Shown here: piece after piece, positions 1 to 56,615 of the stretch
Layout: each line of letters starts with the position of its first letter
How positions within the stretch are numbered: position 1 is the stretch's first letter
Assembly: GCA_018066245.1 (NCBI GenBank)
Contig: JAGHRT010000026.1
Span: 1 to 56,615 of the forward strand
Source of the DNA: Candidatus Equimonas faecalis
GTDB taxonomy: Bacteria > Bacteroidota > Bacteroidia > Bacteroidales > Bacteroidaceae
Length of the DNA stretch: 56,615 bases
Direction of reading: 5' to 3'
The notes under the pieces: model-generated
Databases searched by the model: none
Told to the model about the DNA's origin: nothing
Seen by the model: the letters and a program-made list of their open reading frames with translations, nothing else
Translations under genes and position numbers: made by a program

Positions 1-32
1 CTGCGCAAGCGGGAGAGTAGGTCGCCGCCGCT
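1..32 (+). rRNA. rrf: 5S ribosomal RNA, 3' end only
   Basis: The first bases contain GGGAGAGTAGGTCGCCGCC, the conserved 3' part of Bacteroidetes 5S rRNA, preceded by the CTGC that follows GGTA in the intact gene. The rest lies upstream of the window. A strong terminator follows within 10 bases, as expected at the end of an rRNA operon. The exact 3' end is estimated. Confidence 0.8.
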
Positions 33-40
33 TTTCAGGA

Positions 41-80
41 GAGCCCCGAGGCAGAGATGCCCCGGGGCTCCGTTTTTTTT
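41..80 (+). terminator. Rho-independent terminator of the rRNA operon
   Basis: GAGCCCCG-A-GGCA pairs with TGCC-C-CGGGGCTC across a GAGA loop (one A/C mismatch) and is followed by a run of T. It directly follows the 5S rRNA end. Confidence 0.9.
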
Positions 81-118
81 TGTCCCTTGGGGACGAATGC
101 CCGGACGGGTGGGGGAGA

Positions 119-207
119 GGACGGAAGTATAAGAGCGGAACGGCGCAAGTATAGGAGCGTTGGAACGGAAGTATAGAGCGGAACGACGCAAGTATAATAA
201 CGTAAAT
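119..207 (+). repeat. Degenerate two-copy tandem repeat
   Basis: Two imperfect copies of a 43-44 bp block. Each contains ACGGAAGTATA..GAGCGGA followed by ACG(G/A)CGCAAGTATA. They lie between the rRNA terminator and the transposase remnant. No coding role is apparent. Confidence 0.6.
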
Positions 208-239
208 CTGATTCCGGGGAGCGTGCGGCGGGATTCCAT

Positions 240-438
240 TCCTTCAATGTCATTGCTGCGACATGCTACGCACACTATGACGGACATACTCTCTCAACTT
301 CTATGTCAGCAGAGCCCCAACGCGGCAGTTGAATCTTTCAATGCGAAAGTCAAGGTTTTCAGAGCATCGCTGAGAGGCATCGTGGATGAGAAATTCTTCC
401 TCTTCAGACTTGCCAAGATTTATGCTTATCCCCACTAA
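240..438 (+). pseudogene. ISAon1-type transposase, C-terminal remnant
   Basis: The translation contains NAAVESFNAKVKVFRASLRG followed by a VDEKFFLFRLAKIYAYPH-type ending. This matches the C-terminal signature (ESFNAK..FR..LRG.....FFLFRL.KIYA) of ISAon1-family DDE transposases common in Bacteroidetes. Only about 45-65 residues are recognisable; the N-terminal and most of the catalytic region are absent and no terminal repeats are visible. It is therefore a dead fragment left next to the rRNA operon. The frame is open further upstream without homology, so the left boundary is approximate. Confidence 0.7.
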
Positions 439-480
439 ATTTCCACTGAGCCTTCTTTCCACCAGCCTATAAAGTAGCAA

Positions 481-526
481 AAATTAGTCCGCCGAGAGTT
501 TTGACTGTCGGCGGACTAATTTTTCC
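481..526 (+). terminator. Bidirectional hairpin terminator
   Basis: ATTAGTCCGCCGA pairs perfectly with TCGGCGGACTAAT around a 12-base loop, with A-rich sequence on the left and TTTTTCC on the right. It could end transcription from either side: the transposase remnant on plus and the 122-aa gene on minus. The TCGGCGGAC arm is shared with the repeats at 26.3 and 43.3 kb, and the bases after it match one unit of the 22-bp repeat family. Confidence 0.75.
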
Positions 527-621
527 TATTGTATAGGCTGGGATTTGCAAGTATTCCGAGCGTGCCGGCTTTCCAAGGAACGGGCAGCTCTCTCCCTGAG
601 GAAGTAAGAGGGGGCTGTAGG

Positions 622-990
622 TCAGTCCTCCCCGTCAAAGAGGTTGCGCGGGCCACGCTTGGGCTCCTCGGCCACGGAGGCGGGAGGCTCGGGCTCATCG
701 TCGTCGTCGGCTTCGTCGTTCTGCGCACGCGGGTCGGCCACCGTGAAGATGCCCACGACGGTCTCCCAGACGGCCTTGAGGAGCCGCCACATACCGCGTG
801 CCAGCATACGGCTGCCGAGCACCAGCCACTTGAGCAGGAACAGCAGGGCTATGCCCAGCCATTCGCCAAAGTAGCAAAGGCCCACCCAAGCGTAGTGGGC
901 ACCCACTTTCAGGCCGTGGCCGGCGGCGAGGGCGTAGGGGCGGATGTCGCTCCACTCGATGAGATAGAAGGGAATATAGACTTTTCGCAT
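622..990 (-). CDS. Small membrane protein of unknown function
   Basis: A 122-residue protein with ATG start, 35 bases downstream of the phospholipase-D-type gene on the same strand and so probably co-transcribed with it. Residues about 28-70 are hydrophobic and aromatic, enough for one or two membrane segments. The C-terminal 35 residues are a very acidic, probably unstructured tail rich in Asp and Glu. I recognise no family. The length, the clean stop and the operon position support a real gene. A role in envelope or lipid metabolism is suggested only by the neighbour. Confidence 0.6.
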   Translation of the reverse strand: MRKVYIPFYLIEWSDIRPYALAAGHGLKVGAHYAWVGLCYFGEWLGIALLFLLKWLVLGSRMLARGMWRLLKAVWETVVGIFTVADPRAQNDEADDDDEPEPPASVAEEPKRGPRNLFDGED

Positions 991-1025
991 AGGCTTTACG
1001 GAATAGGGAAATCAGGCCGGCGGCT

Positions 1026-2294
1026 TCAGAGCAGCGGACGGAAGAGGGTGGTGAGCCGCCCACGGAAGCGGCGCCAGGGTGTATAGCGCGTCTTGCGCGT
1101 CTCGGGCGTGAGCCGGAAGGAGCGTGCCTTGTCGGCCTCGAACACCGCCTGCAGGTCGTGCGCGGCGCAGGAATCTACTATCATCACGTTGCACTCGTAG
1201 TCGGAGTAAAGGCTTCGGTGGTCGAAGTTTACGCTGCCGACGTAGCTGACGTGGTCGTCGATGGTCATAACCTTGCTGTGGTGGAAACCGGGTTCATAGA
1301 CGTAAACCCTTGCGCCCCGCTTCATCAGCCTGTAGGCGCTGTGCTCCACGGCCAGCTGCGTGAAGGGCACGTCGCCCTGCGCACTGATCATCAGTTCCAC
1401 ATCGACTCCTCGCTTCAAGGCCCTGCGGAGGGCTTTCCACACCTTGGGCGAGGGCGCGAAGTAGGGGTTTACGATTTGTATGTGGTGGCGGGCTTCGTCG
1501 ATGGCCTTGCAGGCGGCGTCGCGGGCTATGCGGTTGTTGCGCGTGGGCCAGTCGTTGCCGCGCGAGGGCGTGCGGTTGGTAACGCCAATCAGCGCAGAGC
1601 CGGCCCTGTAGGCATCCTTCATGTCGAAGCTCATGCGATAGTATGCCTCGCCGCCCACCTGCTCGTCCGTCAGGCTGTTCCAGAAGTTGATGAACACCCG
1701 CTGCAACTCGCTCACGGCGGGTCCCGCAATGCGGAGGTGCATGTCGCGCCACTCCTTCACCTGCCCCTTTCCGTGGATATAGTAGTCGGCCACGTTCATG
1801 CCGCCGATGTAGCCCACCGTGCCGTCGATGACCACGATTTTCCGATGGTCGCGGTGGAACACGTGGTTCAGCCAGGGGAAGCGGAAGGGGGAGAAGATGC
1901 GCACGTCTATGCCTTCTTCGCGCAAGTCCCGGATTTGTTTGTCCGTGAGGGCGTGTTCGCCCTTGCCGTTGCCGAATGCGTCGTCCACGATGCGGACTTC
2001 CACGCCCTGGCGGGCTTTCTCGCGCAAGATGTCGAAGACGACGCGCGAGATGCTGTCGTAGCGTATGGCGAAGTAGTCCATGTGTATGGCGTGTCGGGCT
2101 CGGCGGAGGTCTTCCTCCAGGGCGGCGTATTTCTGGAGTGCGCTGGGCAGTATGCGCACGGCATTGCCGGGCTGGAAGCGCACGTTATAGTTTTCACTGA
2201 GGTAACGGACGATGGCGGTGTCGGCCTGTGCCGCAGCGCGGGAGGCGGGCAGGATGGCAGCAATCAGCAGAAAGAGTGTTCGGAGGGGTCTCAT
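1026..2294 (-). CDS. Phospholipase D / cardiolipin synthase-like enzyme
   Basis: A 422-residue exported protein. An N-terminal hydrophobic segment ending near ASRAAAQA looks like a signal peptide. Two HKD motifs mark a PLD-superfamily phosphatidyltransferase: HRKIVVID near residue 151 and HSKVMTID near residue 339, each followed by the usual G(G/S)xN. Known members (ClsA/ClsB type) join phosphatidylglycerol molecules into cardiolipin, or act as phospholipases or nucleases. Classical ClsA has two N-terminal membrane helices, whereas this protein has only a signal sequence, so the assignment to cardiolipin synthesis is likely but not certain. The next gene downstream encodes the small acidic-tailed membrane protein. 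Confidence 0.88.
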   Translation of the reverse strand: MRPLRTLFLLIAAILPASRAAAQADTAIVRYLSENYNVRFQPGNAVRILPSALQKYAALEEDLRRARHAIHMDYFAIRYDSISRVVFDILREKARQGVEVRIVDDAFGNGKGEHALTDKQIRDLREEGIDVRIFSPFRFPWLNHVFHRDHRKIVVIDGTVGYIGGMNVADYYIHGKGQVKEWRDMHLRIAGPAVSELQRVFINFWNSLTDEQVGGEAYYRMSFDMKDAYRAGSALIGVTNRTPSRGNDWPTRNNRIARDAACKAIDEARHHIQIVNPYFAPSPKVWKALRRALKRGVDVELMISAQGDVPFTQLAVEHSAYRLMKRGARVYVYEPGFHHSKVMTIDDHVSYVGSVNFDHRSLYSDYECNVMIVDSCAAHDLQAVFEADKARSFRLTPETRKTRYTPWRRFRGRLTTLFRPLL

Positions 2295-2362
2295 CTGACA
2301 TTCAGGCGCAGACGGCGTCGGTTTTCGCTATGGCGGTATGGGGTTTTTCGGAGGTTTAGGGA

Positions 2363-3313
2363 TTAGAGGTCGCAGCGGAAGGAATCGACGATGCCGAGGA
2401 GGCGGTTGTCCCGGTCGGCCACGATGACGGAGTGTATCTTGTGGGTGCGCATAATGGCCTCGATGTCGGAAATGCGCGTATCGGGGCTGACGGTTTTCGG
2501 CTGGCGGCTCATGATTTGGGCTGCGCAGAGTTCAAAGAACCGGGCTTGGGAGCGTTCCATGGCGCGGCGCACGTCGCCGTCGGTAATGATGCCCTGGATG
2601 CGGTCGCCTTCCACGACCACCACGAGGCCGAGGCGGCCACGGCTGACGTGGATGACCACTTCGCCCAGCGGCATGTCGGGGCCTACCACGGGGAGGCTGT
2701 CGCTCAGCATTACGTCGGCGGCTTTGGTGAGCAGGCGCTTGCCGAGCGTGCCGCCGGGGTGGAACTGCGCGAAGTCGGATGCCTTGAACTGCCGAGCCAC
2801 CATGAGGGCGCAGGCCAGGGCGTCGCCCATGGCGAGGGAGGCCGTGGTGCTGGTGGTGGGGGCGAGGTTGAGCGGACAGGCTTCGCGCTCCACGTGGATA
2901 TTGAGGTGGGCATCGCTGTACTTGGCCAGGAGGCTCTGGGGGTTACCGCTCATGCCGATGATGGGCACGCGGCGTTCCTGTAGGATGGGGATGAAGCGCA
3001 GGAGCTCGTCGGTGTGGCCGCTGTGGCTTATGGCCAGCACCACGTCGTCGGGGGTAATCATGCCCAGGTCGCCGTGGTAGGCATCGAGGGAGTTCATGAA
3101 GAAGCTGGGCGTGCCTGTGGAGGACAGGGTGGCGGCGATTTTGGCACCGATGTGCCCACTCTTGCCCACGCCGGTAACGATGAGCTTGCCCTTGCAGGCG
3201 AGAATCATCTCTACAGCGCGGTCGAAGTCTGCGTCAATAAGGGGTATCAACCCCAGCAGTGCCTCCGACTCATCGCGCAGGCACTTAATGGCTGTTTCGG
3301 CGTACTTACTCAC
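2363..3313 (-). CDS. kdsD: Arabinose-5-phosphate isomerase (KpsF/GutQ family)
   Basis: A 316-residue protein that interconverts ribulose-5-phosphate and arabinose-5-phosphate, the first step towards KDO of lipopolysaccharide. The N-terminal SIS domain (about residues 30-170) carries GVGKSGHIGAKIAATLSSTG and AYHGDLGMI. A pair of CBS domains follows (about 200-316). Domain order and length fit KdsD. The start is GTG (GTG AGT AAG TAC); the reading frame offers no better ATG near the N-terminus. It is cytoplasmic. The PLD-type gene downstream is on the same strand, 68 bases away, so the two may share a transcript. Confidence 0.93.
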   Translation of the reverse strand: MSKYAETAIKCLRDESEALLGLIPLIDADFDRAVEMILACKGKLIVTGVGKSGHIGAKIAATLSSTGTPSFFMNSLDAYHGDLGMITPDDVVLAISHSGHTDELLRFIPILQERRVPIIGMSGNPQSLLAKYSDAHLNIHVEREACPLNLAPTTSTTASLAMGDALACALMVARQFKASDFAQFHPGGTLGKRLLTKAADVMLSDSLPVVGPDMPLGEVVIHVSRGRLGLVVVVEGDRIQGIITDGDVRRAMERSQARFFELCAAQIMSRQPKTVSPDTRISDIEAIMRTHKIHSVIVADRDNRLLGIVDSFRCDL

Positions 3314-3353
3314 TTTTGGGGGTGCGTCCGTGGGACGCAGTGTGTATCAAGTG

Positions 3354-3361
3354 CAAAATTA
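3354..3361 (-). promoter_or_regulatory. Probable -7 box of kdsD
   Basis: On the minus strand TAATTTTG matches the Bacteroidetes -7 consensus TAnnTTTG, about 40 bases upstream of the GTG start of kdsD. No clear -33 TTTG is seen at the right spacing. Confidence 0.5.
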
Positions 3362-3424
3362 GCTAAAAAATTCGGATTACGAGCCGCACACGCCGAAAAA
3401 CTTTTCCAAAGGCACGAAAAACGG

Positions 3425-3506
3425 CCCTATGGAGTAGGAAAAACTACTCTATACGATAAGTTTTCCTATCCTATAGGGGGAAATTCCCTATCCTATAAGG
3501 GAGTTG
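3425..3506 (+). repeat. 22-bp-period palindromic repeat array (3 units plus an inverted half unit)
   Basis: CTA trinucleotides recur at 3444, 3466 and 3488, each starting a core of the type CTAYYCTATARG. The cores are self-complementary, for example CCTATCCTATAGGG. An inverted half unit (CCCTATGGAGTAGGAA) precedes them. The same unit family occurs at 43337-43446 and as one copy near 525-546. It lies in the gene-free gap between kdsD and the 3783 gene. Confidence 0.7.
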
Positions 3507-3616
3507 AACGGAATCGGCAGAGCGCAAAACGCGCCCTTACCGACCAAATTTGCCTAAAAGAGGCCCTCCGGAGGCAATTTGGCCGGCAAGAGTATGGCAG
3601 ATTACATTATTTTTCG

Positions 3617-3624
3617 TAATTTTG
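3617..3624 (+). promoter_or_regulatory. Probable -7 box for the 3783-5877 genes
   Basis: TAATTTTG followed by C matches TAnnTTTG. Transcription from here would leave a leader of about 150 bases before the ATG at 3783. The -33 element is not clear. Confidence 0.5.
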
Positions 3625-3782
3625 CAGGCACGTTTCCCCCTTCCGCAGGAAAACAGCAACTGCCGAGGTGAGCGTGCAGAGCCTTCCACGGCCTCGAGCC
3701 CCCACCCCCTCGGCGCACACCGTCAAACCTTGAAAAGCACACCGCCGGCTGCGGGTGGCACGCCGGCACGCACAAGACAATT

Positions 3783-4427
3783 ATGAAAAAGACCTTACTG
3801 GCCAGCCTTCTGGCACTGGCTGCCGGTACCGCTGCTGCGCAGACCTACTCCCGCCCCGTGCAAGAACTCGACATGTCGGGCCGCTACCGTCAGGCCGTAC
3901 AGGACGGCTTCTACGACGAGCTGGACACCTACTCCGGCCTCCAGCGGGGCTACAACGGCTACGCCGACTGCGGCTACACCTTCGGCGTGGGCCCCTACCG
4001 CATGGACCGCTACGAAGTGCAGACCTCCCACGGCTACCAGTTCAACCCCTACCTCTTCATCGGCGGAGGTCTGGGACTGCATTTCACCGGCAAGTTCGGC
4101 GACTCCTATTCCATTCCTTTCGTAACCTATCGCTCACGGCAGACCGACCTGCCGCTCTTTGCCAACGTGCGCTGGACTATTCTGGACAAGCGCATCACGC
4201 CTTACCTCGACACCAAGATAGGCTACTTCGTAACGCACAACAACGGCCTCTACGCCAGCGCCGCCCTGGGCTGCCGCATCTACACCGTCGGCACGCAGGC
4301 CATGAACGTGAGCGTGGGCTTTGCCTACGAGGAACTGCAGTTCGACAGCTGGGACATCAACGCCAACCCCTACGACCACAAGCTGGGCACCAAGGGCGTA
4401 TCGCTCAAATTAGGCTACGAATTCTAA
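3783..4427 (+). CDS. Outer-membrane beta-barrel-like protein
   Basis: A 214-residue protein with a clear signal peptide (MKKTLLASLLALAAGTAAAQ). After it come alternating polar and aromatic stretches, many Tyr and Gly residues, and a final aromatic residue (LKLGYEF). This pattern is typical of small outer-membrane barrels. No named family is recognised. It is the first of three secreted-protein genes on the plus strand, and the next starts 35 bases downstream. The spacing suggests an operon, though no shared function is evident. Confidence 0.75.
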   Translation: MKKTLLASLLALAAGTAAAQTYSRPVQELDMSGRYRQAVQDGFYDELDTYSGLQRGYNGYADCGYTFGVGPYRMDRYEVQTSHGYQFNPYLFIGGGLGLHFTGKFGDSYSIPFVTYRSRQTDLPLFANVRWTILDKRITPYLDTKIGYFVTHNNGLYASAALGCRIYTVGTQAMNVSVGFAYEELQFDSWDINANPYDHKLGTKGVSLKLGYEF

Positions 4428-4462
4428 ATCCACAAACAACTTAAAAACACACCTTTACCACT

Positions 4463-5167
4463 ATGAAGAAAATCTTTATCCTTGCGGCCTTTCTGCTGAC
4501 CGCCATCAGTTCCTCCGCCCAGATTATGCGTGCCGAGGAGCTTGAACAATACGCAGAAAACCTCTATGGCAACAAGTGGGTGGACATCGCCCTCAACCTC
4601 AAGAACGAGTCCACCCTGACCCTCGACAAGAACAACTCCCTTACGTTCATCCAAGTCATCCAAGCCCCCGGGCGCAGCGTGGCCCAGCTCTACTCCACGC
4701 TGAACTACTGGTTCACCGCCACCTTCAACGACGCCAACTCCGCCATCAAGCTGAACGACAAGGAAATCGGCTGCATCATTGCACAGGGTTCCTGCGAGGG
4801 CATAGCCTCCCATACCGGCGGCATGAACCACTATAACGTGTCCATCCGCCCCATCATACGCGTAGATATAAAAGAAGGCCGGTGCCGCGTAACCTACTCC
4901 CTGCAAGCCTACAACGTCGTAAAGACCATCGGCGGCGGCATACTGGGCAGCATTACCAAGGATTCCAAGGGCGAACACGTGGAGAAGGACGTGAATGAGG
5001 TGTGGCCGCTTGACCAGACCTATCCCTTCGCCGCCAAAGATGCCTTTGGAGCCAAGAAGACCTCATCGAAGGCGCTCATCATGGCCTACGCCTACTCGCA
5101 AGTAATGATGGACAAGATTGAAGCCGCCATCAAGGAAGGTATGGTGGACGAGGACAACGAATGGTAA
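4463..5167 (+). CDS. Secreted DUF4468-type protein
   Basis: A 234-residue exported protein. The signal peptide is MKKIFILAAFLLTAISSSAQ. Residues about 40-160 resemble the DUF4468 (TBP-like fold) domain of Bacteroidetes, with a KDKEIGCIIAQGS-like core, an IRVDIKEGRCRVTY strand and the mid-domain segment SIRPIIRVDIKE. The function of this family is not known. The stop overlaps an upstream ATG of the next gene, so the genes are probably transcribed together. Confidence 0.75.
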   Translation: MKKIFILAAFLLTAISSSAQIMRAEELEQYAENLYGNKWVDIALNLKNESTLTLDKNNSLTFIQVIQAPGRSVAQLYSTLNYWFTATFNDANSAIKLNDKEIGCIIAQGSCEGIASHTGGMNHYNVSIRPIIRVDIKEGRCRVTYSLQAYNVVKTIGGGILGSITKDSKGEHVEKDVNEVWPLDQTYPFAAKDAFGAKKTSSKALIMAYAYSQVMMDKIEAAIKEGMVDEDNEW

Positions 5168-5181
5168 AAACGCTCTCTCCC

Positions 5182-5877
5182 ATGAAACCCGCCATCCCCG
5201 CCTTACTCGCCCTTTTCTTTCTGGCAACCGCCCTCTGCGCACAGAACGTAACGCACTACGAAGTGCAAGGAGCCAAGCTCGGCAAGAAAATCGCACGGCA
5301 AGTCATACAGAGCGACTTCGACCGCACCGTTACCACCAACCGCCGAGCCACCTGGCACGGCTTCGGCTACGGAGACGACAGAGGCAACCACCGCCTCACC
5401 TCTTTCGTGGGCGCGATGGACGGAGCCGTTATGGGCAGCGTGGCACACAACTACGCCTATCAGAACTACTACCACGGCCCCCGCAACTTCAACTACAGGA
5501 AGACAAATCAGAACAGCACCGACATATCCGCCCTTGAGATAGCCAACATCACCTTCGCCGACGACAACGGCGACGGAGCCTTGGGCAAGGACGAGACAGC
5601 CCAAATCTACTTCGACCTCATCAACACCGGCGACACGCCCCTCTACGGCATCATGCCCGTTGTCATGGCCGACAAGACCAAGCACATAGAGATTTCCGCA
5701 CCCTGCCCCATAGACACGCTCCAAGGCAAGCACGCCCTGCGCTACATTGTCGAGATGGCTGGCGACGGCAAGTCCGACCCCGGTAAAATCTCCCTTGTGC
5801 TCCGCATCAAATACGGCCAGAACCAGTACGCCGACGTGCAGGAAATCTGCCTGCAAGCCAAGCGCAGAAAAAACTGA
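5182..5877 (+). CDS. Secreted protein with a CARDB-like C-terminal domain, function unknown
   Basis: A 231-residue protein with signal peptide MKPAIPALLALFFLATALCA. I chose the ATG at 5182, because the signal sequence then begins at the N-terminus. An in-frame ATG at 5161 overlaps the preceding gene by 7 bases and would add seven residues. The C-terminal half (from about residue 115) has an acidic loop with DDNGDG and then YFDLINTGDTPLYGI, resembling CARDB/Ig-like adhesion domains where DxDxDG may bind calcium. The N-terminal part is rich in Tyr, His and Asn. The partner is unknown. Confidence 0.65.
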   Translation: MKPAIPALLALFFLATALCAQNVTHYEVQGAKLGKKIARQVIQSDFDRTVTTNRRATWHGFGYGDDRGNHRLTSFVGAMDGAVMGSVAHNYAYQNYYHGPRNFNYRKTNQNSTDISALEIANITFADDNGDGALGKDETAQIYFDLINTGDTPLYGIMPVVMADKTKHIEISAPCPIDTLQGKHALRYIVEMAGDGKSDPGKISLVLRIKYGQNQYADVQEICLQAKRRKN

Positions 5878-5921
5878 GCCGTCCCTTGCGGCCGCTTGTC
5901 AGCTTTATGCCGCCTCATACC

Positions 5922-5955
5922 GACAGGCACCGATGCACCCGTATCGGTGCCTGTC
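5922..5955 (+). terminator. Strong hairpin after the secreted-protein operon
   Basis: GACAGGCACCGAT pairs with ATCGGTGCCTGTC (13 bp, perfect) around an 8-base loop, 44 bases after the stop at 5877. There is no T-run, so termination is inferred from the stem and its position. Confidence 0.55.
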
Positions 5956-6003
5956 TGATTATCGCCCCGCCCCTCATTCCTCATCCTGCCCACGGATTGC
6001 CTT

Positions 6004-6097
6004 CACGCGCACGCGTATGCGCGTATGCCTGAATCGGGAGACGCAATCGATGCAATCGACGCACTTTCTCGCACACGCGCACGCACGCGTACATATA
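6004..6097. other. Two alternating purine-pyrimidine tracts
   Basis: Bases 6004-6028 (25 bp) and 6070-6097 (28 bp) alternate pyrimidine and purine without a break, mostly CG, CA and TA steps. Such sequence favours Z-DNA under negative supercoiling. The tracts lie in the 420-base gap upstream of engB and no gene is visible between them. Confidence 0.6.
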
Positions 6098-6237
6098 ATT
6101 ATGGAGTCTGAGCCGCCGGCAAAACCGCAGCAACCAAGGCCACGGAGCACCGAACCCGTCCGAAAGCCACGTACCCGCCGATTTGCCCGCCCCGCGCTAC
6201 ATTCCACGCCGGACAAATCATATTCCGACCCACATTC

Positions 6238-6269
6238 CTTGGCCTTTCAGAAGAATTTTCCTAACTTTG
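6238..6269 (+). promoter_or_regulatory. Promoter of engB
   Basis: TTGG at 6238 and TAACTTTG at 6262-6269 are separated by about 21 bases, matching the Bacteroidetes sigma-ABfr pattern. The predicted transcript start lies near 6275, about 20 bases before the ATG at 6298. Confidence 0.7.
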
Positions 6270-6297
6270 CACAGCAAATTTGTGTACCCCTTTCAAC

Positions 6298-6915
6298 ATG
6301 GACATACAGAACGCCCGCTTCGTAGTCAGCAGCAGCCGCGCCGACATGTGCCCCACCGTCTCCCAGCCCGAGTATGCTTTCATCGGGCGGAGCAACGTGG
6401 GAAAATCCTCCCTTATTAACATGCTCACGGGGCGGAAGGGGCTGGCCATGACCTCCTCCACGCCAGGCAAGACCCTCCTCATCAACCACTTCCTCATCAA
6501 CGAAGCGTGGTACTTGGTGGATTTGCCAGGCTACGGCTACGCCAAGCGCGGCAAAAAGGAGATGGAGAAGCTCTACAACCTCATTTTGCACTACGTCCTG
6601 GAGCGCGAGGCGCTCACATGCCTGTTTGTGCTCATAGACTCCCGCCTCAAGCCGCAGCAAATCGACCTCGACTTCATACAGTTCCTCGGCGAGCACGGCG
6701 TACCCTTCGCCCTGATTTTCACCAAGGCCGACAAGAACAGCCAAGCCGAGACGCAGCGCAACGTAACCACATTCCTCCAAACGCTCAGCGAGGAATGGGA
6801 AGAACTGCCGCCCCACTTCATCACCTCATCCGAGAAGCGCACCGGACGTGAAGCCCTTCTCGACTACATTGAGCACATCAACGCACAGGTAGCGGCCTCA
6901 CCCGCCCAGCCATAA
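6298..6915 (+). CDS. engB: Ribosome biogenesis GTP-binding protein EngB/YsxC
   Basis: A 205-residue GTPase needed for large-subunit ribosome assembly. The G motifs are in order: G1 [10 protein letters not shown] near residue 32, G3 DLPGYG, and G4 TKAD. A G2 Thr lies in the STPGKT segment. Length and motifs match EngB/YsxC. The start is placed at ATG 6298; a TTG at 6280 lies almost on the predicted transcript start and is unlikely. The histidine kinase gene follows 33 bases later on the same strand. Confidence 0.93.
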
Positions 6916-6948
6916 AGCCCCACCGGCGCAGCAAGGCCGCACTCCCCC

Positions 6949-8163
6949 ATGAAACTCTCTTGGTTGAACAACATGACGCACGTCAAGGCTGCCCTGGTGG
7001 CAAGTGCCTTGGTCATAGCCGCAGCCTCGCTGGTCGTGAGCAACGTCCTCATACAAGACCTCAAGGCCGAGGAGCGCAACAACGTGGCCGTGTGGGCAGA
7101 AGCCATGCGTGCGCTCTCAAACGCCGACGAGAGCACCGACCTCAACCTCGTGCTGAAAGTCATCAACGGCAACGAGCACATCCCCATCGTCGTACTCGAC
7201 AAACACGGCGCAGTAACCCTGACGCGCAACGTAGCCGACTCGGCTGCCACCCAAGCCATCATTCGCAAGGGTCATAAACTGAGCATCCGCCTCACAGCCG
7301 AAACCGACACCGCCCAAGCTCTTGTCAGCGCTGAAGCAGCCGCAGGCGACACCGCCCAAGCCACAGACGGCGGCACCGCCGGACGGCAGGACAACACCCT
7401 TACCGTATGCTACGGCGAAAGCCTGATGCTCACCCGCCTCTCCCAATTCCCCTATGTCCAACTGGGCGTCGTCGGGCTTTTCATAGCCGTAGCCATCTTT
7501 GCCCTACTGAGCAGCAAACGCGCAGAGCAAAACAAGGTGTGGGTGGGCCTCTCCCGCGAAACGGCACACCAACTCGGCACGCCCATATCCTCCCTCATGG
7601 CATGGACAGAGGTGCTCCGCGAACAATACCCCGACGACGAGTTGCTGCCAGAGATGCAGACCGACGTACAACGCCTCCACCTGATTGCCGAACGCTTCTC
7701 AAAAATCGGTTCCGCCCCTGAATTGAAGCCCGCCGACCTTTGCCGGATTGTGCAAAACGTCGTGGAATACATCCGCCGCCGCACGTCCGACCGCGTGAGA
7801 ATGACCACCGCTTTCGCCCAACCGCAGATGACGGCCTCGGTGTGCGCCCCTCTGCTGGAGTGGGTCATTGAAAATCTTTGCAAGAACGCCATCGACGCTA
7901 TCCAGGGGCAGGGACAGATCACCATCTATGTAAGCCGCACGCCCGACCACCTGCTCATTGAAGTGGCCGACACCGGCAAGGGCATAGAGCGCCAGCATTT
8001 CAAGAACGTGTTCCGCCCAGGCTTCACCTCCAAAAAACGCGGCTGGGGGCTGGGCCTCTCCCTGGCCAAACGCATTGTGGAAGAATACCACCACGGCCGC
8101 ATCTACGTGGAAGCCTCCGAAATAGGAAAAGGCACGACCTTCGCCATTGAATTACCCGAATGA
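6949..8163 (+). CDS. Membrane sensor histidine kinase
   Basis: A 404-residue kinase. Membrane segments lie at about residues 12-34 and 168-187, enclosing a periplasmic sensor region of about 130 residues with no domain I recognise. The phospho-acceptor box is ETAHQLGTPISSL (His near residue 207). The ATPase half has the N box NLCKNAIDAI, DTGKGI and the G2 loop GWGLGLSLAKRI. No response regulator is nearby, so its partner must be encoded elsewhere. Its stop codon overlaps the start of the glycosyltransferase gene (ATGA), which implies translational coupling. The signal it senses cannot be deduced. Confidence 0.9.
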   Translation: MKLSWLNNMTHVKAALVASALVIAAASLVVSNVLIQDLKAEERNNVAVWAEAMRALSNADESTDLNLVLKVINGNEHIPIVVLDKHGAVTLTRNVADSAATQAIIRKGHKLSIRLTAETDTAQALVSAEAAAGDTAQATDGGTAGRQDNTLTVCYGESLMLTRLSQFPYVQLGVVGLFIAVAIFALLSSKRAEQNKVWVGLSRETAHQLGTPISSLMAWTEVLREQYPDDELLPEMQTDVQRLHLIAERFSKIGSAPELKPADLCRIVQNVVEYIRRRTSDRVRMTTAFAQPQMTASVCAPLLEWVIENLCKNAIDAIQGQGQITIYVSRTPDHLLIEVADTGKGIERQHFKNVFRPGFTSKKRGWGLGLSLAKRIVEEYHHGRIYVEASEIGKGTTFAIELPE

Positions 8164-9326
8164 AACTCTCCATCATCATAGTAAGCTACAACGTCCGGCA
8201 CTACGTGGAACAGTGCCTCTTGAGCGTCTATGCCTCGCTCCGGCAGGGCGACATCGACGGCGAAGTGTTCGTCGTGGACAACGACTCCCCCGACAACTCC
8301 GCAGGCTACATTGCCCATCGCTTCCCCGCCGACCGCTACCCCGCCCTGCACGTCATTCCGAACGCACGCAACGTAGGCTTCGGACGAGCCAACAACCAGG
8401 CCATTCGACGAGCCAAGGGCGAATTTATCCTTTTCCTCAATCCCGACACCGTCATCACCGAACACACCCTCGCCGATGTCCTGCGGTTTGCCGAAAGCCA
8501 CCACGACATGGGCGTAGCCGGCGTAAGCATGGTGAGCGCCGACGGACGCTTTGCCTTGGAAAGCCGCCGCGGCCTTCCCACCCCATGGGTAAGTTTCTGC
8601 AAAATGACAGGACTTTGCGCCCTCCTTCCAAAAAGTCGCATTTTCGGGCGCTACTACATGCGCTACCTGCCGACCGACCAGCCTTGCCCAATCGACATCG
8701 TCAGCGGTGCCTTCATGCTTTGTCGCAAGCAGGCACTTGACGGCGTGGGCTACTTCGACGAATCCTTCTTCATGTACGGCGAGGACATCGACCTCTCCTA
8801 CCGCTTCCTCAAGGCCGGCTACACCAACTACTTCGTGCCCACCCCCATCTTGCACTATAAGGGCGAGTCCACCAAGAAAAACACCTACCACTATGTCCAT
8901 ACGTTCTACGAGGCCATGCTCATATTCTACCAAAAGCACTTCGCCTCGTCCGTACTCCTCACCATCCCCATCCGCCTGGCCATCTACGCCCGCGCCCTCA
9001 TCGCCCTCATCAGCCAGTGGCTTGTAGGCATAGGCAATTTCCTCACGTCAAACCGCACGCGCCGCCCCGACCTCTACGCCTACGACCCCTCGGCCCCCCA
9101 AGCCGACGCAGTGGCCGACATCGCCGAGCGCAACGGCTTTGACCTCCTGGCCACCGATACGCCAGATCCCGACCGCCCCGTGGATGCCGTCATCTATAAT
9201 GCCGCTGAGACCACTTTCGGAGAAATGATAGAAACGCTGGCCGCCAATTCCCGCCACGACTACGCCCTGGGCACCTTCAACCCGCACACCGGCGTACTCA
9301 TTGCTTGCCATCAGACCTACGAGTAA
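8160..9326 (+). CDS. Glycosyltransferase family 2 (rhamnosyltransferase-like)
   Basis: A 388-residue protein. The GT-A fold begins at residue 1 with LSIIIVSYNVRHYVEQCL. The nucleotide-binding region is VVDNDSPDNS, and FLNPDTVI is the position of the DxD-like motif. YFDESFFMYGEDIDLSYR is the typical acceptor/base region of WcaA and RfbF-like enzymes. A segment around residues 255-305 could be one or two amphipathic or membrane helices. The last 80 residues form a soluble extension of unknown role. It probably adds a sugar to a surface glycan. It is translationally coupled to the sensor kinase upstream, and no other glycan genes adjoin it. Confidence 0.88.
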   Translation: MKLSIIIVSYNVRHYVEQCLLSVYASLRQGDIDGEVFVVDNDSPDNSAGYIAHRFPADRYPALHVIPNARNVGFGRANNQAIRRAKGEFILFLNPDTVITEHTLADVLRFAESHHDMGVAGVSMVSADGRFALESRRGLPTPWVSFCKMTGLCALLPKSRIFGRYYMRYLPTDQPCPIDIVSGAFMLCRKQALDGVGYFDESFFMYGEDIDLSYRFLKAGYTNYFVPTPILHYKGESTKKNTYHYVHTFYEAMLIFYQKHFASSVLLTIPIRLAIYARALIALISQWLVGIGNFLTSNRTRRPDLYAYDPSAPQADAVADIAERNGFDLLATDTPDPDRPVDAVIYNAAETTFGEMIETLAANSRHDYALGTFNPHTGVLIACHQTYE

Positions 9327-9530
9327 GCGACTGCCGTGTATCTGCACAGCCAAGTCCAGCCTTGCCGCCCCTGCCCGCAATAGTCCTCCAAGGTCAAAAC
9401 ACAGCCGCCCCGCCTAAGAAAACACCGCAATCCTAATACGCGATTCTGATACACAGGATTAGCATTTCGTTGGCGCGGGGAGCCTAAAACCGCTTTTTTT
9501 TAGCAAAAGCTGCAAAAAGTTGGGCAAAAA
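9327..9530. other. Gene-free spacer upstream of tRNA-Asp
   Basis: About 200 bases with no convincing open frame or hairpin. It becomes A/T-rich towards the tRNA promoter. Nothing else is seen. Confidence 0.5.
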
Positions 9531-9562
9531 TTTGGGAGTTAATCCAAAAACCCGTACTTTTG
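9531..9562 (+). promoter_or_regulatory. Promoter of tRNA-Asp
   Basis: TTTG at 9531-9534 and TACTTTTG at 9555-9562, 20 bases apart, match the Bacteroidetes -33/-7 pattern. The tRNA begins 36 bases later. Confidence 0.75.
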
Positions 9563-9598
9563 CACTTGCAAATGAGCCTTACGGCCATTCGCGCTACT

Positions 9599-9672
9599 GG
9601 TGCGGTAGTTCAGCTGGTTAGAATACTAGCCTGTCACGCTAGGGGTCGCGGGTTCGAGTCCCGTCCGCACCG
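9599..9672 (+). tRNA. tRNA-Asp (GTC)
   Basis: A 74-base cloverleaf. The acceptor GGTGCGG pairs with CCGCACC, followed by discriminator G. The anticodon loop CTGTCAC gives anticodon GTC. The T arm contains GGTTCGAGTCC. CCA is not encoded in full (GCCC follows). It has its own promoter and terminator. Confidence 0.96.
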
Positions 9673-9680
9673 CCCAAAAG

Positions 9681-9720
9681 AAACACCTAACTGTTTGATA
9701 ATAGTTAGGTGTTCTTTTTT
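9681..9720 (+). terminator. Terminator of tRNA-Asp
   Basis: AACACCTAACT pairs with AGTTAGGTGTT, followed by CTTTTTT. Confidence 0.9.
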
Positions 9721-9771
9721 GTCTAGTTTCTGCTACATTTCTTACACCTCCTACATTCCTGCTTCTAGCGC

Positions 9772-9802
9772 CAACGCCCGCCGAGGTATTCGGCGGGTGT
9801 TG
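9772..9802 (-). terminator. Hairpin at the end of the restriction-modification operon
   Basis: CAACGCCCGCCGA pairs with TCGGCGGGTGTTG (one G-T pair) around a 5-base loop, 35 bases beyond the helicase stop. There is no T-run, so its role as a terminator is inferred. Confidence 0.55.
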
Positions 9803-9836
9803 CGAATCATGGGAGTGTGCCCCCTGTTATCAACTG

Positions 9837-12392
9837 TTATTCCTCATTGCGGAAGTATTCTTCCTCAAATTCGGCACGCGTCTCCACGGTGTCGTAGCCG
9901 CCGACGGGAGAACGGTCCTTCATGGAGTTGTCAAATCCGATGTATTCCAGCGAGGCGTCCTCGTAGCGTTTGAACTTGAAGACGGCATCGTTCATCAGTT
10001 CGGAGTTGAACACATTGAGCGACACAAGAAGCTCAAAGTCCCTCACTTCCAAGCCCGTCACCTTGTGGAACAGTCCCGGCTCCAACTGCGTGATGACATC
10101 CTTCAAAGTCTGCTCGCGGTAGTCCGTGAGGTACATGAATATAGGCACGCGCGTGGCGAACTTGATGAGTTTCTCCTGAATCATCTTGCGCTTGCTCTTC
10201 ATCTCCTTCTCTTCCGCGGTAAGTTCCTTTTTCTCTCTCTGCGAGAGGTCGCGCTCGTTGGCTTCCCTTTTGAGGGCTTTTATCTTTTCGCTCTTGTTGA
10301 TGATAGTCTCAATGTCCTTATTGAGGGAGCGGAATCCCTCTATCTTCATCAGGGCGGCGAGAGCCTCGGGGCTGTTGAGGAGGCGCTGCAATGTGTTGTT
10401 GTCTACATTCACGAGCAGGGCACTCTCCCAGCGGCGGGCCAGTAGCGTGGCGGAGGTGCCGCTCATGGCGATGTCGAGGATGCCGGCGGCATCTATCTGT
10501 TTCATGTGGCTACCGTCATAGGCCAGCACGGGCAGGAAGCGGATGAAGTCTTCCACTTTCTTCTCGGGGTTGCTCTCCTTCACATTGAGGCGGCAGGAGT
10601 ATTCGGCTATCTGGCGCAGGGCACGGTTGGGGGCGAAGTCGAATACATAGCACTCTTGCTTCATAATCTCCTTGTGTGCGGGGTCGTTGCCCTGCGGGTT
10701 CTTGATGACCCATGGCGTCTGCACACGGAAGGCGGCTTGGAAGTAGGTCTCGGGCGATTTGGAATTACGGAGCATGAAGATTCCTGTCCACGGCCTGACG
10801 CTCACGCCGGTGATGAGTTTGCCGCACGACAAGGTAATGGTGCGCGTTTCCAGCGGGTTACCCATGGCCCTCTGCACGGGCGGCAGGGCGTCGAGGCCTA
10901 TGCCAGCCTTGGGCCCCGCGGCCACCACCACCTTGAAGTCGTGGTAGAAGGTGTTGTTGCGCGCTGCCAGCAGGTTGCGCATGGCGTAGCATGCCGCTAC
11001 GTCGGGCAGGAACCAGAAGGTGTGGTTGAGCACACGCAGTAGCGGGGCGTGGCTGAAGGGCATGGGCGGTCGCTCGCTGCGCAGGACGAGGTCGCTCTTT
11101 ATGTTTTCTTTATACGCGCCTCGGATGAGATCGAGCCATTTCTGCACTTCGTCTTCGTGGGTGAACGTGGCTCCCTCCATTCCCGTCAAGGGGGAGGCTT
11201 TTGCCTCAAAGAATGCGTTGAGGTCAAACTCGTCGAACTCGCCCTCCTGCGCCACCTTCACCATTATCTCCGGCAACTGGTAGGTCATCAGCACCATACG
11301 TGGCAGCATGGCATAAAAGCCCCCTCCGGCTCTCCCTTTGGGGGAGAGTGCCAGCCGTGCTTGCTCTTCGGCTTTGGCGGCCTGTTCGTCGGAGTAGGTC
11401 CAGTTGAAGATTTGCTCCTCTATGAACTCGCCCGAGTTGATGGCACGGAAGGGTGTGCCGGAGAGGTAGAGATAGTGGCTGGTGGTGATGGGCATGTTCT
11501 CCTCGCTGAAGTAGTCCAGGGCTTCGCCGTCCTGCGCAGCCTGCTCGGCCTTGTCCTCATTGTAGAAGAGGTCTTTGGCACTCTCGCGCCATGCTCCGTA
11601 GTGGTATTCGTCAAAGATGACGGCGTCCCAGTTCACCATGTGCGCCCACTCGTTGTGCAGCTTTATGCCGCCTGCCTTGTTCTTGCCCAGGAAGTCTTGG
11701 AACGACCCGAACCATACGATGGGCCGCTTTTTGTCGGCGCTGTCGTAGTCCAGTTCGGTCGTGCGGCTAACGAACTGCCATCCCTTGAAATCGACGTGCG
11801 AGCGAAGGTCTTCCTCCCACGCGCTCTCCACGGCGGGCTTGAAGGTCAGCACCAATATGCGCTTCCACCCCATTCGCCGAGCCAGCTGATAGGCAGCGAA
11901 GGTCTTGCCGAAGCGCATCTTGCAGTTCCAGAGGAAATGGGGCGTGCGACCCGTCTCGCGTTTGTAGGATTGGAAGTACTGTGCCGTCATCTCCACGGCT
12001 CTCTCCTGTTCGGGGCGCATGTCGAAGGTCTCCGTGCGTCCTTCCTCGTTGTCCTCCCCGTTTCTCAGGGCCACGACGGCGGCTTTCACATCGGCCACCG
12101 TGCAGCGGAACCACTCGCCGCCCGTGTTCTCTTTGCCATGACGGCGCAGCCACCGGTGTACGGCCTTGTCCATAAAGTAAGTGCCGTCCTCGCGCATACT
12201 GCAGGTTTGGTACTCAATGGAGTAGGGCAGGGCATCGCCGGGGCGTTTCGTGGGATATTGCTCGGCCACGCGCCGCTGCACGTTGGTGGCGGTGTAGCCC
12301 ACTTTCAATTGGCCCGGGTAGTTCGGGTCGCGGTAAGCGTAAATTTGTGGATTGACATCCGGCCGTGCCGGAAAGAAATCACTTTGTGCCAT
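9837..12392 (-). CDS. GIY-YIG nuclease / SF2 helicase fusion, likely restriction subunit
   Basis: An 851-residue protein with ATG start. Residues about 15-105 resemble a GIY-YIG nuclease of the T5orf172/MUG113 type: QIYAYRDP, LKVGYT, QRRVAEQ (catalytic Arg) and GGEWFRC. The usual acidic residue is Asp (FMDKAVH). A superfamily-2 ATPase follows: CKMRFGKT (motif I), FDEYH (II), YLSGTPF (III) and QAAFRVQTPW (VI). The C-terminal half has a charged Lys/Glu stretch and no domain I can name. It is the last gene of an operon with two methyltransferase genes and a four-helix-bundle gene, so it most likely cuts unmodified DNA. Residues about 349-358 (LSPKGRAGGG) are encoded by an intergenic-type repeat. 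Confidence 0.8.
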   Translation of the reverse strand: MAQSDFFPARPDVNPQIYAYRDPNYPGQLKVGYTATNVQRRVAEQYPTKRPGDALPYSIEYQTCSMREDGTYFMDKAVHRWLRRHGKENTGGEWFRCTVADVKAAVVALRNGEDNEEGRTETFDMRPEQERAVEMTAQYFQSYKRETGRTPHFLWNCKMRFGKTFAAYQLARRMGWKRILVLTFKPAVESAWEEDLRSHVDFKGWQFVSRTTELDYDSADKKRPIVWFGSFQDFLGKNKAGGIKLHNEWAHMVNWDAVIFDEYHYGAWRESAKDLFYNEDKAEQAAQDGEALDYFSEENMPITTSHYLYLSGTPFRAINSGEFIEEQIFNWTYSDEQAAKAEEQARLALSPKGRAGGGFYAMLPRMVLMTYQLPEIMVKVAQEGEFDEFDLNAFFEAKASPLTGMEGATFTHEDEVQKWLDLIRGAYKENIKSDLVLRSERPPMPFSHAPLLRVLNHTFWFLPDVAACYAMRNLLAARNNTFYHDFKVVVAAGPKAGIGLDALPPVQRAMGNPLETRTITLSCGKLITGVSVRPWTGIFMLRNSKSPETYFQAAFRVQTPWVIKNPQGNDPAHKEIMKQECYVFDFAPNRALRQIAEYSCRLNVKESNPEKKVEDFIRFLPVLAYDGSHMKQIDAAGILDIAMSGTSATLLARRWESALLVNVDNNTLQRLLNSPEALAALMKIEGFRSLNKDIETIINKSEKIKALKREANERDLSQREKKELTAEEKEMKSKRKMIQEKLIKFATRVPIFMYLTDYREQTLKDVITQLEPGLFHKVTGLEVRDFELLVSLNVFNSELMNDAVFKFKRYEDASLEYIGFDNSMKDRSPVGGYDTVETRAEFEEEYFRNEE
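11319..11348. repeat. Intergenic-type hairpin element inside the helicase frame
   Basis: CCCCCTCCGGCTCTCCC...GGGGGAGAG inside the helicase matches the element at 56402-56430 (read on the minus strand as CCCCCTCCAGCTCC...GGGGGAGG). It encodes LSPKGRAGGG in frame. Confidence 0.65.
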
Positions 12393-12451
12393 AGTAAAAA
12401 GGTCTATGGCGCGAAATGAAAAGGGAGAGGCTTTTCCCAGCAGGAGGCTGG

Positions 12452-12505
12452 AGCTTCTAGATTCTCTAGGTTCTCTAGAACTTCTAGTTTTTCTAGAATC
12501 TCTAG
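12452..12505 (-). repeat. 9-bp tandem array (six units) forming the 3' end of the four-helix gene
   Basis: Six consecutive 9-bp units ending in CTAG on the plus strand: AGCTTCTAG, ATTCTCTAG, GTTCTCTAG, AACTTCTAG, TTTTTCTAG, AATCTCTAG. On the minus strand, in the frame of the adjoining gene, each unit gives a TAG codon. The first of these is the gene's stop. Confidence 0.9.
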
Positions 12506-13248
12506 CTATTCTGTCCTTTTTGCTTCAGCAGGGTGAGTTCGCGTCGGAGGCTGGCCACTTGGGCTTTGAGGTCTTCTATCTCGTGGGCCTGTGCTTCGAT
12601 GATTTGTTTCTGCGTGCCTCGTCGGTCAAGGCGTGCCGCCGTCATGCGCTCACGTATGCCGCCTTCTTCCACGAACTCGCGGTCGCGCTTGGCAATGAAG
12701 GTTGTCAGGACCTTATCCACCATGTGGCACAGGCAGATGGCGGTGTTGCACATCTCCTCGTCTGTCCATTGGGAGAAGTAGGGCTGATAGTCCTCCAGTC
12801 TGTTGTGGGCTCGGCAAAAGGCGAGAAGCCTCTCGAAGCGCGGGTGAACGGCCCCGGAATCTCTAGAATTGCTAGCCTCTCTAGAACTTCTGGCCTTTCC
12901 CCAGTCACAGAGACCATGTTGTTTGAGGTAGTCCTGATAGTCCTCCATCAGTTCCTGATTGCTGCCTTGTGCAATGCCCAGCAACTTGATTTCCACCTCA
13001 AACGATGTCTGCCCGTCCGTCATGCCTTCGGCTATGTTCTGTTTGACGGAGCGTGCGGCCTGCACCATCTGGTCAACCGTGCGGTCGCCGTACTTGGGCA
13101 GGAAGCGCTCGCAGAACGCTTTGGTGAGTTGAATGAGGGCGTCGCTTTTCTGATAGAAGGCAAGCTCGGTATAGACAGCGCGTTTGCGCAGCACGCTGGG
13201 CGTTCCGTCGTCGTAGCGTTGCAACTGTATTTTGCGAGGGTCGGGCAT
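12502..13248 (-). CDS. Four-helix-bundle 'suffix'-type protein within the restriction operon
   Basis: A 248-residue protein. Residues about 25-120 resemble the four-helix-bundle fold of the 23S intervening-sequence/Avd proteins (YTELAFYQKSDALIQLTKAF, then AARSVKQNIAEGM and EVEIKLLGIAQGSNQELMED). A second part with WTDEEMCNTAICLCHMVDKV and a C-terminal coiled coil (about 205-245) fits what NCBI calls the four-helix-bundle suffix domain; I recall that name with moderate certainty. Between the parts, residues about 119-130 (SSREASNSRD) come from a 9-bp repeat array, and the stop codon lies in a second array. It sits between the methyltransferase and helicase genes, spaced 132 and 109 bases. Its function is unknown. 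Confidence 0.75.
   Translation of the reverse strand: MPDPRKIQLQRYDDGTPSVLRKRAVYTELAFYQKSDALIQLTKAFCERFLPKYGDRTVDQMVQAARSVKQNIAEGMTDGQTSFEVEIKLLGIAQGSNQELMEDYQDYLKQHGLCDWGKARSSREASNSRDSGAVHPRFERLLAFCRAHNRLEDYQPYFSQWTDEEMCNTAICLCHMVDKVLTTFIAKRDREFVEEGGIRERMTAARLDRRGTQKQIIEAQAHEIEDLKAQVASLRRELTLLKQKGQNS
12858..12893 (-). repeat. In-frame 9-bp array (four units) inside the four-helix gene
   Basis: Units AATCTCTAG, AATTGCTAG, CCTCTCTAG and AACTTCTGG on the plus strand, the same family as the array at 12452-12505. Read in the gene's frame they give S-R-D/E-type triplets without stops. Confidence 0.88.
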
Positions 13249-13380
13249 AGCGGCAGGAGTTTATGCCGCAAAATTACCACTTTCCCCGCTTATGGCCAAG
13301 CCTTAATCCTTTTTCCTCTCTCTTATTTCAAATATCGCGCGTGTTATTATATATAATGTGTACTTTTTCGGAAGTTATCT

Positions 13381-14880
13381 TTATTCCATCGGTCGTATCA
13401 TGCTCTCTATAAAGGCTATCTCATCCTCCGACAAGCCGTACTTCTCGTAAAGCATGGCGTCTGTCCATGGGTGAGAGAAGTCTTGAAGGGGGACGAAGGA
13501 GTAAACAGCTTTGGTCGTGTCTTGTGTTACCTTTTTTAACATAACTAGAAATCTAAAGAATCTAGTCTTAATATATGATACAATACTTTCGCATTCTTCT
13601 TTGGAATTAAAAGGACCTATAAACATATATGTTTCGGAGCACGCGCTATTCTTCTCTCCTACGAAAGGTTTTCCTAATATTGGGTGAGGAAAGGCATCGC
13701 TGCCGCTACTTGCACGAGGTATAAATATTTTATATTGAGTAACAATATCTGAATTCTTTGAAATATCTTCCATTTCAATATAAGATACACCTTGGTTCTC
13801 ATATAATTTAATAGCCCCCTGTTCCCTTCCATGAAAAATAGTACTTAAACCAAAAGGCTGTCGTGAACTGACTTTATCAAAAATAGTTTTTTCTTTGAAG
13901 GTTTGTATTTTGTGCAGAATACCGATAGCTTCATTATATCTTATGAATGTATCACATCCTTGTTCCAACAGAGGTCTTGTTGCAGAAGTAGAAATCTCAT
14001 TGTTCTTATGAGTCGTGATTTCGCAGTCACTTTCGTTATCCCTATCCCATAGAAAATAGCAAACTCCTCCTTTTATTTGAACTCCTGGGAAACATTCAAA
14101 AGCCTGCGGATAATCATGTATGATTCTCAATCTTCTGTCATGAAGCATTGAGTCTCTAAAAGAGTCAAGTCCTTTTCCTCCTGCAAACCACCTTGCAGGA
14201 ACAATCATAGAGAGATACCTTGGGCTTAATTTTTTTGCTTGTTCTATAAATTTATGGTAAATCGGTGTCGCGCTTATTCCAAATCCTCCATCACTCAACT
14301 GATACGGCGGGTTTCCTATTATTACGTCAAATTTCATTTTTGGGAAAAGCTTTTCGGGGTTATCGGTATGTATAAACTCATAGGCGTGGCTTTCAAGGTC
14401 GCCGCGCACATTCTTGCCGAAGACATTCTCGGCAGCTCCGCAGTATCGGCATTTGCCACCCATGAAGGTGTGCTCCATAGGGCGGTAGCGGATATTGCCT
14501 TGCTCGTCCTTGAAGGCCGTGCAGAGCGAATAGCGGCCGTCGGCCCTTTTGCTGCAATACACGGAGCGGCGGGAGATAAGCGCCGTGAGTTCCGTGATGC
14601 TCAACCCAAAGAGCTGGCGCGTGAAAATATGGTTGGCGCGCTCCTGCTTATCGGGAATCTCCTCCGCCAGTCCTGCCATAAGGCGCTTGGCTATCTCGCG
14701 GAGAAACACGCCGCTCTTGCTCACAGGGTCCAGAAAGGTTGTCGTACTGCTGCGGAAAAGTTCCGCAGGAAGCATGTCCAGCATCTGGTTCACCACCGAG
14801 GGCGGCGTGAACACCTCGTCGTTGGAGAGGTTGGCCAGACAGGTGAGAATGTCGGGGTTGTAGGTACTATTGTGCAACAT
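13381..14880 (-). CDS. Eco57I-type adenine-N6 DNA methyltransferase with recognition domain
   Basis: A 499-residue protein with ATG start. Motif I-like FLDPVSKSGVFLREIAKRL lies near residue 48 and motif IV NPPYQL near residue 187, which together mark an N6-adenine methyltransferase of the Eco57I/N-6 class. A possible zinc site includes CRYCG near residue 146. The second half carries the probable target-recognition region. Its DNA (about 13520-14350) is visibly richer in A/T than the rest of the operon, suggesting exchange of specificity. Motif I departs from the usual DPxxGxG. It overlaps the upstream methyltransferase-like gene by 14 bases. It should modify the operon's target site. Confidence 0.85.
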   Translation of the reverse strand: MLHNSTYNPDILTCLANLSNDEVFTPPSVVNQMLDMLPAELFRSSTTTFLDPVSKSGVFLREIAKRLMAGLAEEIPDKQERANHIFTRQLFGLSITELTALISRRSVYCSKRADGRYSLCTAFKDEQGNIRYRPMEHTFMGGKCRYCGAAENVFGKNVRGDLESHAYEFIHTDNPEKLFPKMKFDVIIGNPPYQLSDGGFGISATPIYHKFIEQAKKLSPRYLSMIVPARWFAGGKGLDSFRDSMLHDRRLRIIHDYPQAFECFPGVQIKGGVCYFLWDRDNESDCEITTHKNNEISTSATRPLLEQGCDTFIRYNEAIGILHKIQTFKEKTIFDKVSSRQPFGLSTIFHGREQGAIKLYENQGVSYIEMEDISKNSDIVTQYKIFIPRASSGSDAFPHPILGKPFVGEKNSACSETYMFIGPFNSKEECESIVSYIKTRFFRFLVMLKKVTQDTTKAVYSFVPLQDFSHPWTDAMLYEKYGLSEDEIAFIESMIRPME

Positions 14881-15550
14881 CTTGCGTATAGAGTTTAAGG
14901 TATTTCACGGGTTTGTATTCCTTGCATGGCGTGGGGATGAAAGCCTCGTCGCCGAGGTCGCTGAAGAGGTTGGCTTCCTCTATGGGTTGGTTCTTGAGCA
15001 GCATGTCCAGCGTGTAGTTGCGGCGCTTCACCTTGCCTTCGCCCACGAAACTCCACTCGGCGAACACAATGGGGCGGTCCGGGCGTTCCGGTTCGCAGAG
15101 CGTGAGGGCATCGCCCCACAGAATGTTGCACGCCAGCACATATTCCAGCGTGCGCAGTAACTCTCCCTCCAAAGTTCCGCCGAGGTGGGCGTGCGGGTAC
15201 CATTCCCTGATGATTTCCAAGAGGCGCAAGCGGCACTCCTCCACATTGTCCGGCATGATGTCGATGCCGTAGATGCTGCAAACGGCCTGCACCGTCTGGC
15301 GGTCAATCTCTTCGTGGTCCATCTTGCGCCCATAGCGCTGGGTGTTGTTCTGCCAAATGACGTCCAACTTACGCCGCAGGATTTCCACGAGGAAGTTTCC
15401 CGTGCCGCACGCCGGTTCAAGGAAACGGGAGTCTATCCGCTCCGTCTCCTGCTTCACGAGGTCCAGCATGGCATTTACTTCGCGTGCCGCCGTGAACACC
15501 TCGCCGCGCTCTGCCACGCGCTCCTTTGATTTTATCTGTGATTCGGGCAT
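14867..15550 (-). CDS. Second methyltransferase-like polypeptide (SAM-binding half)
   Basis: A 227-residue protein starting at ATG 15550 (MPESQIKSKERV). An in-frame extension to 15616 has no better start. It has a textbook SAM-binding motif I, FLEPACGTGNFLVEILRRKL near residue 45, and IYGIDIMPDNVEECRLRL. I see no NPPY motif IV before the stop. It may therefore be a partner or regulatory half of the next gene's product, or one half of a split enzyme. It is the first gene of the restriction-modification operon. The stop of this gene lies inside the following gene (14-base overlap). Confidence 0.78.
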   Translation of the reverse strand: MPESQIKSKERVAERGEVFTAAREVNAMLDLVKQETERIDSRFLEPACGTGNFLVEILRRKLDVIWQNNTQRYGRKMDHEEIDRQTVQAVCSIYGIDIMPDNVEECRLRLLEIIREWYPHAHLGGTLEGELLRTLEYVLACNILWGDALTLCEPERPDRPIVFAEWSFVGEGKVKRRNYTLDMLLKNQPIEEANLFSDLGDEAFIPTPCKEYKPVKYLKLYTQDVAQ

Positions 15551-15556
15551 AAAAAA

Positions 15557-15637
15557 CGTAGGTATCTTACTTCTGCTCGCTGGTTCTTTGAGGCCTACCA
15601 CAGCCTGGCTAATCAACGAGTCAGAGAGATACCTACG
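15557..15637. repeat. Long-range inverted repeat just upstream of the restriction operon
   Basis: CGTAGGTATCT at 15557-15567 and AGATACCTACG at 15627-15637 are perfect inverted copies, 59 bases apart and 7 bases upstream of the first ATG. This could be an operator or a structured leader. Confidence 0.6.
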
Positions 15638-15650
15638 AGAGGATATAATA

Positions 15651-16145
15651 CACCCAAAGAGCGTGCGTGAGGGAACAAATGTACCCTCTGCACGCTGACG
15701 GGTGGCTATAATCCATCCGCAGCATCTACTTCTGCATTGTTTTTGATTAGCCTTTTGAATGTGGTAGTTTCAAAGAACCAAAAACAAGCGTCCATAAACG
15801 CTTTTTCTATATGTATGTTCTTGCCCGCTGGCAAGAGTGTGAAGCACGGGGGAGAGGCTTTGCTCACCGTCCGCACCCGTTACGGCGGCAAAAGTAGCAA
15901 AAAACTCGCAATAAACTCCCATCCTGTATGGAAAAAGTGGCCACCGCCCTGCGTTTCGCGTAAAAAACTTTGCTCGCGGCCTAAATAATGGCTGTTTCCT
16001 GTCCTTTCCCTCACGCTTACGTGCTTCATTCGGGATAAGCCTCCTAAAACAAAGTGCGAGGTCAGGAAAAACTTCCCCCCAAGTCGCCCGCATATTCCGC
16101 ATTAGTTGTTACAGAGCCCGCCTTCCCAAGTTCTACATCCGTATT
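15651..16145. other. Gene-free stretch upstream of the restriction operon
   Basis: A minus-strand open frame of 110 codons lies at 15770-16102 but has no recognisable domain and an odd Arg/Phe-rich composition, so I do not call it a gene. A small hairpin AAGCGT/ACGCTT followed by TTTTT lies near 15788-15808. Bases 15867-15877 repeat the 3' acceptor of tRNA-Asp (CCGTCCGCACC). Confidence 0.5.
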
Positions 16146-16233
16146 CTCTTGTTGCGCAACCTTGGTCGTGCAAGCGTGCAACCCGGGTTGCGCAAGCGTA
16201 CTACCCGGGTTGTGCAAGCGTGCGACCCGGGTC
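16146..16233 (+). repeat. 22-bp tandem array with CCCGGG palindromic core
   Basis: Three full 22-bp units begin at 16168, 16190 and 16212, each of the form GYGCAAGCGTRC followed by NACCCGGGTY. A degenerate unit precedes them. The core AACCCGGGTT is a perfect palindrome. Confidence 0.85.
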
Positions 16234-16420
16234 GCGCGATAGCTCTGTCGGCGAAAAAACACAGAGGAAGCCCCTCCGTGACAGACAATCGGCTCTTTGT
16301 ACGTACATTCCCAAGGCGCAAGTACCGAAGTGCTCTTATTGGTTTTGCAAGCAATAGTGCGGCTTCGTCGGAAAGAGTTTTTTGGAAATAATTGACTCAA
16401 GTTTCGCAAGATCTGTTCTG

Positions 16421-16643
16421 GCTGGAAGCCAGTATCTTAGTAACCGGTTGCATCGACGCAGGAGATGCTGCCGGATAATAGTCTCACTCTCTATGCGTGC
16501 CTGGAAGGCACTACCTTGGGAAGATGCATCGTACTTTTAGACAAGGTACTGCCTTCCAGGCAGCCACCTGTCTGCCAGTTATTCCGGGCACTTCGTATCC
16601 GGTTAATGACCGCCTCTTCGAGGCTGTAGTGCCTTCCAGGCAC
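16421..16643. repeat. Cluster of TGCCTGGAAGGCA palindromes
   Basis: GTGCCTGGAAGGCACTACCTT (16498-16518), its near complement AAGGTACTGCCTTCCAGGCA (16543-16562) and TAGTGCCTTCCAGGCAC (16627-16643) share one palindromic core. A related GGCTGGAAGCC lies at 16421. They flank a 200-base segment with no gene. Confidence 0.65.
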
Positions 16644-16664
16644 AACCTGCGAAACTTAACTGAA

Positions 16665-16695
16665 TAAAAAACTCCGCCCCTTGGGAGGGGCGGAG
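16665..16695 (-). terminator. Terminator of the aldo/keto reductase gene
   Basis: On the minus strand CTCCGCCCC pairs with GGGGCGGAG around a 6-base loop and is followed by TTTTTT. It lies about 55 bases after the gene's stop. Confidence 0.9.
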
Positions 16696-16750
16696 GAGCT
16701 ATTTCTGTTATTACTATTTCCGGCGAAGCGACTTTATACGGGCGCTTTGC

Positions 16751-17731
16751 TTATATCGGGCGCGGGGCTATGGCATCTATCTCCGCGAGTTCGTCGGGGG
16801 TGAAGTTGAGGTTGTTCAAGACGGCGAGGCTGCTGTCCATCTGCTGGACGGTGCGGGTGCCGATGATGACGCTGGTGATGCGCTCGTCGCGCAGGGCCCA
16901 GGCGAGGGCCATCTGGGAGAGGGTCTGGCCGCGGCGCTGGGCGAGGACATTGAGACGGCGGCAGGTGTCGATGACCTGGGGCGTTACCTGGTCGGGACGC
17001 AGGAAGCCTTCGGGACGGGCGGCACGGGAACCGGCGGGGATGGTGCCGCCGAGGTATTTGTCGGTGAGGAGGCCTTGGCAGAGGGGCGAGAAGGCCACGA
17101 AGCCGGAGCCTTCGGCGGCGGCAAGGGGGAGGTTCTCCTTTTCTATGTCGCGCGTGAGGAGGTTGTAGCGGTATTGCGAGAGGAGGCAGGGCACATGGGC
17201 TTCGCGCAGAATGCGGTAGGCTTCTTTCTGGAGCTGCGGCGGGTACTTGGAGATGCCGACGTAGAGGGCCTTGCCCTGGCGCACGATGTCGATGAGGGCC
17301 TGCATGGTCTCCTCAATGGGAGTGAAGCTGTCGTAGCGGTGGGAGTAGAAGATGTCGAAGTAGTCGAGGCCGGTGCGGCGGAGGCTCTGGTCGATGCTGG
17401 CCATGAGGTTCTTGCGCGAGGAGCCTGTGCCGTAGGGGCCGGGCCACATGTCATGGCCGGCCTTGGAGGAGATGAAGAGTTCGTCGCGGTGGGCACGGAG
17501 GTGCTTCTGCCAGATGCGGCCGAAGTTCTCCTCGGCAGAGCCGGGTACGGGGCCGTAGTTGTTGGCGAGGTCGAAGTGGCAGATGCCGTGGTCGAAGGCG
17601 TGGAGTATCATACGCTCGGCCTCGGAGAAGTCATCGACGGAGCCGAAGTTGTGCCAAAGGCCGAGGGACAGGACGGGGAGAAGGATGCCGGAGCGGCCGG
17701 CACGGCGAAGGGGAAAGGAATTGGTGTTCAT
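16751..17731 (-). CDS. Aldo/keto reductase (AKR14/YghZ-like)
   Basis: A 326-residue NADPH-dependent aldehyde or ketone reductase. The start is placed at ATG 17731 (MNTNSFPLRR); an upstream in-frame start at 17761 lies within the nifJ terminator. The catalytic set is visible: D and Y in FDLANNYG, K in ISSKAG and H in FYSHRYD. The cofactor region is SVIIGTRTVQQM. The PGPYGTGSSRKNL stretch is characteristic of YghZ-type L-glyceraldehyde-3-phosphate reductases, which detoxify aldehydes. It lies downstream of nifJ on the same strand but behind a terminator, so it is probably an independent unit. Confidence 0.9.
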   Translation of the reverse strand: MNTNSFPLRRAGRSGILLPVLSLGLWHNFGSVDDFSEAERMILHAFDHGICHFDLANNYGPVPGSAEENFGRIWQKHLRAHRDELFISSKAGHDMWPGPYGTGSSRKNLMASIDQSLRRTGLDYFDIFYSHRYDSFTPIEETMQALIDIVRQGKALYVGISKYPPQLQKEAYRILREAHVPCLLSQYRYNLLTRDIEKENLPLAAAEGSGFVAFSPLCQGLLTDKYLGGTIPAGSRAARPEGFLRPDQVTPQVIDTCRRLNVLAQRRGQTLSQMALAWALRDERITSVIIGTRTVQQMDSSLAVLNNLNFTPDELAEIDAIAPRPI

Positions 17732-17744
17732 GGAAAGAGTGGTG

Positions 17745-17785
17745 TAAAGAAAAGCACCCACGGAGCCTGTCGGCCCGTGAGTGCT
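17745..17785 (-). terminator. Terminator of nifJ
   Basis: On the minus strand AGCACTCACGG pairs with CCGTGGGTGCT around a 10-base loop and is followed by TTTTCTTT. It lies 76 bases after the nifJ stop. Confidence 0.85.
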
Positions 17786-17860
17786 GATGAGAGAGAGTAT
17801 TGTCTTACCGAATGAGCCTCTTATCGTGACTCAAACCGGATGGAGATATGGTTGGCGTAC

Positions 17861-20800
17861 TTACGCCCACTCCATCTTTGCGGCGCGGACGTAGGACTCG
17901 TAGCGCTTCTGGGCCATAGCCTGGCAAGCGTCGTAGAGTTCCTGTGCCTGCTCGGGGAACTGCTTCTTGACGGAGAGGAAGCGTACCTCGCTGTTGAGGT
18001 AGTCCTGGAACTTGTCCCACTGGGGCTCCTTGCTGTCGAGCGTGAAGGGATTCTTGCCCTGCTCTTCCAGTTCGGGGTTGTAGCGCCAGAGGTGCCAGTA
18101 ACCGCACTCTACGGCTGCGGCCTCTTCGGCCTGAGCCTTGCCCATGCCCTTCTTCAGACCGTGGTTGATGCAGGGTGAGTAGGCGATGACGAGGGAAGGC
18201 CCGTGGTAGGCTTCAGCCTCGCGGAGAGCCTTGATGCACTGGTTGTTGTCGGCGCCCATGGCTACCTGTGCCACATAGACGTAGCCGTAGGTGGTGGCAA
18301 TCATGCCGAGGTCCTTCTTGCGCACGCGCTTGCCGCTGGCAGCGAACTTGGCGATGGCGCCGAGAGGCGTGGCCTTGGAGGACTGACCGCCGGTGTTGGA
18401 ATAAACCTCGGTGTCGAGCACGAGGATATTGACGTCCTCACCGCTGGCGATAACATGGTCAAGACCGCCGTAGCCGATGTCGTAGGAGGCACCGTCGCCG
18501 CCGATAATCCACTGGCTGCGCTTGGTGAGGTAGTGGGAGAGTTCCTGAAGTTGCTTGCATGTGGGGCAACCCTTGGCTGCGCTCTCATCGATGAAAGGTT
18601 TCAGCGCCGCAGCGGCTGCCTTGGAGGCATCGGCATCGTCCTGGTTGTCAATCCAGTTCTGTGCTGCTGCTTTATACTCTGCTGTTACCTTATCGGAAGC
18701 AATCATCTCCTGAAGGAGGTTTTCAATGCGCTTGCGCATCTTCTTGTTGGCGAGTACCATGCCGAGGCCGAACTCGCAGAAGTCCTCGAAGAGGGAGTTG
18801 GCCCATGCGGGACCCTGGCCCTTCTCATTGACGGTGTAGGGCGTGGAGGGGATGGAGCCGGAATAGATGGAGGAGCAACCCGTGGCGTTGGCCACCATTT
18901 CGCGGTCGCCGAAGAGCTGGCTGACGAGCTTCACATAGGGAGTCTCACCGCAACCGGAGCAAGCGCCGCTGAACTCGAAGAGAGGCGTGGCGAACTGGCT
19001 GAGACGCGGATTGAGCTTGATGTCCATGAGGTCCTGCTTGGACTTGACGTTCTTGACGCAGTAGTCCCAGTTCTTGGCCTCGCCGAGTTCGCCTTCCAGG
19101 GCTACCATCTCGAGGGCCTTGACGTTCTGGCCGTCCACCTTCTTGCCGGGGCATACATCTACGCAGTTGCCGCAGCCGAGGCAGTCCATAACGCCTACCT
19201 GCATACGGAACTTCATGCCCTTGATTTGGGCGGGAGCGAGCACGGTGAGGGTGGCGGCGTCGAGGCCGGCAGCCTCCTCGTCGGTCATAACGAAGGGACG
19301 GATGCAAGCGTGAGGACAAACGAAGGCGCACTTGTTGCACTGTGTGCAGTTGTCGGCGTTCCATGTGGGAACGAAGGCGCTGACGCCGCGCTTCTCATAG
19401 GCAGCGGTGCCCTGAGGCCAGGTACCGTCCTCGATACCCTTGAAGGCGCTCACGGGAAGGAGGTCGCCGTTCTGGGCGTTGATGGGACGCATCACGTTGG
19501 TGATGAATTCGGGCTCCTCGGCCGCATGTGCGGCAACCACTTCTCTATCCAGTTGGGCCCAAGCGGGATCAACGGGGAGTTCCTTATATTCGCCGCCGTG
19601 GTCAACGGCTGCATAGTTCTTGTTGACTACGTCCTCGCCCTTCTTGCCATAGGACTTCACGATGAAGTGCTTCATTTCTTCCACGGCCTGCTCTACGGGG
19701 ATGACGCCGGTGATGCGGAAGAAGGCGGACTGGAGGATGGTGTTGGTGCGGTTGCCGAGACCAATCTCCTGGGCAATCTTGGTGGCGTTGATATAGTAGA
19801 GTTTCACCTGCTTCTCGGCCAGCACGCGCTTCACGTTGTTGGGCAGGTTCTTGGCCAGTTCCTCGCCTTCCCAGATGGTGTTGAGGAGGAAGGTGCCGCC
19901 CTGCTGGATGCCGCGGAGGACGTCGTACATGTGGAGGTAGGCCTGAACGTGGCAAGCCACGAAGTTAGGCGTGGTAACGAGATAGGTGGAGCGGATAGGC
20001 TCGTCGCCGAAACGGAGGTGGGAGCAAGTGAAGCCGCCGGACTTCTTGGAGTCGTAGGAGAAGTAGGCCTGGCAGTACTTGTCGGTGGCACCACCGATGA
20101 TCTTGATGCTGTTCTTGTTGGCACCTACGGTACCGTCGGCACCGAGGCCGTAGAACTTGGCCTGGAACATACCGGCGCCGCCGAGGGCAACTTCTTCCTT
20201 CTGGGGGAGAGAGGTGAAGGTGACGTCGTCCACGATGCCGATGGTGAAGTGGTTCTTCGGCTGGGGCAGGGCGAGGTTCTCATATACGGAGAGAATCTGT
20301 GCGGGAGTGGTGTCGTTGGAGCCGAGGCCGTAGCGACCGCCCACGATTTCGGGAGCGTTCTCCACGCCGTAGAAGGCCTCCTTGACGTCAAGGTAAAGGG
20401 GTTCGCCGTTGGCACCGGGTTCCTTGGTGCGGTCGAGCACGGCGATGCGCTTCACCGTCTTGGGCACGGCAGCGAGGAGGTGCTTCACGCTGAAGGGACG
20501 GTAGAGGTGTACGCTGACGAGACCCACCTTCTCGCCTTGAGCGGTGAGGTGGTCGATGGCCTCGCGGGCAGCCTCGGAGGCGGAGCCCATAAGGATGATG
20601 ACGCGGTCGGCATCGTCGGCGCCGTAGTAGCTGAAGAGCTCGTACTTGCGACCGGTGATTTCGCTGACTTTGTGCATATAGTCCTCAACGATGGTGGGAA
20701 CGGCGTCGTAGAAGGAGTTGCAACTCTCACGATGTGTGAAGAAGGTGTCGGGGTTCTCGGCCATACCGCGGGCTACGGGATGCTCGGGGCTGAGGGCGCG

Positions 20801-21415
20801 GGCGCGGAACTCGGCGAGAGCCTGCTGGTCAACCAGCGGAGCAAGCTGATCGGTCTCGAGCAACTCGATTTTCTGTATCTCGTGGCTGGTGCGGAAGCCG
20901 TCGAAGAAGTTTACGAAAGGTACGCGGGCCTTGATGGCGGAAAGGTGGGCCACACCGGCGAGGTCCATGACTTCCTGTACGCTGCCTTCTGCGAGCATGG
21001 CGAAGCCGGTCTGACGGGTGCTCATAACATCCTGATGGTCGCCGAAGATGCAGAGGCTGTGGCTGGCGAGGGTACGGGCGCTGACATGGAAGACGCAGGG
21101 GAGGAACTCACCGGCAATCTTGTACATGTTGGGAATCATCAGCAGGAGACCCTGGCTGGCGGTAAAGGTGGTGGTGAGGGCACCGGCTTGGAGGGAGCCG
21201 TGCACAGCACCTGCGGCGCCGCCTTCGCTCTGCATTTCCTGCACGAGGACGGTCTCGCCGAACATATTCTTGCGGCCCTGGGCGGCCCACTCGTCAACAT
21301 ACTCTGCCATCGTGGAGGACGGCGTGATGGGGTAGATGGCAGCCACCTCACTGAACATATACGCGATATGGGCAGCGGCCTGGTTACCATCACAAGTGAT
21401 AAATTTCTTTGCCAT
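17861..21415 (-). CDS. nifJ: Pyruvate:ferredoxin (flavodoxin) oxidoreductase
   Basis: An 1184-residue single-chain enzyme that oxidises pyruvate to acetyl-CoA and CO2 while reducing ferredoxin or flavodoxin, central to anaerobic metabolism. Domain order fits the family: an N-terminal pyrimidine/TPP-binding part (ITPSSTMAEYVDEW), a gamma domain, two ferredoxin-type [4Fe-4S] motifs (CTQCNKCAFVCPHAC near 688 and CLGCGNCVDVCPGKK near 744), and the C-terminal TPP domain with a further cluster ligand region (CSGCGETPYVKL near 820; GDGASYDIGYGG near 970). The start is ATG 21415 (MAKKFITCDGNQ). The frame stays open to 21556, but that stretch only translates a repeat. A 9-bp array lies 11 bases upstream of the ATG, where a ribosome-binding site would be. 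Confidence 0.96.
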   Translation of the reverse strand: MAKKFITCDGNQAAAHIAYMFSEVAAIYPITPSSTMAEYVDEWAAQGRKNMFGETVLVQEMQSEGGAAGAVHGSLQAGALTTTFTASQGLLLMIPNMYKIAGEFLPCVFHVSARTLASHSLCIFGDHQDVMSTRQTGFAMLAEGSVQEVMDLAGVAHLSAIKARVPFVNFFDGFRTSHEIQKIELLETDQLAPLVDQQALAEFRARALSPEHPVARGMAENPDTFFTHRESCNSFYDAVPTIVEDYMHKVSEITGRKYELFSYYGADDADRVIILMGSASEAAREAIDHLTAQGEKVGLVSVHLYRPFSVKHLLAAVPKTVKRIAVLDRTKEPGANGEPLYLDVKEAFYGVENAPEIVGGRYGLGSNDTTPAQILSVYENLALPQPKNHFTIGIVDDVTFTSLPQKEEVALGGAGMFQAKFYGLGADGTVGANKNSIKIIGGATDKYCQAYFSYDSKKSGGFTCSHLRFGDEPIRSTYLVTTPNFVACHVQAYLHMYDVLRGIQQGGTFLLNTIWEGEELAKNLPNNVKRVLAEKQVKLYYINATKIAQEIGLGNRTNTILQSAFFRITGVIPVEQAVEEMKHFIVKSYGKKGEDVVNKNYAAVDHGGEYKELPVDPAWAQLDREVVAAHAAEEPEFITNVMRPINAQNGDLLPVSAFKGIEDGTWPQGTAAYEKRGVSAFVPTWNADNCTQCNKCAFVCPHACIRPFVMTDEEAAGLDAATLTVLAPAQIKGMKFRMQVGVMDCLGCGNCVDVCPGKKVDGQNVKALEMVALEGELGEAKNWDYCVKNVKSKQDLMDIKLNPRLSQFATPLFEFSGACSGCGETPYVKLVSQLFGDREMVANATGCSSIYSGSIPSTPYTVNEKGQGPAWANSLFEDFCEFGLGMVLANKKMRKRIENLLQEMIASDKVTAEYKAAAQNWIDNQDDADASKAAAAALKPFIDESAAKGCPTCKQLQELSHYLTKRSQWIIGGDGASYDIGYGGLDHVIASGEDVNILVLDTEVYSNTGGQSSKATPLGAIAKFAASGKRVRKKDLGMIATTYGYVYVAQVAMGADNNQCIKALREAEAYHGPSLVIAYSPCINHGLKKGMGKAQAEEAAAVECGYWHLWRYNPELEEQGKNPFTLDSKEPQWDKFQDYLNSEVRFLSVKKQFPEQAQELYDACQAMAQKRYESYVRAAKMEWA

Positions 21416-21426
21416 GTTTATTGAAT

Positions 21427-21545
21427 GTGAATAATGTGAGTAATGTGGATAATGTGAAAATAGAAGATACTTTTGCGCACTTGTACTCAATATCCGTATG
21501 TTAGTAAATTGTCCTTTAAGTAATGTGGATAATGTGAAATAATGT
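21427..21545 (+). repeat. 9-bp GTGRRTAAT arrays upstream of nifJ
   Basis: GTGAATAAT, GTGAGTAAT, GTGGATAAT and a decayed GTGAAAATA at 21427-21462, and AGTAAT-GTGGATAAT-GTGAAATAAT at 21519-21543. They are written in plus-strand orientation, opposite to the related array at 21987-22022. Together these arrays bracket the small four-helix gene. Confidence 0.88.
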
Positions 21546-21611
21546 TTGTTTCGCAATTACCCACAATGTTTATTAATTATATGGCTCGAAAATATTATTG
21601 TCAGAACCTTT

Positions 21612-22022
21612 TTATCTCTTTGTTTTACTTCTATAAATGATAGCACCGAGTAAGCGGGATATTTCATTCTGCATCTGACTTAAGTGCGAGGATTCAGGGA
21701 GTCTGCCGTATTTACAAAGGGTAAGCCAATAGGCTGTCTCTCGACACTCTTTGTCAGCGATTTTCATTTTGTGGATAAAGTCGGCGGCGCTTTCTGAACT
21801 TTGGGCCTCTGCCACGTTTGCACCAATGGATGAGGCACTGCGGAACAGTTGGTCGGCCAGTGAATAACGGTGCATGCCAATAAGACAGTCCGTATACTCC
21901 ATAACAGCAATAGAGAACCTTGTAGTAAGGTCCACTATCGCATTACCCGTGGGTGATGGGGCGTTTGAACAACTGTAAGTTTTTGAATTACTCACATTAT
22001 CCACATTACTCACATTATCCAC
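21612..22022 (-). CDS. Four-helix-bundle protein (23S IVP / Avd-like fold)
   Basis: A 136-residue protein. From about residue 25 it follows the TIGR02436 pattern: IVDLTTRFSIAVMEYTD, then YSLADQLFRSASSIGANVAE, FIHKMKIADKECRETAYWL, and a last helix with QNEISRLLGAIIYRSK. Relatives are encoded in 23S rRNA intervening sequences, and as Avd they assist the reverse transcriptase of diversity-generating retroelements. No rRNA or reverse transcriptase is adjacent here. The first 12 residues (VDN/VSN triplets) are the translated 9-bp array, and any of four in-frame GTG codons, one per unit, could be the start. It follows the AAA gene by 9 bases on the same strand and precedes nifJ. Confidence 0.8.
   Translation of the reverse strand: MDNVSNVDNVSNSKTYSCSNAPSPTGNAIVDLTTRFSIAVMEYTDCLIGMHRYSLADQLFRSASSIGANVAEAQSSESAADFIHKMKIADKECRETAYWLTLCKYGRLPESSHLSQMQNEISRLLGAIIYRSKTKR
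21987..22022 (-). repeat. 9-bp array supplying the start of the four-helix gene
   Basis: Read on the minus strand: GTGGATAAT, GTGAGTAAT, GTGGATAAT, GTGAGTAAT. There are exactly four units, beginning at the first possible start codon. It is inverted relative to the arrays at 21427-21545. Confidence 0.92.
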
Positions 22023-22031
22023 ATTGGAAAA

Positions 22032-23213
22032 TTACTGGAGGAAGCCGAAGAGCCAGACGGGAATGTCTCTGTCGCGTCCCATTTCTATGCCGTAGCGCAC
22101 GGCGTAGCTCTTGGGGCCTGTCTTCACGCGGCGGTTGGGCTCGCACACGCACACTTCGTACTCGCCGTTAATAACGAAGAGGTTCTTTCGGTGTCCCCGG
22201 CATATCCGGTTGTGTCGCCAGAGTGTATTGGTGAAGAACGTAGTCATTACGCGCAATTCGCTCACGTCGGAGTTGTATATGCTGTACAGAAGGTTGGTGT
22301 CGTGCAACATTACGGCGGCAGGCTTCTTAGGGAAGGAGTCGCCTTCGCGGTATATCATGTTCACGAGGCGGGCCTCCTCAAGGTATTTCAGGTAGTTCAT
22401 TACCGTGGCACGGCTCGTACCAATGTCGAGTGCCAGTTGGCTGACATTGGCGGCGGTGTCGTTGGTTACGGCCAACAGATAGAGTAGGTTTTTCAGACGC
22501 TCCAGATACTTCAACTCGATTTGTTTGATGAAGAGCACGTCCACCTCTATCATCATATTCATGGCTTTGAGGAGTGCTTCAGTGAAGTTGTTGTTTTCGA
22601 GGAAGAAGGGGTAGTAGCCGTAGTGCAGGTAGGCATTGAACGCATCGAGGGGACGCACTTCGTGCAGGATGCTGCGAGCTATGATTTCGTGATTCTCCAA
22701 CAATTCGTTCAGGGAGTAGGTGCGGAAGTGCGTACCATACTTGAGGTTGAGAAATTCCCTGAATGAGAAGCCGTGAAGATAGTAGGTGCGTGCTAAGTGG
22801 TTGAGAGGGCTATGCTCTGCATCGTTGTCCTGTACGGAGGTCGTACTATATACAATGCGCAGGTTGGGGTATTTGTTGTAGCACTCTATCAGTTGGTTGC
22901 GCCATTCGGGCAGTTTGAAGGCTTGGTCGATAAGCAGCACACGTCCTCCGTTTTCCACAAAATCTCCTGCAAACTCCACGATGCCGCGGGCTTGGAAGTA
23001 GAAATTGTTCATGTTCACATAGAGGCATTGCCTCAGGCGTGTGTCAAAGTTCTCCTTGGCATATTGCAGGAGGAAGTTGGTGCGTCCCACACCTCTTGGG
23101 CCGCGAATGCCAATCATGCGGTAGCTCCAGTCAATGGAATCCATCAGAGCCCTGCGAATGGGGGCGTTGGTGTGTTCGATGAGGTAGGCGTGTGATTTGA
23201 AGAAAGTCTCCAT
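22032..23213 (-). CDS. AAA_14/DUF4143-type ATPase-like protein with degenerate Walker motifs
   Basis: A 393-residue protein starting at ATG 23213 (METFFKSHAYL). The layout is that of the AAA_14 plus DUF4143 family: an N-terminal P-loop domain, then a winged-helix-like region (ALDIGTSRATVMNYLKYLEEA) and a C-terminal nuclease-like fold ending in VWLFGFLQ. Members are often genomic-island proteins of unclear role. The P-loop reads GPRGVGRT near residue 38, with Arg in place of the catalytic Lys. The Walker B reads LLIDQA near residue 91, with Gln in place of Glu. Both changes predict poor or no ATP hydrolysis. It is followed 9 bases later by the four-helix gene. Confidence 0.82.
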   Translation of the reverse strand: METFFKSHAYLIEHTNAPIRRALMDSIDWSYRMIGIRGPRGVGRTNFLLQYAKENFDTRLRQCLYVNMNNFYFQARGIVEFAGDFVENGGRVLLIDQAFKLPEWRNQLIECYNKYPNLRIVYSTTSVQDNDAEHSPLNHLARTYYLHGFSFREFLNLKYGTHFRTYSLNELLENHEIIARSILHEVRPLDAFNAYLHYGYYPFFLENNNFTEALLKAMNMMIEVDVLFIKQIELKYLERLKNLLYLLAVTNDTAANVSQLALDIGTSRATVMNYLKYLEEARLVNMIYREGDSFPKKPAAVMLHDTNLLYSIYNSDVSELRVMTTFFTNTLWRHNRICRGHRKNLFVINGEYEVCVCEPNRRVKTGPKSYAVRYGIEMGRDRDIPVWLFGFLQ

Positions 23214-23356
23214 AGTTTTCCTTTCTTTGATTATAGTTGATTTCGTTAGCCGCTGCAAAATTACACTTTTCTTTTGAATTTGCAAAGCGTGTCTGGCATT
23301 ATTTTTTATCCCGGGCCAGCTTTACCTTCTTCCGCGTTTGTTGGAAAGAGGTGGGC

Positions 23357-25042
23357 TTACCGTTTCAATACTATCTTTTGTCCGCTGACATACAGTCCTT
23401 TGCATTCTTTCTTCCAGGGGGCTACGGGCTTTCCCTGAAGGTCATAGATACTTTCTGCATGGGGTGCGGATTGCGCTGCGGGCGTATAAAGTCCCTCTGG
23501 TTCGGGGGCAGGACGGCCGCCACCGTCGAAAACAAAACTGATCAAGCCGTTCTGTTCGGCAATGTCGGTGATGGGGCGTCCCATGTATTTCTTCCCGTCG
23601 GCGTTGGCATTGAAGAGCGTGGCCGCCGGAGTGGACGTGTCGGTCAGCGAAGTGTTGTTCTTGCGTCCCGGGTAGGGGTCGCCGGCCAGCCCTGCAGCTG
23701 TGATGTAGGAGTTGTTGTCGGCATGGAAGATGGTGCAGCGTTCGTGGCCAGGGGTGGAGTTCACGGTGTTGTTCTGCCAGACGGCGGCGTTGTAATCCAC
23801 GTGGATGATGAGCATACCGTGGCCGTCGGCGGCCTTGTTCCACGACTCTTGCTGGATGTTCTGCAGGAGGTAGTATTCTTTTGGGGTTTTACTATTATAT
23901 ATAATGTATGCTTGTCCGTCGGGGGCGGTGATGGGTTTCATGCCTTCTACCACGCATCCTTCCGTGAGTTCAATGGGATTCAGCCATCCGCAGTACATTC
24001 TTTCGTAGGCCGTATAGGCGGCTGGGATGCAGCTGCCGGCGTTGTAGCAGCCGTAGTCCATCACGCTCCAGGCGTTCATGCCGAAGTTGTCGTACTGGGT
24101 GTCGTAGAGGTCGGGCAGGCCCATGCAGTGGCTGAACTCGTGGCACACATTGCCGATGCCGGCGTTCACGGAGCCGTAGGTGCCGTCCAGCTCGTTGGAG
24201 CAGGCGTAGGTGTCGATGGTCACACCGCCCAGCTTTAGGGGGCCGTCGCCGTCGCCGAAGCGCATGGCCTCGGTCAGCGTCCACTCGTGAGGCCAGATGG
24301 TGCTGGGGCTGGCGTTGTTGGATTCTCCGTAGCCGGCGTAGATGACATACACCTGATCCACCGCGCCGTCGCCGTCCCAGTCGTAGTCCTTGAAGTTCAC
24401 GTAGGGAGCGGCCTGCTTGCAGGCTTCGCTCACCATCGTGGCGGCATACATGTCCTCGCCATTACGGTCGTTCTGGCCGTAGTAGGCCATTGTGTTCGAC
24501 ACCGTGACAGGCCCCACGATGTCGAATGTAAGGTCGAACTTGCCGTAGCTCTGTGCCTTGAAGTAGTCGTTCACCGAGCCGATGTGCCCGTTCTGGCTGA
24601 AGCCGGGCTTGTTCATCATCGCGTCGTAGAAGCTCAGCGAGGAGGTGGGTTTCAACTTTACGTCGCTGAAATTGACGAGTATGACGAGGCCCTTGCGCGA
24701 ACCCTCAAACTGCCCCTCCTTGGCAGGGGCTATGATTTTCCGACGGGCATTGGCGCTCCGCGTCTGGCGCAGGGACTCAATCCTTCCGCGCCGCTCGTCG
24801 GCATGCGCCGTCATGCGGGCGAAATCTGCGTCGGAGATAAGTTGGAAGCGGTTGCCATCCAGACTCCTGAATCGGCGGCCATCGGCAGCTTGGAAGTATT
24901 TGCAATGTTCATCGCCGCGCAGGGTTACCGTCACGCTCTGACCGTTGGACAGTGTGATGGTACGCGTTACGCGCTTGGCGGGCACGGCCGCCATGTTGAG
25001 GGCCGTCGCAAGAAGAAGCAATGTAGAGAAAAGTCTGTTCAT
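23357..25042 (-). CDS. Secreted M6-family metalloprotease
   Basis: A 561-residue exported protease related to immune inhibitor A. It has a signal peptide (LLLLATALNMAAVPA). A pro-region of about 80 residues reaches to near the NARRKIIAPAKEG segment. The zinc site is HEFSHCMGLPDLYD near residue 298 (HExxHxxGxxD), with a downstream AWSVMDYG Met-turn. The C-terminal YDLQGKPV...KGLYVSGQKIVLK is the type of sorting/anchoring tail common in Prevotella secreted proteins. It likely digests host or dietary protein outside the cell. Its ATG overlaps the stop of the CvpA-like gene (ATGA), which is unusual for genes with unrelated roles. Confidence 0.9.
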   Translation of the reverse strand: MNRLFSTLLLLATALNMAAVPAKRVTRTITLSNGQSVTVTLRGDEHCKYFQAADGRRFRSLDGNRFQLISDADFARMTAHADERRGRIESLRQTRSANARRKIIAPAKEGQFEGSRKGLVILVNFSDVKLKPTSSLSFYDAMMNKPGFSQNGHIGSVNDYFKAQSYGKFDLTFDIVGPVTVSNTMAYYGQNDRNGEDMYAATMVSEACKQAAPYVNFKDYDWDGDGAVDQVYVIYAGYGESNNASPSTIWPHEWTLTEAMRFGDGDGPLKLGGVTIDTYACSNELDGTYGSVNAGIGNVCHEFSHCMGLPDLYDTQYDNFGMNAWSVMDYGCYNAGSCIPAAYTAYERMYCGWLNPIELTEGCVVEGMKPITAPDGQAYIIYNSKTPKEYYLLQNIQQESWNKAADGHGMLIIHVDYNAAVWQNNTVNSTPGHERCTIFHADNNSYITAAGLAGDPYPGRKNNTSLTDTSTPAATLFNANADGKKYMGRPITDIAEQNGLISFVFDGGGRPAPEPEGLYTPAAQSAPHAESIYDLQGKPVAPWKKECKGLYVSGQKIVLKR

Positions 25043-25614
25043 CGTGCTGAAGGGTTAGTGAGTGGGGTGGAAGCAGGCTTTCTGCTGACATCCACCCAGA
25101 TTGTATCGTTCTTCTCAATCGTATCGTTCTGAAACGCGGTGGTGGCCTTGCTCACTGCCGCACGGGCCATCCTCTGCGTGATGCTTGTAACGGGTTCCAG
25201 CAGGTGGCTGCCAGCCTGGCGCTCAGGGCTGAGTATGTGCAGCCCCTGCATCACATTCAGCACGACGCTCAGGAGCACGGCGTACTTCACGAGGCTCACC
25301 GCTACGCCGCCCAGTCGGTTGGGCAGGCTGATGAAGCCTATTTTGTTGAGGGCGGAGGTGATGACAGTGGCTACGCCGCCCAAGGCTATGGGGGCCACAA
25401 TCCACAGCAGGAAAAAGGCAATCAGGCTGGTGATGATGTTCACCTGCGTACCTCCTACGGCCAAATACTCGCCCAGCGTACCATAGCACAAGCAGGCAAT
25501 GACAAGGCCGGCTATGAAACCCAGCGTGCTTACAAGTTCACGCAACAGGCCATGCGTCCATCCCTTCCAAATGGCATAGAGCAGGACAACAAGAATGAAT
25601 ATGTCTAAATACAT
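25039..25614 (-). CDS. CvpA-family inner-membrane protein
   Basis: A 191-residue protein starting at ATG 25614 (MYLDIFILVVLLY). Four hydrophobic segments lie in the first about 125 residues, with GLLRELVSTLGFIAG and GGVAVSLVKYAVLLSVVLNV typical of CvpA/colicin V production proteins. The last 60 residues are polar. CvpA proteins are needed for envelope integrity and, in some bacteria, purine-related growth; the mechanism is unclear. Translation is coupled to the M6 protease gene by a 4-base overlap. Further in-frame starts upstream (to 25698) add residues with no family resemblance. Confidence 0.8.
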   Translation of the reverse strand: MYLDIFILVVLLYAIWKGWTHGLLRELVSTLGFIAGLVIACLCYGTLGEYLAVGGTQVNIITSLIAFFLLWIVAPIALGGVATVITSALNKIGFISLPNRLGGVAVSLVKYAVLLSVVLNVMQGLHILSPERQAGSHLLEPVTSITQRMARAAVSKATTAFQNDTIEKNDTIWVDVSRKPASTPLTNPSAR

Positions 25615-25744
25615 GATCGCTTTGATAAGGATTCCCATTACTGCAGGCAGCCCGCAAATCAAGCAGCCGCCTGTACCGACTTCCACGGCTCGCTCCACTC
25701 AGAGTAAACCGGCAAACCGACATCAAGCCACCACTGTCAAGCAC

Positions 25745-25786
25745 AAAGCCCCTCTGCACCGCAATAACGGGACAGGGGGGCTTTTC
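25745..25786. terminator. Possible terminator hairpin after the ferredoxin gene
   Basis: AAAGCCCC pairs with GGGGCTTT across a 24-base loop, 20 bases beyond the ferredoxin stop. The T-run (CTTTTC) lies on the plus side, so the direction of termination is uncertain. Confidence 0.35.
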
Positions 25787-25806
25787 TGCTTTGCGGTTGC
25801 CGCAGG

Positions 25807-25977
25807 TTAGGTACCTGGGTTGATAGCCCCGCTGGGGCAAACATCGGCGCAAGAGCCGCAGTCAATGCAAGTGTCAGGGTTAATGCTGTAGATGTCGCCC
25901 TCGCTGATAGAGCCAGTGGGGCACTGGTCGATGCAAGTGCCGCATGCAACACAATCTTCGCTAATTACGTAAGCCAT
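25807..25977 (-). CDS. 2[4Fe-4S] ferredoxin
   Basis: A 56-residue protein beginning MAYVISEDCVACGTCIDQCP. Two CxxCxxCxxxCP motifs are present (Cys 9, 12, 15, 19 and Cys 37, 40, 43, 47), the classic clostridial-type low-potential electron carrier. It is a plausible electron acceptor for the pyruvate:ferredoxin oxidoreductase encoded 4.4 kb away. It lies between the tRNA-Leu gene and a weak hairpin and appears to be monocistronic. Confidence 0.95.
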   Translation of the reverse strand: MAYVISEDCVACGTCIDQCPTGSISEGDIYSINPDTCIDCGSCADVCPSGAINPGT

Positions 25978-26027
25978 GTTTTTTTAATGATTGATAGGTT
26001 TATAAAGTGTATTTTCAATTTCCTCAG

Positions 26028-26111
26028 TGCCCGAAACGGGACTCGAACCCGTACAGCATTACTGCCAAGGGATTTTAAGTCCCTCGTGTCTACCGATTCC
26101 ACCATTCGGGC
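26028..26111 (-). tRNA. tRNA-Leu (TAA)
   Basis: An 84-base class II tRNA with a long variable arm. Acceptor GCCCGAA pairs with TTCGGGC and the discriminator is A. The anticodon loop ACTTAAAAT gives TAA. The T arm contains GGTTCGAGTCCC. Confidence 0.96.
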
Positions 26112-26124
26112 GGGAATTGCGTGG

Positions 26125-26132
26125 CAAAGGTA
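26125..26132 (-). promoter_or_regulatory. -7 box of tRNA-Leu
   Basis: On the minus strand TACCTTTG matches TAnnTTTG, 14 bases upstream of the tRNA 5' end. Confidence 0.65.
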
Positions 26133-26272
26133 CAACTTTATTCCGAAATGGCGAAGCATTCAGCCCAAAAACTCACCTCAAGCCCTAAATCGGCCTCCTA
26201 AATGCTTCCGTTCCCTGCATTTTCCGCCCATTCACCCCCGTCAATACACCTGTTCCATCTTATGCCACCCTA

Positions 26273-26398
26273 CTCTGCCGACAGCTTTTCGTACTCCGCC
26301 GACAGTTTTTCGTACTCCGCCGATAGTTTTTCGTAATCCGCCGACATTTTTTCGTACTCCGCCGATAGCTTTTTGTAATCCGCCGCCAGTTCCCTGCA
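26273..26398 (+). repeat. 21-bp tandem repeat, six units
   Basis: Six consecutive 21-bp units of the form MTCYGCCGAYAGYTTTTCGTA, with the last one decayed. The complement contains ACTATCGGCGGA, which also occurs in the first unit of the 43.3-kb array and, as ACTGTCGGCGGA, in the terminator near 510. The unit length keeps one frame open, but there is no sign of a gene. It lies in the gene-free interval between tRNA-Leu and tRNA-Lys. Confidence 0.9.
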
Positions 26399-26570
26399 GA
26401 TTTCGGGTAGCCATTTCTAGAGCACAGACAGCCTCAGCCGTCCAAACTGTTGTCCAGACCTTCCCTCGTAAAAATCGTCAAACCACCCCGATTCAATGCC
26501 CAAATGCCGCCTTCTCCTGTCAAAAACCACCCGACACACCTCTTTCTTGCCAAAAAAAAGCCCCATACCC

Positions 26571-26600
26571 TTGCACATTCGCAAAAAAGTCGTAACTTTG
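26571..26600 (+). promoter_or_regulatory. Promoter of tRNA-Lys
   Basis: TTG at 26571-26573 and TAACTTTG at 26593-26600, 19 bases apart. The tRNA begins 12 bases after the -7 box. Confidence 0.75.
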
Positions 26601-26612
26601 CACCCGATTTAC

Positions 26613-26685
26613 GACTCGTTAGCTCAGTTGGTAGAGCAATACACTTTTAATGTATGGGTCTTGGGTTCGAGTCCCAAACGGGTCA
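26613..26685 (+). tRNA. tRNA-Lys (TTT)
   Basis: A 73-base cloverleaf. GACTCGT pairs with ACGGGTC, discriminator A. Anticodon loop CTTTTAA gives TTT. The T arm is GGTTCGAGTCC. A truncated integrase gene lies 317 bases downstream, so this tRNA is a likely integration site. Confidence 0.96.
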
Positions 26686-26696
26686 CGAAGACAATG

Positions 26697-26735
26697 AAGA
26701 CACCTGTTCGCATTCAGAATGGGTGTCTTTCTTCT
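26697..26735 (+). terminator. Terminator of tRNA-Lys
   Basis: AAGACACC pairs with GGTGTCTT and is followed by TCTTCTCTC. The loop is 17 bases. Confidence 0.7.
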
Positions 26736-26798
26736 CTCTCATGGACGGGAGAAGTAAAACTCTAATAATCAGTAAATTTAAGACGCTATCATTACGGG

Positions 26799-26837
26799 AC
26801 GAAATTACAAATCATTCATTTGTAAGCCAAATTTCGT
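26799..26837. repeat. Nested inverted repeat upstream of the integrase remnant
   Basis: ACGAAATT pairs with AATTTCGT, and inside it ACAAAT pairs with ATTTGT. A structured element or terminator in the element's leader is plausible. Confidence 0.5.
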
Positions 26838-26865
26838 CGTGAGGAAGTATGCACCTTGACAGGGG

Positions 26866-26910
26866 TGTTCTACCAATGTTCTACCAAAATCGGTCAAGGT
26901 GTTCTACCAA
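26866..26910 (+). repeat. Three TGTTCTACCAA direct repeats, possible integrase arm sites
   Basis: Identical 11-bp copies at 26866, 26877 and 26900, about 95-135 bases upstream of the integrase start. Tyrosine recombinases often bind short direct repeats next to the attachment core; that role here is inferred. Confidence 0.6.
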
Positions 26911-27002
26911 CTCTCAAATTCTTAACTCAGCAAAAAGCAAATTTGCGATTAAGATTTGCACCGATACGATGGAAGGAGGTTTGCGTCTTAAAATTTACTG
27001 CT

Positions 27003-28163
27003 ATGATGAAAGTCTATGCAAGAGCAATTTTCGACCGCAAGCGTCAGTTAGAAACAAAAGGCTTGGGTCAAGTAGAGATTCTGGTAACTCTCAATCGTTA
27101 CGAAAAGAAGTACATTTCCGTCAAGAAGTGTACGGCCTCCGAATGGCAGCGCTATCAGTATAGCGTGGAATTGGAGCAGGAATTGTCCGTTTACAATTCC
27201 ATAGCCGCGAAGATGGAAGTGCAGGGATTGGGGATGACAGTCCAAGTGTTTACCAATCTGGCCGGAATTGACCAGAAGAAAAATGAAGACAAAAAGGTCA
27301 AGCAGATGCTCGTTTCTCCTACCGGCTTCATCGAGTTCATCAAAGACCAGATGAGCAAGGAGCGCCTGGCCAAGGGTACGCTTATCCGCCGCCAGGTTGC
27401 CATCAAAGCCATAGAGCGTTATGGCCGTCTGTGCCGCTTCTCCGACCTCACTCCGAAGAATGTAAAGGGCTTTGATGACTTCCTCCGTGAAGAAGCCCCC
27501 AACCGCACGGACCAGAGCCTGAACAACTACCACAAGGTGGTGCGCAAGTATTGCCGCCAGGCCCATGAGTACGACTACATTCCCAAGAATCCGTACAAGC
27601 ACCCCTTGTGTCATTTCGAGCGTGGCGAGAGCAAGGAACGCGAAGCCTTGGAAGAGTTTGAGATTGAGAAAATCAAGAACGCGAAGGGTCTGACGGGCGG
27701 TGAGGAGCACGCCCGCGACATCTTCCTCTTCTCCGTATATACCGGCCTTGCCTATTGCGACAACCAAGCCTTTGATTTCGCCACTATGACGGAGAAGCTG
27801 GAGGACGGCCATTACATCGACGGGGAGCGCATCAAGAACGGGCACAAGTTCTTCACGCCAATTCTCCCTCCCGCCATGGCGATTTTGGAGAAGTACGACT
27901 ACAAGCTCCCCAAGATGTCCATTGAGAACCTGAACAAGTTCCTTCACATGTTAGAATCGCGTGCCGGCCTTCGGAAGCCCTTGACCAGCCATGTGGCACG
28001 GCACACGTTCGCCACCCTTATGCTGAACCACGATTTTCACATATTCTATATCGGTCCTATGTATAACTTATGTACCTTTTCTGGACACATCCGCCTAAAA
28101 ATAAAGGCTTCCATACACTTTGAAGTGCGTGGAAGCCTTAAAATTAACATCGATTGTATTTAA
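27003..28163 (+). pseudogene. Tyrosine recombinase (integrase), truncated at the catalytic end
   Basis: The frame opens at ATG 27003 (MMKVYARAIFDRK). It has an arm-binding N-terminus and a SAM-like core-binding domain (FIEFIKDQMSKERLAKGTL...). The catalytic domain has TGLAYCDN, IKNGHKF and the HVARHTFAT (HxxR) motif near 28000. Homology stops at about 28034. After that the frame runs on for about 40 unrelated codons. The final H/W and the catalytic Tyr are missing, so the enzyme cannot be active. It lies in the same orientation as tRNA-Lys, as in an element integrated at the tRNA 3' end. Confidence 0.85.
28104..28139. terminator. Bidirectional terminator between the integrase remnant and the BspA-like gene
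   Basis: AAGGCTTCCA-TA-CACTT pairs with AAGTG-CG-TGGAAGCCTT across a 2-base loop, with A-rich flanks on the left and TAAAATT on the right. Confidence 0.75.
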
Positions 28164-28312
28164 TCATAATCACTGGCGTTTCCTTCTTCGTCAATAATCC
28201 TTGCTCTGTCTGGAAACTGAGAGGTGGTCAGCCTGACGGCATGTGGATGCAGTTCTCTAACCTTCATCGTTGGCTGAATATAGGTCTTTTTCATACGCCT
28301 GGCCTCCTTCTG

Positions 28313-31300
28313 TTATCTTGCGAAAAATTTCTTACCGTTCATGATATACACCTGGCCCTTCTGGATGCTTGTCACTCTCTGTCCGCTGAGGTTGTAGATA
28401 GCTCCATCGCTTTCGGAGAGGGTTGGGGCGAGGCTTTCTATTCCAGTCGACTCGTCATCGCCAATCACCATTATATTCATCTTTGCATTTGCTTCCGACG
28501 GCTGTGTGTATGGGTTGTCATCGCGAGGGTCGATGGTCATCCAGATGCGCATCGGTTGCAGGTTAACACCTGTGCCCATCTTCTGGAACTGACCGCTCGT
28601 GTTTACTGCATACCAGTTGCCTGGGGTAGTGGTCTGCTCATATATGCCGCCAATGGTATAGGTGTCCTTTGCTGAGTTGATAGCGAACTGCGTTGCCTTT
28701 GTCGGGTAGAGTTTTGTGGTCGTTGTCATAGTCACATCGCCATACCACTTAGGTCGTACCACGTATGGAGTGTTAGCCTTTACTGTTCCGGCATCCATTT
28801 TCAGGAAAGCAATTACGGCATTATTGTCCTTGTCGAGCAATATGCCATATATCTCTGCCACGTCAAGCCCTGCCTGAGCCATGTCTGCCACATCGACGTC
28901 GAAAGGCACGTACCATGCCTGCCACTTGCCTGCATTGGCAAAGTTACGTAAGTAGGTAACGCTGACATTCTCGACTTCTTCCGATACCACAAGGCTCTTT
29001 ATGTTTCTACTGCGCTCGTCTATGGTGATTTTACCATTAGCCTCTATCTTCTGACGAATCGTAGTGTCGTCGGTCTTTGTAATGATGACGTTCACATCTT
29101 CAACTATCTTGAAATCCTTCCAAATATTCTTGGTCTGATAGAGTGCTGTGGTGTAGCTCGGAACATGAAGAGTGACTTTTGATAGATCAATTTCATGAAA
29201 TGCAGTAAAGTCGATATATGGCATTTTCTCTGCTTCGGTCCATTTTACGAATATGTCCTTCAAATTAGAGCATTCAAAGAATGCATAACTATAAATGGAA
29301 GTTACGTCTTCCAATAAGGTTACTGATGTCAATCCTGTGCAGGAATAGAATGCGTAGCCTCCAATGCTACCACTTTTAACCGATACGGATGTCAATGCCG
29401 TGCAGCCATCAAATGCATTCGCTCCCACCCCCGACAGGCTACCGTTGATTGTTAATGCCCCCGTGTAATTCTGAAAAACACGCATTCCTATATATGCGCC
29501 ATCTTCAATCGTAACATTTTTTAGACTATTACAATTACAGAACACATCATTTTCCATGCTCTTCACGCTGCCTGGAATGGTTATTGATTGCAATTGGGAG
29601 CAGCCTTCGAATGCTGAAGTTCCAATGGCAGTAACGCCATCAAGGGTTGCTGTGCTTAGATTGGTGCATTTCTTAAATGCCTGTTGTCCAATGCTTCCAC
29701 TTTTGACAGATACGGAATGCAATCCTGTGCATTCCATGAATGCAAATTGGCCTACACCCGATAGGCTACCGTTGATTGTTAATGATCCTGTGTAATTCAT
29801 GAACACATAATATCCTATATATGCACCGTCTTCTATCGTTACATTGCTGAGACTTGTACAGCCAGAGAGCACATACTTTCCCATACTCTTTACACTGCCA
29901 GGAATGGTTATTGACTGCAATTGGGAACAACCAGAGAATGCATACGTACCAATGTTGGACACGCCTTCAGGTAGGTGAGCTGTAATCAGATTTGAACAGT
30001 AGCCAAATGCATACTTAGCAATTTCTTTTACGGAATTTGGAAGTACTATGTTTGTTAAGCGTGAACAGTACATAAACGCTTGTTCTCCAATAATTGTAAC
30101 TTCGGTATCAAACGTAATCTTTCCCAGTCCTTTTTCATATACATTATCGTTGTATTTCGCGCCGAATTTATCAGTTTTATTTGGTGTCAGTTTCTCGTTG
30201 TCTGTGGTTGTGTACCAGATTTCAGTGTTCTTGGCTACCGGGACGGTAAGGGCCGCATCGGTCGCCTCTACAGTGCATTGTTCATCAAAGAAATTCTTGT
30301 CGCAATTGGTGCAATGCCAATATCCGTATCGTCCTGTGGTGGTGGCTGTAGGCAGTATAGCCGGCACCCATTCAGCAATATGCGCGCTGATTTCTCTTGC
30401 CGATAACTCTTTCGTCTGATTTGCGTGTCCTCCTTCACCCTCGTATGAATAATTCTTGTTACATTCTTTGCAATGCCAGTAGGTGAATTTGCTGTTATTG
30501 CATCGTGTCAGGATTGCAGCTTCAAAGTTATGGATGTGGTTCGATGAGCGCTCGCACATCGTCTCATTATAATAGTAGGAGTAAGAATCGTTATAGTAGT
30601 TCACCAGATAGTTGCCCGTAAATACCGGATATGAGTCCGTGCCTATCTGCTGACGCCATTTGGTGTCTATCTTCTCTACGTTCAGTATCCAGCACGCTTT
30701 GCCACTTGCAAAGGTTGAGGCATCCAATATATAGACATCAATGACCTTTGCACCCTCTTCGCCGATATTGTATGCCACGCCACATTTGCCTTCAAGAGAT
30801 ACGCAGTTGCTGATGGAATAGATTGATTCATCAATGTTCTTTGCCACCGAGCCGCAGATGCCTCCACACACATCGCTATTGGCTGATGAAACCTTGCCGA
30901 TGTTATAGCAACCTGAAATGGACGAAGAATGCCAACATGAACCAGCTATACCACCTGCGCAATCGATTGTGCCTATCACGGTCGCACTGTTCCAGCAATT
31001 CTCAATCCGTCCGTATGCTAAGTCACCGCAGATGCCTGCCACATGGCTCTTGCCACGGAAATAACTGTCCTTGATGCCGACATCATGGATGTAGCCATTA
31101 TTGTCGGCCATACCGAAAAGCCCGACAGGTGCCTTTGTTTCATCATTGAAGTAAAGTCCGCTGATGGTGTGTCCGTTGCCGTTGAACTCGCCGGCGAAGC
31201 CCTTGTAAGTGTCGGATTCGCTGCCCCAACTGCCTATCGGAGTCCAAGTCTCAAACGTGCCGCTGTTCAGGTTTCCATTACTGTCTAAAACACCAGTGTT

Positions 31301-31510
31301 CACCGTGATGTCTGCCGAAAGTATGGCACAGGCAGTTTCGCTCCCATCGTTCACATGTTTGGCAAACCAATACAGTTCGGCCGCTGTGCTTAACTTATAA
31401 GTGCCCTTCTCATCCTTTTGCGGTTCAGAAGGCTCTATTGCTGCATTCATCACCGTGCTGCACATTATCAGTACTGCGGAAAGTAAAAGTCTTGTGATTT
31501 TTGTTTTCAT
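28313..31510 (-). CDS. BspA-like leucine-rich-repeat surface protein
   Basis: A 1065-residue secreted protein with a signal peptide (LLLSAVLIMCSTVMNAA). The N-terminal third has GLUG-like motifs (PVGLFGMADNNGYIHDVGI) and paired CxxC sites around residues 340-400 (HCKECNKNY, HCTNCDKNF). Residues about 450-830 are many LRR_5 (BspA/TpLRR) units such as IGEQAFMYCSRLTNIVLPNS and FEGCSQLQSITIPGSVKSM. The C-terminal IYNLSGQRVTSIQKGQVYIMN is a sorting-type tail. Such proteins mediate adhesion in Bacteroidetes and oral treponemes. It has lower GC than its chromosomal neighbours and lies within the decayed island. Adjacent LRR blocks are nearly identical, so copy number may vary. Confidence 0.9.
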   Translation of the reverse strand: MKTKITRLLLSAVLIMCSTVMNAAIEPSEPQKDEKGTYKLSTAAELYWFAKHVNDGSETACAILSADITVNTGVLDSNGNLNSGTFETWTPIGSWGSESDTYKGFAGEFNGNGHTISGLYFNDETKAPVGLFGMADNNGYIHDVGIKDSYFRGKSHVAGICGDLAYGRIENCWNSATVIGTIDCAGGIAGSCWHSSSISGCYNIGKVSSANSDVCGGICGSVAKNIDESIYSISNCVSLEGKCGVAYNIGEEGAKVIDVYILDASTFASGKACWILNVEKIDTKWRQQIGTDSYPVFTGNYLVNYYNDSYSYYYNETMCERSSNHIHNFEAAILTRCNNSKFTYWHCKECNKNYSYEGEGGHANQTKELSAREISAHIAEWVPAILPTATTTGRYGYWHCTNCDKNFFDEQCTVEATDAALTVPVAKNTEIWYTTTDNEKLTPNKTDKFGAKYNDNVYEKGLGKITFDTEVTIIGEQAFMYCSRLTNIVLPNSVKEIAKYAFGYCSNLITAHLPEGVSNIGTYAFSGCSQLQSITIPGSVKSMGKYVLSGCTSLSNVTIEDGAYIGYYVFMNYTGSLTINGSLSGVGQFAFMECTGLHSVSVKSGSIGQQAFKKCTNLSTATLDGVTAIGTSAFEGCSQLQSITIPGSVKSMENDVFCNCNSLKNVTIEDGAYIGMRVFQNYTGALTINGSLSGVGANAFDGCTALTSVSVKSGSIGGYAFYSCTGLTSVTLLEDVTSIYSYAFFECSNLKDIFVKWTEAEKMPYIDFTAFHEIDLSKVTLHVPSYTTALYQTKNIWKDFKIVEDVNVIITKTDDTTIRQKIEANGKITIDERSRNIKSLVVSEEVENVSVTYLRNFANAGKWQAWYVPFDVDVADMAQAGLDVAEIYGILLDKDNNAVIAFLKMDAGTVKANTPYVVRPKWYGDVTMTTTTKLYPTKATQFAINSAKDTYTIGGIYEQTTTPGNWYAVNTSGQFQKMGTGVNLQPMRIWMTIDPRDDNPYTQPSEANAKMNIMVIGDDESTGIESLAPTLSESDGAIYNLSGQRVTSIQKGQVYIMNGKKFFAR

Positions 31511-31552
31511 ATTTCTGAGATTTTAATTGTTAATCTATTCGCAATTGGCGTA

Positions 31553-31584
31553 CAAAGTTACCATGCAGTATGTCTGCCGCCAAA
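31553..31584 (-). promoter_or_regulatory. Promoter of the BspA-like gene
   Basis: On the minus strand TTTG (31581-31584) and TAACTTTG (31553-31560) are 20 bases apart, and the ATG follows about 43 bases later. A second possible -7 (TACCTTTG) lies at 31649-31656. Confidence 0.7.
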
Positions 31585-31710
31585 TCCATTATTTGAACAG
31601 ACGGTCCCTGTGATTGCATATTTATTAGTTGTTTCAAATTAAGCTTTGCAAAGGTACAAAAAAAACACAAAACACCTTTTGCGTTTTAGAAAAAAAACAC
31701 AAAGTGTTTC

Positions 31711-31763
31711 AAAAAAAAAGAAAAGCCCCTCTTTTTACCGCCAAAAACGGCAAGAAAGGGGGC
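31711..31763 (-). terminator. Terminator after the first 86-bp element
   Basis: On the minus strand CCCCCTTTCTTGCCG pairs imperfectly with CGGTAAAAAGAGGGG and is followed by CTTTTCTTTTTTTTT. It ends transcription from the Cys-rich protein gene. Confidence 0.8.
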
Positions 31764-31766
31764 GTG

Positions 31767-31852
31767 CATTAGCGATTGTAAGGAAGCCCCGCTGTCCTTC
31801 AGGACGGAACTCCTGCAAAGCGCGACGGCTTGCCGGAATGCCCTACATCACA
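31767..31852 (-). repeat. Structured 86-bp element, copy A
   Basis: Begins 3 bases after the stop of the Cys-rich protein gene. Contains two small hairpins (CCGGC/GCCG-type and GTCCTGAAGGAC). It differs from copy B (32722-32808) at about eight positions. A terminator follows on the minus strand. Confidence 0.85.
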
Positions 31853-31854
31853 TT

Positions 31855-32556
31855 CTAATAAGGAGCTGGAACATTACAGTGATAACAACGCGCGTGCTGA
31901 TGGTGGTCAACTCTTTTGCAATAGGGACAAACGTCGCAATTTCCATTGACATAAGCGATCCATTTTGCAGCGTTTGTATAAGACGGACTAGGATCTACAC
32001 CTGTCCCATGGCATACATAACACGAACTACTTTGAGTTGACTTAGACGAAGATGTTCTTGACGAAGATGAGGAAGATGATGATGACGATGTTGGAACACT
32101 ACCAGTAAAAAGTATTTCGCCTTTAGCACCATATGTTGTTACCATGCAACAAAAATACCCTGGATATTCACTTTTTGCACAGAAGCACTTTCCTGTACGA
32201 TTGCAGTAAGTACACATTCCTGACTGGCCACAATAACTACACGGAATGAACATATCATAACTTACTCTCGTGCCACCTAGACCATAGCATAAAGGACATC
32301 TTTTGGTGCCTTTGCACATACAACAATTAGTAGTGCCGTTGCATGTCGTACAAGGTCTGTATACCTTATTAGTTCTAGCACCATTGGGTATTCCTTCATT
32401 TATCGCAAACATCCCATACCCGAGATTTTCGCGCCATATCTTTTTTTTAGCGGATGTGTTTTGCGCCGATGTGCTATTGTTTTTGTACTGTGCCAATGTG
32501 TTTTGATTAACAAAAAGAGCAGTTAAAACAATCAGAATTGGAAGAAAGCGTTTCAT
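31855..32556 (-). CDS. Secreted Cys-rich CxxC-repeat protein, unknown function
   Basis: A 233-residue protein with signal peptide (MKRFLPILIVLTALFVNQNT). It contains many CxxC pairs in the style of the DnaJ zinc-finger domain (PCTTCNGTTNCCMCKGTKRC, CSYCGQSGMC). A Ser-only linker (about residues 150-160) follows, then a second cysteine cluster (CYVCHGTG, CPYCKR, CYHCNVPAPY). A zinc- or metal-binding exported domain is likely. The location next to a terminase remnant suggests it is a phage-borne accessory (moron) gene with its own promoter and terminator. No precise family is recognised. Confidence 0.75.
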   Translation of the reverse strand: MKRFLPILIVLTALFVNQNTLAQYKNNSTSAQNTSAKKKIWRENLGYGMFAINEGIPNGARTNKVYRPCTTCNGTTNCCMCKGTKRCPLCYGLGGTRVSYDMFIPCSYCGQSGMCTYCNRTGKCFCAKSEYPGYFCCMVTTYGAKGEILFTGSVPTSSSSSSSSSSRTSSSKSTQSSSCYVCHGTGVDPSPSYTNAAKWIAYVNGNCDVCPYCKRVDHHQHARCYHCNVPAPY

Positions 32557-32605
32557 GTTGTTCTAATTTTAGAGTATGCCGTTATTTTTTTAGTTATTGC
32601 GTGTG

Positions 32606-32636
32606 CAAAGTTAAAAAAATCCCGAAAAAGAACAAA
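32606..32636 (-). promoter_or_regulatory. Promoter of the Cys-rich secreted protein gene
   Basis: On the minus strand TTTG (32633-32636) and TAACTTTG (32606-32613) are 19 bases apart, about 50 bases upstream of the ATG at 32556. Confidence 0.75.
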
Positions 32637-32721
32637 GCATGTTCGAAAAAAAACACTACTAAGTGTTTCAAAATGCAAGAATGCCTCCCATTTTGCCGCT
32701 ATTTCGACAAGAGGAAGGCCT

Positions 32722-32808
32722 CATTAGCGATAGAAAGGAAGCCCCGCTGTCCTTTAGGACGGAACTCCTGTAAAGCGCGACGGCATAGCCGTAATGCCCT
32801 ACATCACA
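32722..32808 (-). repeat. Structured 87-bp element, copy B
   Basis: A second copy of the element at 31767. It overlaps the last codons of the terminase remnant and is followed on the minus strand by another hairpin (GCCTTCCTCTTG...GGGAGGC) with an AT-rich tail. Confidence 0.85.
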
Positions 32809-33779
32809 CCGTTTACATCCAGTGACGGGTCAAGGTTCTCCGACTGAGGGAATTTCTCACACCCTATATAGAGCGTATCGAAAGCATCCGTTCCGTCCGT
32901 ACGGTGTTCCAGCAGGTCCCCTTCGGACTCTGCCAGTTTCTCACCGGCCTTATCCTTGTGGAAGCCATTGCGCCCGCGCGTCACGCCGGCGGTCTGAATA
33001 GCGAGGATGAGGTCATCGTTATTCTGTCGGTTGAAGAACGGCATCAGGCGTTGCTTTCCGGCGAAGCCCTGGTTGATGAGCAGGTACTTCTCATCGTGGC
33101 GCATGGGGGTGCCGAGATAGACGTCCACCACGTTCCACCCGTGGCGTTCAAACTCGTGGATGATGACCCAGCGGAAGTCCTGGTCGTTCACGGCATAGTT
33201 GGAGCCGAGGGCGGTGGTGTCATAGTAGAATACCACCGTCTTGTTCTGCTGGTGCGCATAGTAGGAGCAGAAGTCGGCGACGAGTGCCGGTATCTTTCGT
33301 TCAAACTTGACATAGAAAGATTTGAGCACATTGAGGCGTCGTCCCGAAGGTTGTCCCGCCACAATCCAGTTGATGTTGGCGTTATAGTCCATGCCGATGC
33401 AGATAGGTGCCAGCGGGTTGAGGTCTTTGTCGGCCCGCGCATCCAAGGACCCGTCTCCGAAGGATGCCCCCTCTTCAGCATAGAAAGACTGTGCGATGCC
33501 GTCAAGGTATTCCATATCTGAGGCGTCGTATTTGTGTTTCTCGCGCATGGACGAATAGAAGCCGTCCTTGGCAATGCCGATGCGCTGGCAGAGGATGGAC
33601 GTCTGGAAGGTGAGGGGCGTGAGGTCGCGCTTCATCTGCTTGATATAGTTCTCGCCCAGGAGCTCAATGTTCTCGATGGTGGAGTATTCCTTGTAATACA
33701 CCGCCACGGAGCGAAGTTTGTTGAGTTCACGATCTAGGCGACGCAAACGCTGCGGCAGGTACTTGGGCGGAATACAAGC
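32799..33779 (-). pseudogene. Phage terminase large subunit, C-terminal remnant
   Basis: About 325 codons remain. The sequence has the feel of the RNase-H-like nuclease half of a large terminase: ICIGMDYNANINWIVAG (first acidic strand), VVFYYDTTALGSNY, and a late acidic EHRTDGTDAFDTLYIG region. A TAG stop at 33780-33782 cuts the frame just before ACIPPKYLPQRL, and the upstream ATPase half with Walker motifs is gone. No other phage structural gene is nearby, so the prophage is almost completely lost. The assignment rests on pattern recognition and context. Confidence 0.65.
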
Positions 33780-33814
33780 CTAAAAATGCCCGTTTTCGGA
33801 CGAAACAACAGTGA

Positions 33815-33871
33815 AATGAGCCAATGAGCAATTTTCCTCATTCCCCGATTTGCTCATTTCCCTATTTTTCC
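33815..33871 (+). repeat. 8-bp short-unit array with inverted halves
   Basis: AATGAGCC, AATGAGCA, then ATTCCCCG, ATTTGCTC, ATTTCCCT, ATTTTTCC. AATGAGCAA and TTGCTCATT are inverted copies. The -33 box of the transporter gene lies inside. Confidence 0.65.
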
Positions 33872-33880
33872 TTAATTTTG
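33849..33880 (+). promoter_or_regulatory. Promoter of the preQ1-regulated transporter
   Basis: TTTG at 33849-33852 and TAATTTTG at 33873-33880, 20 bases apart. The transcript would start near 33886 and contain the riboswitch. Confidence 0.8.
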
Positions 33881-33943
33881 CATGGGATTACGGACGTCCG
33901 GCCCTCCCCAACGGACATGGGGGGCGATGTCCGTACCGAAATT

Positions 33944-33974
33944 CAGAGTGCTTGGTAACCTCTAAAAAAACAAG
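33944..33974 (+). promoter_or_regulatory. PreQ1-I riboswitch
   Basis: A stem AGAG/CTCT encloses TGCTTGGTAACC, then an A7 run and CAAG that can pair with CTTG in the loop to make the H-type pseudoknot. The GTAACC core and AAAACAAG tail match the known preQ1-I aptamer from Thermoanaerobacter. It ends 4 bases before the ATG, so ligand binding should hide the ribosome-binding site (translational control). The gene downstream is a queuosine-precursor transporter, which agrees. Confidence 0.85.
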
Positions 33975-33978
33975 AAGA

Positions 33979-34668
33979 ATGAAAGCGGGAAATCACTCCG
34001 TGAGTGTGTTGTTTATGCTGTTCGGCATACTTTTCTGCGTTTGCCTTATCGCGGCAAATGTTTTTGAAACCAAACAAATTGCGTTCTTTGACCACAGTCA
34101 AACGGCTGGCGTTATCGTGTTCCCCGTTTCATACATTATAAATGATGTGGTGTGTGAGGTGTGGGGCTTCAAGAAAGCGCGTCTGCTCATCTGGACCGGA
34201 TTTGTCATGAACTTCTTTTTCGTGGCCATAGGGGCTTTGTGCGACTGGCTTCCCGGTGCGGCCTATTGGGATAACGAAGAGGGTTTCCATGCCGTATTCG
34301 GACTTGCGCCACGCATTGCCTGTGCCTCTTTCGTTGCCTTTATCTGTGGGAGTTTCGTGAATGCATACGTTATGTCCAGGATGAAGAGGCGCGACGGACA
34401 GAGGCGTTTCTCCCTGCGTGCTCTATTGAGTACGGTCTTTGGGGAGACAACGGACTCCGTCATTTTCTTTCCGCTGGCTTTCGGCGGTGTCGTTCCTGCG
34501 GACGAACTGCCTTGGCTTATGTCCTGTCAGGTGATGCTTAAAACCGCTTATGAAATAATCGTTCTCCCTCTGACGATACGCATCGTGGCTTGGGTAAAGG
34601 AGTATGAGCGGACGGATGCCTGTGACAATGACATTTCATACAGCATCTGGAGACTCTTTGATTTGTAA
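33979..34668 (+). CDS. yhhQ: Queuosine precursor transporter (YhhQ/VUT family)
   Basis: A 229-residue inner-membrane protein starting at ATG 33979 ([14 protein letters not shown]), immediately after the riboswitch. It has about six hydrophobic segments and the family signatures [21 protein letters not shown] and [19 protein letters not shown]. YhhQ proteins import preQ0/preQ1 (or related 7-deazaguanines) for tRNA queuosine. The only other gene in the unit is a queF fragment, implying reliance on uptake. The upstream region holds its promoter and a hairpin (ACGGACAT/ATGTCCGT). Confidence 0.92.
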
Positions 34669-34874
34669 ACAACCATCAACAACCAGATTTCCATGAGGGC
34701 TGCGTGAACATTATCATGAAAGACCTCAAGAACCTGATGGAGCCGAAGTATATTGAAGTAATCGGGCTTTTTACCCCACGTGGAGGTATTTCTATCCATC
34801 CGTTTGCAAACTATGGGATGCCCGGTACGAAATACGAGCGTATGGCAGAGGAGCGTATATTTCGCTTCGAATAA
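34662..34874 (+). pseudogene. queF: queF (preQ0 reductase), C-terminal remnant
   Basis: The frame from 34662 reads [20 protein letters not shown], then the [16 protein letters not shown] and [14 protein letters not shown] blocks to a TAA at 34874. This is a close match to the last part of single-domain QueF ([41 protein letters not shown]). The first half with the catalytic Cys and Asp is missing; a TGA lies just upstream in frame. It overlaps the transporter stop by 7 bases, so a deletion probably joined the transporter gene to the 3' end of queF. It cannot make an active reductase. Confidence 0.88.
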
Positions 34875-34909
34875 ACAGTGGTGGCTAAATCAGGGGGGCT
34901 GTGGGAATC

Positions 34910-37411
34910 TTACCGATAGTACACACGCTTGACACGGTTGCTTACAGAAGTAAGGATTTCGTAGGGAATGGTGTCGAGAAGGTGGGACAGGCGGCTGACG
35001 GGCAGTTGTTCGCCGAAGATTTCTACGCTGTCGCCTTCGTGGCAGGGTATGTCGGTAACGTCTATCATGCACACATCCATGCAGATGTTGCCCAGATAGG
35101 GGGCCTCGTGGCCGTTTACAAGGCAGCAGCCTCGGCGGTTGCCCAGGCGGCGGTTCAGCCCGTCGGCATAGCCTATGGGCAGCACGGCTATGCGTGAGGG
35201 GCGTTCCACTACGGTGCGGCGGCTGTAGCCGATACTTGTGCCGGCGGGCACTTCGCGCACTTGCAGTATGGTGGTCTTCAGGGTGGATACGGTGCCCTGC
35301 GGCGCATCGGTGATGGGGCTTACGCCGTAGAGGCCGAGGCCGAGGCGTACCATGTCGAGATGGCGGTCGGGGAAGCGTTCTATACCTGCGGAGTTGCAGA
35401 TGTGACGCAGGATGCGATGAGGGAAGGCTTCCTGTATGCGGCGGGAGGCGGCCTCAAAGAGATTGAATTGCTGCTGGCTGAATGCGTCGAAGTCAGGGCT
35501 GTCTGAACCTACGAAATGGCTGAATACGGAGCGCACGGTGAGGGCTTCTTGGCGTTTGAGGCGCTGAATGAGGCGGTCGATGTCGGAGCCGCCCGTACTT
35601 CCGGGCTCTGAACTGTCTGTGGGGTTAAAGCCGAGACGGCACATGCCCGTGTCGAGTTTCAGGTGGATGGGCCAATGCTGTATGCCGGCTTGCTCGGCGG
35701 CGTGGATGAGGGCTTCCAGCATCTGGAAGTTATAGACTTCAGGCTCAAGATTGTAGCGGAACAGGGTGGAAAAGGCTGTCCGTTCGGGATTCATCACCAG
35801 TATGCCTGTGGTGATGCCTGCCCTGCGCAGGGTGGCGCCTTCGTCGGCCACGGCCACGGCCAGATAGTCTACGCCTTTGTCCTGAAGCGTGCGGCTTACT
35901 TCTACTGCACCTGCACCGTAGGCATCGGCCTTGACCATGCACACCATCTTGGTATGGGGTTTCATGAAGGAGCGGTAGTGGTTTACGTTTTTGACGAGGG
36001 CGGCGAGATTGACTTCAAGGGTGGTTTCATGTACTTGGAGGGCAAGATTTTCCAGCAGGTGCTCGAAGCCGAAGCTGCGTGCTCCCTTGAAGAGCACCAC
36101 CTCGTCGTGGAGTCGGCCCAGCACACCGCTCTGGAGCAAATCTTCGGTTGTCTCAAAACACACGTTGGGCACTCCTATAAGGTGTTGCCACTGGAAGATG
36201 TTTGGGCCCACGCCAAGGAGGAAGTCCACGCCGCGTCGGTCTATGAGTTGTGCAACCTGCGCATAGAGTTGCTGGGGCGGGAGGCCTGTCTGGAGGATAT
36301 CGGAAAGCACCAGGGTGTGCCTGCGCCCTGCCAGTTCGGGGCGGCGGGCCATAAAGTCGAGGGCGATGTCGAGGGAGGTGAGGTCGGAGTTGTAGGCATC
36401 GTTGATGAGGGTCAGTCCTTTTTGTCCTGTCTTCACTTCCAGCCGCATGGCAATGGGTTCGAGTTGCAACAGCCGTTGACGCACGGTGGCCACGGGGAGA
36501 CCCAGATGGAGGCACACGGCCATGCAGGTGATGGCGTTCTGTATGGAGGCTTCGTTGATGAAGGGCAAGTCAATGGGGAATGATGTGCCCTGCCAATGGC
36601 AGGCCAGAAGAGTGTGGCCCTTCTGCTCTCCTATGGTTTCTATGTAAAGCGAGGCTGACTTGTTTTTGCGGCTCCAAGTAATCAGTTTCCCCTGATAGTG
36701 GCTCTCGGCCAGGCAACCGCTCACCAGCTTATCGTCCATGGAGATGACCAGTACAGGGCAGTCACGGAACAGCCGCAACTTCTCCATGCACTTCTCTTGC
36801 ATGGTTCCGAAGTTTTCCTGATGGGCAGGCCCCAGACATGTAAACACGCCGAGGGTGGGGCGTATAATTGTGCGCAAGGCTTCCATTTCCCCCTGCCGCG
36901 ACACTCCGGCCTCGAAAATGGCCAGCTCATGCCGATCTGTGAGCTGCCACACGCTCAGCGGCACGCCAATCTGGCTGTTGTAGGAGCGGGGAGAGCGGCA
37001 GACGGCTCGGTCGGCAGAAATCATCTGGTAGAGCCACTCCTTTACGATGGTTTTTCCGTTTGAGCCAGTTATGCCTACCACGGGGAGGTTGAATACGTCG
37101 CGGTGTCGTTCAGCCAGGCATTGGAGGGCTTTCAGTACATCCTGTACTTGAAGGAAATGGGCTTCGGGGAACAGGGTATCCCACTTGTCGGGAAGGATTT
37201 CTACCACAAAGGCCCGCACGCCACGGTGGTAGAGATCGGCAATGTAACGGTGGCCGTCGCCCGAACAAGTGTGTATGGCAAAAAACAGGGAGGTTTCTGG
37301 AAACGAGAGTGAGCGGCTGTCTGTCAGCAGCCATTCCACGGACGTGGTGGAGGCCGCACCATAATGGCGGGCTCCAATCAGTGCGGTTATGGTTTCAACG
37401 GTATAGGTCAT
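34910..37411 (-). CDS. murF-alr: Fused MurF / alanine racemase
   Basis: An 833-residue bifunctional protein, a fusion typical of Bacteroidetes. Residues about 1-455 are UDP-MurNAc-tripeptide:D-Ala-D-Ala ligase, with ATP loop GITGSNGKT near residue 112. Residues about 465-833 are PLP-dependent alanine racemase, with MVKADAYGAGA (PLP Lys near 491), the IGYSRR region and the C-terminal GYADGLNRRLGNRRG and SNRVKRVYYR. The two activities supply D-Ala and attach the dipeptide to peptidoglycan precursor in the cytoplasm. rarA lies 71 bases upstream on the same strand. Confidence 0.95.
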   Translation of the reverse strand: MTYTVETITALIGARHYGAASTTSVEWLLTDSRSLSFPETSLFFAIHTCSGDGHRYIADLYHRGVRAFVVEILPDKWDTLFPEAHFLQVQDVLKALQCLAERHRDVFNLPVVGITGSNGKTIVKEWLYQMISADRAVCRSPRSYNSQIGVPLSVWQLTDRHELAIFEAGVSRQGEMEALRTIIRPTLGVFTCLGPAHQENFGTMQEKCMEKLRLFRDCPVLVISMDDKLVSGCLAESHYQGKLITWSRKNKSASLYIETIGEQKGHTLLACHWQGTSFPIDLPFINEASIQNAITCMAVCLHLGLPVATVRQRLLQLEPIAMRLEVKTGQKGLTLINDAYNSDLTSLDIALDFMARRPELAGRRHTLVLSDILQTGLPPQQLYAQVAQLIDRRGVDFLLGVGPNIFQWQHLIGVPNVCFETTEDLLQSGVLGRLHDEVVLFKGARSFGFEHLLENLALQVHETTLEVNLAALVKNVNHYRSFMKPHTKMVCMVKADAYGAGAVEVSRTLQDKGVDYLAVAVADEGATLRRAGITTGILVMNPERTAFSTLFRYNLEPEVYNFQMLEALIHAAEQAGIQHWPIHLKLDTGMCRLGFNPTDSSEPGSTGGSDIDRLIQRLKRQEALTVRSVFSHFVGSDSPDFDAFSQQQFNLFEAASRRIQEAFPHRILRHICNSAGIERFPDRHLDMVRLGLGLYGVSPITDAPQGTVSTLKTTILQVREVPAGTSIGYSRRTVVERPSRIAVLPIGYADGLNRRLGNRRGCCLVNGHEAPYLGNICMDVCMIDVTDIPCHEGDSVEIFGEQLPVSRLSHLLDTIPYEILTSVSNRVKRVYYR

Positions 37412-37482
37412 TGCTCTGTATATATATTAAGAAAGCCGAATAAATCGGCCTGCAAACGATGAACCAGCGAGACTTGGATACC

Positions 37483-38757
37483 TTACTTCTTGTCCCTATC
37501 GGGCCAGAGGACTTTCTGCCGCTCAGCCATGCGGTCTTCCTGCGCGTTGCGACAGGGCAACCAGAAGACGGCATCCTGCAAGCTGTCGGGCAGGTATTGT
37601 TGCGTGGTGAAGTTGCCGGGGTAGTCGTGTGGGTAGAGGTAGCCGTCGGAATAACCGAGTTCCGCCATGAGCTGGGTGGGGGCGTTGCGCAGGTGGAGGG
37701 GTACGGGCAGATTGCCCGTGCGTCGCACTTCTTCAAGGGCGGCCCCGATGCCTTTGTAGGCGCTGTTGCTCTTGGGCGACGTGGCCAGATAGACTGTGGC
37801 TTCGGCCAGAGGGATGCGCCCCTCGGGCCATCCGAGCTTGTGGACGGCGTCGAAGGCTGCGTTGGCCAGCAGAAGGGCGTTGGGATTGGCCAGCCCTATG
37901 TCCTCGGAGGCGCTGATGACGAGGCGACGGGCTATAAATTCGGGCTTCTCGCCTCCTTCTATCATACGGGCCATCCAATAGAGTGCGGCCTGAGGGTCGC
38001 TGCCGCGAATGGACTTGATGAAGGCAGAAATGATGTCGTAGTGCATCTCACCCTGCTTGTCGTAAGCCAAGGGGTTCTGCTGCAACTGCGTGGTAACCGC
38101 TTCGTTGTTGATTGTGATAGGGCCTTCGCTCTGCGCGGAGGCACTGAGGAGATCAAGGATGTTGAGGAGCTTGCGTGCATCGCCGCCGCTGAAGCGCAGA
38201 AGGGCTTCGTCCTCTTCCACAATTACACCGCGCTCTTTGAGCATAGGGTCGCCATCGATGGCTTGCCGGAGGAGCTGAAGCAGTTCGTCGCGGCTGAGCG
38301 ACTGCAAGGTATAGACTTGGCAGCGCGACAGAAGCGGGCGGATGATTTCAAACGACGGGTTTTCGGTCGTTGCGCCGATGAGGGTGACGGTGCCGCGTTC
38401 TACGGCAGCCAGGAGGCTGTCTTGTTGCGATTTGCTGAAGCGGTGTATTTCGTCGATGAAGAGTATGGGCGAGGCTTGCTGGAAGAAACGGTTTTTCTCG
38501 GCTTTCTCTATGGTGTCGCGCACGTCTTTCACGCCGCTCTGTACCGCAGAGAGCGTGTAGAAGGGCACATCAATGGCGCGGGCCACTATACTGGCCAGCG
38601 TGGTCTTGCCCACTCCCGGCGGCCCCCAGAGGATGAAGGAACTCACTCGCTTCTGTTCTATCATGCGCCGCAACGGGGCACCGGGGCCAACGAGGTGCCG
38701 CTGGCCGATGTAGTTGTCGAGTGTGGAGGGGCGAAGCCTCTCTGCCAAGGGTGTCAT
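37483..38757 (-). CDS. rarA: Replication-associated recombination protein A (RarA/MgsA)
   Basis: A 424-residue AAA+ ATPase of the clamp-loader group that acts at stalled replication forks. Walker A GPPGVGKTTLA lies near residue 44 and Walker B LFIDEIHRFSKSQQD near residue 98. Sensor 1 is GATTENPSFEI, and the arginine-finger region is PLLSRCQVY. The C-terminal tetramerisation region (DIISAFIKSIRGSDPQAALYWMARM) is typical. Length and all motifs match full-length RarA. Confidence 0.95.
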   Translation of the reverse strand: MTPLAERLRPSTLDNYIGQRHLVGPGAPLRRMIEQKRVSSFILWGPPGVGKTTLASIVARAIDVPFYTLSAVQSGVKDVRDTIEKAEKNRFFQQASPILFIDEIHRFSKSQQDSLLAAVERGTVTLIGATTENPSFEIIRPLLSRCQVYTLQSLSRDELLQLLRQAIDGDPMLKERGVIVEEDEALLRFSGGDARKLLNILDLLSASAQSEGPITINNEAVTTQLQQNPLAYDKQGEMHYDIISAFIKSIRGSDPQAALYWMARMIEGGEKPEFIARRLVISASEDIGLANPNALLLANAAFDAVHKLGWPEGRIPLAEATVYLATSPKSNSAYKGIGAALEEVRRTGNLPVPLHLRNAPTQLMAELGYSDGYLYPHDYPGNFTTQQYLPDSLQDAVFWLPCRNAQEDRMAERQKVLWPDRDKK

Positions 38758-38808
38758 AGGTGGAGCACTTTTCGTCAGCGGCGGGTACCGCTGACGGATA
38801 GGGGCTGA

Positions 38809-39612
38809 TTACTTCACCGCGTTCGTAATCAGAATGGTGATACTGGTCAGCACGCTGGCCATGCTGAGCCAGGTGGCCACGGAGCGGAACGAATTGTCGT
38901 TGATGGTGCTTTGGCCGGTGCGCATCTTGTTGGGCGAAACATACACCACGTCGTTCTGCTGGAGGTAGTAGGCGGGCGAGGAGAAGATGTCCTTGGAGCG
39001 CAGGTCAAGGTGGTAGGTGGTACGCTGGCCGCCTTCTTCGCGGATGACGAGCACGTCTTCGCGCTTGCCCTGAATGGTGAGGTCGCCCGCCGCACCCAAG
39101 GCTTCGAGAATGGTGATGCGGTCTTTGGTGATGTCGAAGCGGCCCGGTGCTTTCACTTCGCCCAGAATGGTAACATAGCGTTGGTAGCAATCCACCGTTA
39201 CCACGGCATCGCGCAGCAAGTCCTGGCGGAGTCTGTCCTGAATGGTCTGTGCGAGTTGCGAGCGGGTGAGGCCGGCGGCCTTGACGGGCTCCAGTCCGGG
39301 CACGGTTATATAGCCCTGGTCATTGACGGTGTACAGGGTCTGGTTCTGTGCCGTGGCCATGCCGTTTGTCTTGCTGGCAATGAGGGGCGTGGTGTAGCGT
39401 ATGGCTAAGTCGGGGGTGAGTGCGCTGTTCACGTTGATGGCCATTTTGTCGCCGGGCTGGAATGTGAGCTGGTGCTCAGCCTGTGCTGCCACTTGGCCGT
39501 CGGCTTCGATGTCCTGCAAGTAGATGATGTTCTTCTCGCTGTGGCAGGCGCACAAAGTCAGTATAAGGAGGAGGGCACCAAGGAGGTGCAAGGTATGCTG
39601 TTTCTTGTTCAT
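38809..39612 (-). CDS. Polysaccharide export (Wza-like) lipoprotein
   Basis: A 267-residue protein. The lipobox is LTLCAC within the first 25 residues. Poly_export (PF02563-like) sequence FQPGDKMAINVNSALTPDLA is followed by one or two SLBB-type beta-grasp parts (VTILGEVKAPGRFDITKDRI; QQNDVVYVSPNK). A final hydrophobic segment (about 245-264) could cross the outer membrane as in Wza. It is probably the outer-membrane pore of a capsule or exopolysaccharide exporter. The usual Wzc-type partner is not next to it; folE is upstream. Confidence 0.9.
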   Translation of the reverse strand: MNKKQHTLHLLGALLLILTLCACHSEKNIIYLQDIEADGQVAAQAEHQLTFQPGDKMAINVNSALTPDLAIRYTTPLIASKTNGMATAQNQTLYTVNDQGYITVPGLEPVKAAGLTRSQLAQTIQDRLRQDLLRDAVVTVDCYQRYVTILGEVKAPGRFDITKDRITILEALGAAGDLTIQGKREDVLVIREEGGQRTTYHLDLRSKDIFSSPAYYLQQNDVVYVSPNKMRTGQSTINDNSFRSVATWLSMASVLTSITILITNAVK

Positions 39613-39621
39613 GGTTGTTTT

Positions 39622-40170
39622 TTATGTTCGGATGAGTGAAAGTACTTCTTGCCTGCGGGCAGCGTCGCTGTCAAAGCGGCCCAGCGTGGCTATGGTTGTG
39701 GTGATAGTCCCTATCTTTTCAATGCCGCGCATCTGCATACAGGTGTGCTGAGCTTCTACCACCACCATTACGTCTGCAGTACCGAGTGCGTCGCCCACGG
39801 CTTCGGCTATCTGCTGAGTGAGGCGTTCTTGCACCTGAAGGCGACGGGCATAGACTTCCACGGCCCGTGCCAGCTTGGAGAGGCCGGTAATGTGCCGGTC
39901 GGGCAGATAGGCTATGTGAACATGGCCGAAGAAGGGGAGAAGGTGGTGTTCGCAGAGGGAGTGGAAGGGGATTTCGCGCACCAGGACGAGGCCCTTGCTT
40001 TCGTCGGCATCGAACAGGGCGCTCCGCAGTATGGCTCGGGCATCCTGGCTGTACCCCCGCGTTACTTCCGCCAAGGCTTTGGCCACGCGTTCGGGGGTTT
40101 TCACAAGACCTTCGCGCTCGGGATTTTCGCCAACGTGCTGGAGGAGGGCTTTAATATGATTCTCTATCAT
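39622..40170 (-). CDS. folE: GTP cyclohydrolase I
   Basis: A 182-residue enzyme converting GTP to 7,8-dihydroneopterin triphosphate, the first step of folate synthesis and also of 7-deazaguanine synthesis. Zinc and active-site residues appear in [13 protein letters not shown] (Cys, His, His) and HTCMQMRG (Cys). The PERVAKAL start and the [23 protein letters not shown] block are standard. Its N-terminus overlaps the SPOR gene by 20 bases, so the genes are coupled. Confidence 0.95.
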
Positions 40171-40591
40171 GGTCTTCGGGGAGTGTGAGCGTGGACAGGG
40201 GCAGGAGCACTTGCGACTTCACAATTTGGCATTGAGGAAAGAAGGTGCTGCGGCGCATGGCTTGCAGATGGTGCTGGGCGGCCTCGCGGGTGGGGAAATC
40301 GCCCACGCAGCAAACCCATCGCGGCTGCTTGTAGTGGCAATAGACGGACAATTCGGGGAACAGGGATTGTGCCATCTCGCCCATACGCTTGGCTTCGGCA
40401 CGCGACTTTCTGCCGTTGATGCCGCAGTAGATTTGGATGCGGTAGCCCTGAGCCTTGTAGCGCGGGCGGGGAGGCATACTGTCGGTGGACGCCGGTGGCT
40501 GGGTGTCGTGCCACACTTGTGCGTTCAATGCTGTCCAACCCCAAGCGGGGGCGAACAGCATGAGGACGATGAGGAGTATTCGCTTGAACAT
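40151..40591 (-). CDS. SPOR-domain periplasmic protein
   Basis: A 146-residue exported protein. The signal peptide ends near NAQ. Residues about 45-125 form a SPOR domain ([20 protein letters not shown]...[19 protein letters not shown]), a fold that binds denuded peptidoglycan at division sites. It lies between tpiA and folE as in the conserved Bacteroides cluster. The 3' end overlaps folE. Confidence 0.88.
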
Positions 40592-40611
40592 AAGAAATGG
40601 GATAATCCTCG

Positions 40612-40641
40612 CCCCGCTCCTTCGGGGTGAATGGAGCGGGG
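40612..40641. repeat. GC-rich hairpin in the tpiA-SPOR intergenic gap
   Basis: CCCCGCTCC pairs with GGAGCGGGG across a 12-base loop, followed by a second GCCCCGTCGGGGC hairpin. Both lie in the 99-base gap between two core genes. The sequence resembles dispersed CTCC/GGAG intergenic repeats of Bacteroidetes. Confidence 0.55.
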
Positions 40642-40690
40642 GAGGGGGTTGTGTCCGCCCCGTCGGGGCTGGACGGGCCTGCGTGGCAGA

Positions 40691-41449
40691 TTACTTCCAG
40701 GCGTCGATGATGCCCTTGAAGTCGGGAGCTTTCAGGCTGGCACCGCCGATGAGGCCACCGTCGATGTCGGGCTTCTGGAAGAGTTCGGGGGCGTTGCTGG
40801 CCTTGCAGCTGCCGCCGTAGAGGATGGAGGTCTCGTCGGCGAGTTCGGCGCCATAGACTTCGGCCACGCACTTGCGGATGTAGGCGTGGATTTCCTCGGC
40901 CTGCTCAGCCGTGGCGGTCTTGCCGGTACCGATGGCCCAGATGGGCTCGTAGGCGATGACGATGCTCTTCCACTGTTCGGGAGTGAGGTGGAACACGCTG
41001 CCGGCGAGTTCAGCCTTGCAGACGGCTTCCTGCTCGCCCGCCTCGCGCTGCTCCAGGCTTTCGCCGATGCAGAAGATGACCTTCAGGCCTTCGGCCAGGG
41101 CGAGGTCCACCTTTTCCTTCAGGATTTCGGGGGTCTCGTGATAGTATTCGCGGCGCTCGCTGTGGCCCAGGATGACGTACTCGGCCCCCGTGCTCTTCAC
41201 CATGGCGGCGCTCACTTCGCCGGTGTAGGCACCGCTGGCCTTATTGGCGCAGTTTTCGGCGCTGACGGCAATGACGCTGTCCTTCACCAGTTCGCTGACG
41301 GTGGCCAGATGGATGAAGGGCGTGCCGATGATTACTTCGCAGTTGGGCTTTTCTGCGGCGAGGATTTCTTTCAGTTCGGTGGCGAGTGCTACGCCTTCCT
41401 GCAGGGTCTTGTTCATTTTCCAGTTGCCTGCTACGATGTGCTTTCTCAT
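40691..41449 (-). CDS. tpiA: Triosephosphate isomerase
   Basis: A 252-residue glycolytic enzyme interconverting dihydroxyacetone phosphate and glyceraldehyde-3-phosphate. Active-site residues are all present: Asn and Lys in AGNWKMNKT, His in LGHSERR, Glu in [11 protein letters not shown], plus the phosphate loop GGSCKASNA. It is full-length. It lies between the DoxX-like gene and the SPOR gene on the same strand. Confidence 0.97.
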
Positions 41450-41481
41450 TGGAGTGTTGTTTTATGAATTGTAAAATTGGG

Positions 41482-42543
41482 TTATAAGTTGCTTACGGCT
41501 GATTTTTCCGTAATCTGGCCTGCTGTGATACGCACTATGCCCGGATTGGCCCTCACGATGGTCTGCAGCATTTCCAGGCTGGCGTAGAGCGCAGGACAGC
41601 CCAGACCGGTGCAGTCCTTGAAGTATTCGGCTGCCTCCTTGCCCTCGGCCATGACGATGTAGAAGGCTTCGCCCTTGTCGCGGGCTTCGTCCCATAGGGC
41701 GTTGAGGCGGTCGGCATTGCCCGTGTCGGCAGCCTGTGCCGAGGGGATGGTGATGAGCGTTACGGGCTTCTCGGCCATGAGGATTTCGTCGGTGCGGTCG
41801 TTGCCCTCCTCGTCGGTCAGTCCGAAGTCAAGTATGGTTGGGGCTTTGATTTCCACGCTCTGGCCGTTCACTACGTCATACTCGCCCATCATGGCGCTGA
41901 GGATGTCGGTGCCCGTCTTATAGGGCGTGAAATCCACGGGGGGGAGGTTTCTCCAGCTCCACAGGGCCAGTATCACGGCACTGACCACCACCACGTTGGC
42001 CACCATGGCCCGTAGATGCCGCCCCCCCAGTCTGTACATACTGTCGTGGCGGATGAAGAGCCACACGGCAGCGAGGGTCAGCACGATGTTCTTGAGGAAG
42101 GACTCCGTGTTTGTGAGGTGTATCGCGCTGCCGAAGCACCCGCATTCCGGCACGGCATCGGTGGCGGCGTTCACCGCCGTAACGATGAGCATGGGCACCA
42201 TGAACAGCAGCAGAAGCCAGGCGGTACGCCGGCGGCACGCCCCAATCAGGAGGCTTATGCCTATGGCTGCCTCGGCGAAGGTCAGCAGGATGACGCACGC
42301 CGTTACGGGCACGCTGGCATAGCCGGTGTGGATGCCGGCCACCATCAGGTAGTCCTGCAGCATGATGGTCATGCCCAGCGGGTCGTTGGCCTTGGTGAAG
42401 CTGGAAAACAGCAGGGTGAGGCCCGTTGCCAACTGGCATAGCCATACTGTGGCCGTGGATATGTGGCGGAACTGTATCGTGGCGGGTGGCGGGATTGAGG
42501 GGTTATGACTGGCAGACGGGCGTGCCGTCGGCCTGCCGGGCAC
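41482..42543 (-). CDS. BT_3928-type DoxX-like membrane protein
   Basis: A 353-residue protein starting at GTG 42543, which overlaps the DUF1599 gene by 41 bases. No ATG is available before the first membrane helix. Residues about 30-160 contain four hydrophobic segments with DoxX/MauE character (GLTLLFSSFTKANDPLGM, FAEAAIGISLLIGA, ECGCFGSAI). A fifth helix lies near 185-200. The C-terminal 130 residues are soluble and have a thioredoxin-like look (AEKPVTLITIPSA, EGKEAAEYFKDCTGLGCPAL) with a CxxxxC pair. A redox role is possible. Position next to tpiA matches the B. thetaiotaomicron cluster. Confidence 0.8.
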   Translation of the reverse strand: MPGRPTARPSASHNPSIPPPATIQFRHISTATVWLCQLATGLTLLFSSFTKANDPLGMTIMLQDYLMVAGIHTGYASVPVTACVILLTFAEAAIGISLLIGACRRRTAWLLLLFMVPMLIVTAVNAATDAVPECGCFGSAIHLTNTESFLKNIVLTLAAVWLFIRHDSMYRLGGRHLRAMVANVVVVSAVILALWSWRNLPPVDFTPYKTGTDILSAMMGEYDVVNGQSVEIKAPTILDFGLTDEEGNDRTDEILMAEKPVTLITIPSAQAADTGNADRLNALWDEARDKGEAFYIVMAEGKEAAEYFKDCTGLGCPALYASLEMLQTIVRANPGIVRITAGQITEKSAVSNL

Positions 42544-43075
42544 TTGAAAGTTGGATGAGGCCGAACACGGAATAGTTGAGCATATCCATGTAGTTGGCGG
42601 CTATGCCCTCGCTCACACGGGTCTGGCCGCCGAGGTCTTCTATCTGCTTGGTGCGCAGCACCTTCATGAGAATCAAATCCACGTAGCTGCTGACCCTCAT
42701 TGAGCGCCATGCTTCGCCGTAGTCGTGGTTTTTGCGGAGCATAAGCTGGAGGCACTCTTTGGCCTTTTGGTCGTAGAGTTCCTCGGCACGGCCGCAGGGC
42801 AGGTCGGCTCCCTCGTCGCTGGCTCCCAACTCCAATTGGATGAGTGCCATCAGGCAGTAGTTTACGATGCCTACAAACTCCGAGGCAATGCCTTCTCCCA
42901 CGAGGTTTTCTCCCGTCTGCTGTATGGTGCGTATGCGGTTGGCCTTGATAAATATCTGGTCGGTCAGGGAACTGGGACGCAGTATGCGCCAAGCTGTGCC
43001 GTAGTCGTGCATTTTGTCCACGAAAAGGCTGCGGCAGCGTGCCATCTCCTTTTCAAACTGCTGTTGGGTGTTCAT
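42503..43075 (-). CDS. DUF1599 protein
   Basis: A 190-residue protein starting at ATG 43075 (MNTQQQFEKEM). Two tandem copies of the DUF1599 unit are visible: KMHDYGTAWRILRPSSLTDQ and KNHDYGEAWRSMRVSSYVDL, each with a conserved HDYG.AWR and an (S/T)EGIA. The family is thought to resemble NTP-pyrophosphohydrolase helical bundles (MazG-like), but the function is not established. An 85-bp repeat element upstream supplies its likely -7 box. Confidence 0.88.
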   Translation of the reverse strand: MNTQQQFEKEMARCRSLFVDKMHDYGTAWRILRPSSLTDQIFIKANRIRTIQQTGENLVGEGIASEFVGIVNYCLMALIQLELGASDEGADLPCGRAEELYDQKAKECLQLMLRKNHDYGEAWRSMRVSSYVDLILMKVLRTKQIEDLGGQTRVSEGIAANYMDMLNYSVFGLIQLSSARQADGTPVCQS

Positions 43076-43118
43076 TCGGGTGTCTGTTGTCGGGGGTGTC
43101 CATAATGGATGCGCCTGC

Positions 43119-43320
43119 AAAGTTACGAATAAGCGAGTGAAAAGCCAAATGAGCGCAGCGAAATTTGAGCTTTTCCGAGCGTGAGTAACTAAAACCGCAG
43201 GCTAAAGTTACGAATAAGCGAGTGAAAAGCCTGCATGAGCGCAGCGAAAATTGAGATTTTCCGAACGAAAGTATCTTGGAGCGAAGCTCAAAGTACGAAT
43301 AAGCGAGTGAAAAGGCCAAG
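43119..43320. repeat. 85-86-bp element, two tandem copies and a partial third
   Basis: Copies begin at AAAGTTACGAATAAGCGAGT (43119 and 43204) and at AAAGTACGAATAAGCG (43290). A fourth copy lies at 56175-56260. The left edge read on the minus strand gives TAACTTTG (43118-43125), a -7 box for the DUF1599 gene. Confidence 0.9.
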
Positions 43321-43336
43321 GAAGCCCAGAGCCTCG

Positions 43337-43446
43337 TTTCACTATCGGCGGACCAGTTTTTCCTACTCTATAAGAGAGTTTCATCTACCGTATAGCATAG
43401 TTGTGCCTATCCTATGGGATAGTTCAGCTTATCTCATAGACTTGCT
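43337..43446 (+). repeat. 22-bp-period array, five units
   Basis: Units begin at 43337, 43359, 43381, 43403 and 43425. Four have a palindromic core like CCTACTCTATAAGAGAG or CCTATCCTATGGGATAG and most end in AGTT. The first instead carries ACTATCGGCGGACCAG. The family is shared with 3425-3506. Confidence 0.88.
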
Positions 43447-43508
43447 TATCTCGCTGTACGACAGGCGGAAGACAAGTGTTCGCCTGATGCTTCCTTCTTG
43501 AGCCGTAC

Positions 43509-44285
43509 TCAAATCGCACCGCCGGCCAGGTTCACCTCGTCTATGCAGAGTAAGCCCTTGGCTATGCAGTAGAGCGTCAGGCCCGCCGAGGAGTGAATGT
43601 TCAGCTTGCGGGCGATGTTGCGGCGGTGCGTCGTCACGGTGTGCAGGCTGATGTAGAGCTTCTCTGCGGTTTCCTTGTTGCTCATGCCCCGCGCCACGCA
43701 TTCGGCCACGGCTTGCTCGCGTGCCGTCAGGGACACTTCGTCGGTGTCCGTCTGCCGGAGTGCAAGTCGGACGCTCTTTCCTCGCTCCTTCTGCGCCTCC
43801 AGGCGGGCTACTGCGGGCATGAACACCTTGTCCTCTATAAGACAGTGCATCAGCAGGTCTTCCTCCGTGGTGTGCAGCGCATAGAGCGCTTCGCGCAGGA
43901 GGTCGTTGTCCCACGCTTCGGGCAGGTACTTCTGCGCCATGGTCCGAAGGTCCATAAACTTGTTCTCTATGTCCCTGTGGTGGCGGATAAGGCTGGCGTG
44001 CTTTTGTCTGGGCACGGGGCCTTCCTTGTCAAGCATCTCCTCTACGTAGGCGAAGAGCGTGTGCTCCTCGGCGTGCATGTGCGAGGCTACCTCCTCCGCA
44101 TAGCGGTTGAAGTATTTGAGGACGAGGAAGCCCACGGCGTTCTGTTGCAAGCCTTCGATGGCTGCCGTCAGCTGGACGCGCAGGGTGGGAAAACGCTCTT
44201 GCAGGAAGTAGCTGTGGGTACGGCGCAAGTAGCTCAGCATAGCCCTGACATCGACATCGCCAAGGCGGGTGGCAATCTGTTTCAT
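43509..44285 (-). CDS. Hemerythrin-like / LuxR-type transcription regulator
   Basis: A 258-residue one-component regulator. Residues about 15-170 form a four-helix hemerythrin-like (YtfE/Ric-like) domain with the expected spaced ligands: H in THSYFL, HMHAEEHTLF, IRHHRDIENKF and MHCLIEDKVFMP. Residues about 190-250 are a LuxR/GerE helix-turn-helix (LTAREQAVAECVARGMSNKE, LYISLHTVTTHRRNIARKL). A di-iron sensor of oxygen or nitric oxide controlling transcription is the natural reading. It is divergent from the beta-barrel gene at 44579, a possible target. Confidence 0.88.
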   Translation of the reverse strand: MKQIATRLGDVDVRAMLSYLRRTHSYFLQERFPTLRVQLTAAIEGLQQNAVGFLVLKYFNRYAEEVASHMHAEEHTLFAYVEEMLDKEGPVPRQKHASLIRHHRDIENKFMDLRTMAQKYLPEAWDNDLLREALYALHTTEEDLLMHCLIEDKVFMPAVARLEAQKERGKSVRLALRQTDTDEVSLTAREQAVAECVARGMSNKETAEKLYISLHTVTTHRRNIARKLNIHSSAGLTLYCIAKGLLCIDEVNLAGGAI

Positions 44286-44289
44286 GCTG

Positions 44290-44323
44290 CAAAATTACGA
44301 AATTCCTACCAAAAACATTGGGC
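44290..44323 (-). promoter_or_regulatory. Promoter of the hemerythrin-LuxR gene, possibly leaderless
   Basis: On the minus strand TTTG (44320-44323) and TAATTTTG (44290-44297) are 22 bases apart. Only four bases separate the -7 box from the ATG, so the mRNA may begin at or next to its start codon. Confidence 0.6.
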
Positions 44324-44375
44324 CTCAGCCGCAAATTACTCACTAATGGGTATGATTTGCCCTCCTCATCCTGCG

Positions 44376-44383
44376 TAACTTTG
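44376..44383 (+). promoter_or_regulatory. Possible -7 box for the 44579 barrel gene
   Basis: TAACTTTG followed by CACTCGCAAAGCCGCAA. The latter sequence recurs at 44488-44504. Leader length would be about 190 bases. Confidence 0.45.
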
Positions 44384-44578
44384 CACTCGCAAAGCCGCAA
44401 AAGCGGTCGCGGCACCGGCAGGTCGGACGCTCCACTTTGTTCTGCCCCTCCTCTGCCGACTTACCGCTCTTTGCTTCGAGCGAGGAAGCACTCGCAAAGC
44501 CGCAATCTCACTCATCATACACAAACTCGCCACAACCCTAAATATTCTACATGTTAGTTCTATAATATAATATAATAC

Positions 44579-45562
44579 ATGATACACCCCTCTTCCCTTT
44601 CTTGCCGTGCGCTGCGCTGTGTCAGTGCACTGGCTGTTCTGTCAGCCCCTCTCGTTCTTCGTGCCCATGATGGGACTTTTGAGTGCCACGGCTTTGCTGC
44701 TGTGGCGGCCAGCTGTGCCGGCCATCGCATAGCCGCTTTTATTCCCGAGGCTTCCCTCACACTCAGCTATACGCGGCATGATTGGACGGTGGGCGGCACG
44801 CTGATGTTTGACCAAGGCGGCATTCCCGACTTCGTTGGCTTCGGATTTGCGGAAATGCGCACGCAACCCGCCGGAAACCTTGACTATGAAACACTGTGGA
44901 TAGGCCACGCATTTTCCTCTGCCGCCCGCCTCGCCGTGGGGCGCCTCGTGTTGCCCGTGGGGCAGTGCAACGTTATCGACCCCGACCGTCGCTTTTCGCT
45001 GTTCGACGACGAGGAGGAAGCCCTCCTCCTGCCGTGTGCCTGGAATCAGTGGGGCGTCAGTTTGAGCGGTGAATACAAGGCTCTCCGATACGAAGCCGTG
45101 TTGGCCGAGAGCCACGAACGCACGCGTATCCCACTGGCTATGGCTGCTCGCCTTGATGTGCGTCTCTCTTCCTCAGCCCGCCTTGGCGCGAGCTGCTATG
45201 CCGACGACAGCCTGCACGTGGCGTGTCTCGATGCCGACTACACCCGTGCGGCCTGGACGCTCCGCGCTGGAGTTACGCTCACGCATAAAGACCGCTGGGC
45301 TTATGCTCATTGCATAGAGGCGGGCTACAACCTCCTCCATTACTCTTCCCGTCCGCACGCCCTCACGTTCTACGTCCACCACGGTGCTTACACTACGCCA
45401 CAGGGGCTGGCAGCCGGTGGAACGCCCGCCCTTACCCTGAAACATGCCGCCGGCCTCATGTTCCGGCCCTGTTCCCAGGTCAGCCTGCGTGCCGAATACC
45501 TCCATCGCACCGCCCCCTCCTCCACCCACCAATGTACCTTGGGTGTGACCTACACGTTCTGA
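44579..45562 (+). CDS. Outer-membrane porin-like beta-barrel
   Basis: A 327-residue protein with a signal peptide (ALRCVSALAVLSAPLVLRAH). The mature part has alternating strands with many aromatic girdle residues and ends in LGVTYTF, the C-terminal Phe typical of barrels. WIGHAFSSAARLAVGRLVLP with NVIDPDRRFSLFDDEEEALL resembles phosphate-selective porin/OprP-like proteins of Bacteroidetes. It may import small solutes. It is divergent from the hemerythrin-LuxR gene across about 290 bases. Confidence 0.8.
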   Translation: MIHPSSLSCRALRCVSALAVLSAPLVLRAHDGTFECHGFAAVAASCAGHRIAAFIPEASLTLSYTRHDWTVGGTLMFDQGGIPDFVGFGFAEMRTQPAGNLDYETLWIGHAFSSAARLAVGRLVLPVGQCNVIDPDRRFSLFDDEEEALLLPCAWNQWGVSLSGEYKALRYEAVLAESHERTRIPLAMAARLDVRLSSSARLGASCYADDSLHVACLDADYTRAAWTLRAGVTLTHKDRWAYAHCIEAGYNLLHYSSRPHALTFYVHHGAYTTPQGLAAGGTPALTLKHAAGLMFRPCSQVSLRAEYLHRTAPSSTHQCTLGVTYTF

Positions 45563-45592
45563 CGGGCTGCTGCCCCTTGAAAAATTCTGTTT

Positions 45593-46873
45593 TTATTGCT
45601 TTGTGTGTTTATGCTCAAGGGGCTTGTTGAAGGTGTCGTCAATCGTAAAGGTGTAGAAGTCCTTCTGTGCGTCAAGCCCTTCGTGGGTAATGAGGTGGAG
45701 CTTGCGCTCGGCAATGTTATAGACGCTGGTGTGGGTTGTGTACCATAGGGTCGTGGAATCGGTATGCCAGTTGGCTTTGTCGGCGAAGAGCTTCTGACCA
45801 TCTTCTACCACGGTCTTAAAGCCTTCCACCTCCCAAGCCTTGGGGTTGCCGTAGAAAGCGTAAGCAGGAAACTCGGAAGAGGTAAACTCGGTGAACCAGA
45901 AGTCCTTGTCGCCTGTCTTTTTGGTGTAGGTCTGGGTGTACCACACTTTCTTCATCAGCTCCTGAATGCCCTCAAAGCTCTCCTCGGCGGCAGCGTAGTT
46001 GTCGTGCAGCACATCCCAACGCTCGTAGCCGGCGCCGGAGGGTTGGATGAGGCCGGCCTCGTCCTTCACCTTATTGGTGAAGTTGGTCATAATGGTGGCG
46101 TAGGAAGGCTCCGACACCTTGTCCGTCTCGGTGAGGCAGAGCTTGTTGTCGAGAAACTCCACGACCGCACTCGTGGAGCCGTCGCAAATGAGCCAGTGGA
46201 AGGACTGCGATTCGCCTTCGTGGGGGAAACCGGCAGGCTCGTACCAGTTGATGCTGTCAATGAGAGCTTTGGCCTCTGCCACGGAAGCAGCACGGTCAAG
46301 TACGACGCGCACGAGGTAGGTTACGCAGAAAGTTTCCTTGGCTTCGGGACGGGTGAAAGTGGCACCGTGCCCCCACTTGCCGGTTTCCCAGCTCGTGGAG
46401 TCGCAGGAGGTTTCGCCCGTAGGCATCACATTCACGCCAATGTATAGTCCCTGGTCATTTATACCATCCACGGTGAAGAACGGCAATGTGTTGTAGGCTT
46501 CAGTCCATTGGCCAGAAGCGGCGACTTCATTACTGAACGGTGCAGCGCAGCCCACCACTCCGAGGGAGGCATGGCGGCCTTCGGTAGCGTTCACCTTAAT
46601 GACGGCCGTGGCATCGTGGTTGATGTACCAGTCCAGATTGCGACCCACGAAGTTTCCTTTGCGGGCTTCGGAGCAAGCAGCCTTGGGCAAGAACTTCTCC
46701 ATCACCTTAACACCGGCGGCAAAGTCGTAGTCGTCGTACTCTATGGCATAGAGATAGTCGCAAATTTGCGAGTTGCAGCCGTTGTCGGTGAGAGTGGGAA
46801 CGACATCGCTTTTTGAGCCTCCGCACGATGCCAGCAGCAGAACGGAGAGAGGGAGGGCGTAGAAGGGGGACAT
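45593..46873 (-). CDS. Lipoprotein Ntn-hydrolase (choloylglycine hydrolase/penicillin acylase-like)
   Basis: A 426-residue protein. A lipobox (LLLASCGG) is near residue 18. AACSEARKGNFVGRNLDWY (about 69-88) is the signature of the C59/linear-amide hydrolase superfamily, in which the Cys before the GRNLDW block is the N-terminal nucleophile after cleavage. Further conserved pieces are FFTVDGINDQGLYIGVN and HWLICDGSTSAVVEF. The substrate (bile-salt, acyl-homoserine lactone or other amide) cannot be told. The lipidated form and the long pre-nucleophile region are unlike gut bile-salt hydrolases, which begin at the Cys. Confidence 0.82.
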   Translation of the reverse strand: MSPFYALPLSVLLLASCGGSKSDVVPTLTDNGCNSQICDYLYAIEYDDYDFAAGVKVMEKFLPKAACSEARKGNFVGRNLDWYINHDATAVIKVNATEGRHASLGVVGCAAPFSNEVAASGQWTEAYNTLPFFTVDGINDQGLYIGVNVMPTGETSCDSTSWETGKWGHGATFTRPEAKETFCVTYLVRVVLDRAASVAEAKALIDSINWYEPAGFPHEGESQSFHWLICDGSTSAVVEFLDNKLCLTETDKVSEPSYATIMTNFTNKVKDEAGLIQPSGAGYERWDVLHDNYAAAEESFEGIQELMKKVWYTQTYTKKTGDKDFWFTEFTSSEFPAYAFYGNPKAWEVEGFKTVVEDGQKLFADKANWHTDSTTLWYTTHTSVYNIAERKLHLITHEGLDAQKDFYTFTIDDTFNKPLEHKHTKQ

Positions 46874-46880
46874 GGGAGTT

Positions 46881-46912
46881 TAGCAAATTAGCAAATGGGG
46901 AAATTGGAAAAT
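46881..46912 (+). repeat. 8-bp short-unit array abutting the glgB stop
   Basis: TAGCAAAT, TAGCAAAT, GGGGAAAT, TGGAAAAT. The last base is the first base of the glgB stop codon region. Confidence 0.65.
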
Positions 46913-48927
46913 CAGTCCATGGAGGCATCCCGCTTTCGGAGCACCACAGCGGAGCGGGCGGGGATATAGAGTTTGAGCCAGCCTTTGTGCTGGGGCGCAA
47001 GGAGCGGGTCGGACGTTGTAAAATGGGTAAGGGTGTCGTCCGTTGAGCCGAAGCCTCCAAAGGCGGGGTCGTCGGTGTTGAGGACGACCTCGTAGCTGCC
47101 CTCGGGCACCATGAAGCCGTAGTCGGAGAAGGAGCGCGTGGGACTCCAGTTGAAGACGAAGAGGAGGTCGCCGCGGGTGAAAGCGAGAATCTGGTCGCCG
47201 TCGTTGTGCCAAATCTCCTGCACGGGGGTGCGCTGGAACTTGGGCGTCTGGCCGAGGAGGTGGAGCATGGCGGCATCGAAGTCGCCGAGGAGGTGGTAGC
47301 AGAGGTCGGGATTATCGACGAGGTTCCACTGACGGCGGGCGTACTTATGGCTCCAGCCGTTGCCCTCGCGGGGGAAGTCTATCCACTCGGGATGGCCGAA
47401 CTCGTTGCCCATGAAGTTGAGGTAGCCGCCGCAGATGGTGGAGGCGGTGACGAGGCGTATCATCTTGTGGAGGGCTATGCCGCGATGGGCGGCGGCGTTT
47501 TCGTCGCCACGGCGGAAGTGCCAGTACATATCGGCATCGATGAGGCGGAAAATGATGGTCTTGTCGCCCACGAGGGCCTGGTCGTGGCTTTCGGCATAGG
47601 AAATGGTGGCTTCGCCGCGGCGACGGTTGGTGAGTTCCCAGAAGATGCCGGAGGGATGCCAGTCCTCGTCCTTGCGCTCCTTGATGATTTTTATCCAGTA
47701 GTCGGGGATGTTCATGGCCATGCGGTAGTCGAAACCGTAGCCGCCGTGCTTGATTGGGGCGGCGAGGCCGGGCATACCGCTCACCTCCTCGGCGATGGTG
47801 ATGGCTCGGGGATTGACCTCGTGGATGAGGTCGTTGGCGAGGGTGAGGTAGCAGATGGCATTGTCGTCCTGGCCGCCGTTGTAGTAGTCGCCGTAGCCGT
47901 TGAAGGACTCGCCGAGGCCGTGGCTGTGGTAGAGCATGGAGGTGACGCCGTCGAAACGGAAGCCGTCGAAACGGTACTCTTCAAGCCAGTACTTGCAGTT
48001 GGAGAGGAGGAAATGGATGACTTGGTTCTTGCCGTAGTCGAAGCAGAGGCTGTCCCACTGGCTGTGCTCGCGCTTGCCGCCCTGATAGAAATACTGGCAG
48101 GGGTCGCCGCAGAGATTGCCGAGGCCTTCGTTCTCGTTCTTTACGGCATGGCTCTGCACCATGTCCATGATGACGCTGACGCCCTGAGCATGGGCAGCGT
48201 CGATGAGGGCTTTGAGTTCCTCGGGCGTGCCGCAGCGGCTGGAAGGGGCGAAGAAGGAGGAAACGTGATAGCCGAAGGAGCCGTAGTAGGGGTGCTCCTG
48301 AATGGCCATAATCTGTATGCAGTTATAGCCGGCTCGGACGATGCGCGGGAGGACGAGTTCGCGGAACTCGTTGTAGGTGCCCACCTTCTCGGCGTCCTGC
48401 GCCATGCCGACGTGGCACTCGTAGATGAGGAGCGGGTCGCGCTTGGGGCGGAACTTCTTCACCTGCCACTGGTAAGGTTCGGGGGCCCACACCTGCGCGG
48501 AGAAGAGTTTGGTGTGGTCGTCCTGCACCACGCGCCGGCACCAGGCGGGAATGCGCTCACCCTGTCCGCCGGGCCAGTGGACGCTCATCTTGTAGAGCTG
48601 TCCGTGAGAGAGGGCTCGGGCGGGAAGCTTGATTTCCCAGTTGCCGCTGTCGCCGAGAGGCTGGAGGCGGAAGTCCTCGGTCTCCTGCCAACCGTTGAAG
48701 TCGCCTATGAGATAGATGGCGGTGGCGTTGGGGGCCCACTCACGGAACACCCACTGTCGGGGCGTGCGATGGAGGCCGTAGTACAGATGACCGGTGGCCA
48801 CGTCGGAGAGCGTCTTGCGGCCATTGTGGGTGAGTTCAGCCTTCTTATGAAGATACCATTCGTGGCGGCCCTCAATGGCGGAGGCAAAGGGGCGGAGCCA
48901 ACGGTCAGAACGGAGGAGTTGGAGCAT
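46912..48927 (-). CDS. glgB: 1,4-alpha-glucan branching enzyme (GH13)
   Basis: A 671-residue enzyme that makes alpha-1,6 branches in glycogen. A CBM48-like N-terminal domain (VFREWAPNATAIYLIGDFNGW near residues 58-80) precedes the GH13 barrel. The nucleophile Asp is in FDGFRFDGV near residue 320, acid/base Glu in IAEEVSG near 377, and ISYAESHDQA holds the third acidic residue. The form resembles the shorter, eukaryote-like GlgB of Bacteroidetes. Its ATG is 3 bases after the yjjG stop, the last gene of a ubiE-aroE-yjjG-glgB run. Confidence 0.94.
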   Translation of the reverse strand: MLQLLRSDRWLRPFASAIEGRHEWYLHKKAELTHNGRKTLSDVATGHLYYGLHRTPRQWVFREWAPNATAIYLIGDFNGWQETEDFRLQPLGDSGNWEIKLPARALSHGQLYKMSVHWPGGQGERIPAWCRRVVQDDHTKLFSAQVWAPEPYQWQVKKFRPKRDPLLIYECHVGMAQDAEKVGTYNEFRELVLPRIVRAGYNCIQIMAIQEHPYYGSFGYHVSSFFAPSSRCGTPEELKALIDAAHAQGVSVIMDMVQSHAVKNENEGLGNLCGDPCQYFYQGGKREHSQWDSLCFDYGKNQVIHFLLSNCKYWLEEYRFDGFRFDGVTSMLYHSHGLGESFNGYGDYYNGGQDDNAICYLTLANDLIHEVNPRAITIAEEVSGMPGLAAPIKHGGYGFDYRMAMNIPDYWIKIIKERKDEDWHPSGIFWELTNRRRGEATISYAESHDQALVGDKTIIFRLIDADMYWHFRRGDENAAAHRGIALHKMIRLVTASTICGGYLNFMGNEFGHPEWIDFPREGNGWSHKYARRQWNLVDNPDLCYHLLGDFDAAMLHLLGQTPKFQRTPVQEIWHNDGDQILAFTRGDLLFVFNWSPTRSFSDYGFMVPEGSYEVVLNTDDPAFGGFGSTDDTLTHFTTSDPLLAPQHKGWLKLYIPARSAVVLRKRDASMD

Positions 48928-48929
48928 AC

Positions 48930-49628
48930 CTATAATATATTAATAATGTCTGTCAATTGCGCTACGCGGAAGGTCGCCTCGGTTTCGGGAGAGGGGCCCC
49001 AACGCTCAAAGAGGATAGTGTCAAGGCCGGCACGGGCGGCACCTTGGATGTCCGTCACGGGATTATCACCTATCATAAGGGTCGTGGCAGGATTGGCGCC
49101 CGAGACGCGGAAAGCGTAGTCGAAGTATTCGGGAGAGGGCTTGTTATACCCCGCATCCTCGGAGAGAATGACCGTGGTGAAATAACGAAGGGTGTCGGAG
49201 GCTCGGAGTTTGTGGTACTGCACCTCGTGGAAGCCGTTGCTGCACAGGTGGAGACGGTAGCGGGGATGCAGGTAGTCGAGGAGCTCGCGGGCACCTTCCA
49301 CGAGACCGGGCTTGTGGGCGCAAAGGCCAAGGAAGATATCGCTGGTACGGAGGCAAAAGTCGCGTGTAACCTCCAGCCCCATTCCTTGCGAAAGCGGACG
49401 GCGGAAGCGCTCTACGATAAGATAGTCGCGCGTAATCTTACTGGCACTGTACTGTTCCCAGAGTTCAATGTTGGCCTGCCAGTAAGGAACGGTGAAGGCT
49501 TCAAGGGCGGGGAAATAACGGTTGAGGCCGAGTTCGTCGTAGAGTTCGGCCAGCGCTATCTCCGCGTTGCCTCGCGTGTTGTAGAGCGTGTCGTCGAAGT
49601 CGAGGAAGATGTCTTTGTATTTACTCAT
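48930..49628 (-). CDS. yjjG: HAD-family nucleotidase (YjjG-like)
   Basis: A 232-residue hydrolase starting at ATG 49628 ([14 protein letters not shown]), which overlaps the aroE stop (ATGA). The DFDDT nucleophile motif, a helical cap, LHLCSNGFHEVQYHKL (motif II), K in YNKPSPEYF (motif III) and MIGDNPVTDIQGA (motif IV) are all present. YjjG-type enzymes dephosphorylate non-canonical pyrimidine nucleotides; the exact substrate is inferred from resemblance. Confidence 0.88.
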   Translation of the reverse strand: MSKYKDIFLDFDDTLYNTRGNAEIALAELYDELGLNRYFPALEAFTVPYWQANIELWEQYSASKITRDYLIVERFRRPLSQGMGLEVTRDFCLRTSDIFLGLCAHKPGLVEGARELLDYLHPRYRLHLCSNGFHEVQYHKLRASDTLRYFTTVILSEDAGYNKPSPEYFDYAFRVSGANPATTLMIGDNPVTDIQGAARAGLDTILFERWGPSPETEATFRVAQLTDIINIL

Positions 49629-50356
49629 AACGTCCATATTTTCCACGCCGCCTCGGCCTGTCTGTGGAGCATTTCAAGGCCGTTCTTTACGGGGCAACCT
49701 TGCTCACGGCCTCGGCGGAGGAAGAGCGTCTCCTCGGGATTGTAAACGAGGTCGTAGAGCCTAATGGCGGGGTTGAGGGATTCGTAGGGAAGGTCGGGGC
49801 AAGTGTCCACGTTGGGAAAGGTGCCGAGGGGGGTGCAGTTTACGATGAGGGCCGTAGAGGCCAGGATGGAGGTATCCTTACGGAGGTCGTTATACGTCAG
49901 ACAGCCTTCCTTGGGCATGCGGCTTACGAGTTGCCAGGCTATGCCGAGTTGCGTGAGGGCGTAGTATACAGCCTTCGAGGCGCCACCTGTGCCGAGGACG
50001 AGGGCCGAGCGGACGGAGGCGTTATCCTCTGAAAGCCAGTCGCGGAGGGACTCGCGGAAGCCGATGACGTCCGTGTTGTATCCGTAAAAGCAGCCGTTCT
50101 CCACGCGGACAGTATTGACGGCTCCTATGGCACGGGCCTCGTCGCTCATACCGTCAAGGTAGGGAATGACGGCTTGCTTGTAGGGGATGGTGACGTTGAA
50201 GCCGCTTAATCGACGCAAGGTCGCCACCTCACCGATATCGTCAAGGTCGAAATTGTCGTAGCGGGCATCAATGCCCTCTGCCGCAAATTTCTCAGCGAAA
50301 TAGCGGGCGGAAAAGGAGTGGCCGAGAGGATGGCCGATGAGACCGAAACACTTCAT
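49625..50356 (-). CDS. aroE: Shikimate dehydrogenase
   Basis: A 243-residue enzyme that reduces 3-dehydroshikimate with NADPH in aromatic amino-acid synthesis. [12 protein letters not shown] binds shikimate, the catalytic Lys is in [18 protein letters not shown] follows, and [13 protein letters not shown] is the nucleotide-binding turn. Overlaps by 4 bases with both neighbours, ubiE upstream and yjjG downstream, indicating a coupled operon. Confidence 0.95.
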
Positions 50357-51087
50357 TTCGCAGCGGTATAAAGCGTTGAAAGACCAAATGTAAACCTCTT
50401 GAACTGCACGTCAGTATAGCCAACCTTTTCAAGGATTTTCTGCATCTCCTCGCCTTGTGGGAATACTTCCATAGTGTGGGGCAGATAGGTGTAGGCCTTG
50501 CTGTCGCGACTGACGAGGCGACCGACGAGGGGCATCACCACGTGGCTGTAACACCAGAAGAGTTGCTTCATCGGGAAGCGGCTCGGGGCGGTAAGTTCTA
50601 TGATGACGAGGCGGCCGCCGGGACGCAGCACGCGCAGCATCTCGCCGAGTCCACGCTCCAAGTCCTGGAAGTTGCGCACGCCATACGCCACGGTGATGGC
50701 ATCGAAGGTGTCGTCGGGCAACGTAAGGTTGAGGCAGTCTTCCTTTTGGAAAGTGATGAAGGAGGAGAGTCCGGCCTCCTCCACTTTCTTGCGGGCCACA
50801 TTCATCATACCCTCGCTGAGGTCCACGCCCAGCAACGACTGCGGGGCCAGCCTTTTTACGGCGAGTAGGGCGAAGTCGCCCGTTCCCGTGGCCACGTCGA
50901 GCATACGCTGCGGCCTGTAAGGTTTCAGCGTGTCGAGGGCCTTGCGCCGCCAGCGGCGGTCAATGCCGAGGGAGAGGAGATGATTGAGAAGGTCGTAGGT
51001 GGGCGCAATGTTATCAAACATCTGCTCCACCTGACCGGCCTTCTCGCCCTCTTCGCTGTAGGGCTTTATCTGTTCCTGCTTGTACAC
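50353..51087 (-). CDS. ubiE: Demethylmenaquinone methyltransferase
   Basis: A 244-residue SAM-dependent methyltransferase (MenG/UbiE) for the last step of menaquinone synthesis. [23 protein letters not shown] motif [12 protein letters not shown] and [20 protein letters not shown] are diagnostic. The start is GTG (GTG TAC AAG CAG), with no ATG nearby. It is the first gene of the ubiE-aroE-yjjG-glgB group, and the lipoprotein gene lies only 9 bases upstream of it. Confidence 0.94.
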
Positions 51088-51096
51088 TTGGGATTA

Positions 51097-52029
51097 TCAG
51101 TTTGCATGAGGCGAAAAATCGGCATACATATATCCGCCATAATTGTCGCTCCAACCGATACTTACATTAGCGCTCTTGGAAGTGCCATACCACCAATGAA
51201 CGCCCAGTCCAACAGGCTGTTGCTCCCAAGACCAAATATCAAAGACGGCAGACACCTGAGACTTGAAGTAATCGAAGTGAGCATTCATGCCGTAGTAGCT
51301 GACTGACGAAGATATCAACTTACCCTCCTTGACAACATAGTTGTATGAGATGGTTTCTTTTTTATTATTGAAATAGTAATGCGTGCCGCCTATGGTTTCA
51401 TCGACTTCCTCTTTGAATTCAGGGAGTTCCTCGGCCATGTACTTACGCACCTCGGCTATTCCTACGGTCCAATCCGTAATGGGAGCCACAAAAGTAAGTG
51501 CTGGCGTTTTCGGTAGCTGGGGCTGTTCGCTTTGCTTAAAGGTTACACTATTAAACACGCGTTCCACCAATTCCTTGTGGCCATCGCTCATGACTGTGCT
51601 GTCGCGGACAGTCAGCTTGTTGTTCACGGGGTCGTAGATGAAGTTGTAGTCCTTCGTCATATAATCTATATGATGGGTTTCCTCCTGATAGGTTTCCATG
51701 GCATAGAGAGACAAGACGCCCTTGTTGGTGGTTGCATCGAAGGTGTAGGTGTAATGGTGGTAGTCCTTTATGTGCATCAGGGTGTCCGTACCGCTCCAGA
51801 CAAGGGTTTCATCGCGCATCTGGGCGTAGCCGTTACTGTAGAGCACCAAATTGCGTTCCTCGCGTGCAAGAGAGCCCGGGAAAAAAGACGCATGTGTCGG
51901 ATCCTCCCACTGCCAAGAGGTGTTAGCTACGATGCTTTGGGGAGTTTCCTCATCGTTACTACAAGAAACAATTGTGTTAAGCGCAAATGCCATGAGAGCA
52001 CTTGCAAGGACATAACTCAGTTTTTTCAT
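51097..52029 (-). CDS. Lipoprotein of unknown function
   Basis: A 310-residue protein with a lipoprotein signal (LNTIVSCSNDEE, lipobox Cys near residue 23). It is rich in Thr, Tyr, Ser and Asp, with many beta-strand-like segments and no recognisable domain. The composition of its DNA is less GC-rich than its neighbours, and it sits between purC and ubiE, two core genes, so it may be a later insertion. It is 6 bases downstream of the purC stop and 9 bases upstream of ubiE, hence probably co-transcribed. Confidence 0.7.
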   Translation of the reverse strand: MKKLSYVLASALMAFALNTIVSCSNDEETPQSIVANTSWQWEDPTHASFFPGSLAREERNLVLYSNGYAQMRDETLVWSGTDTLMHIKDYHHYTYTFDATTNKGVLSLYAMETYQEETHHIDYMTKDYNFIYDPVNNKLTVRDSTVMSDGHKELVERVFNSVTFKQSEQPQLPKTPALTFVAPITDWTVGIAEVRKYMAEELPEFKEEVDETIGGTHYYFNNKKETISYNYVVKEGKLISSSVSYYGMNAHFDYFKSQVSAVFDIWSWEQQPVGLGVHWWYGTSKSANVSIGWSDNYGGYMYADFSPHAN

Positions 52030-52035
52030 TGTTGT

Positions 52036-52974
52036 TTACTTAAGATAGTCCATCACGTTCTTCTCTATGCGGGCGGCCAGATCGCTGTCGTCTTCGCGCT
52101 GGAAGGTCTCGCCCGTGAGGTGCTCGTAGAGCTCTATGTAGCGCTCGCTGATGCCGCGCACAATCTCGGGCGTCATCTCGGGCACCTTCTGGCCTTCTTT
52201 GCCTTGGAAACCGTTGTCCATGAGCCATTCGCGGACAAATTCCTTGGAGAGTTGCTTCTGGGGTTCGCCGGCGGCAAAGCGCTCCTCGTAGCCCTCGGCA
52301 TAGAAGTAGCGGGAGGAGTCGGGCGTGTGGATTTCGTCCATCAGGTAGATTTCGCCGTTGTGCTTGCCGAACTCATACTTCGTGTCCACGAGGATAAGGC
52401 CGCGCTGTGCGGCTATCTCGGTGCCACGCTGGAAGAGGGCAAGGGTGTATTTCTCCAGCAAGGCATATTCCTCGGGCGTGGCAAGTCCGCGGGCCAGGAT
52501 TTCCTCCTTACTGATGTCGGCATCGTGCTCACCGATTTCGGCCTTGGTGGTCGGGGTGATAATGGGCGTTGGGAACTTCTCGTTCTCTCGCATACCTTCG
52601 GGCAGTTTCACGCCGCAGATTTCGCGCACGCCGCTCTTGTAGGCTCTCCAGGCGCTGCCGCAGAGATAGCCGCGCACAATCATCTCAATGGGGAAGCCCT
52701 CGCAGAACACGCCCACGGTAACCATAGGGTCGGGCGTAGCGAGTTTCCAGTTAGGGCAGATGTCAGTGGTAGCATCGAGGAAGCGGGCGGCAATCTGCGA
52801 GAGCATCTGTCCCTTGTAGGGAATGCCTTCGGGCAGGACGACGTCGAAAGCGGAAATGCGGTCGGTGGCCACCATCACGAGCTTGTCGCCAAGGTTATAC
52901 ACGTCACGGACTTTTCCGTGGTAAACACCGGCTTGGCCGGGGAAGTTGAAGGAGGTTGCTGTTAAAGCTTTCAT
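52036..52974 (-). CDS. purC: SAICAR synthase
   Basis: A 312-residue purine-biosynthesis enzyme joining CAIR and aspartate with [23 protein letters not shown] is the N-terminal ATP-binding loop; [19 protein letters not shown] and [30 protein letters not shown] are typical of the longer bacterial/eukaryotic form. Full length. The GH20 gene ends upstream, 20 bases from the ATG, on the same strand. Confidence 0.95.
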
Positions 52975-52994
52975 GAAATAGTAACTATTGAATG

Positions 52995-55900
52995 TTATTT
53001 AACGATTTTCTTTTGATTAGTGCCGACAATCACGCCTTTCTTTTCTATGGCAGGACGGCCCTGTAAGTCATAGGTAGTTGTAAGTGCGCAGTTCTTGTTC
53101 TGGCAATCGTCGCCTTGCGTGGCCGGGCGGGCCATTGGGAGTTGGGCTATGCCGGTAGGTATGTACTCCACACCACGGTAGGCGGCGTAGATGGCTGCAT
53201 AGATGTCGTAGTCCTCTGCGCTGACGGTCTGTTCGGCAGCCTCGCGGACAGCGAACAGGGTGGAGGCGGGCTTCACCAGTTCGTCGGCAAGGATGCCCAG
53301 GCGCTCGCATTTGGCTATGAGGGCGCGGAGTTCGGCTGCGTAGTCGGTAACCTCCTCTATGCGCCAGCAGCCCGTGTGCCCCACCGTGGCGTCGCTCTTC
53401 ACATAGGCGTAGCCGTCGGGCTGGGCATTGAGGCGTTTAGCCGCAGTTCCGTCGGGGGCGTAGCCCGTAACGGCGGAGAGGATGACGATACCGGGGATGT
53501 AGTCGTAGTAGGCAGGGCTGGTGCTGGCTACGGTGGGGGCGTCCATCCTCATAGTCGTGCCAAGCGACGAGGATGTTGCCTTGGCATTGAGCGTGCCCAG
53601 GTTGATACGCTTGCGGCTGTTGAAGCGGCTCTGGATGCGGAAGTCGTTGTTGTAGGGAACGAACTGGAAGAGTTCCTCGGGCTCCGTCTGCTGCGTGTAG
53701 TGGAAGCGGAAGTTCTTGCCGTCGTCGGTGAGGTAGAGGGCCGATCCGTCGTAGTGCAGCGTGTAATACACGGAGGCAGAGATGATGCGGTAGGTCTTGT
53801 TGGGGTCGGGCTGCGTTACGGGGGCAGCCTTGAAGGCGGCAATGGCGCTGCGGAGGGCCATGCCCGTGTTCTCGCTGCGCTCCTTATCGGCTTGGAGGGC
53901 TTCAAGAGCCTTGCGCAGGGTGTCATAGGTACCGGCAGAGGGATAGCCCACCTTGTCGGGCTGGGCACCCTTCAGCAGACGCTGGGCCTCCTGTTCCTCG
54001 TTGCTGAAGGCAAGCATGGGCACCGCTTCGTCCTTGTCGTAAGTGGCGTAGTTCACGCCCAGGCTTTCCAGCACGTTGAAGTGCGTCTGCACGCGCTTAC
54101 GGAAGGAAGCCCAGTTTTTGGCTTGCTGCGGCAACCAGCCCACCTCGGCGATGGCCAGCATACGGGGAAAGTACTGGTGCTCGGCAGAGACGTTGCTCTT
54201 GCAGGTCTCTGTCCAGAGGTTGCCGCCCACGCCCATGCAGAGGTTTTCCTTGCCGGCAATGTTGCTCAACGGCGTAGCGTTGTAGCAGGCTTGCAGGGTG
54301 TTGTTGCCGTAGCCGCCCTGATAGATTTCGTCAAACTGGTGGTCGGCGGCCTGCTGGTAGTTGCCGTAGGTTTGGTACATGTCCAGATAGAAGGGCCAGC
54401 ACCCCGTGTAGATGGTGCGCATCCCGAGGTTGGTGGCGGCCTTCATGGCATTCTGGCCGTAGTCGGAGTAGCACATGATGACGGGCTGCGTCTCATACGC
54501 CTTGTTCCAATGGTTAGTCAGTTCGTTCCAGCACACCACGTCCTTGCCGTACTCCTTCTTCAGCCACTTGCCCAGTTCGTTCACGAGCCACGGCTGGATG
54601 TCGTTCACGCTGGCGAGGCCGTTGGCCTTCAGGAAAGCGGGGATGTCCTTGCAACTGCTCCACGCCGTGGTGGGGCACTCGTCGCCGCCGATATGGATGA
54701 GCGGGTAGGGGAAGATTTCGGCCATGTGGCCCAGCACGCACTTGATGAAGTCCATCACCTCCGGCTTTGCCACGTTGAGCACGTCGGTGCTGATGCCCTG
54801 ATCCACGCGCACCTTGTAGGTCTTGGAGGGGTCGCAGGAAAACTCTTTGGGGTAACTCGCCACGGCGGCCACCATGTGGCCCGGAAGGTCTATTTCCGGC
54901 ATGATGTCGATGTGGAGTTTCCGGGCGTATTCCACCACCTCGCGGAGGTCATCCAGCGAGTAGTACATGCCGCGTCCGTACTCCGTGTCGTCATAGAACC
55001 ACGGATTTGTGCCGGCGCTTGTCTCGCTCTTGTCGCGTATGGCACCGATTTCCACGAGCAGGGGGTATTCCGGAATGGCGATGCGCCACCCTTGGTCGTC
55101 CGTCAGGTGCCAGTGGAACTTGTTAATCTTGTAGAGGGCCATCACGTCGAGGAGCTTCTTCACTTCCTCCTTGTCAAAGTAGTGGCGGGCAATGTCGAGC
55201 ATGAAACCGCGATATGGGAAGAGCGGCGTGTCGGCAACTTCCACGAGCTGCACCTGTCCGTCGCGGTTGTACGCGGCATCGTAGAAGAGCTGGCGCAGCG
55301 TTTGAAGGCCGTTGAACAGGCCGTGGGCCGAACTGGCCGCGATGACGGCTGAAGCGTCGGCTCCCATGCTGAGGCGGTAGGCCTCGTCCTCGCCGGCTGC
55401 GGCATCAATCACCAGTCTTACGGTACCGGCCTTTGCCGTGGCAGAGGCATCCTCGTTGGCCGTGAGGGTCGTATGGCCCGGTTTGCCCAACAGGCAGGCA
55501 AACTGCCTGGCCAGAGGCTCATACTCCGCTGCGGGATAGGAAATCGCCGTAAAAGAGGCCATGGGGGCGGTGCCGTTCTTCAGCGCCACCTCCTTCGGCA
55601 TCGGGATGAGCGGCAGGGAGGCCAGTTTCAGCCCTTCCTCAAAATCCTCTACCGTCTGGAATTGCAGGGGACAGTTGCTGTCCACGCTGTTCCAGAGGCC
55701 CAGCTGCTTCCCGGCGCCCGCTCCGCCCCACTGGTTCATAAATACGCCGCCGTTGGCCTTCGGCGAGAGCGTGAAACCGTCGGTGTAGCCGCCGAGTGTG
55801 GACTCCTTTATTATAAATAAAGCATTGCTTGCCGGCTTGGCTGACGAATAGAACATACCGTTCACAGCCGTCGTGCTGGTGTAGAGCGTCATGCCGCTGC

Positions 55901-56144
55901 GGCTGATGAACTTGTAGCCCGCCGCGCTGCTCCCCTCCACGCGCCACAGCTGCGCGTCGCTGCCCGTCTGATTGGCAGTAGCTACTTGTTGGGCAGAGCC
56001 TTGGGCTTCCAGCACGCAGCCGCCGTTCATGAATTTCACGAAATACCACACGGGGTTCTCCGCCGTGCTGGCGGTGGGCAGGCTGGCAGCTCCAAGTGAA
56101 AGACAAACTGCGAGCGTACAGATGAGGAAGGATAAGCGTCTCAT
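52995..56144 (-). CDS. Secreted beta-N-acetylhexosaminidase (GH20)
   Basis: A 1049-residue enzyme starting at ATG 56144 ([14 protein letters not shown]). An upstream in-frame start at 56204 lies inside a repeat and is rejected. After the signal peptide, residues about 25-150 look like a ricin/beta-trefoil lectin ([19 protein letters not shown]). Then come a GH20b alpha/beta domain and the GH20 barrel with [13 protein letters not shown] and [10 protein letters not shown], whose Asp-Glu pair (near residue 487) is catalytic. A long C-terminal region follows, ending in the sorting-type tail [14 protein letters not shown]. It removes terminal GlcNAc/GalNAc from host or dietary glycans at the cell surface. 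It likely uses the -7 box in the 85-bp element upstream. Confidence 0.93.
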
Positions 56145-56173
56145 GCGTATGGGTATATTACACGATTCGCCTA

Positions 56174-56260
56174 CAAAGTTACGAATAAGCGAGTGAATAG
56201 CCAAATGAGCGCAGCGAAATTTGAGCTTTTCCCAAGCGTGAGTAACTAAAACCGCAGGCT
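56174..56260. repeat. 85-bp element upstream of the GH20 gene, with a -7 box at its edge
   Basis: The same element as at 43119-43203 (AAAGTTACGAATAAGCGAGT...CCGCAGGCT). On the minus strand the first bases give TAACTTTG (56174-56181), 30 bases upstream of the ATG. Confidence 0.85.
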
Positions 56261-56341
56261 AAAGTTCTTAAAACAAGCGTATCCTCCGTTCCTTCGTCGC
56301 CGAATCCGAATAAGCGGGCGAATAGCCAAATGAGCGCTACG

Positions 56342-56373
56342 GTGCTACAGTGCTACAGTGCTACAGTGTTACA
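56342..56373 (+). repeat. 8-bp GTGCTACA array, four units
   Basis: GTGCTACA three times, then GTGTTACA. Intergenic. Confidence 0.9.
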
Positions 56374-56401
56374 AAATAAACCCTCTCCGCCCTTCGGGCA
56401 C

Positions 56402-56430
56402 CTCCCCCTTAGGGGGGAGCTGGAGGGGGT
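56402..56430. repeat. CCCCCTCC-type intergenic hairpin element
   Basis: CTCCCCC...GGGGGGAG with a flanking CTGGAGGGGG. The same element occurs in frame in the helicase at 11319-11348. It is preceded by CCGCCCTTCGGGC, another small hairpin. Confidence 0.65.
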
Positions 56431-56432
56431 CT

Positions 56433-56579
56433 TCAAGACACCAAGATACCAAGATACCAAGATACCGTGATACCAAGATACGCATTTCCCCAGACAAAAT
56501 GCCGAGTTATAACGTTATGCCCTGCAATTAAAACTTACACGCAAAAAGGTATCTGGGTATCTTGGTATCTCGGTATCTT
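56433..56579. repeat. Pair of inverted 8-bp arrays at the window end
   Basis: CCAAGATA units at 56441-56480 (five, one of them CCGTGATA, with a degenerate unit before them) and GGTATCTN units at 56548-56579 (four). The second is the complement of the first and is bracketed by CGCAAAAA and TTTTTGCG. About 67 bases separate the arrays. Confidence 0.9.
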
Positions 56580-56615
56580 TTTGCGAAAAAATGAGAGCGC
56601 GAACCTTTAATATAT

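Follow-up and report, generated by a model that had tools for sequence, protein, structure and literature searches.

The 56,615-nucleotide stretch of Candidatus Equimonas faecalis DNA analyzed here (the window) probably carries a small mobile cassette resembling the intervening sequences (IVSs) of 23S rRNA. In this cassette, an S23 gene is enclosed by inverted arms made of short tandem units, and the whole was gained between an ATPase gene and nifJ. Inverted arms of this kind typify S23 genes across several phyla, an observation that is well supported by a survey of 108 loci and by control genes. The features are collected in Table 1.

Table 1. Cassette features and host genes in the window.
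Feature	Position	Strand	Basis or remark
Whole cassette: 5' arm, S23 ORF and 3' arms	21424..22025	-	No counterpart between the two host genes in G009 and other relatives
5' arm: four 9-bp units, GTGGATAAT and GTGAGTAAT alternating, overlapping the 5' end of the ORF	21987..22025	-	Stem partner of 21424-21458
S23 (23S-rRNA-intervening-sequence-type) four-helix-bundle gene; 136 aa when read from the first array GTG	21612..22022	-	TIGR02436 and PF05635
Proximal 3' array of the same 9-bp unit: one exact unit and one 10-nt unit	~21520..21544	+	Sequence reading, tandem-repeat search
Distal 3' arm: GTGAATAAT GTGAGTAAT GTGGATAAT GTGAA, inverted relative to the 5' arm	21424..21458	+	Predicted RNA stem with 21991-22025
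Downstream host gene nifJ (pyruvate:ferredoxin oxidoreductase; name from the earlier note)	17861..21415	-	ORF list; start ATG at 21415
Upstream host gene: AAA_14-domain ATPase; 9 nt separate its end from the S23 ORF	22032..23285	-	PF13173; orthologue adjoins nifJ in G009 and G092

A cassette between an ATPase gene and nifJ

Reading of the sequence, the ORF list, and a tandem-repeat search agree that the minus-strand array GTGGATAAT GTGAGTAAT GTGGATAAT GTGAGTAAT (22022 to 21987) opens the S23 ORF. The array is translated as VDN/VSN triplets, with the first GTG displayed as M. An earlier note on this DNA, made from the letters alone, had described four 9-bp units starting at the first in-frame GTG and encoding these triplets, and this description was confirmed. 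The only in-frame ATG, GTG, or TTG codons ahead of the conserved domain are the four array GTGs and a GTG at 21935-21933, and a start at the latter would leave almost nothing ahead of the domain. Because the array GTGs are otherwise the sole in-frame start codons before the domain, it is plausible that the array supplies the start codon of the ORF. Beyond the 3' end of the gene, the same note had placed arrays in the opposite orientation, one of them 11 nt from the nifJ ATG. Both are found there, and the distal arm, with three full units and a partial one, is separated from that ATG by positions 21416-21426.

The protein matches TIGR02436 (E 4.6e-24, 84.7 bits, curated cut-off 24) and PF05635 (E 1.5e-20, 73.8 bits, curated cut-off 33.8). 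A profile of relatives that includes the window's S23 gene matches PDB entries 2rld and 2gsc, the latter being the solved structure of XCC0516 of X. campestris. The note's statement on a four-helix-bundle fold shared with IVS proteins and Avd agrees with these matches and with the Avd/PF05635 comparison in the consulted part of PMC10053308. In a predicted RNA fold, the 5' arm pairs with the distal 3' arm over 35 bp and encloses the whole ORF (z -5.5, 20 shuffles). The ATPase gene, the S23 ORF, and nifJ all lie on the minus strand and run in one direction. The arrays exceed chance: the two-unit pattern ATTAYYCACATTAYYCAC has six matches in the 2.59-Mb genome of origin (G000), five of them at the cassette, and its reversed control has none. 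Since this genome is a draft of 62 contigs, the array lengths may be imperfect.

Other repeats are present in the window. A second four-helix-bundle gene (12502-13248, minus strand) carries the "suffix" domain TIGR04258, with 9-bp TCTAGAnnn-type repeats between its two domains (12857-12896) and around and after its stop (12454-12512). Two 8-bp arrays, of CAAGATAC type and GGTATCTT type, lie in opposite orientation about 66 bp apart (56434-56481 and 56548-56579); the pair at 56434-56579 looks like an ORF-less hairpin of another unit. Tandem arrays with 21/42-bp and 85-bp units occur at 26271-26391 and 43118-43319, and a similar-looking 21-bp unit is found elsewhere in the same genome (L228:3317-3391).

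The cassette is missing from the corresponding site in relatives. In the sister genome G009, the end of nifJ is 97-98% identical and the ATPase gene 82-84% identical, and the matched blocks are separated by 105 nt, compared with 602 nt in the window. Reading of this junction, a pattern check, and a six-frame S23 scan found neither an S23 ORF nor a 9-bp array in the gap. The junction check covered 12 loci from ten relatives (G009, G092, G096, G021, whose junction contains 10 N, G086, G015, G014, G016, G082, and G024). The array pattern was negative in all of them, and the S23 gene was likewise absent from the ATPase/nifJ junctions of the nine relatives other than G009. A nifJ match and a match to the 3' end of the ATPase gene fell on one contig in 18 of 57 other genomes of the genus. 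From the match coordinates, the gap is at most 234 nt in 16 of these, 566 nt in G086, and 450 nt in G099; the 566-nt gap, read as sequence, holds neither S23 nor an array. Across 20 loci, the six-frame scan detected the gene only in two positive controls. It is thus well supported by these alignments that arms and S23 gene at the window locus are present or absent together as one unit, as the earlier note had supposed for the protein and its arrays. Because the relatives' junctions and the six-frame scan lack the cassette, we read it as a recent gain in the window's lineage between co-directional genes.

A second comparison of filled and empty sites comes from plasmids. Plasmid pC052_A of Nostoc sp. 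C052 has a cassette, and the S23 gene is absent from four homologous plasmid loci, of which two belong to that same strain. These four empty loci hold about 200 nt of other sequence missing from the filled site, so that pC052_A is not a clean insertion; the event looks like an insertion with deletion, or a replacement. No target-site duplication is visible at the empty sites of G009, where the intergenic DNA itself differs, or of Nostoc, where the filled site is about 200 nt short, and neither such a duplication nor a transposase or excision product was found.

Inverted arms at S23 genes in several phyla

An initial view of the genome of origin and its relatives showed tandem arrays around most PF05635 genes. 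We then compared the upstream and downstream 200 nt at 108 S23 loci from several phyla: 36 from the own order (genomes of the same genus or order as the window, including its own), 14 plasmid loci drawn from 29 plasmid records found, 30 from genomes chosen for (GGGAATC)4 arrays, and 28 from the order of G061. As these loci are best matches, weak family members are under-represented, and because orthologous loci are included, not all are independent. Inverted arms were significant at 84 of the 108 loci (100 dinucleotide shuffles, p<=0.01), among them 24 of the 36 in the own-order set. Against mismatched pairs, computed with the loci oriented and with a threshold for each group, 81 loci exceeded the 95th percentile (own order, 29/36; (GGGAATC)4-chosen genomes, 18/30; order of G061, 23/28; plasmids, 11/14). 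The best period at the 88 loci with a clear arm pair was 7 in 77, 8 in 7, 9 in 2, and 6 in 2, which makes the window's cassette a rare 9-bp form. In the upstream arm of these pairs, G exceeded C in 77 and C exceeded G in 9, with 2 tied.

Significant arm pairing was absent from 24 of the 108 loci in the shuffle test. The earlier note had held that homologues without arrays would tell against the link between gene and arrays; such loci form a minority, and the link was not refuted. Five of the seven S23 loci in the genome of origin were not significant in this test. One of them, L011, scores 54 when the ORF ends are used, and the remaining ones have arrays nearby or within the gene, with no simple inverted bracket. 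L008 is significant by shuffling, yet scores 14 in the ORF-end test. The single Chloroflexota locus (L052) fails the arm tests.

The note had also proposed comparing array flanking at this gene family with that at other genes, and this comparison sets S23 genes apart. In the window and 34 further stretches, an inverted-flank score of at least 30 was reached by 27 of 34 S23 ORFs and by 22 of 472 other ORFs. Among controls of at most 250 aa, the count was 10 of 230 (p 2.5e-22). By group, the S23 and control counts were 9/13 vs 2/226 in the own order, 4/5 vs 0/62 in Xanthomonas and relatives, 9/10 vs 18/113 in Moorena, which pushes the control rate up, and 5/6 vs 2/71 in other cyanobacteria. The A1 profile misses suffix-type S23 genes, so that such genes are counted among the controls. 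One of the two own-order control matches is a profile-missed S23-plus-suffix gene, and the other, identified by eye, is an IS200/RAYT-like gene flanked by REP-like palindromes; this last gene amounts to a natural positive control. A reading of the arms as chance inverted repeats was rejected on the shuffles, the mismatched pairs, and the control ORFs. Phase variation of S23 by array slippage was likewise rejected as the main explanation: in the window, steps of 9 bp leave the frame intact, and at the loci read, the arms mostly lie outside the coding sequence on both sides.

These counts also bear on the view that the arrays are ordinary, slippage-prone microsatellites or hairpins, independent of an S23 gene that merely tends to sit in or near them. 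Arrays without S23 do exist, copy number shifts by whole units, and heptamer repeats are abundant in bacteria, as the consulted part of PMC4692102 reports. This view is nevertheless unlikely, since the S23 genes stand out among the 506 ORFs scored, the arm units vary between cassettes yet match across the gene, and the empty site lacks both the arms and the gene.

Arrays of GGGAATC were followed in other genomes. A (GGGAATC)4 pattern scan returned at least 118 stretches, mainly from Xanthomonas relatives and cyanobacteria. PF05635 genes were present in 19 of the 21 genomes examined, which had been chosen for such arrays; no S23 gene was detected in Vibrio jasicida or X. populi. Among 200 genomes of the order of G061, S23 was found in 21 of 24 with GGGAATC arrays, leaving three with no detected gene, and in 53 of 176 without them (p 8e-8, uncorrected for relatedness); all 10 genomes with at least 10 GGGAATC matches have S23. 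AGGGCTG arrays occur in 8 of the 200 genomes, five of them S23-positive and three with no detected S23 gene. Neighboring pairs of GGGA(A/T)T-type arrays within 300 bp were convergent in at least 27 cases and divergent in none among the 118 stretches listed, which had been chosen for (GGGAATC)4.

In Xanthomonas, Luteimonas, Lysobacter, Rhodanobacter, Frateuria, Dokdonella, and Vulcaniibacterium, an S23 gene occupies the interval from the apparent end of accB to the apparent start of accC, both genes having been named by eye. Signature search found 13 accC-linked loci, and two more (L180 and L197) were found by eye. These copies sit mostly within inverted arms of GGGAATC or GGGATTC type; those of L187 are not significant. 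The arms change in a linked manner across 13 loci (permutation p 0.0002), a pattern given no weight in the main argument, since common descent could produce it by itself. The dN/dS of S23 was 0.05-0.27 in 9 of 10 pairs, with dS above 1 in three; the pair L177-L183 was dropped on account of an in-frame stop in L183 and an alignment slip. By these ratios, purifying selection acts on the S23 protein in the pairs tested. At this site (Xanthomonas loci L177-L191), different Xanthomonas, two X. arboricola genomes among them, carry two diverged cassette types, with GGGAATC and GGGATTC arms. The two types have 65% protein identity in the compared pair. The X. bromi copy at accB-accC carries an in-frame stop.

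Dispersed units, arm turnover, and a proposed mechanism

Of 58 genomes of the genus, two contain the 9-bp two-unit pattern: the genome of origin and G009. On contig C53, the former holds an ORF-less inverted pair of the window's unit; its spacer is short, and a gene starts about 10 nt further on. The G009 orthologue of this hairpin is near-identical except for exactly 18 bp, that is, two more units. Other G009 sites of the unit are in part hairpins and in part plain arrays. For three of these sites, the orthologous places in G000 are array-free (C7, C39, and C45), and for a fourth site (C5) the match covered a single side. None of the three PF05635 genes of G009 carries the 9-bp unit, and its array contigs have no PF05635 match; arrays and partner gene thus need not sit together.

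The unit sequence is lineage-specific: arms match within one cassette, and the unit differs between cassettes. An S23 relative in G082 that matches the window's gene at the DNA level has, by eye, an 8-bp AATGTGCT unit and a similar palindrome in both arms. The S23 cassette of G032 is built of TTAGAC(A/G), a unit with 184 pattern matches in that genome, 51 in G083, and none in 56 other genomes of the genus. These heptamers of G032 and G083 represent a lineage-specific amplification. That dispersed same-unit arrays derive from S23 cassettes is moderately supported.

Within cassettes, the two arms change together. The plasmid cassettes of three Nostoc strains have 4/4, 4/4, and 3/3 exact units in the left and right arms, Nostoc UHCC 0870 has one segment inserted into both arms, and Planktothrix strains vary in unit number. 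In Nostoc C052, CAAAAT opens the left arm and is complementary to an ATTTTG located at the right end; the TTTG of that right end is host sequence common to the empty plasmids. These turnover data (units, paired arm changes, and C052 ends) fit arm-to-arm copying across a hairpin. Whole-block presence and absence, together with varying unit copy number, support the earlier proposal of a mobile or copy-number-varying element with the arrays as its ends.

S23 genes also recur in defense-type plasmid operons. One case gives a third comparison of filled and empty sites: two Nostocales plasmids (L044 and L048) have the order cas2-S23-cas1, and Nostoc UHCC 0870 has cas2 directly beside cas1. The arms are significant in L048 and not in L044. 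At L043, L051, L052, L208, and L209, S23 follows a helicase gene (drmD in two) and mostly precedes a methylase or restriction-type gene.

A mechanism can be proposed on these grounds. The cassette would be co-transcribed with its host operon, and the arms would form a long double-stranded RNA stem, cleavable by RNase III as in the Coxiella 23S rRNA IVS. Such cutting would let the operon tolerate the cassette. The S23 protein may recognize arm nucleic acid and help propagation, and the second arm may be rebuilt by copying the first across the hairpin, so that the arms stay alike.

The stem could instead be the whole function. In that case, the arms would be RNA-processing or regulatory stems that insulate the S23 cistron from the operon and tune S23 and nifJ expression, with no mobility at present. 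The strong predicted stem around the ORF agrees with this, as do the reported cutting of the Coxiella IVS by RNase III in vitro (consulted part of PMC4990558) and the neighbors, which are co-directional on both sides of 19 of 33 S23 genes vs 187 of 508 controls (p 0.025). We consider it quite unlikely, as it leaves unexplained both the dispersed ORF-less copies of the same unit and the presence or absence between relatives; it could also hold alongside mobility, as a second property. A REPIN/RAYT-like arrangement, in which a transposase moves the arm hairpins in trans and S23 is a binding or protective partner, not the mover, shares the pattern of a gene with repeats on both sides and further inverted pairs of the repeat elsewhere. 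It would suit both the retention of S23 between accB and accC in several genera and the IS200/RAYT-like gene of the genome of origin among the control matches. It is nevertheless highly improbable because no transposase gene adjoins the cassette, whose neighbors are the AAA ATPase gene and nifJ, and because its arms are tandem arrays, not REP palindromes.

Returning to the mobile cassette, a broader generalization is offered tentatively. S23 genes might be the coding cores of widespread, unrecognized mobile elements with inverted tandem arms, in which the unit length is fixed at 7 nt and the unit sequence is free. IVSs and much of the heptamer load of bacterial genomes might then be members or ORF-less derivatives. 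The S23 ring might set the 7-nt step, possibly with a polymerase or reverse transcriptase, and fold-back copying might keep the arms alike. S23 cassettes may in this way explain the origin of many puzzling seven-letter arrays in bacterial genomes. Should the S23 gene and its arrays prove to be a single system, the obvious deletion target would be the four-helix-bundle gene, with array count, unit sequence, and new insertions as the read-out. Two published open questions would become jointly testable, namely the role of S23p and the origin of IVSs (PMC4990558), and the dispersed heptamers (PMC4692102 and PMC4679880), as posed in the portions consulted of these papers.

Comparison with known systems

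Several known systems share parts of this anatomy. In REPIN/RAYT elements, the repeat on either side of a gene recurs across the genome in inverted pairs. The cassettes resemble them in this dispersal, as seen for the GGGA(A/T)T-type arrays and for the hairpin of the window's own unit at G000:C53. They differ in that the window's flanked gene belongs to PF05635 and is not a Y1 (IS200-like) transposase, and in that its arms have no REP palindrome core. A REPIN-like locus is present in the genome of origin (L227:7303-7759, G000:C49), where an IS200/RAYT-like gene, identified by eye, has inverted GCGTCTGGAAGACGC palindrome flanks. Avd of diversity-generating retroelements has a four-helix-bundle fold related to PF05635, according to the consulted part of PMC10053308. 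The direct neighbors of the window's S23 gene are instead the AAA ATPase gene and nifJ, and no reverse transcriptase or repeat pair was recognized among its adjacent genes.

Short tandem repeats similar to these arms have been described separately. Rehm et al. (2015, PMC4692102) reported, in the portion consulted, that the GGGAATC and GGGGA(C/T)T heptamers of Xanthomonas and Nostoc are dispersed, mostly intergenic, and variable in copy number. They often form close inverted pairs and were treated as G-quadruplex repeats of unknown role. Such units flank the accB-accC S23 gene in Xanthomonas and relatives, and the main text of that paper mentions neither S23 nor a helix bundle nor the word intervening. 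TAACTGA direct repeats were described in Beggiatoaceae, Cyanobacteria, and Bacteroidetes, with a patchy distribution that suggests transfer (MacGregor 2015, PMC4679880). In the main genome studied there, they lie mostly as direct repeats before start codons, and the mechanism of transfer was not evident. The reverse complement, TCAGTTA, occurs in an arm of a Moorena S23 cassette (L175); the consulted part of that paper does not mention S23 or a four-helix protein. Among open-licence PMC papers, judged by titles and the beginnings of abstracts, we found none linking S23 genes to dispersed arrays, and PMC4990558, in the part consulted, notes heptamers within one IVS.

The closest likeness is to that element, the 23S rRNA IVS of Coxiella burnetii. 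As described in the consulted portion of Warrier et al. (2016, PMC4990558), it contains an S23p ORF, has terminal inverted repeats that form a 28-bp stem, and is cleaved by RNase III in vitro. Tandem heptamers (GACAGAT) precede its ORF and vary in number among strains, and IVSs are there termed selfish elements of unclear origin. The window's cassette likewise has an S23p ORF inside the element and terminal inverted repeats that form the predicted 35-bp stem. It differs in its 9-bp unit, in having arrays as both arms, in the existence of dispersed ORF-less arrays of the same unit, and in its position between protein-coding genes, not in a 23S rRNA helix. Because it lies outside rRNA, the window's element is not an IVS itself; by analogy, it would work like one.
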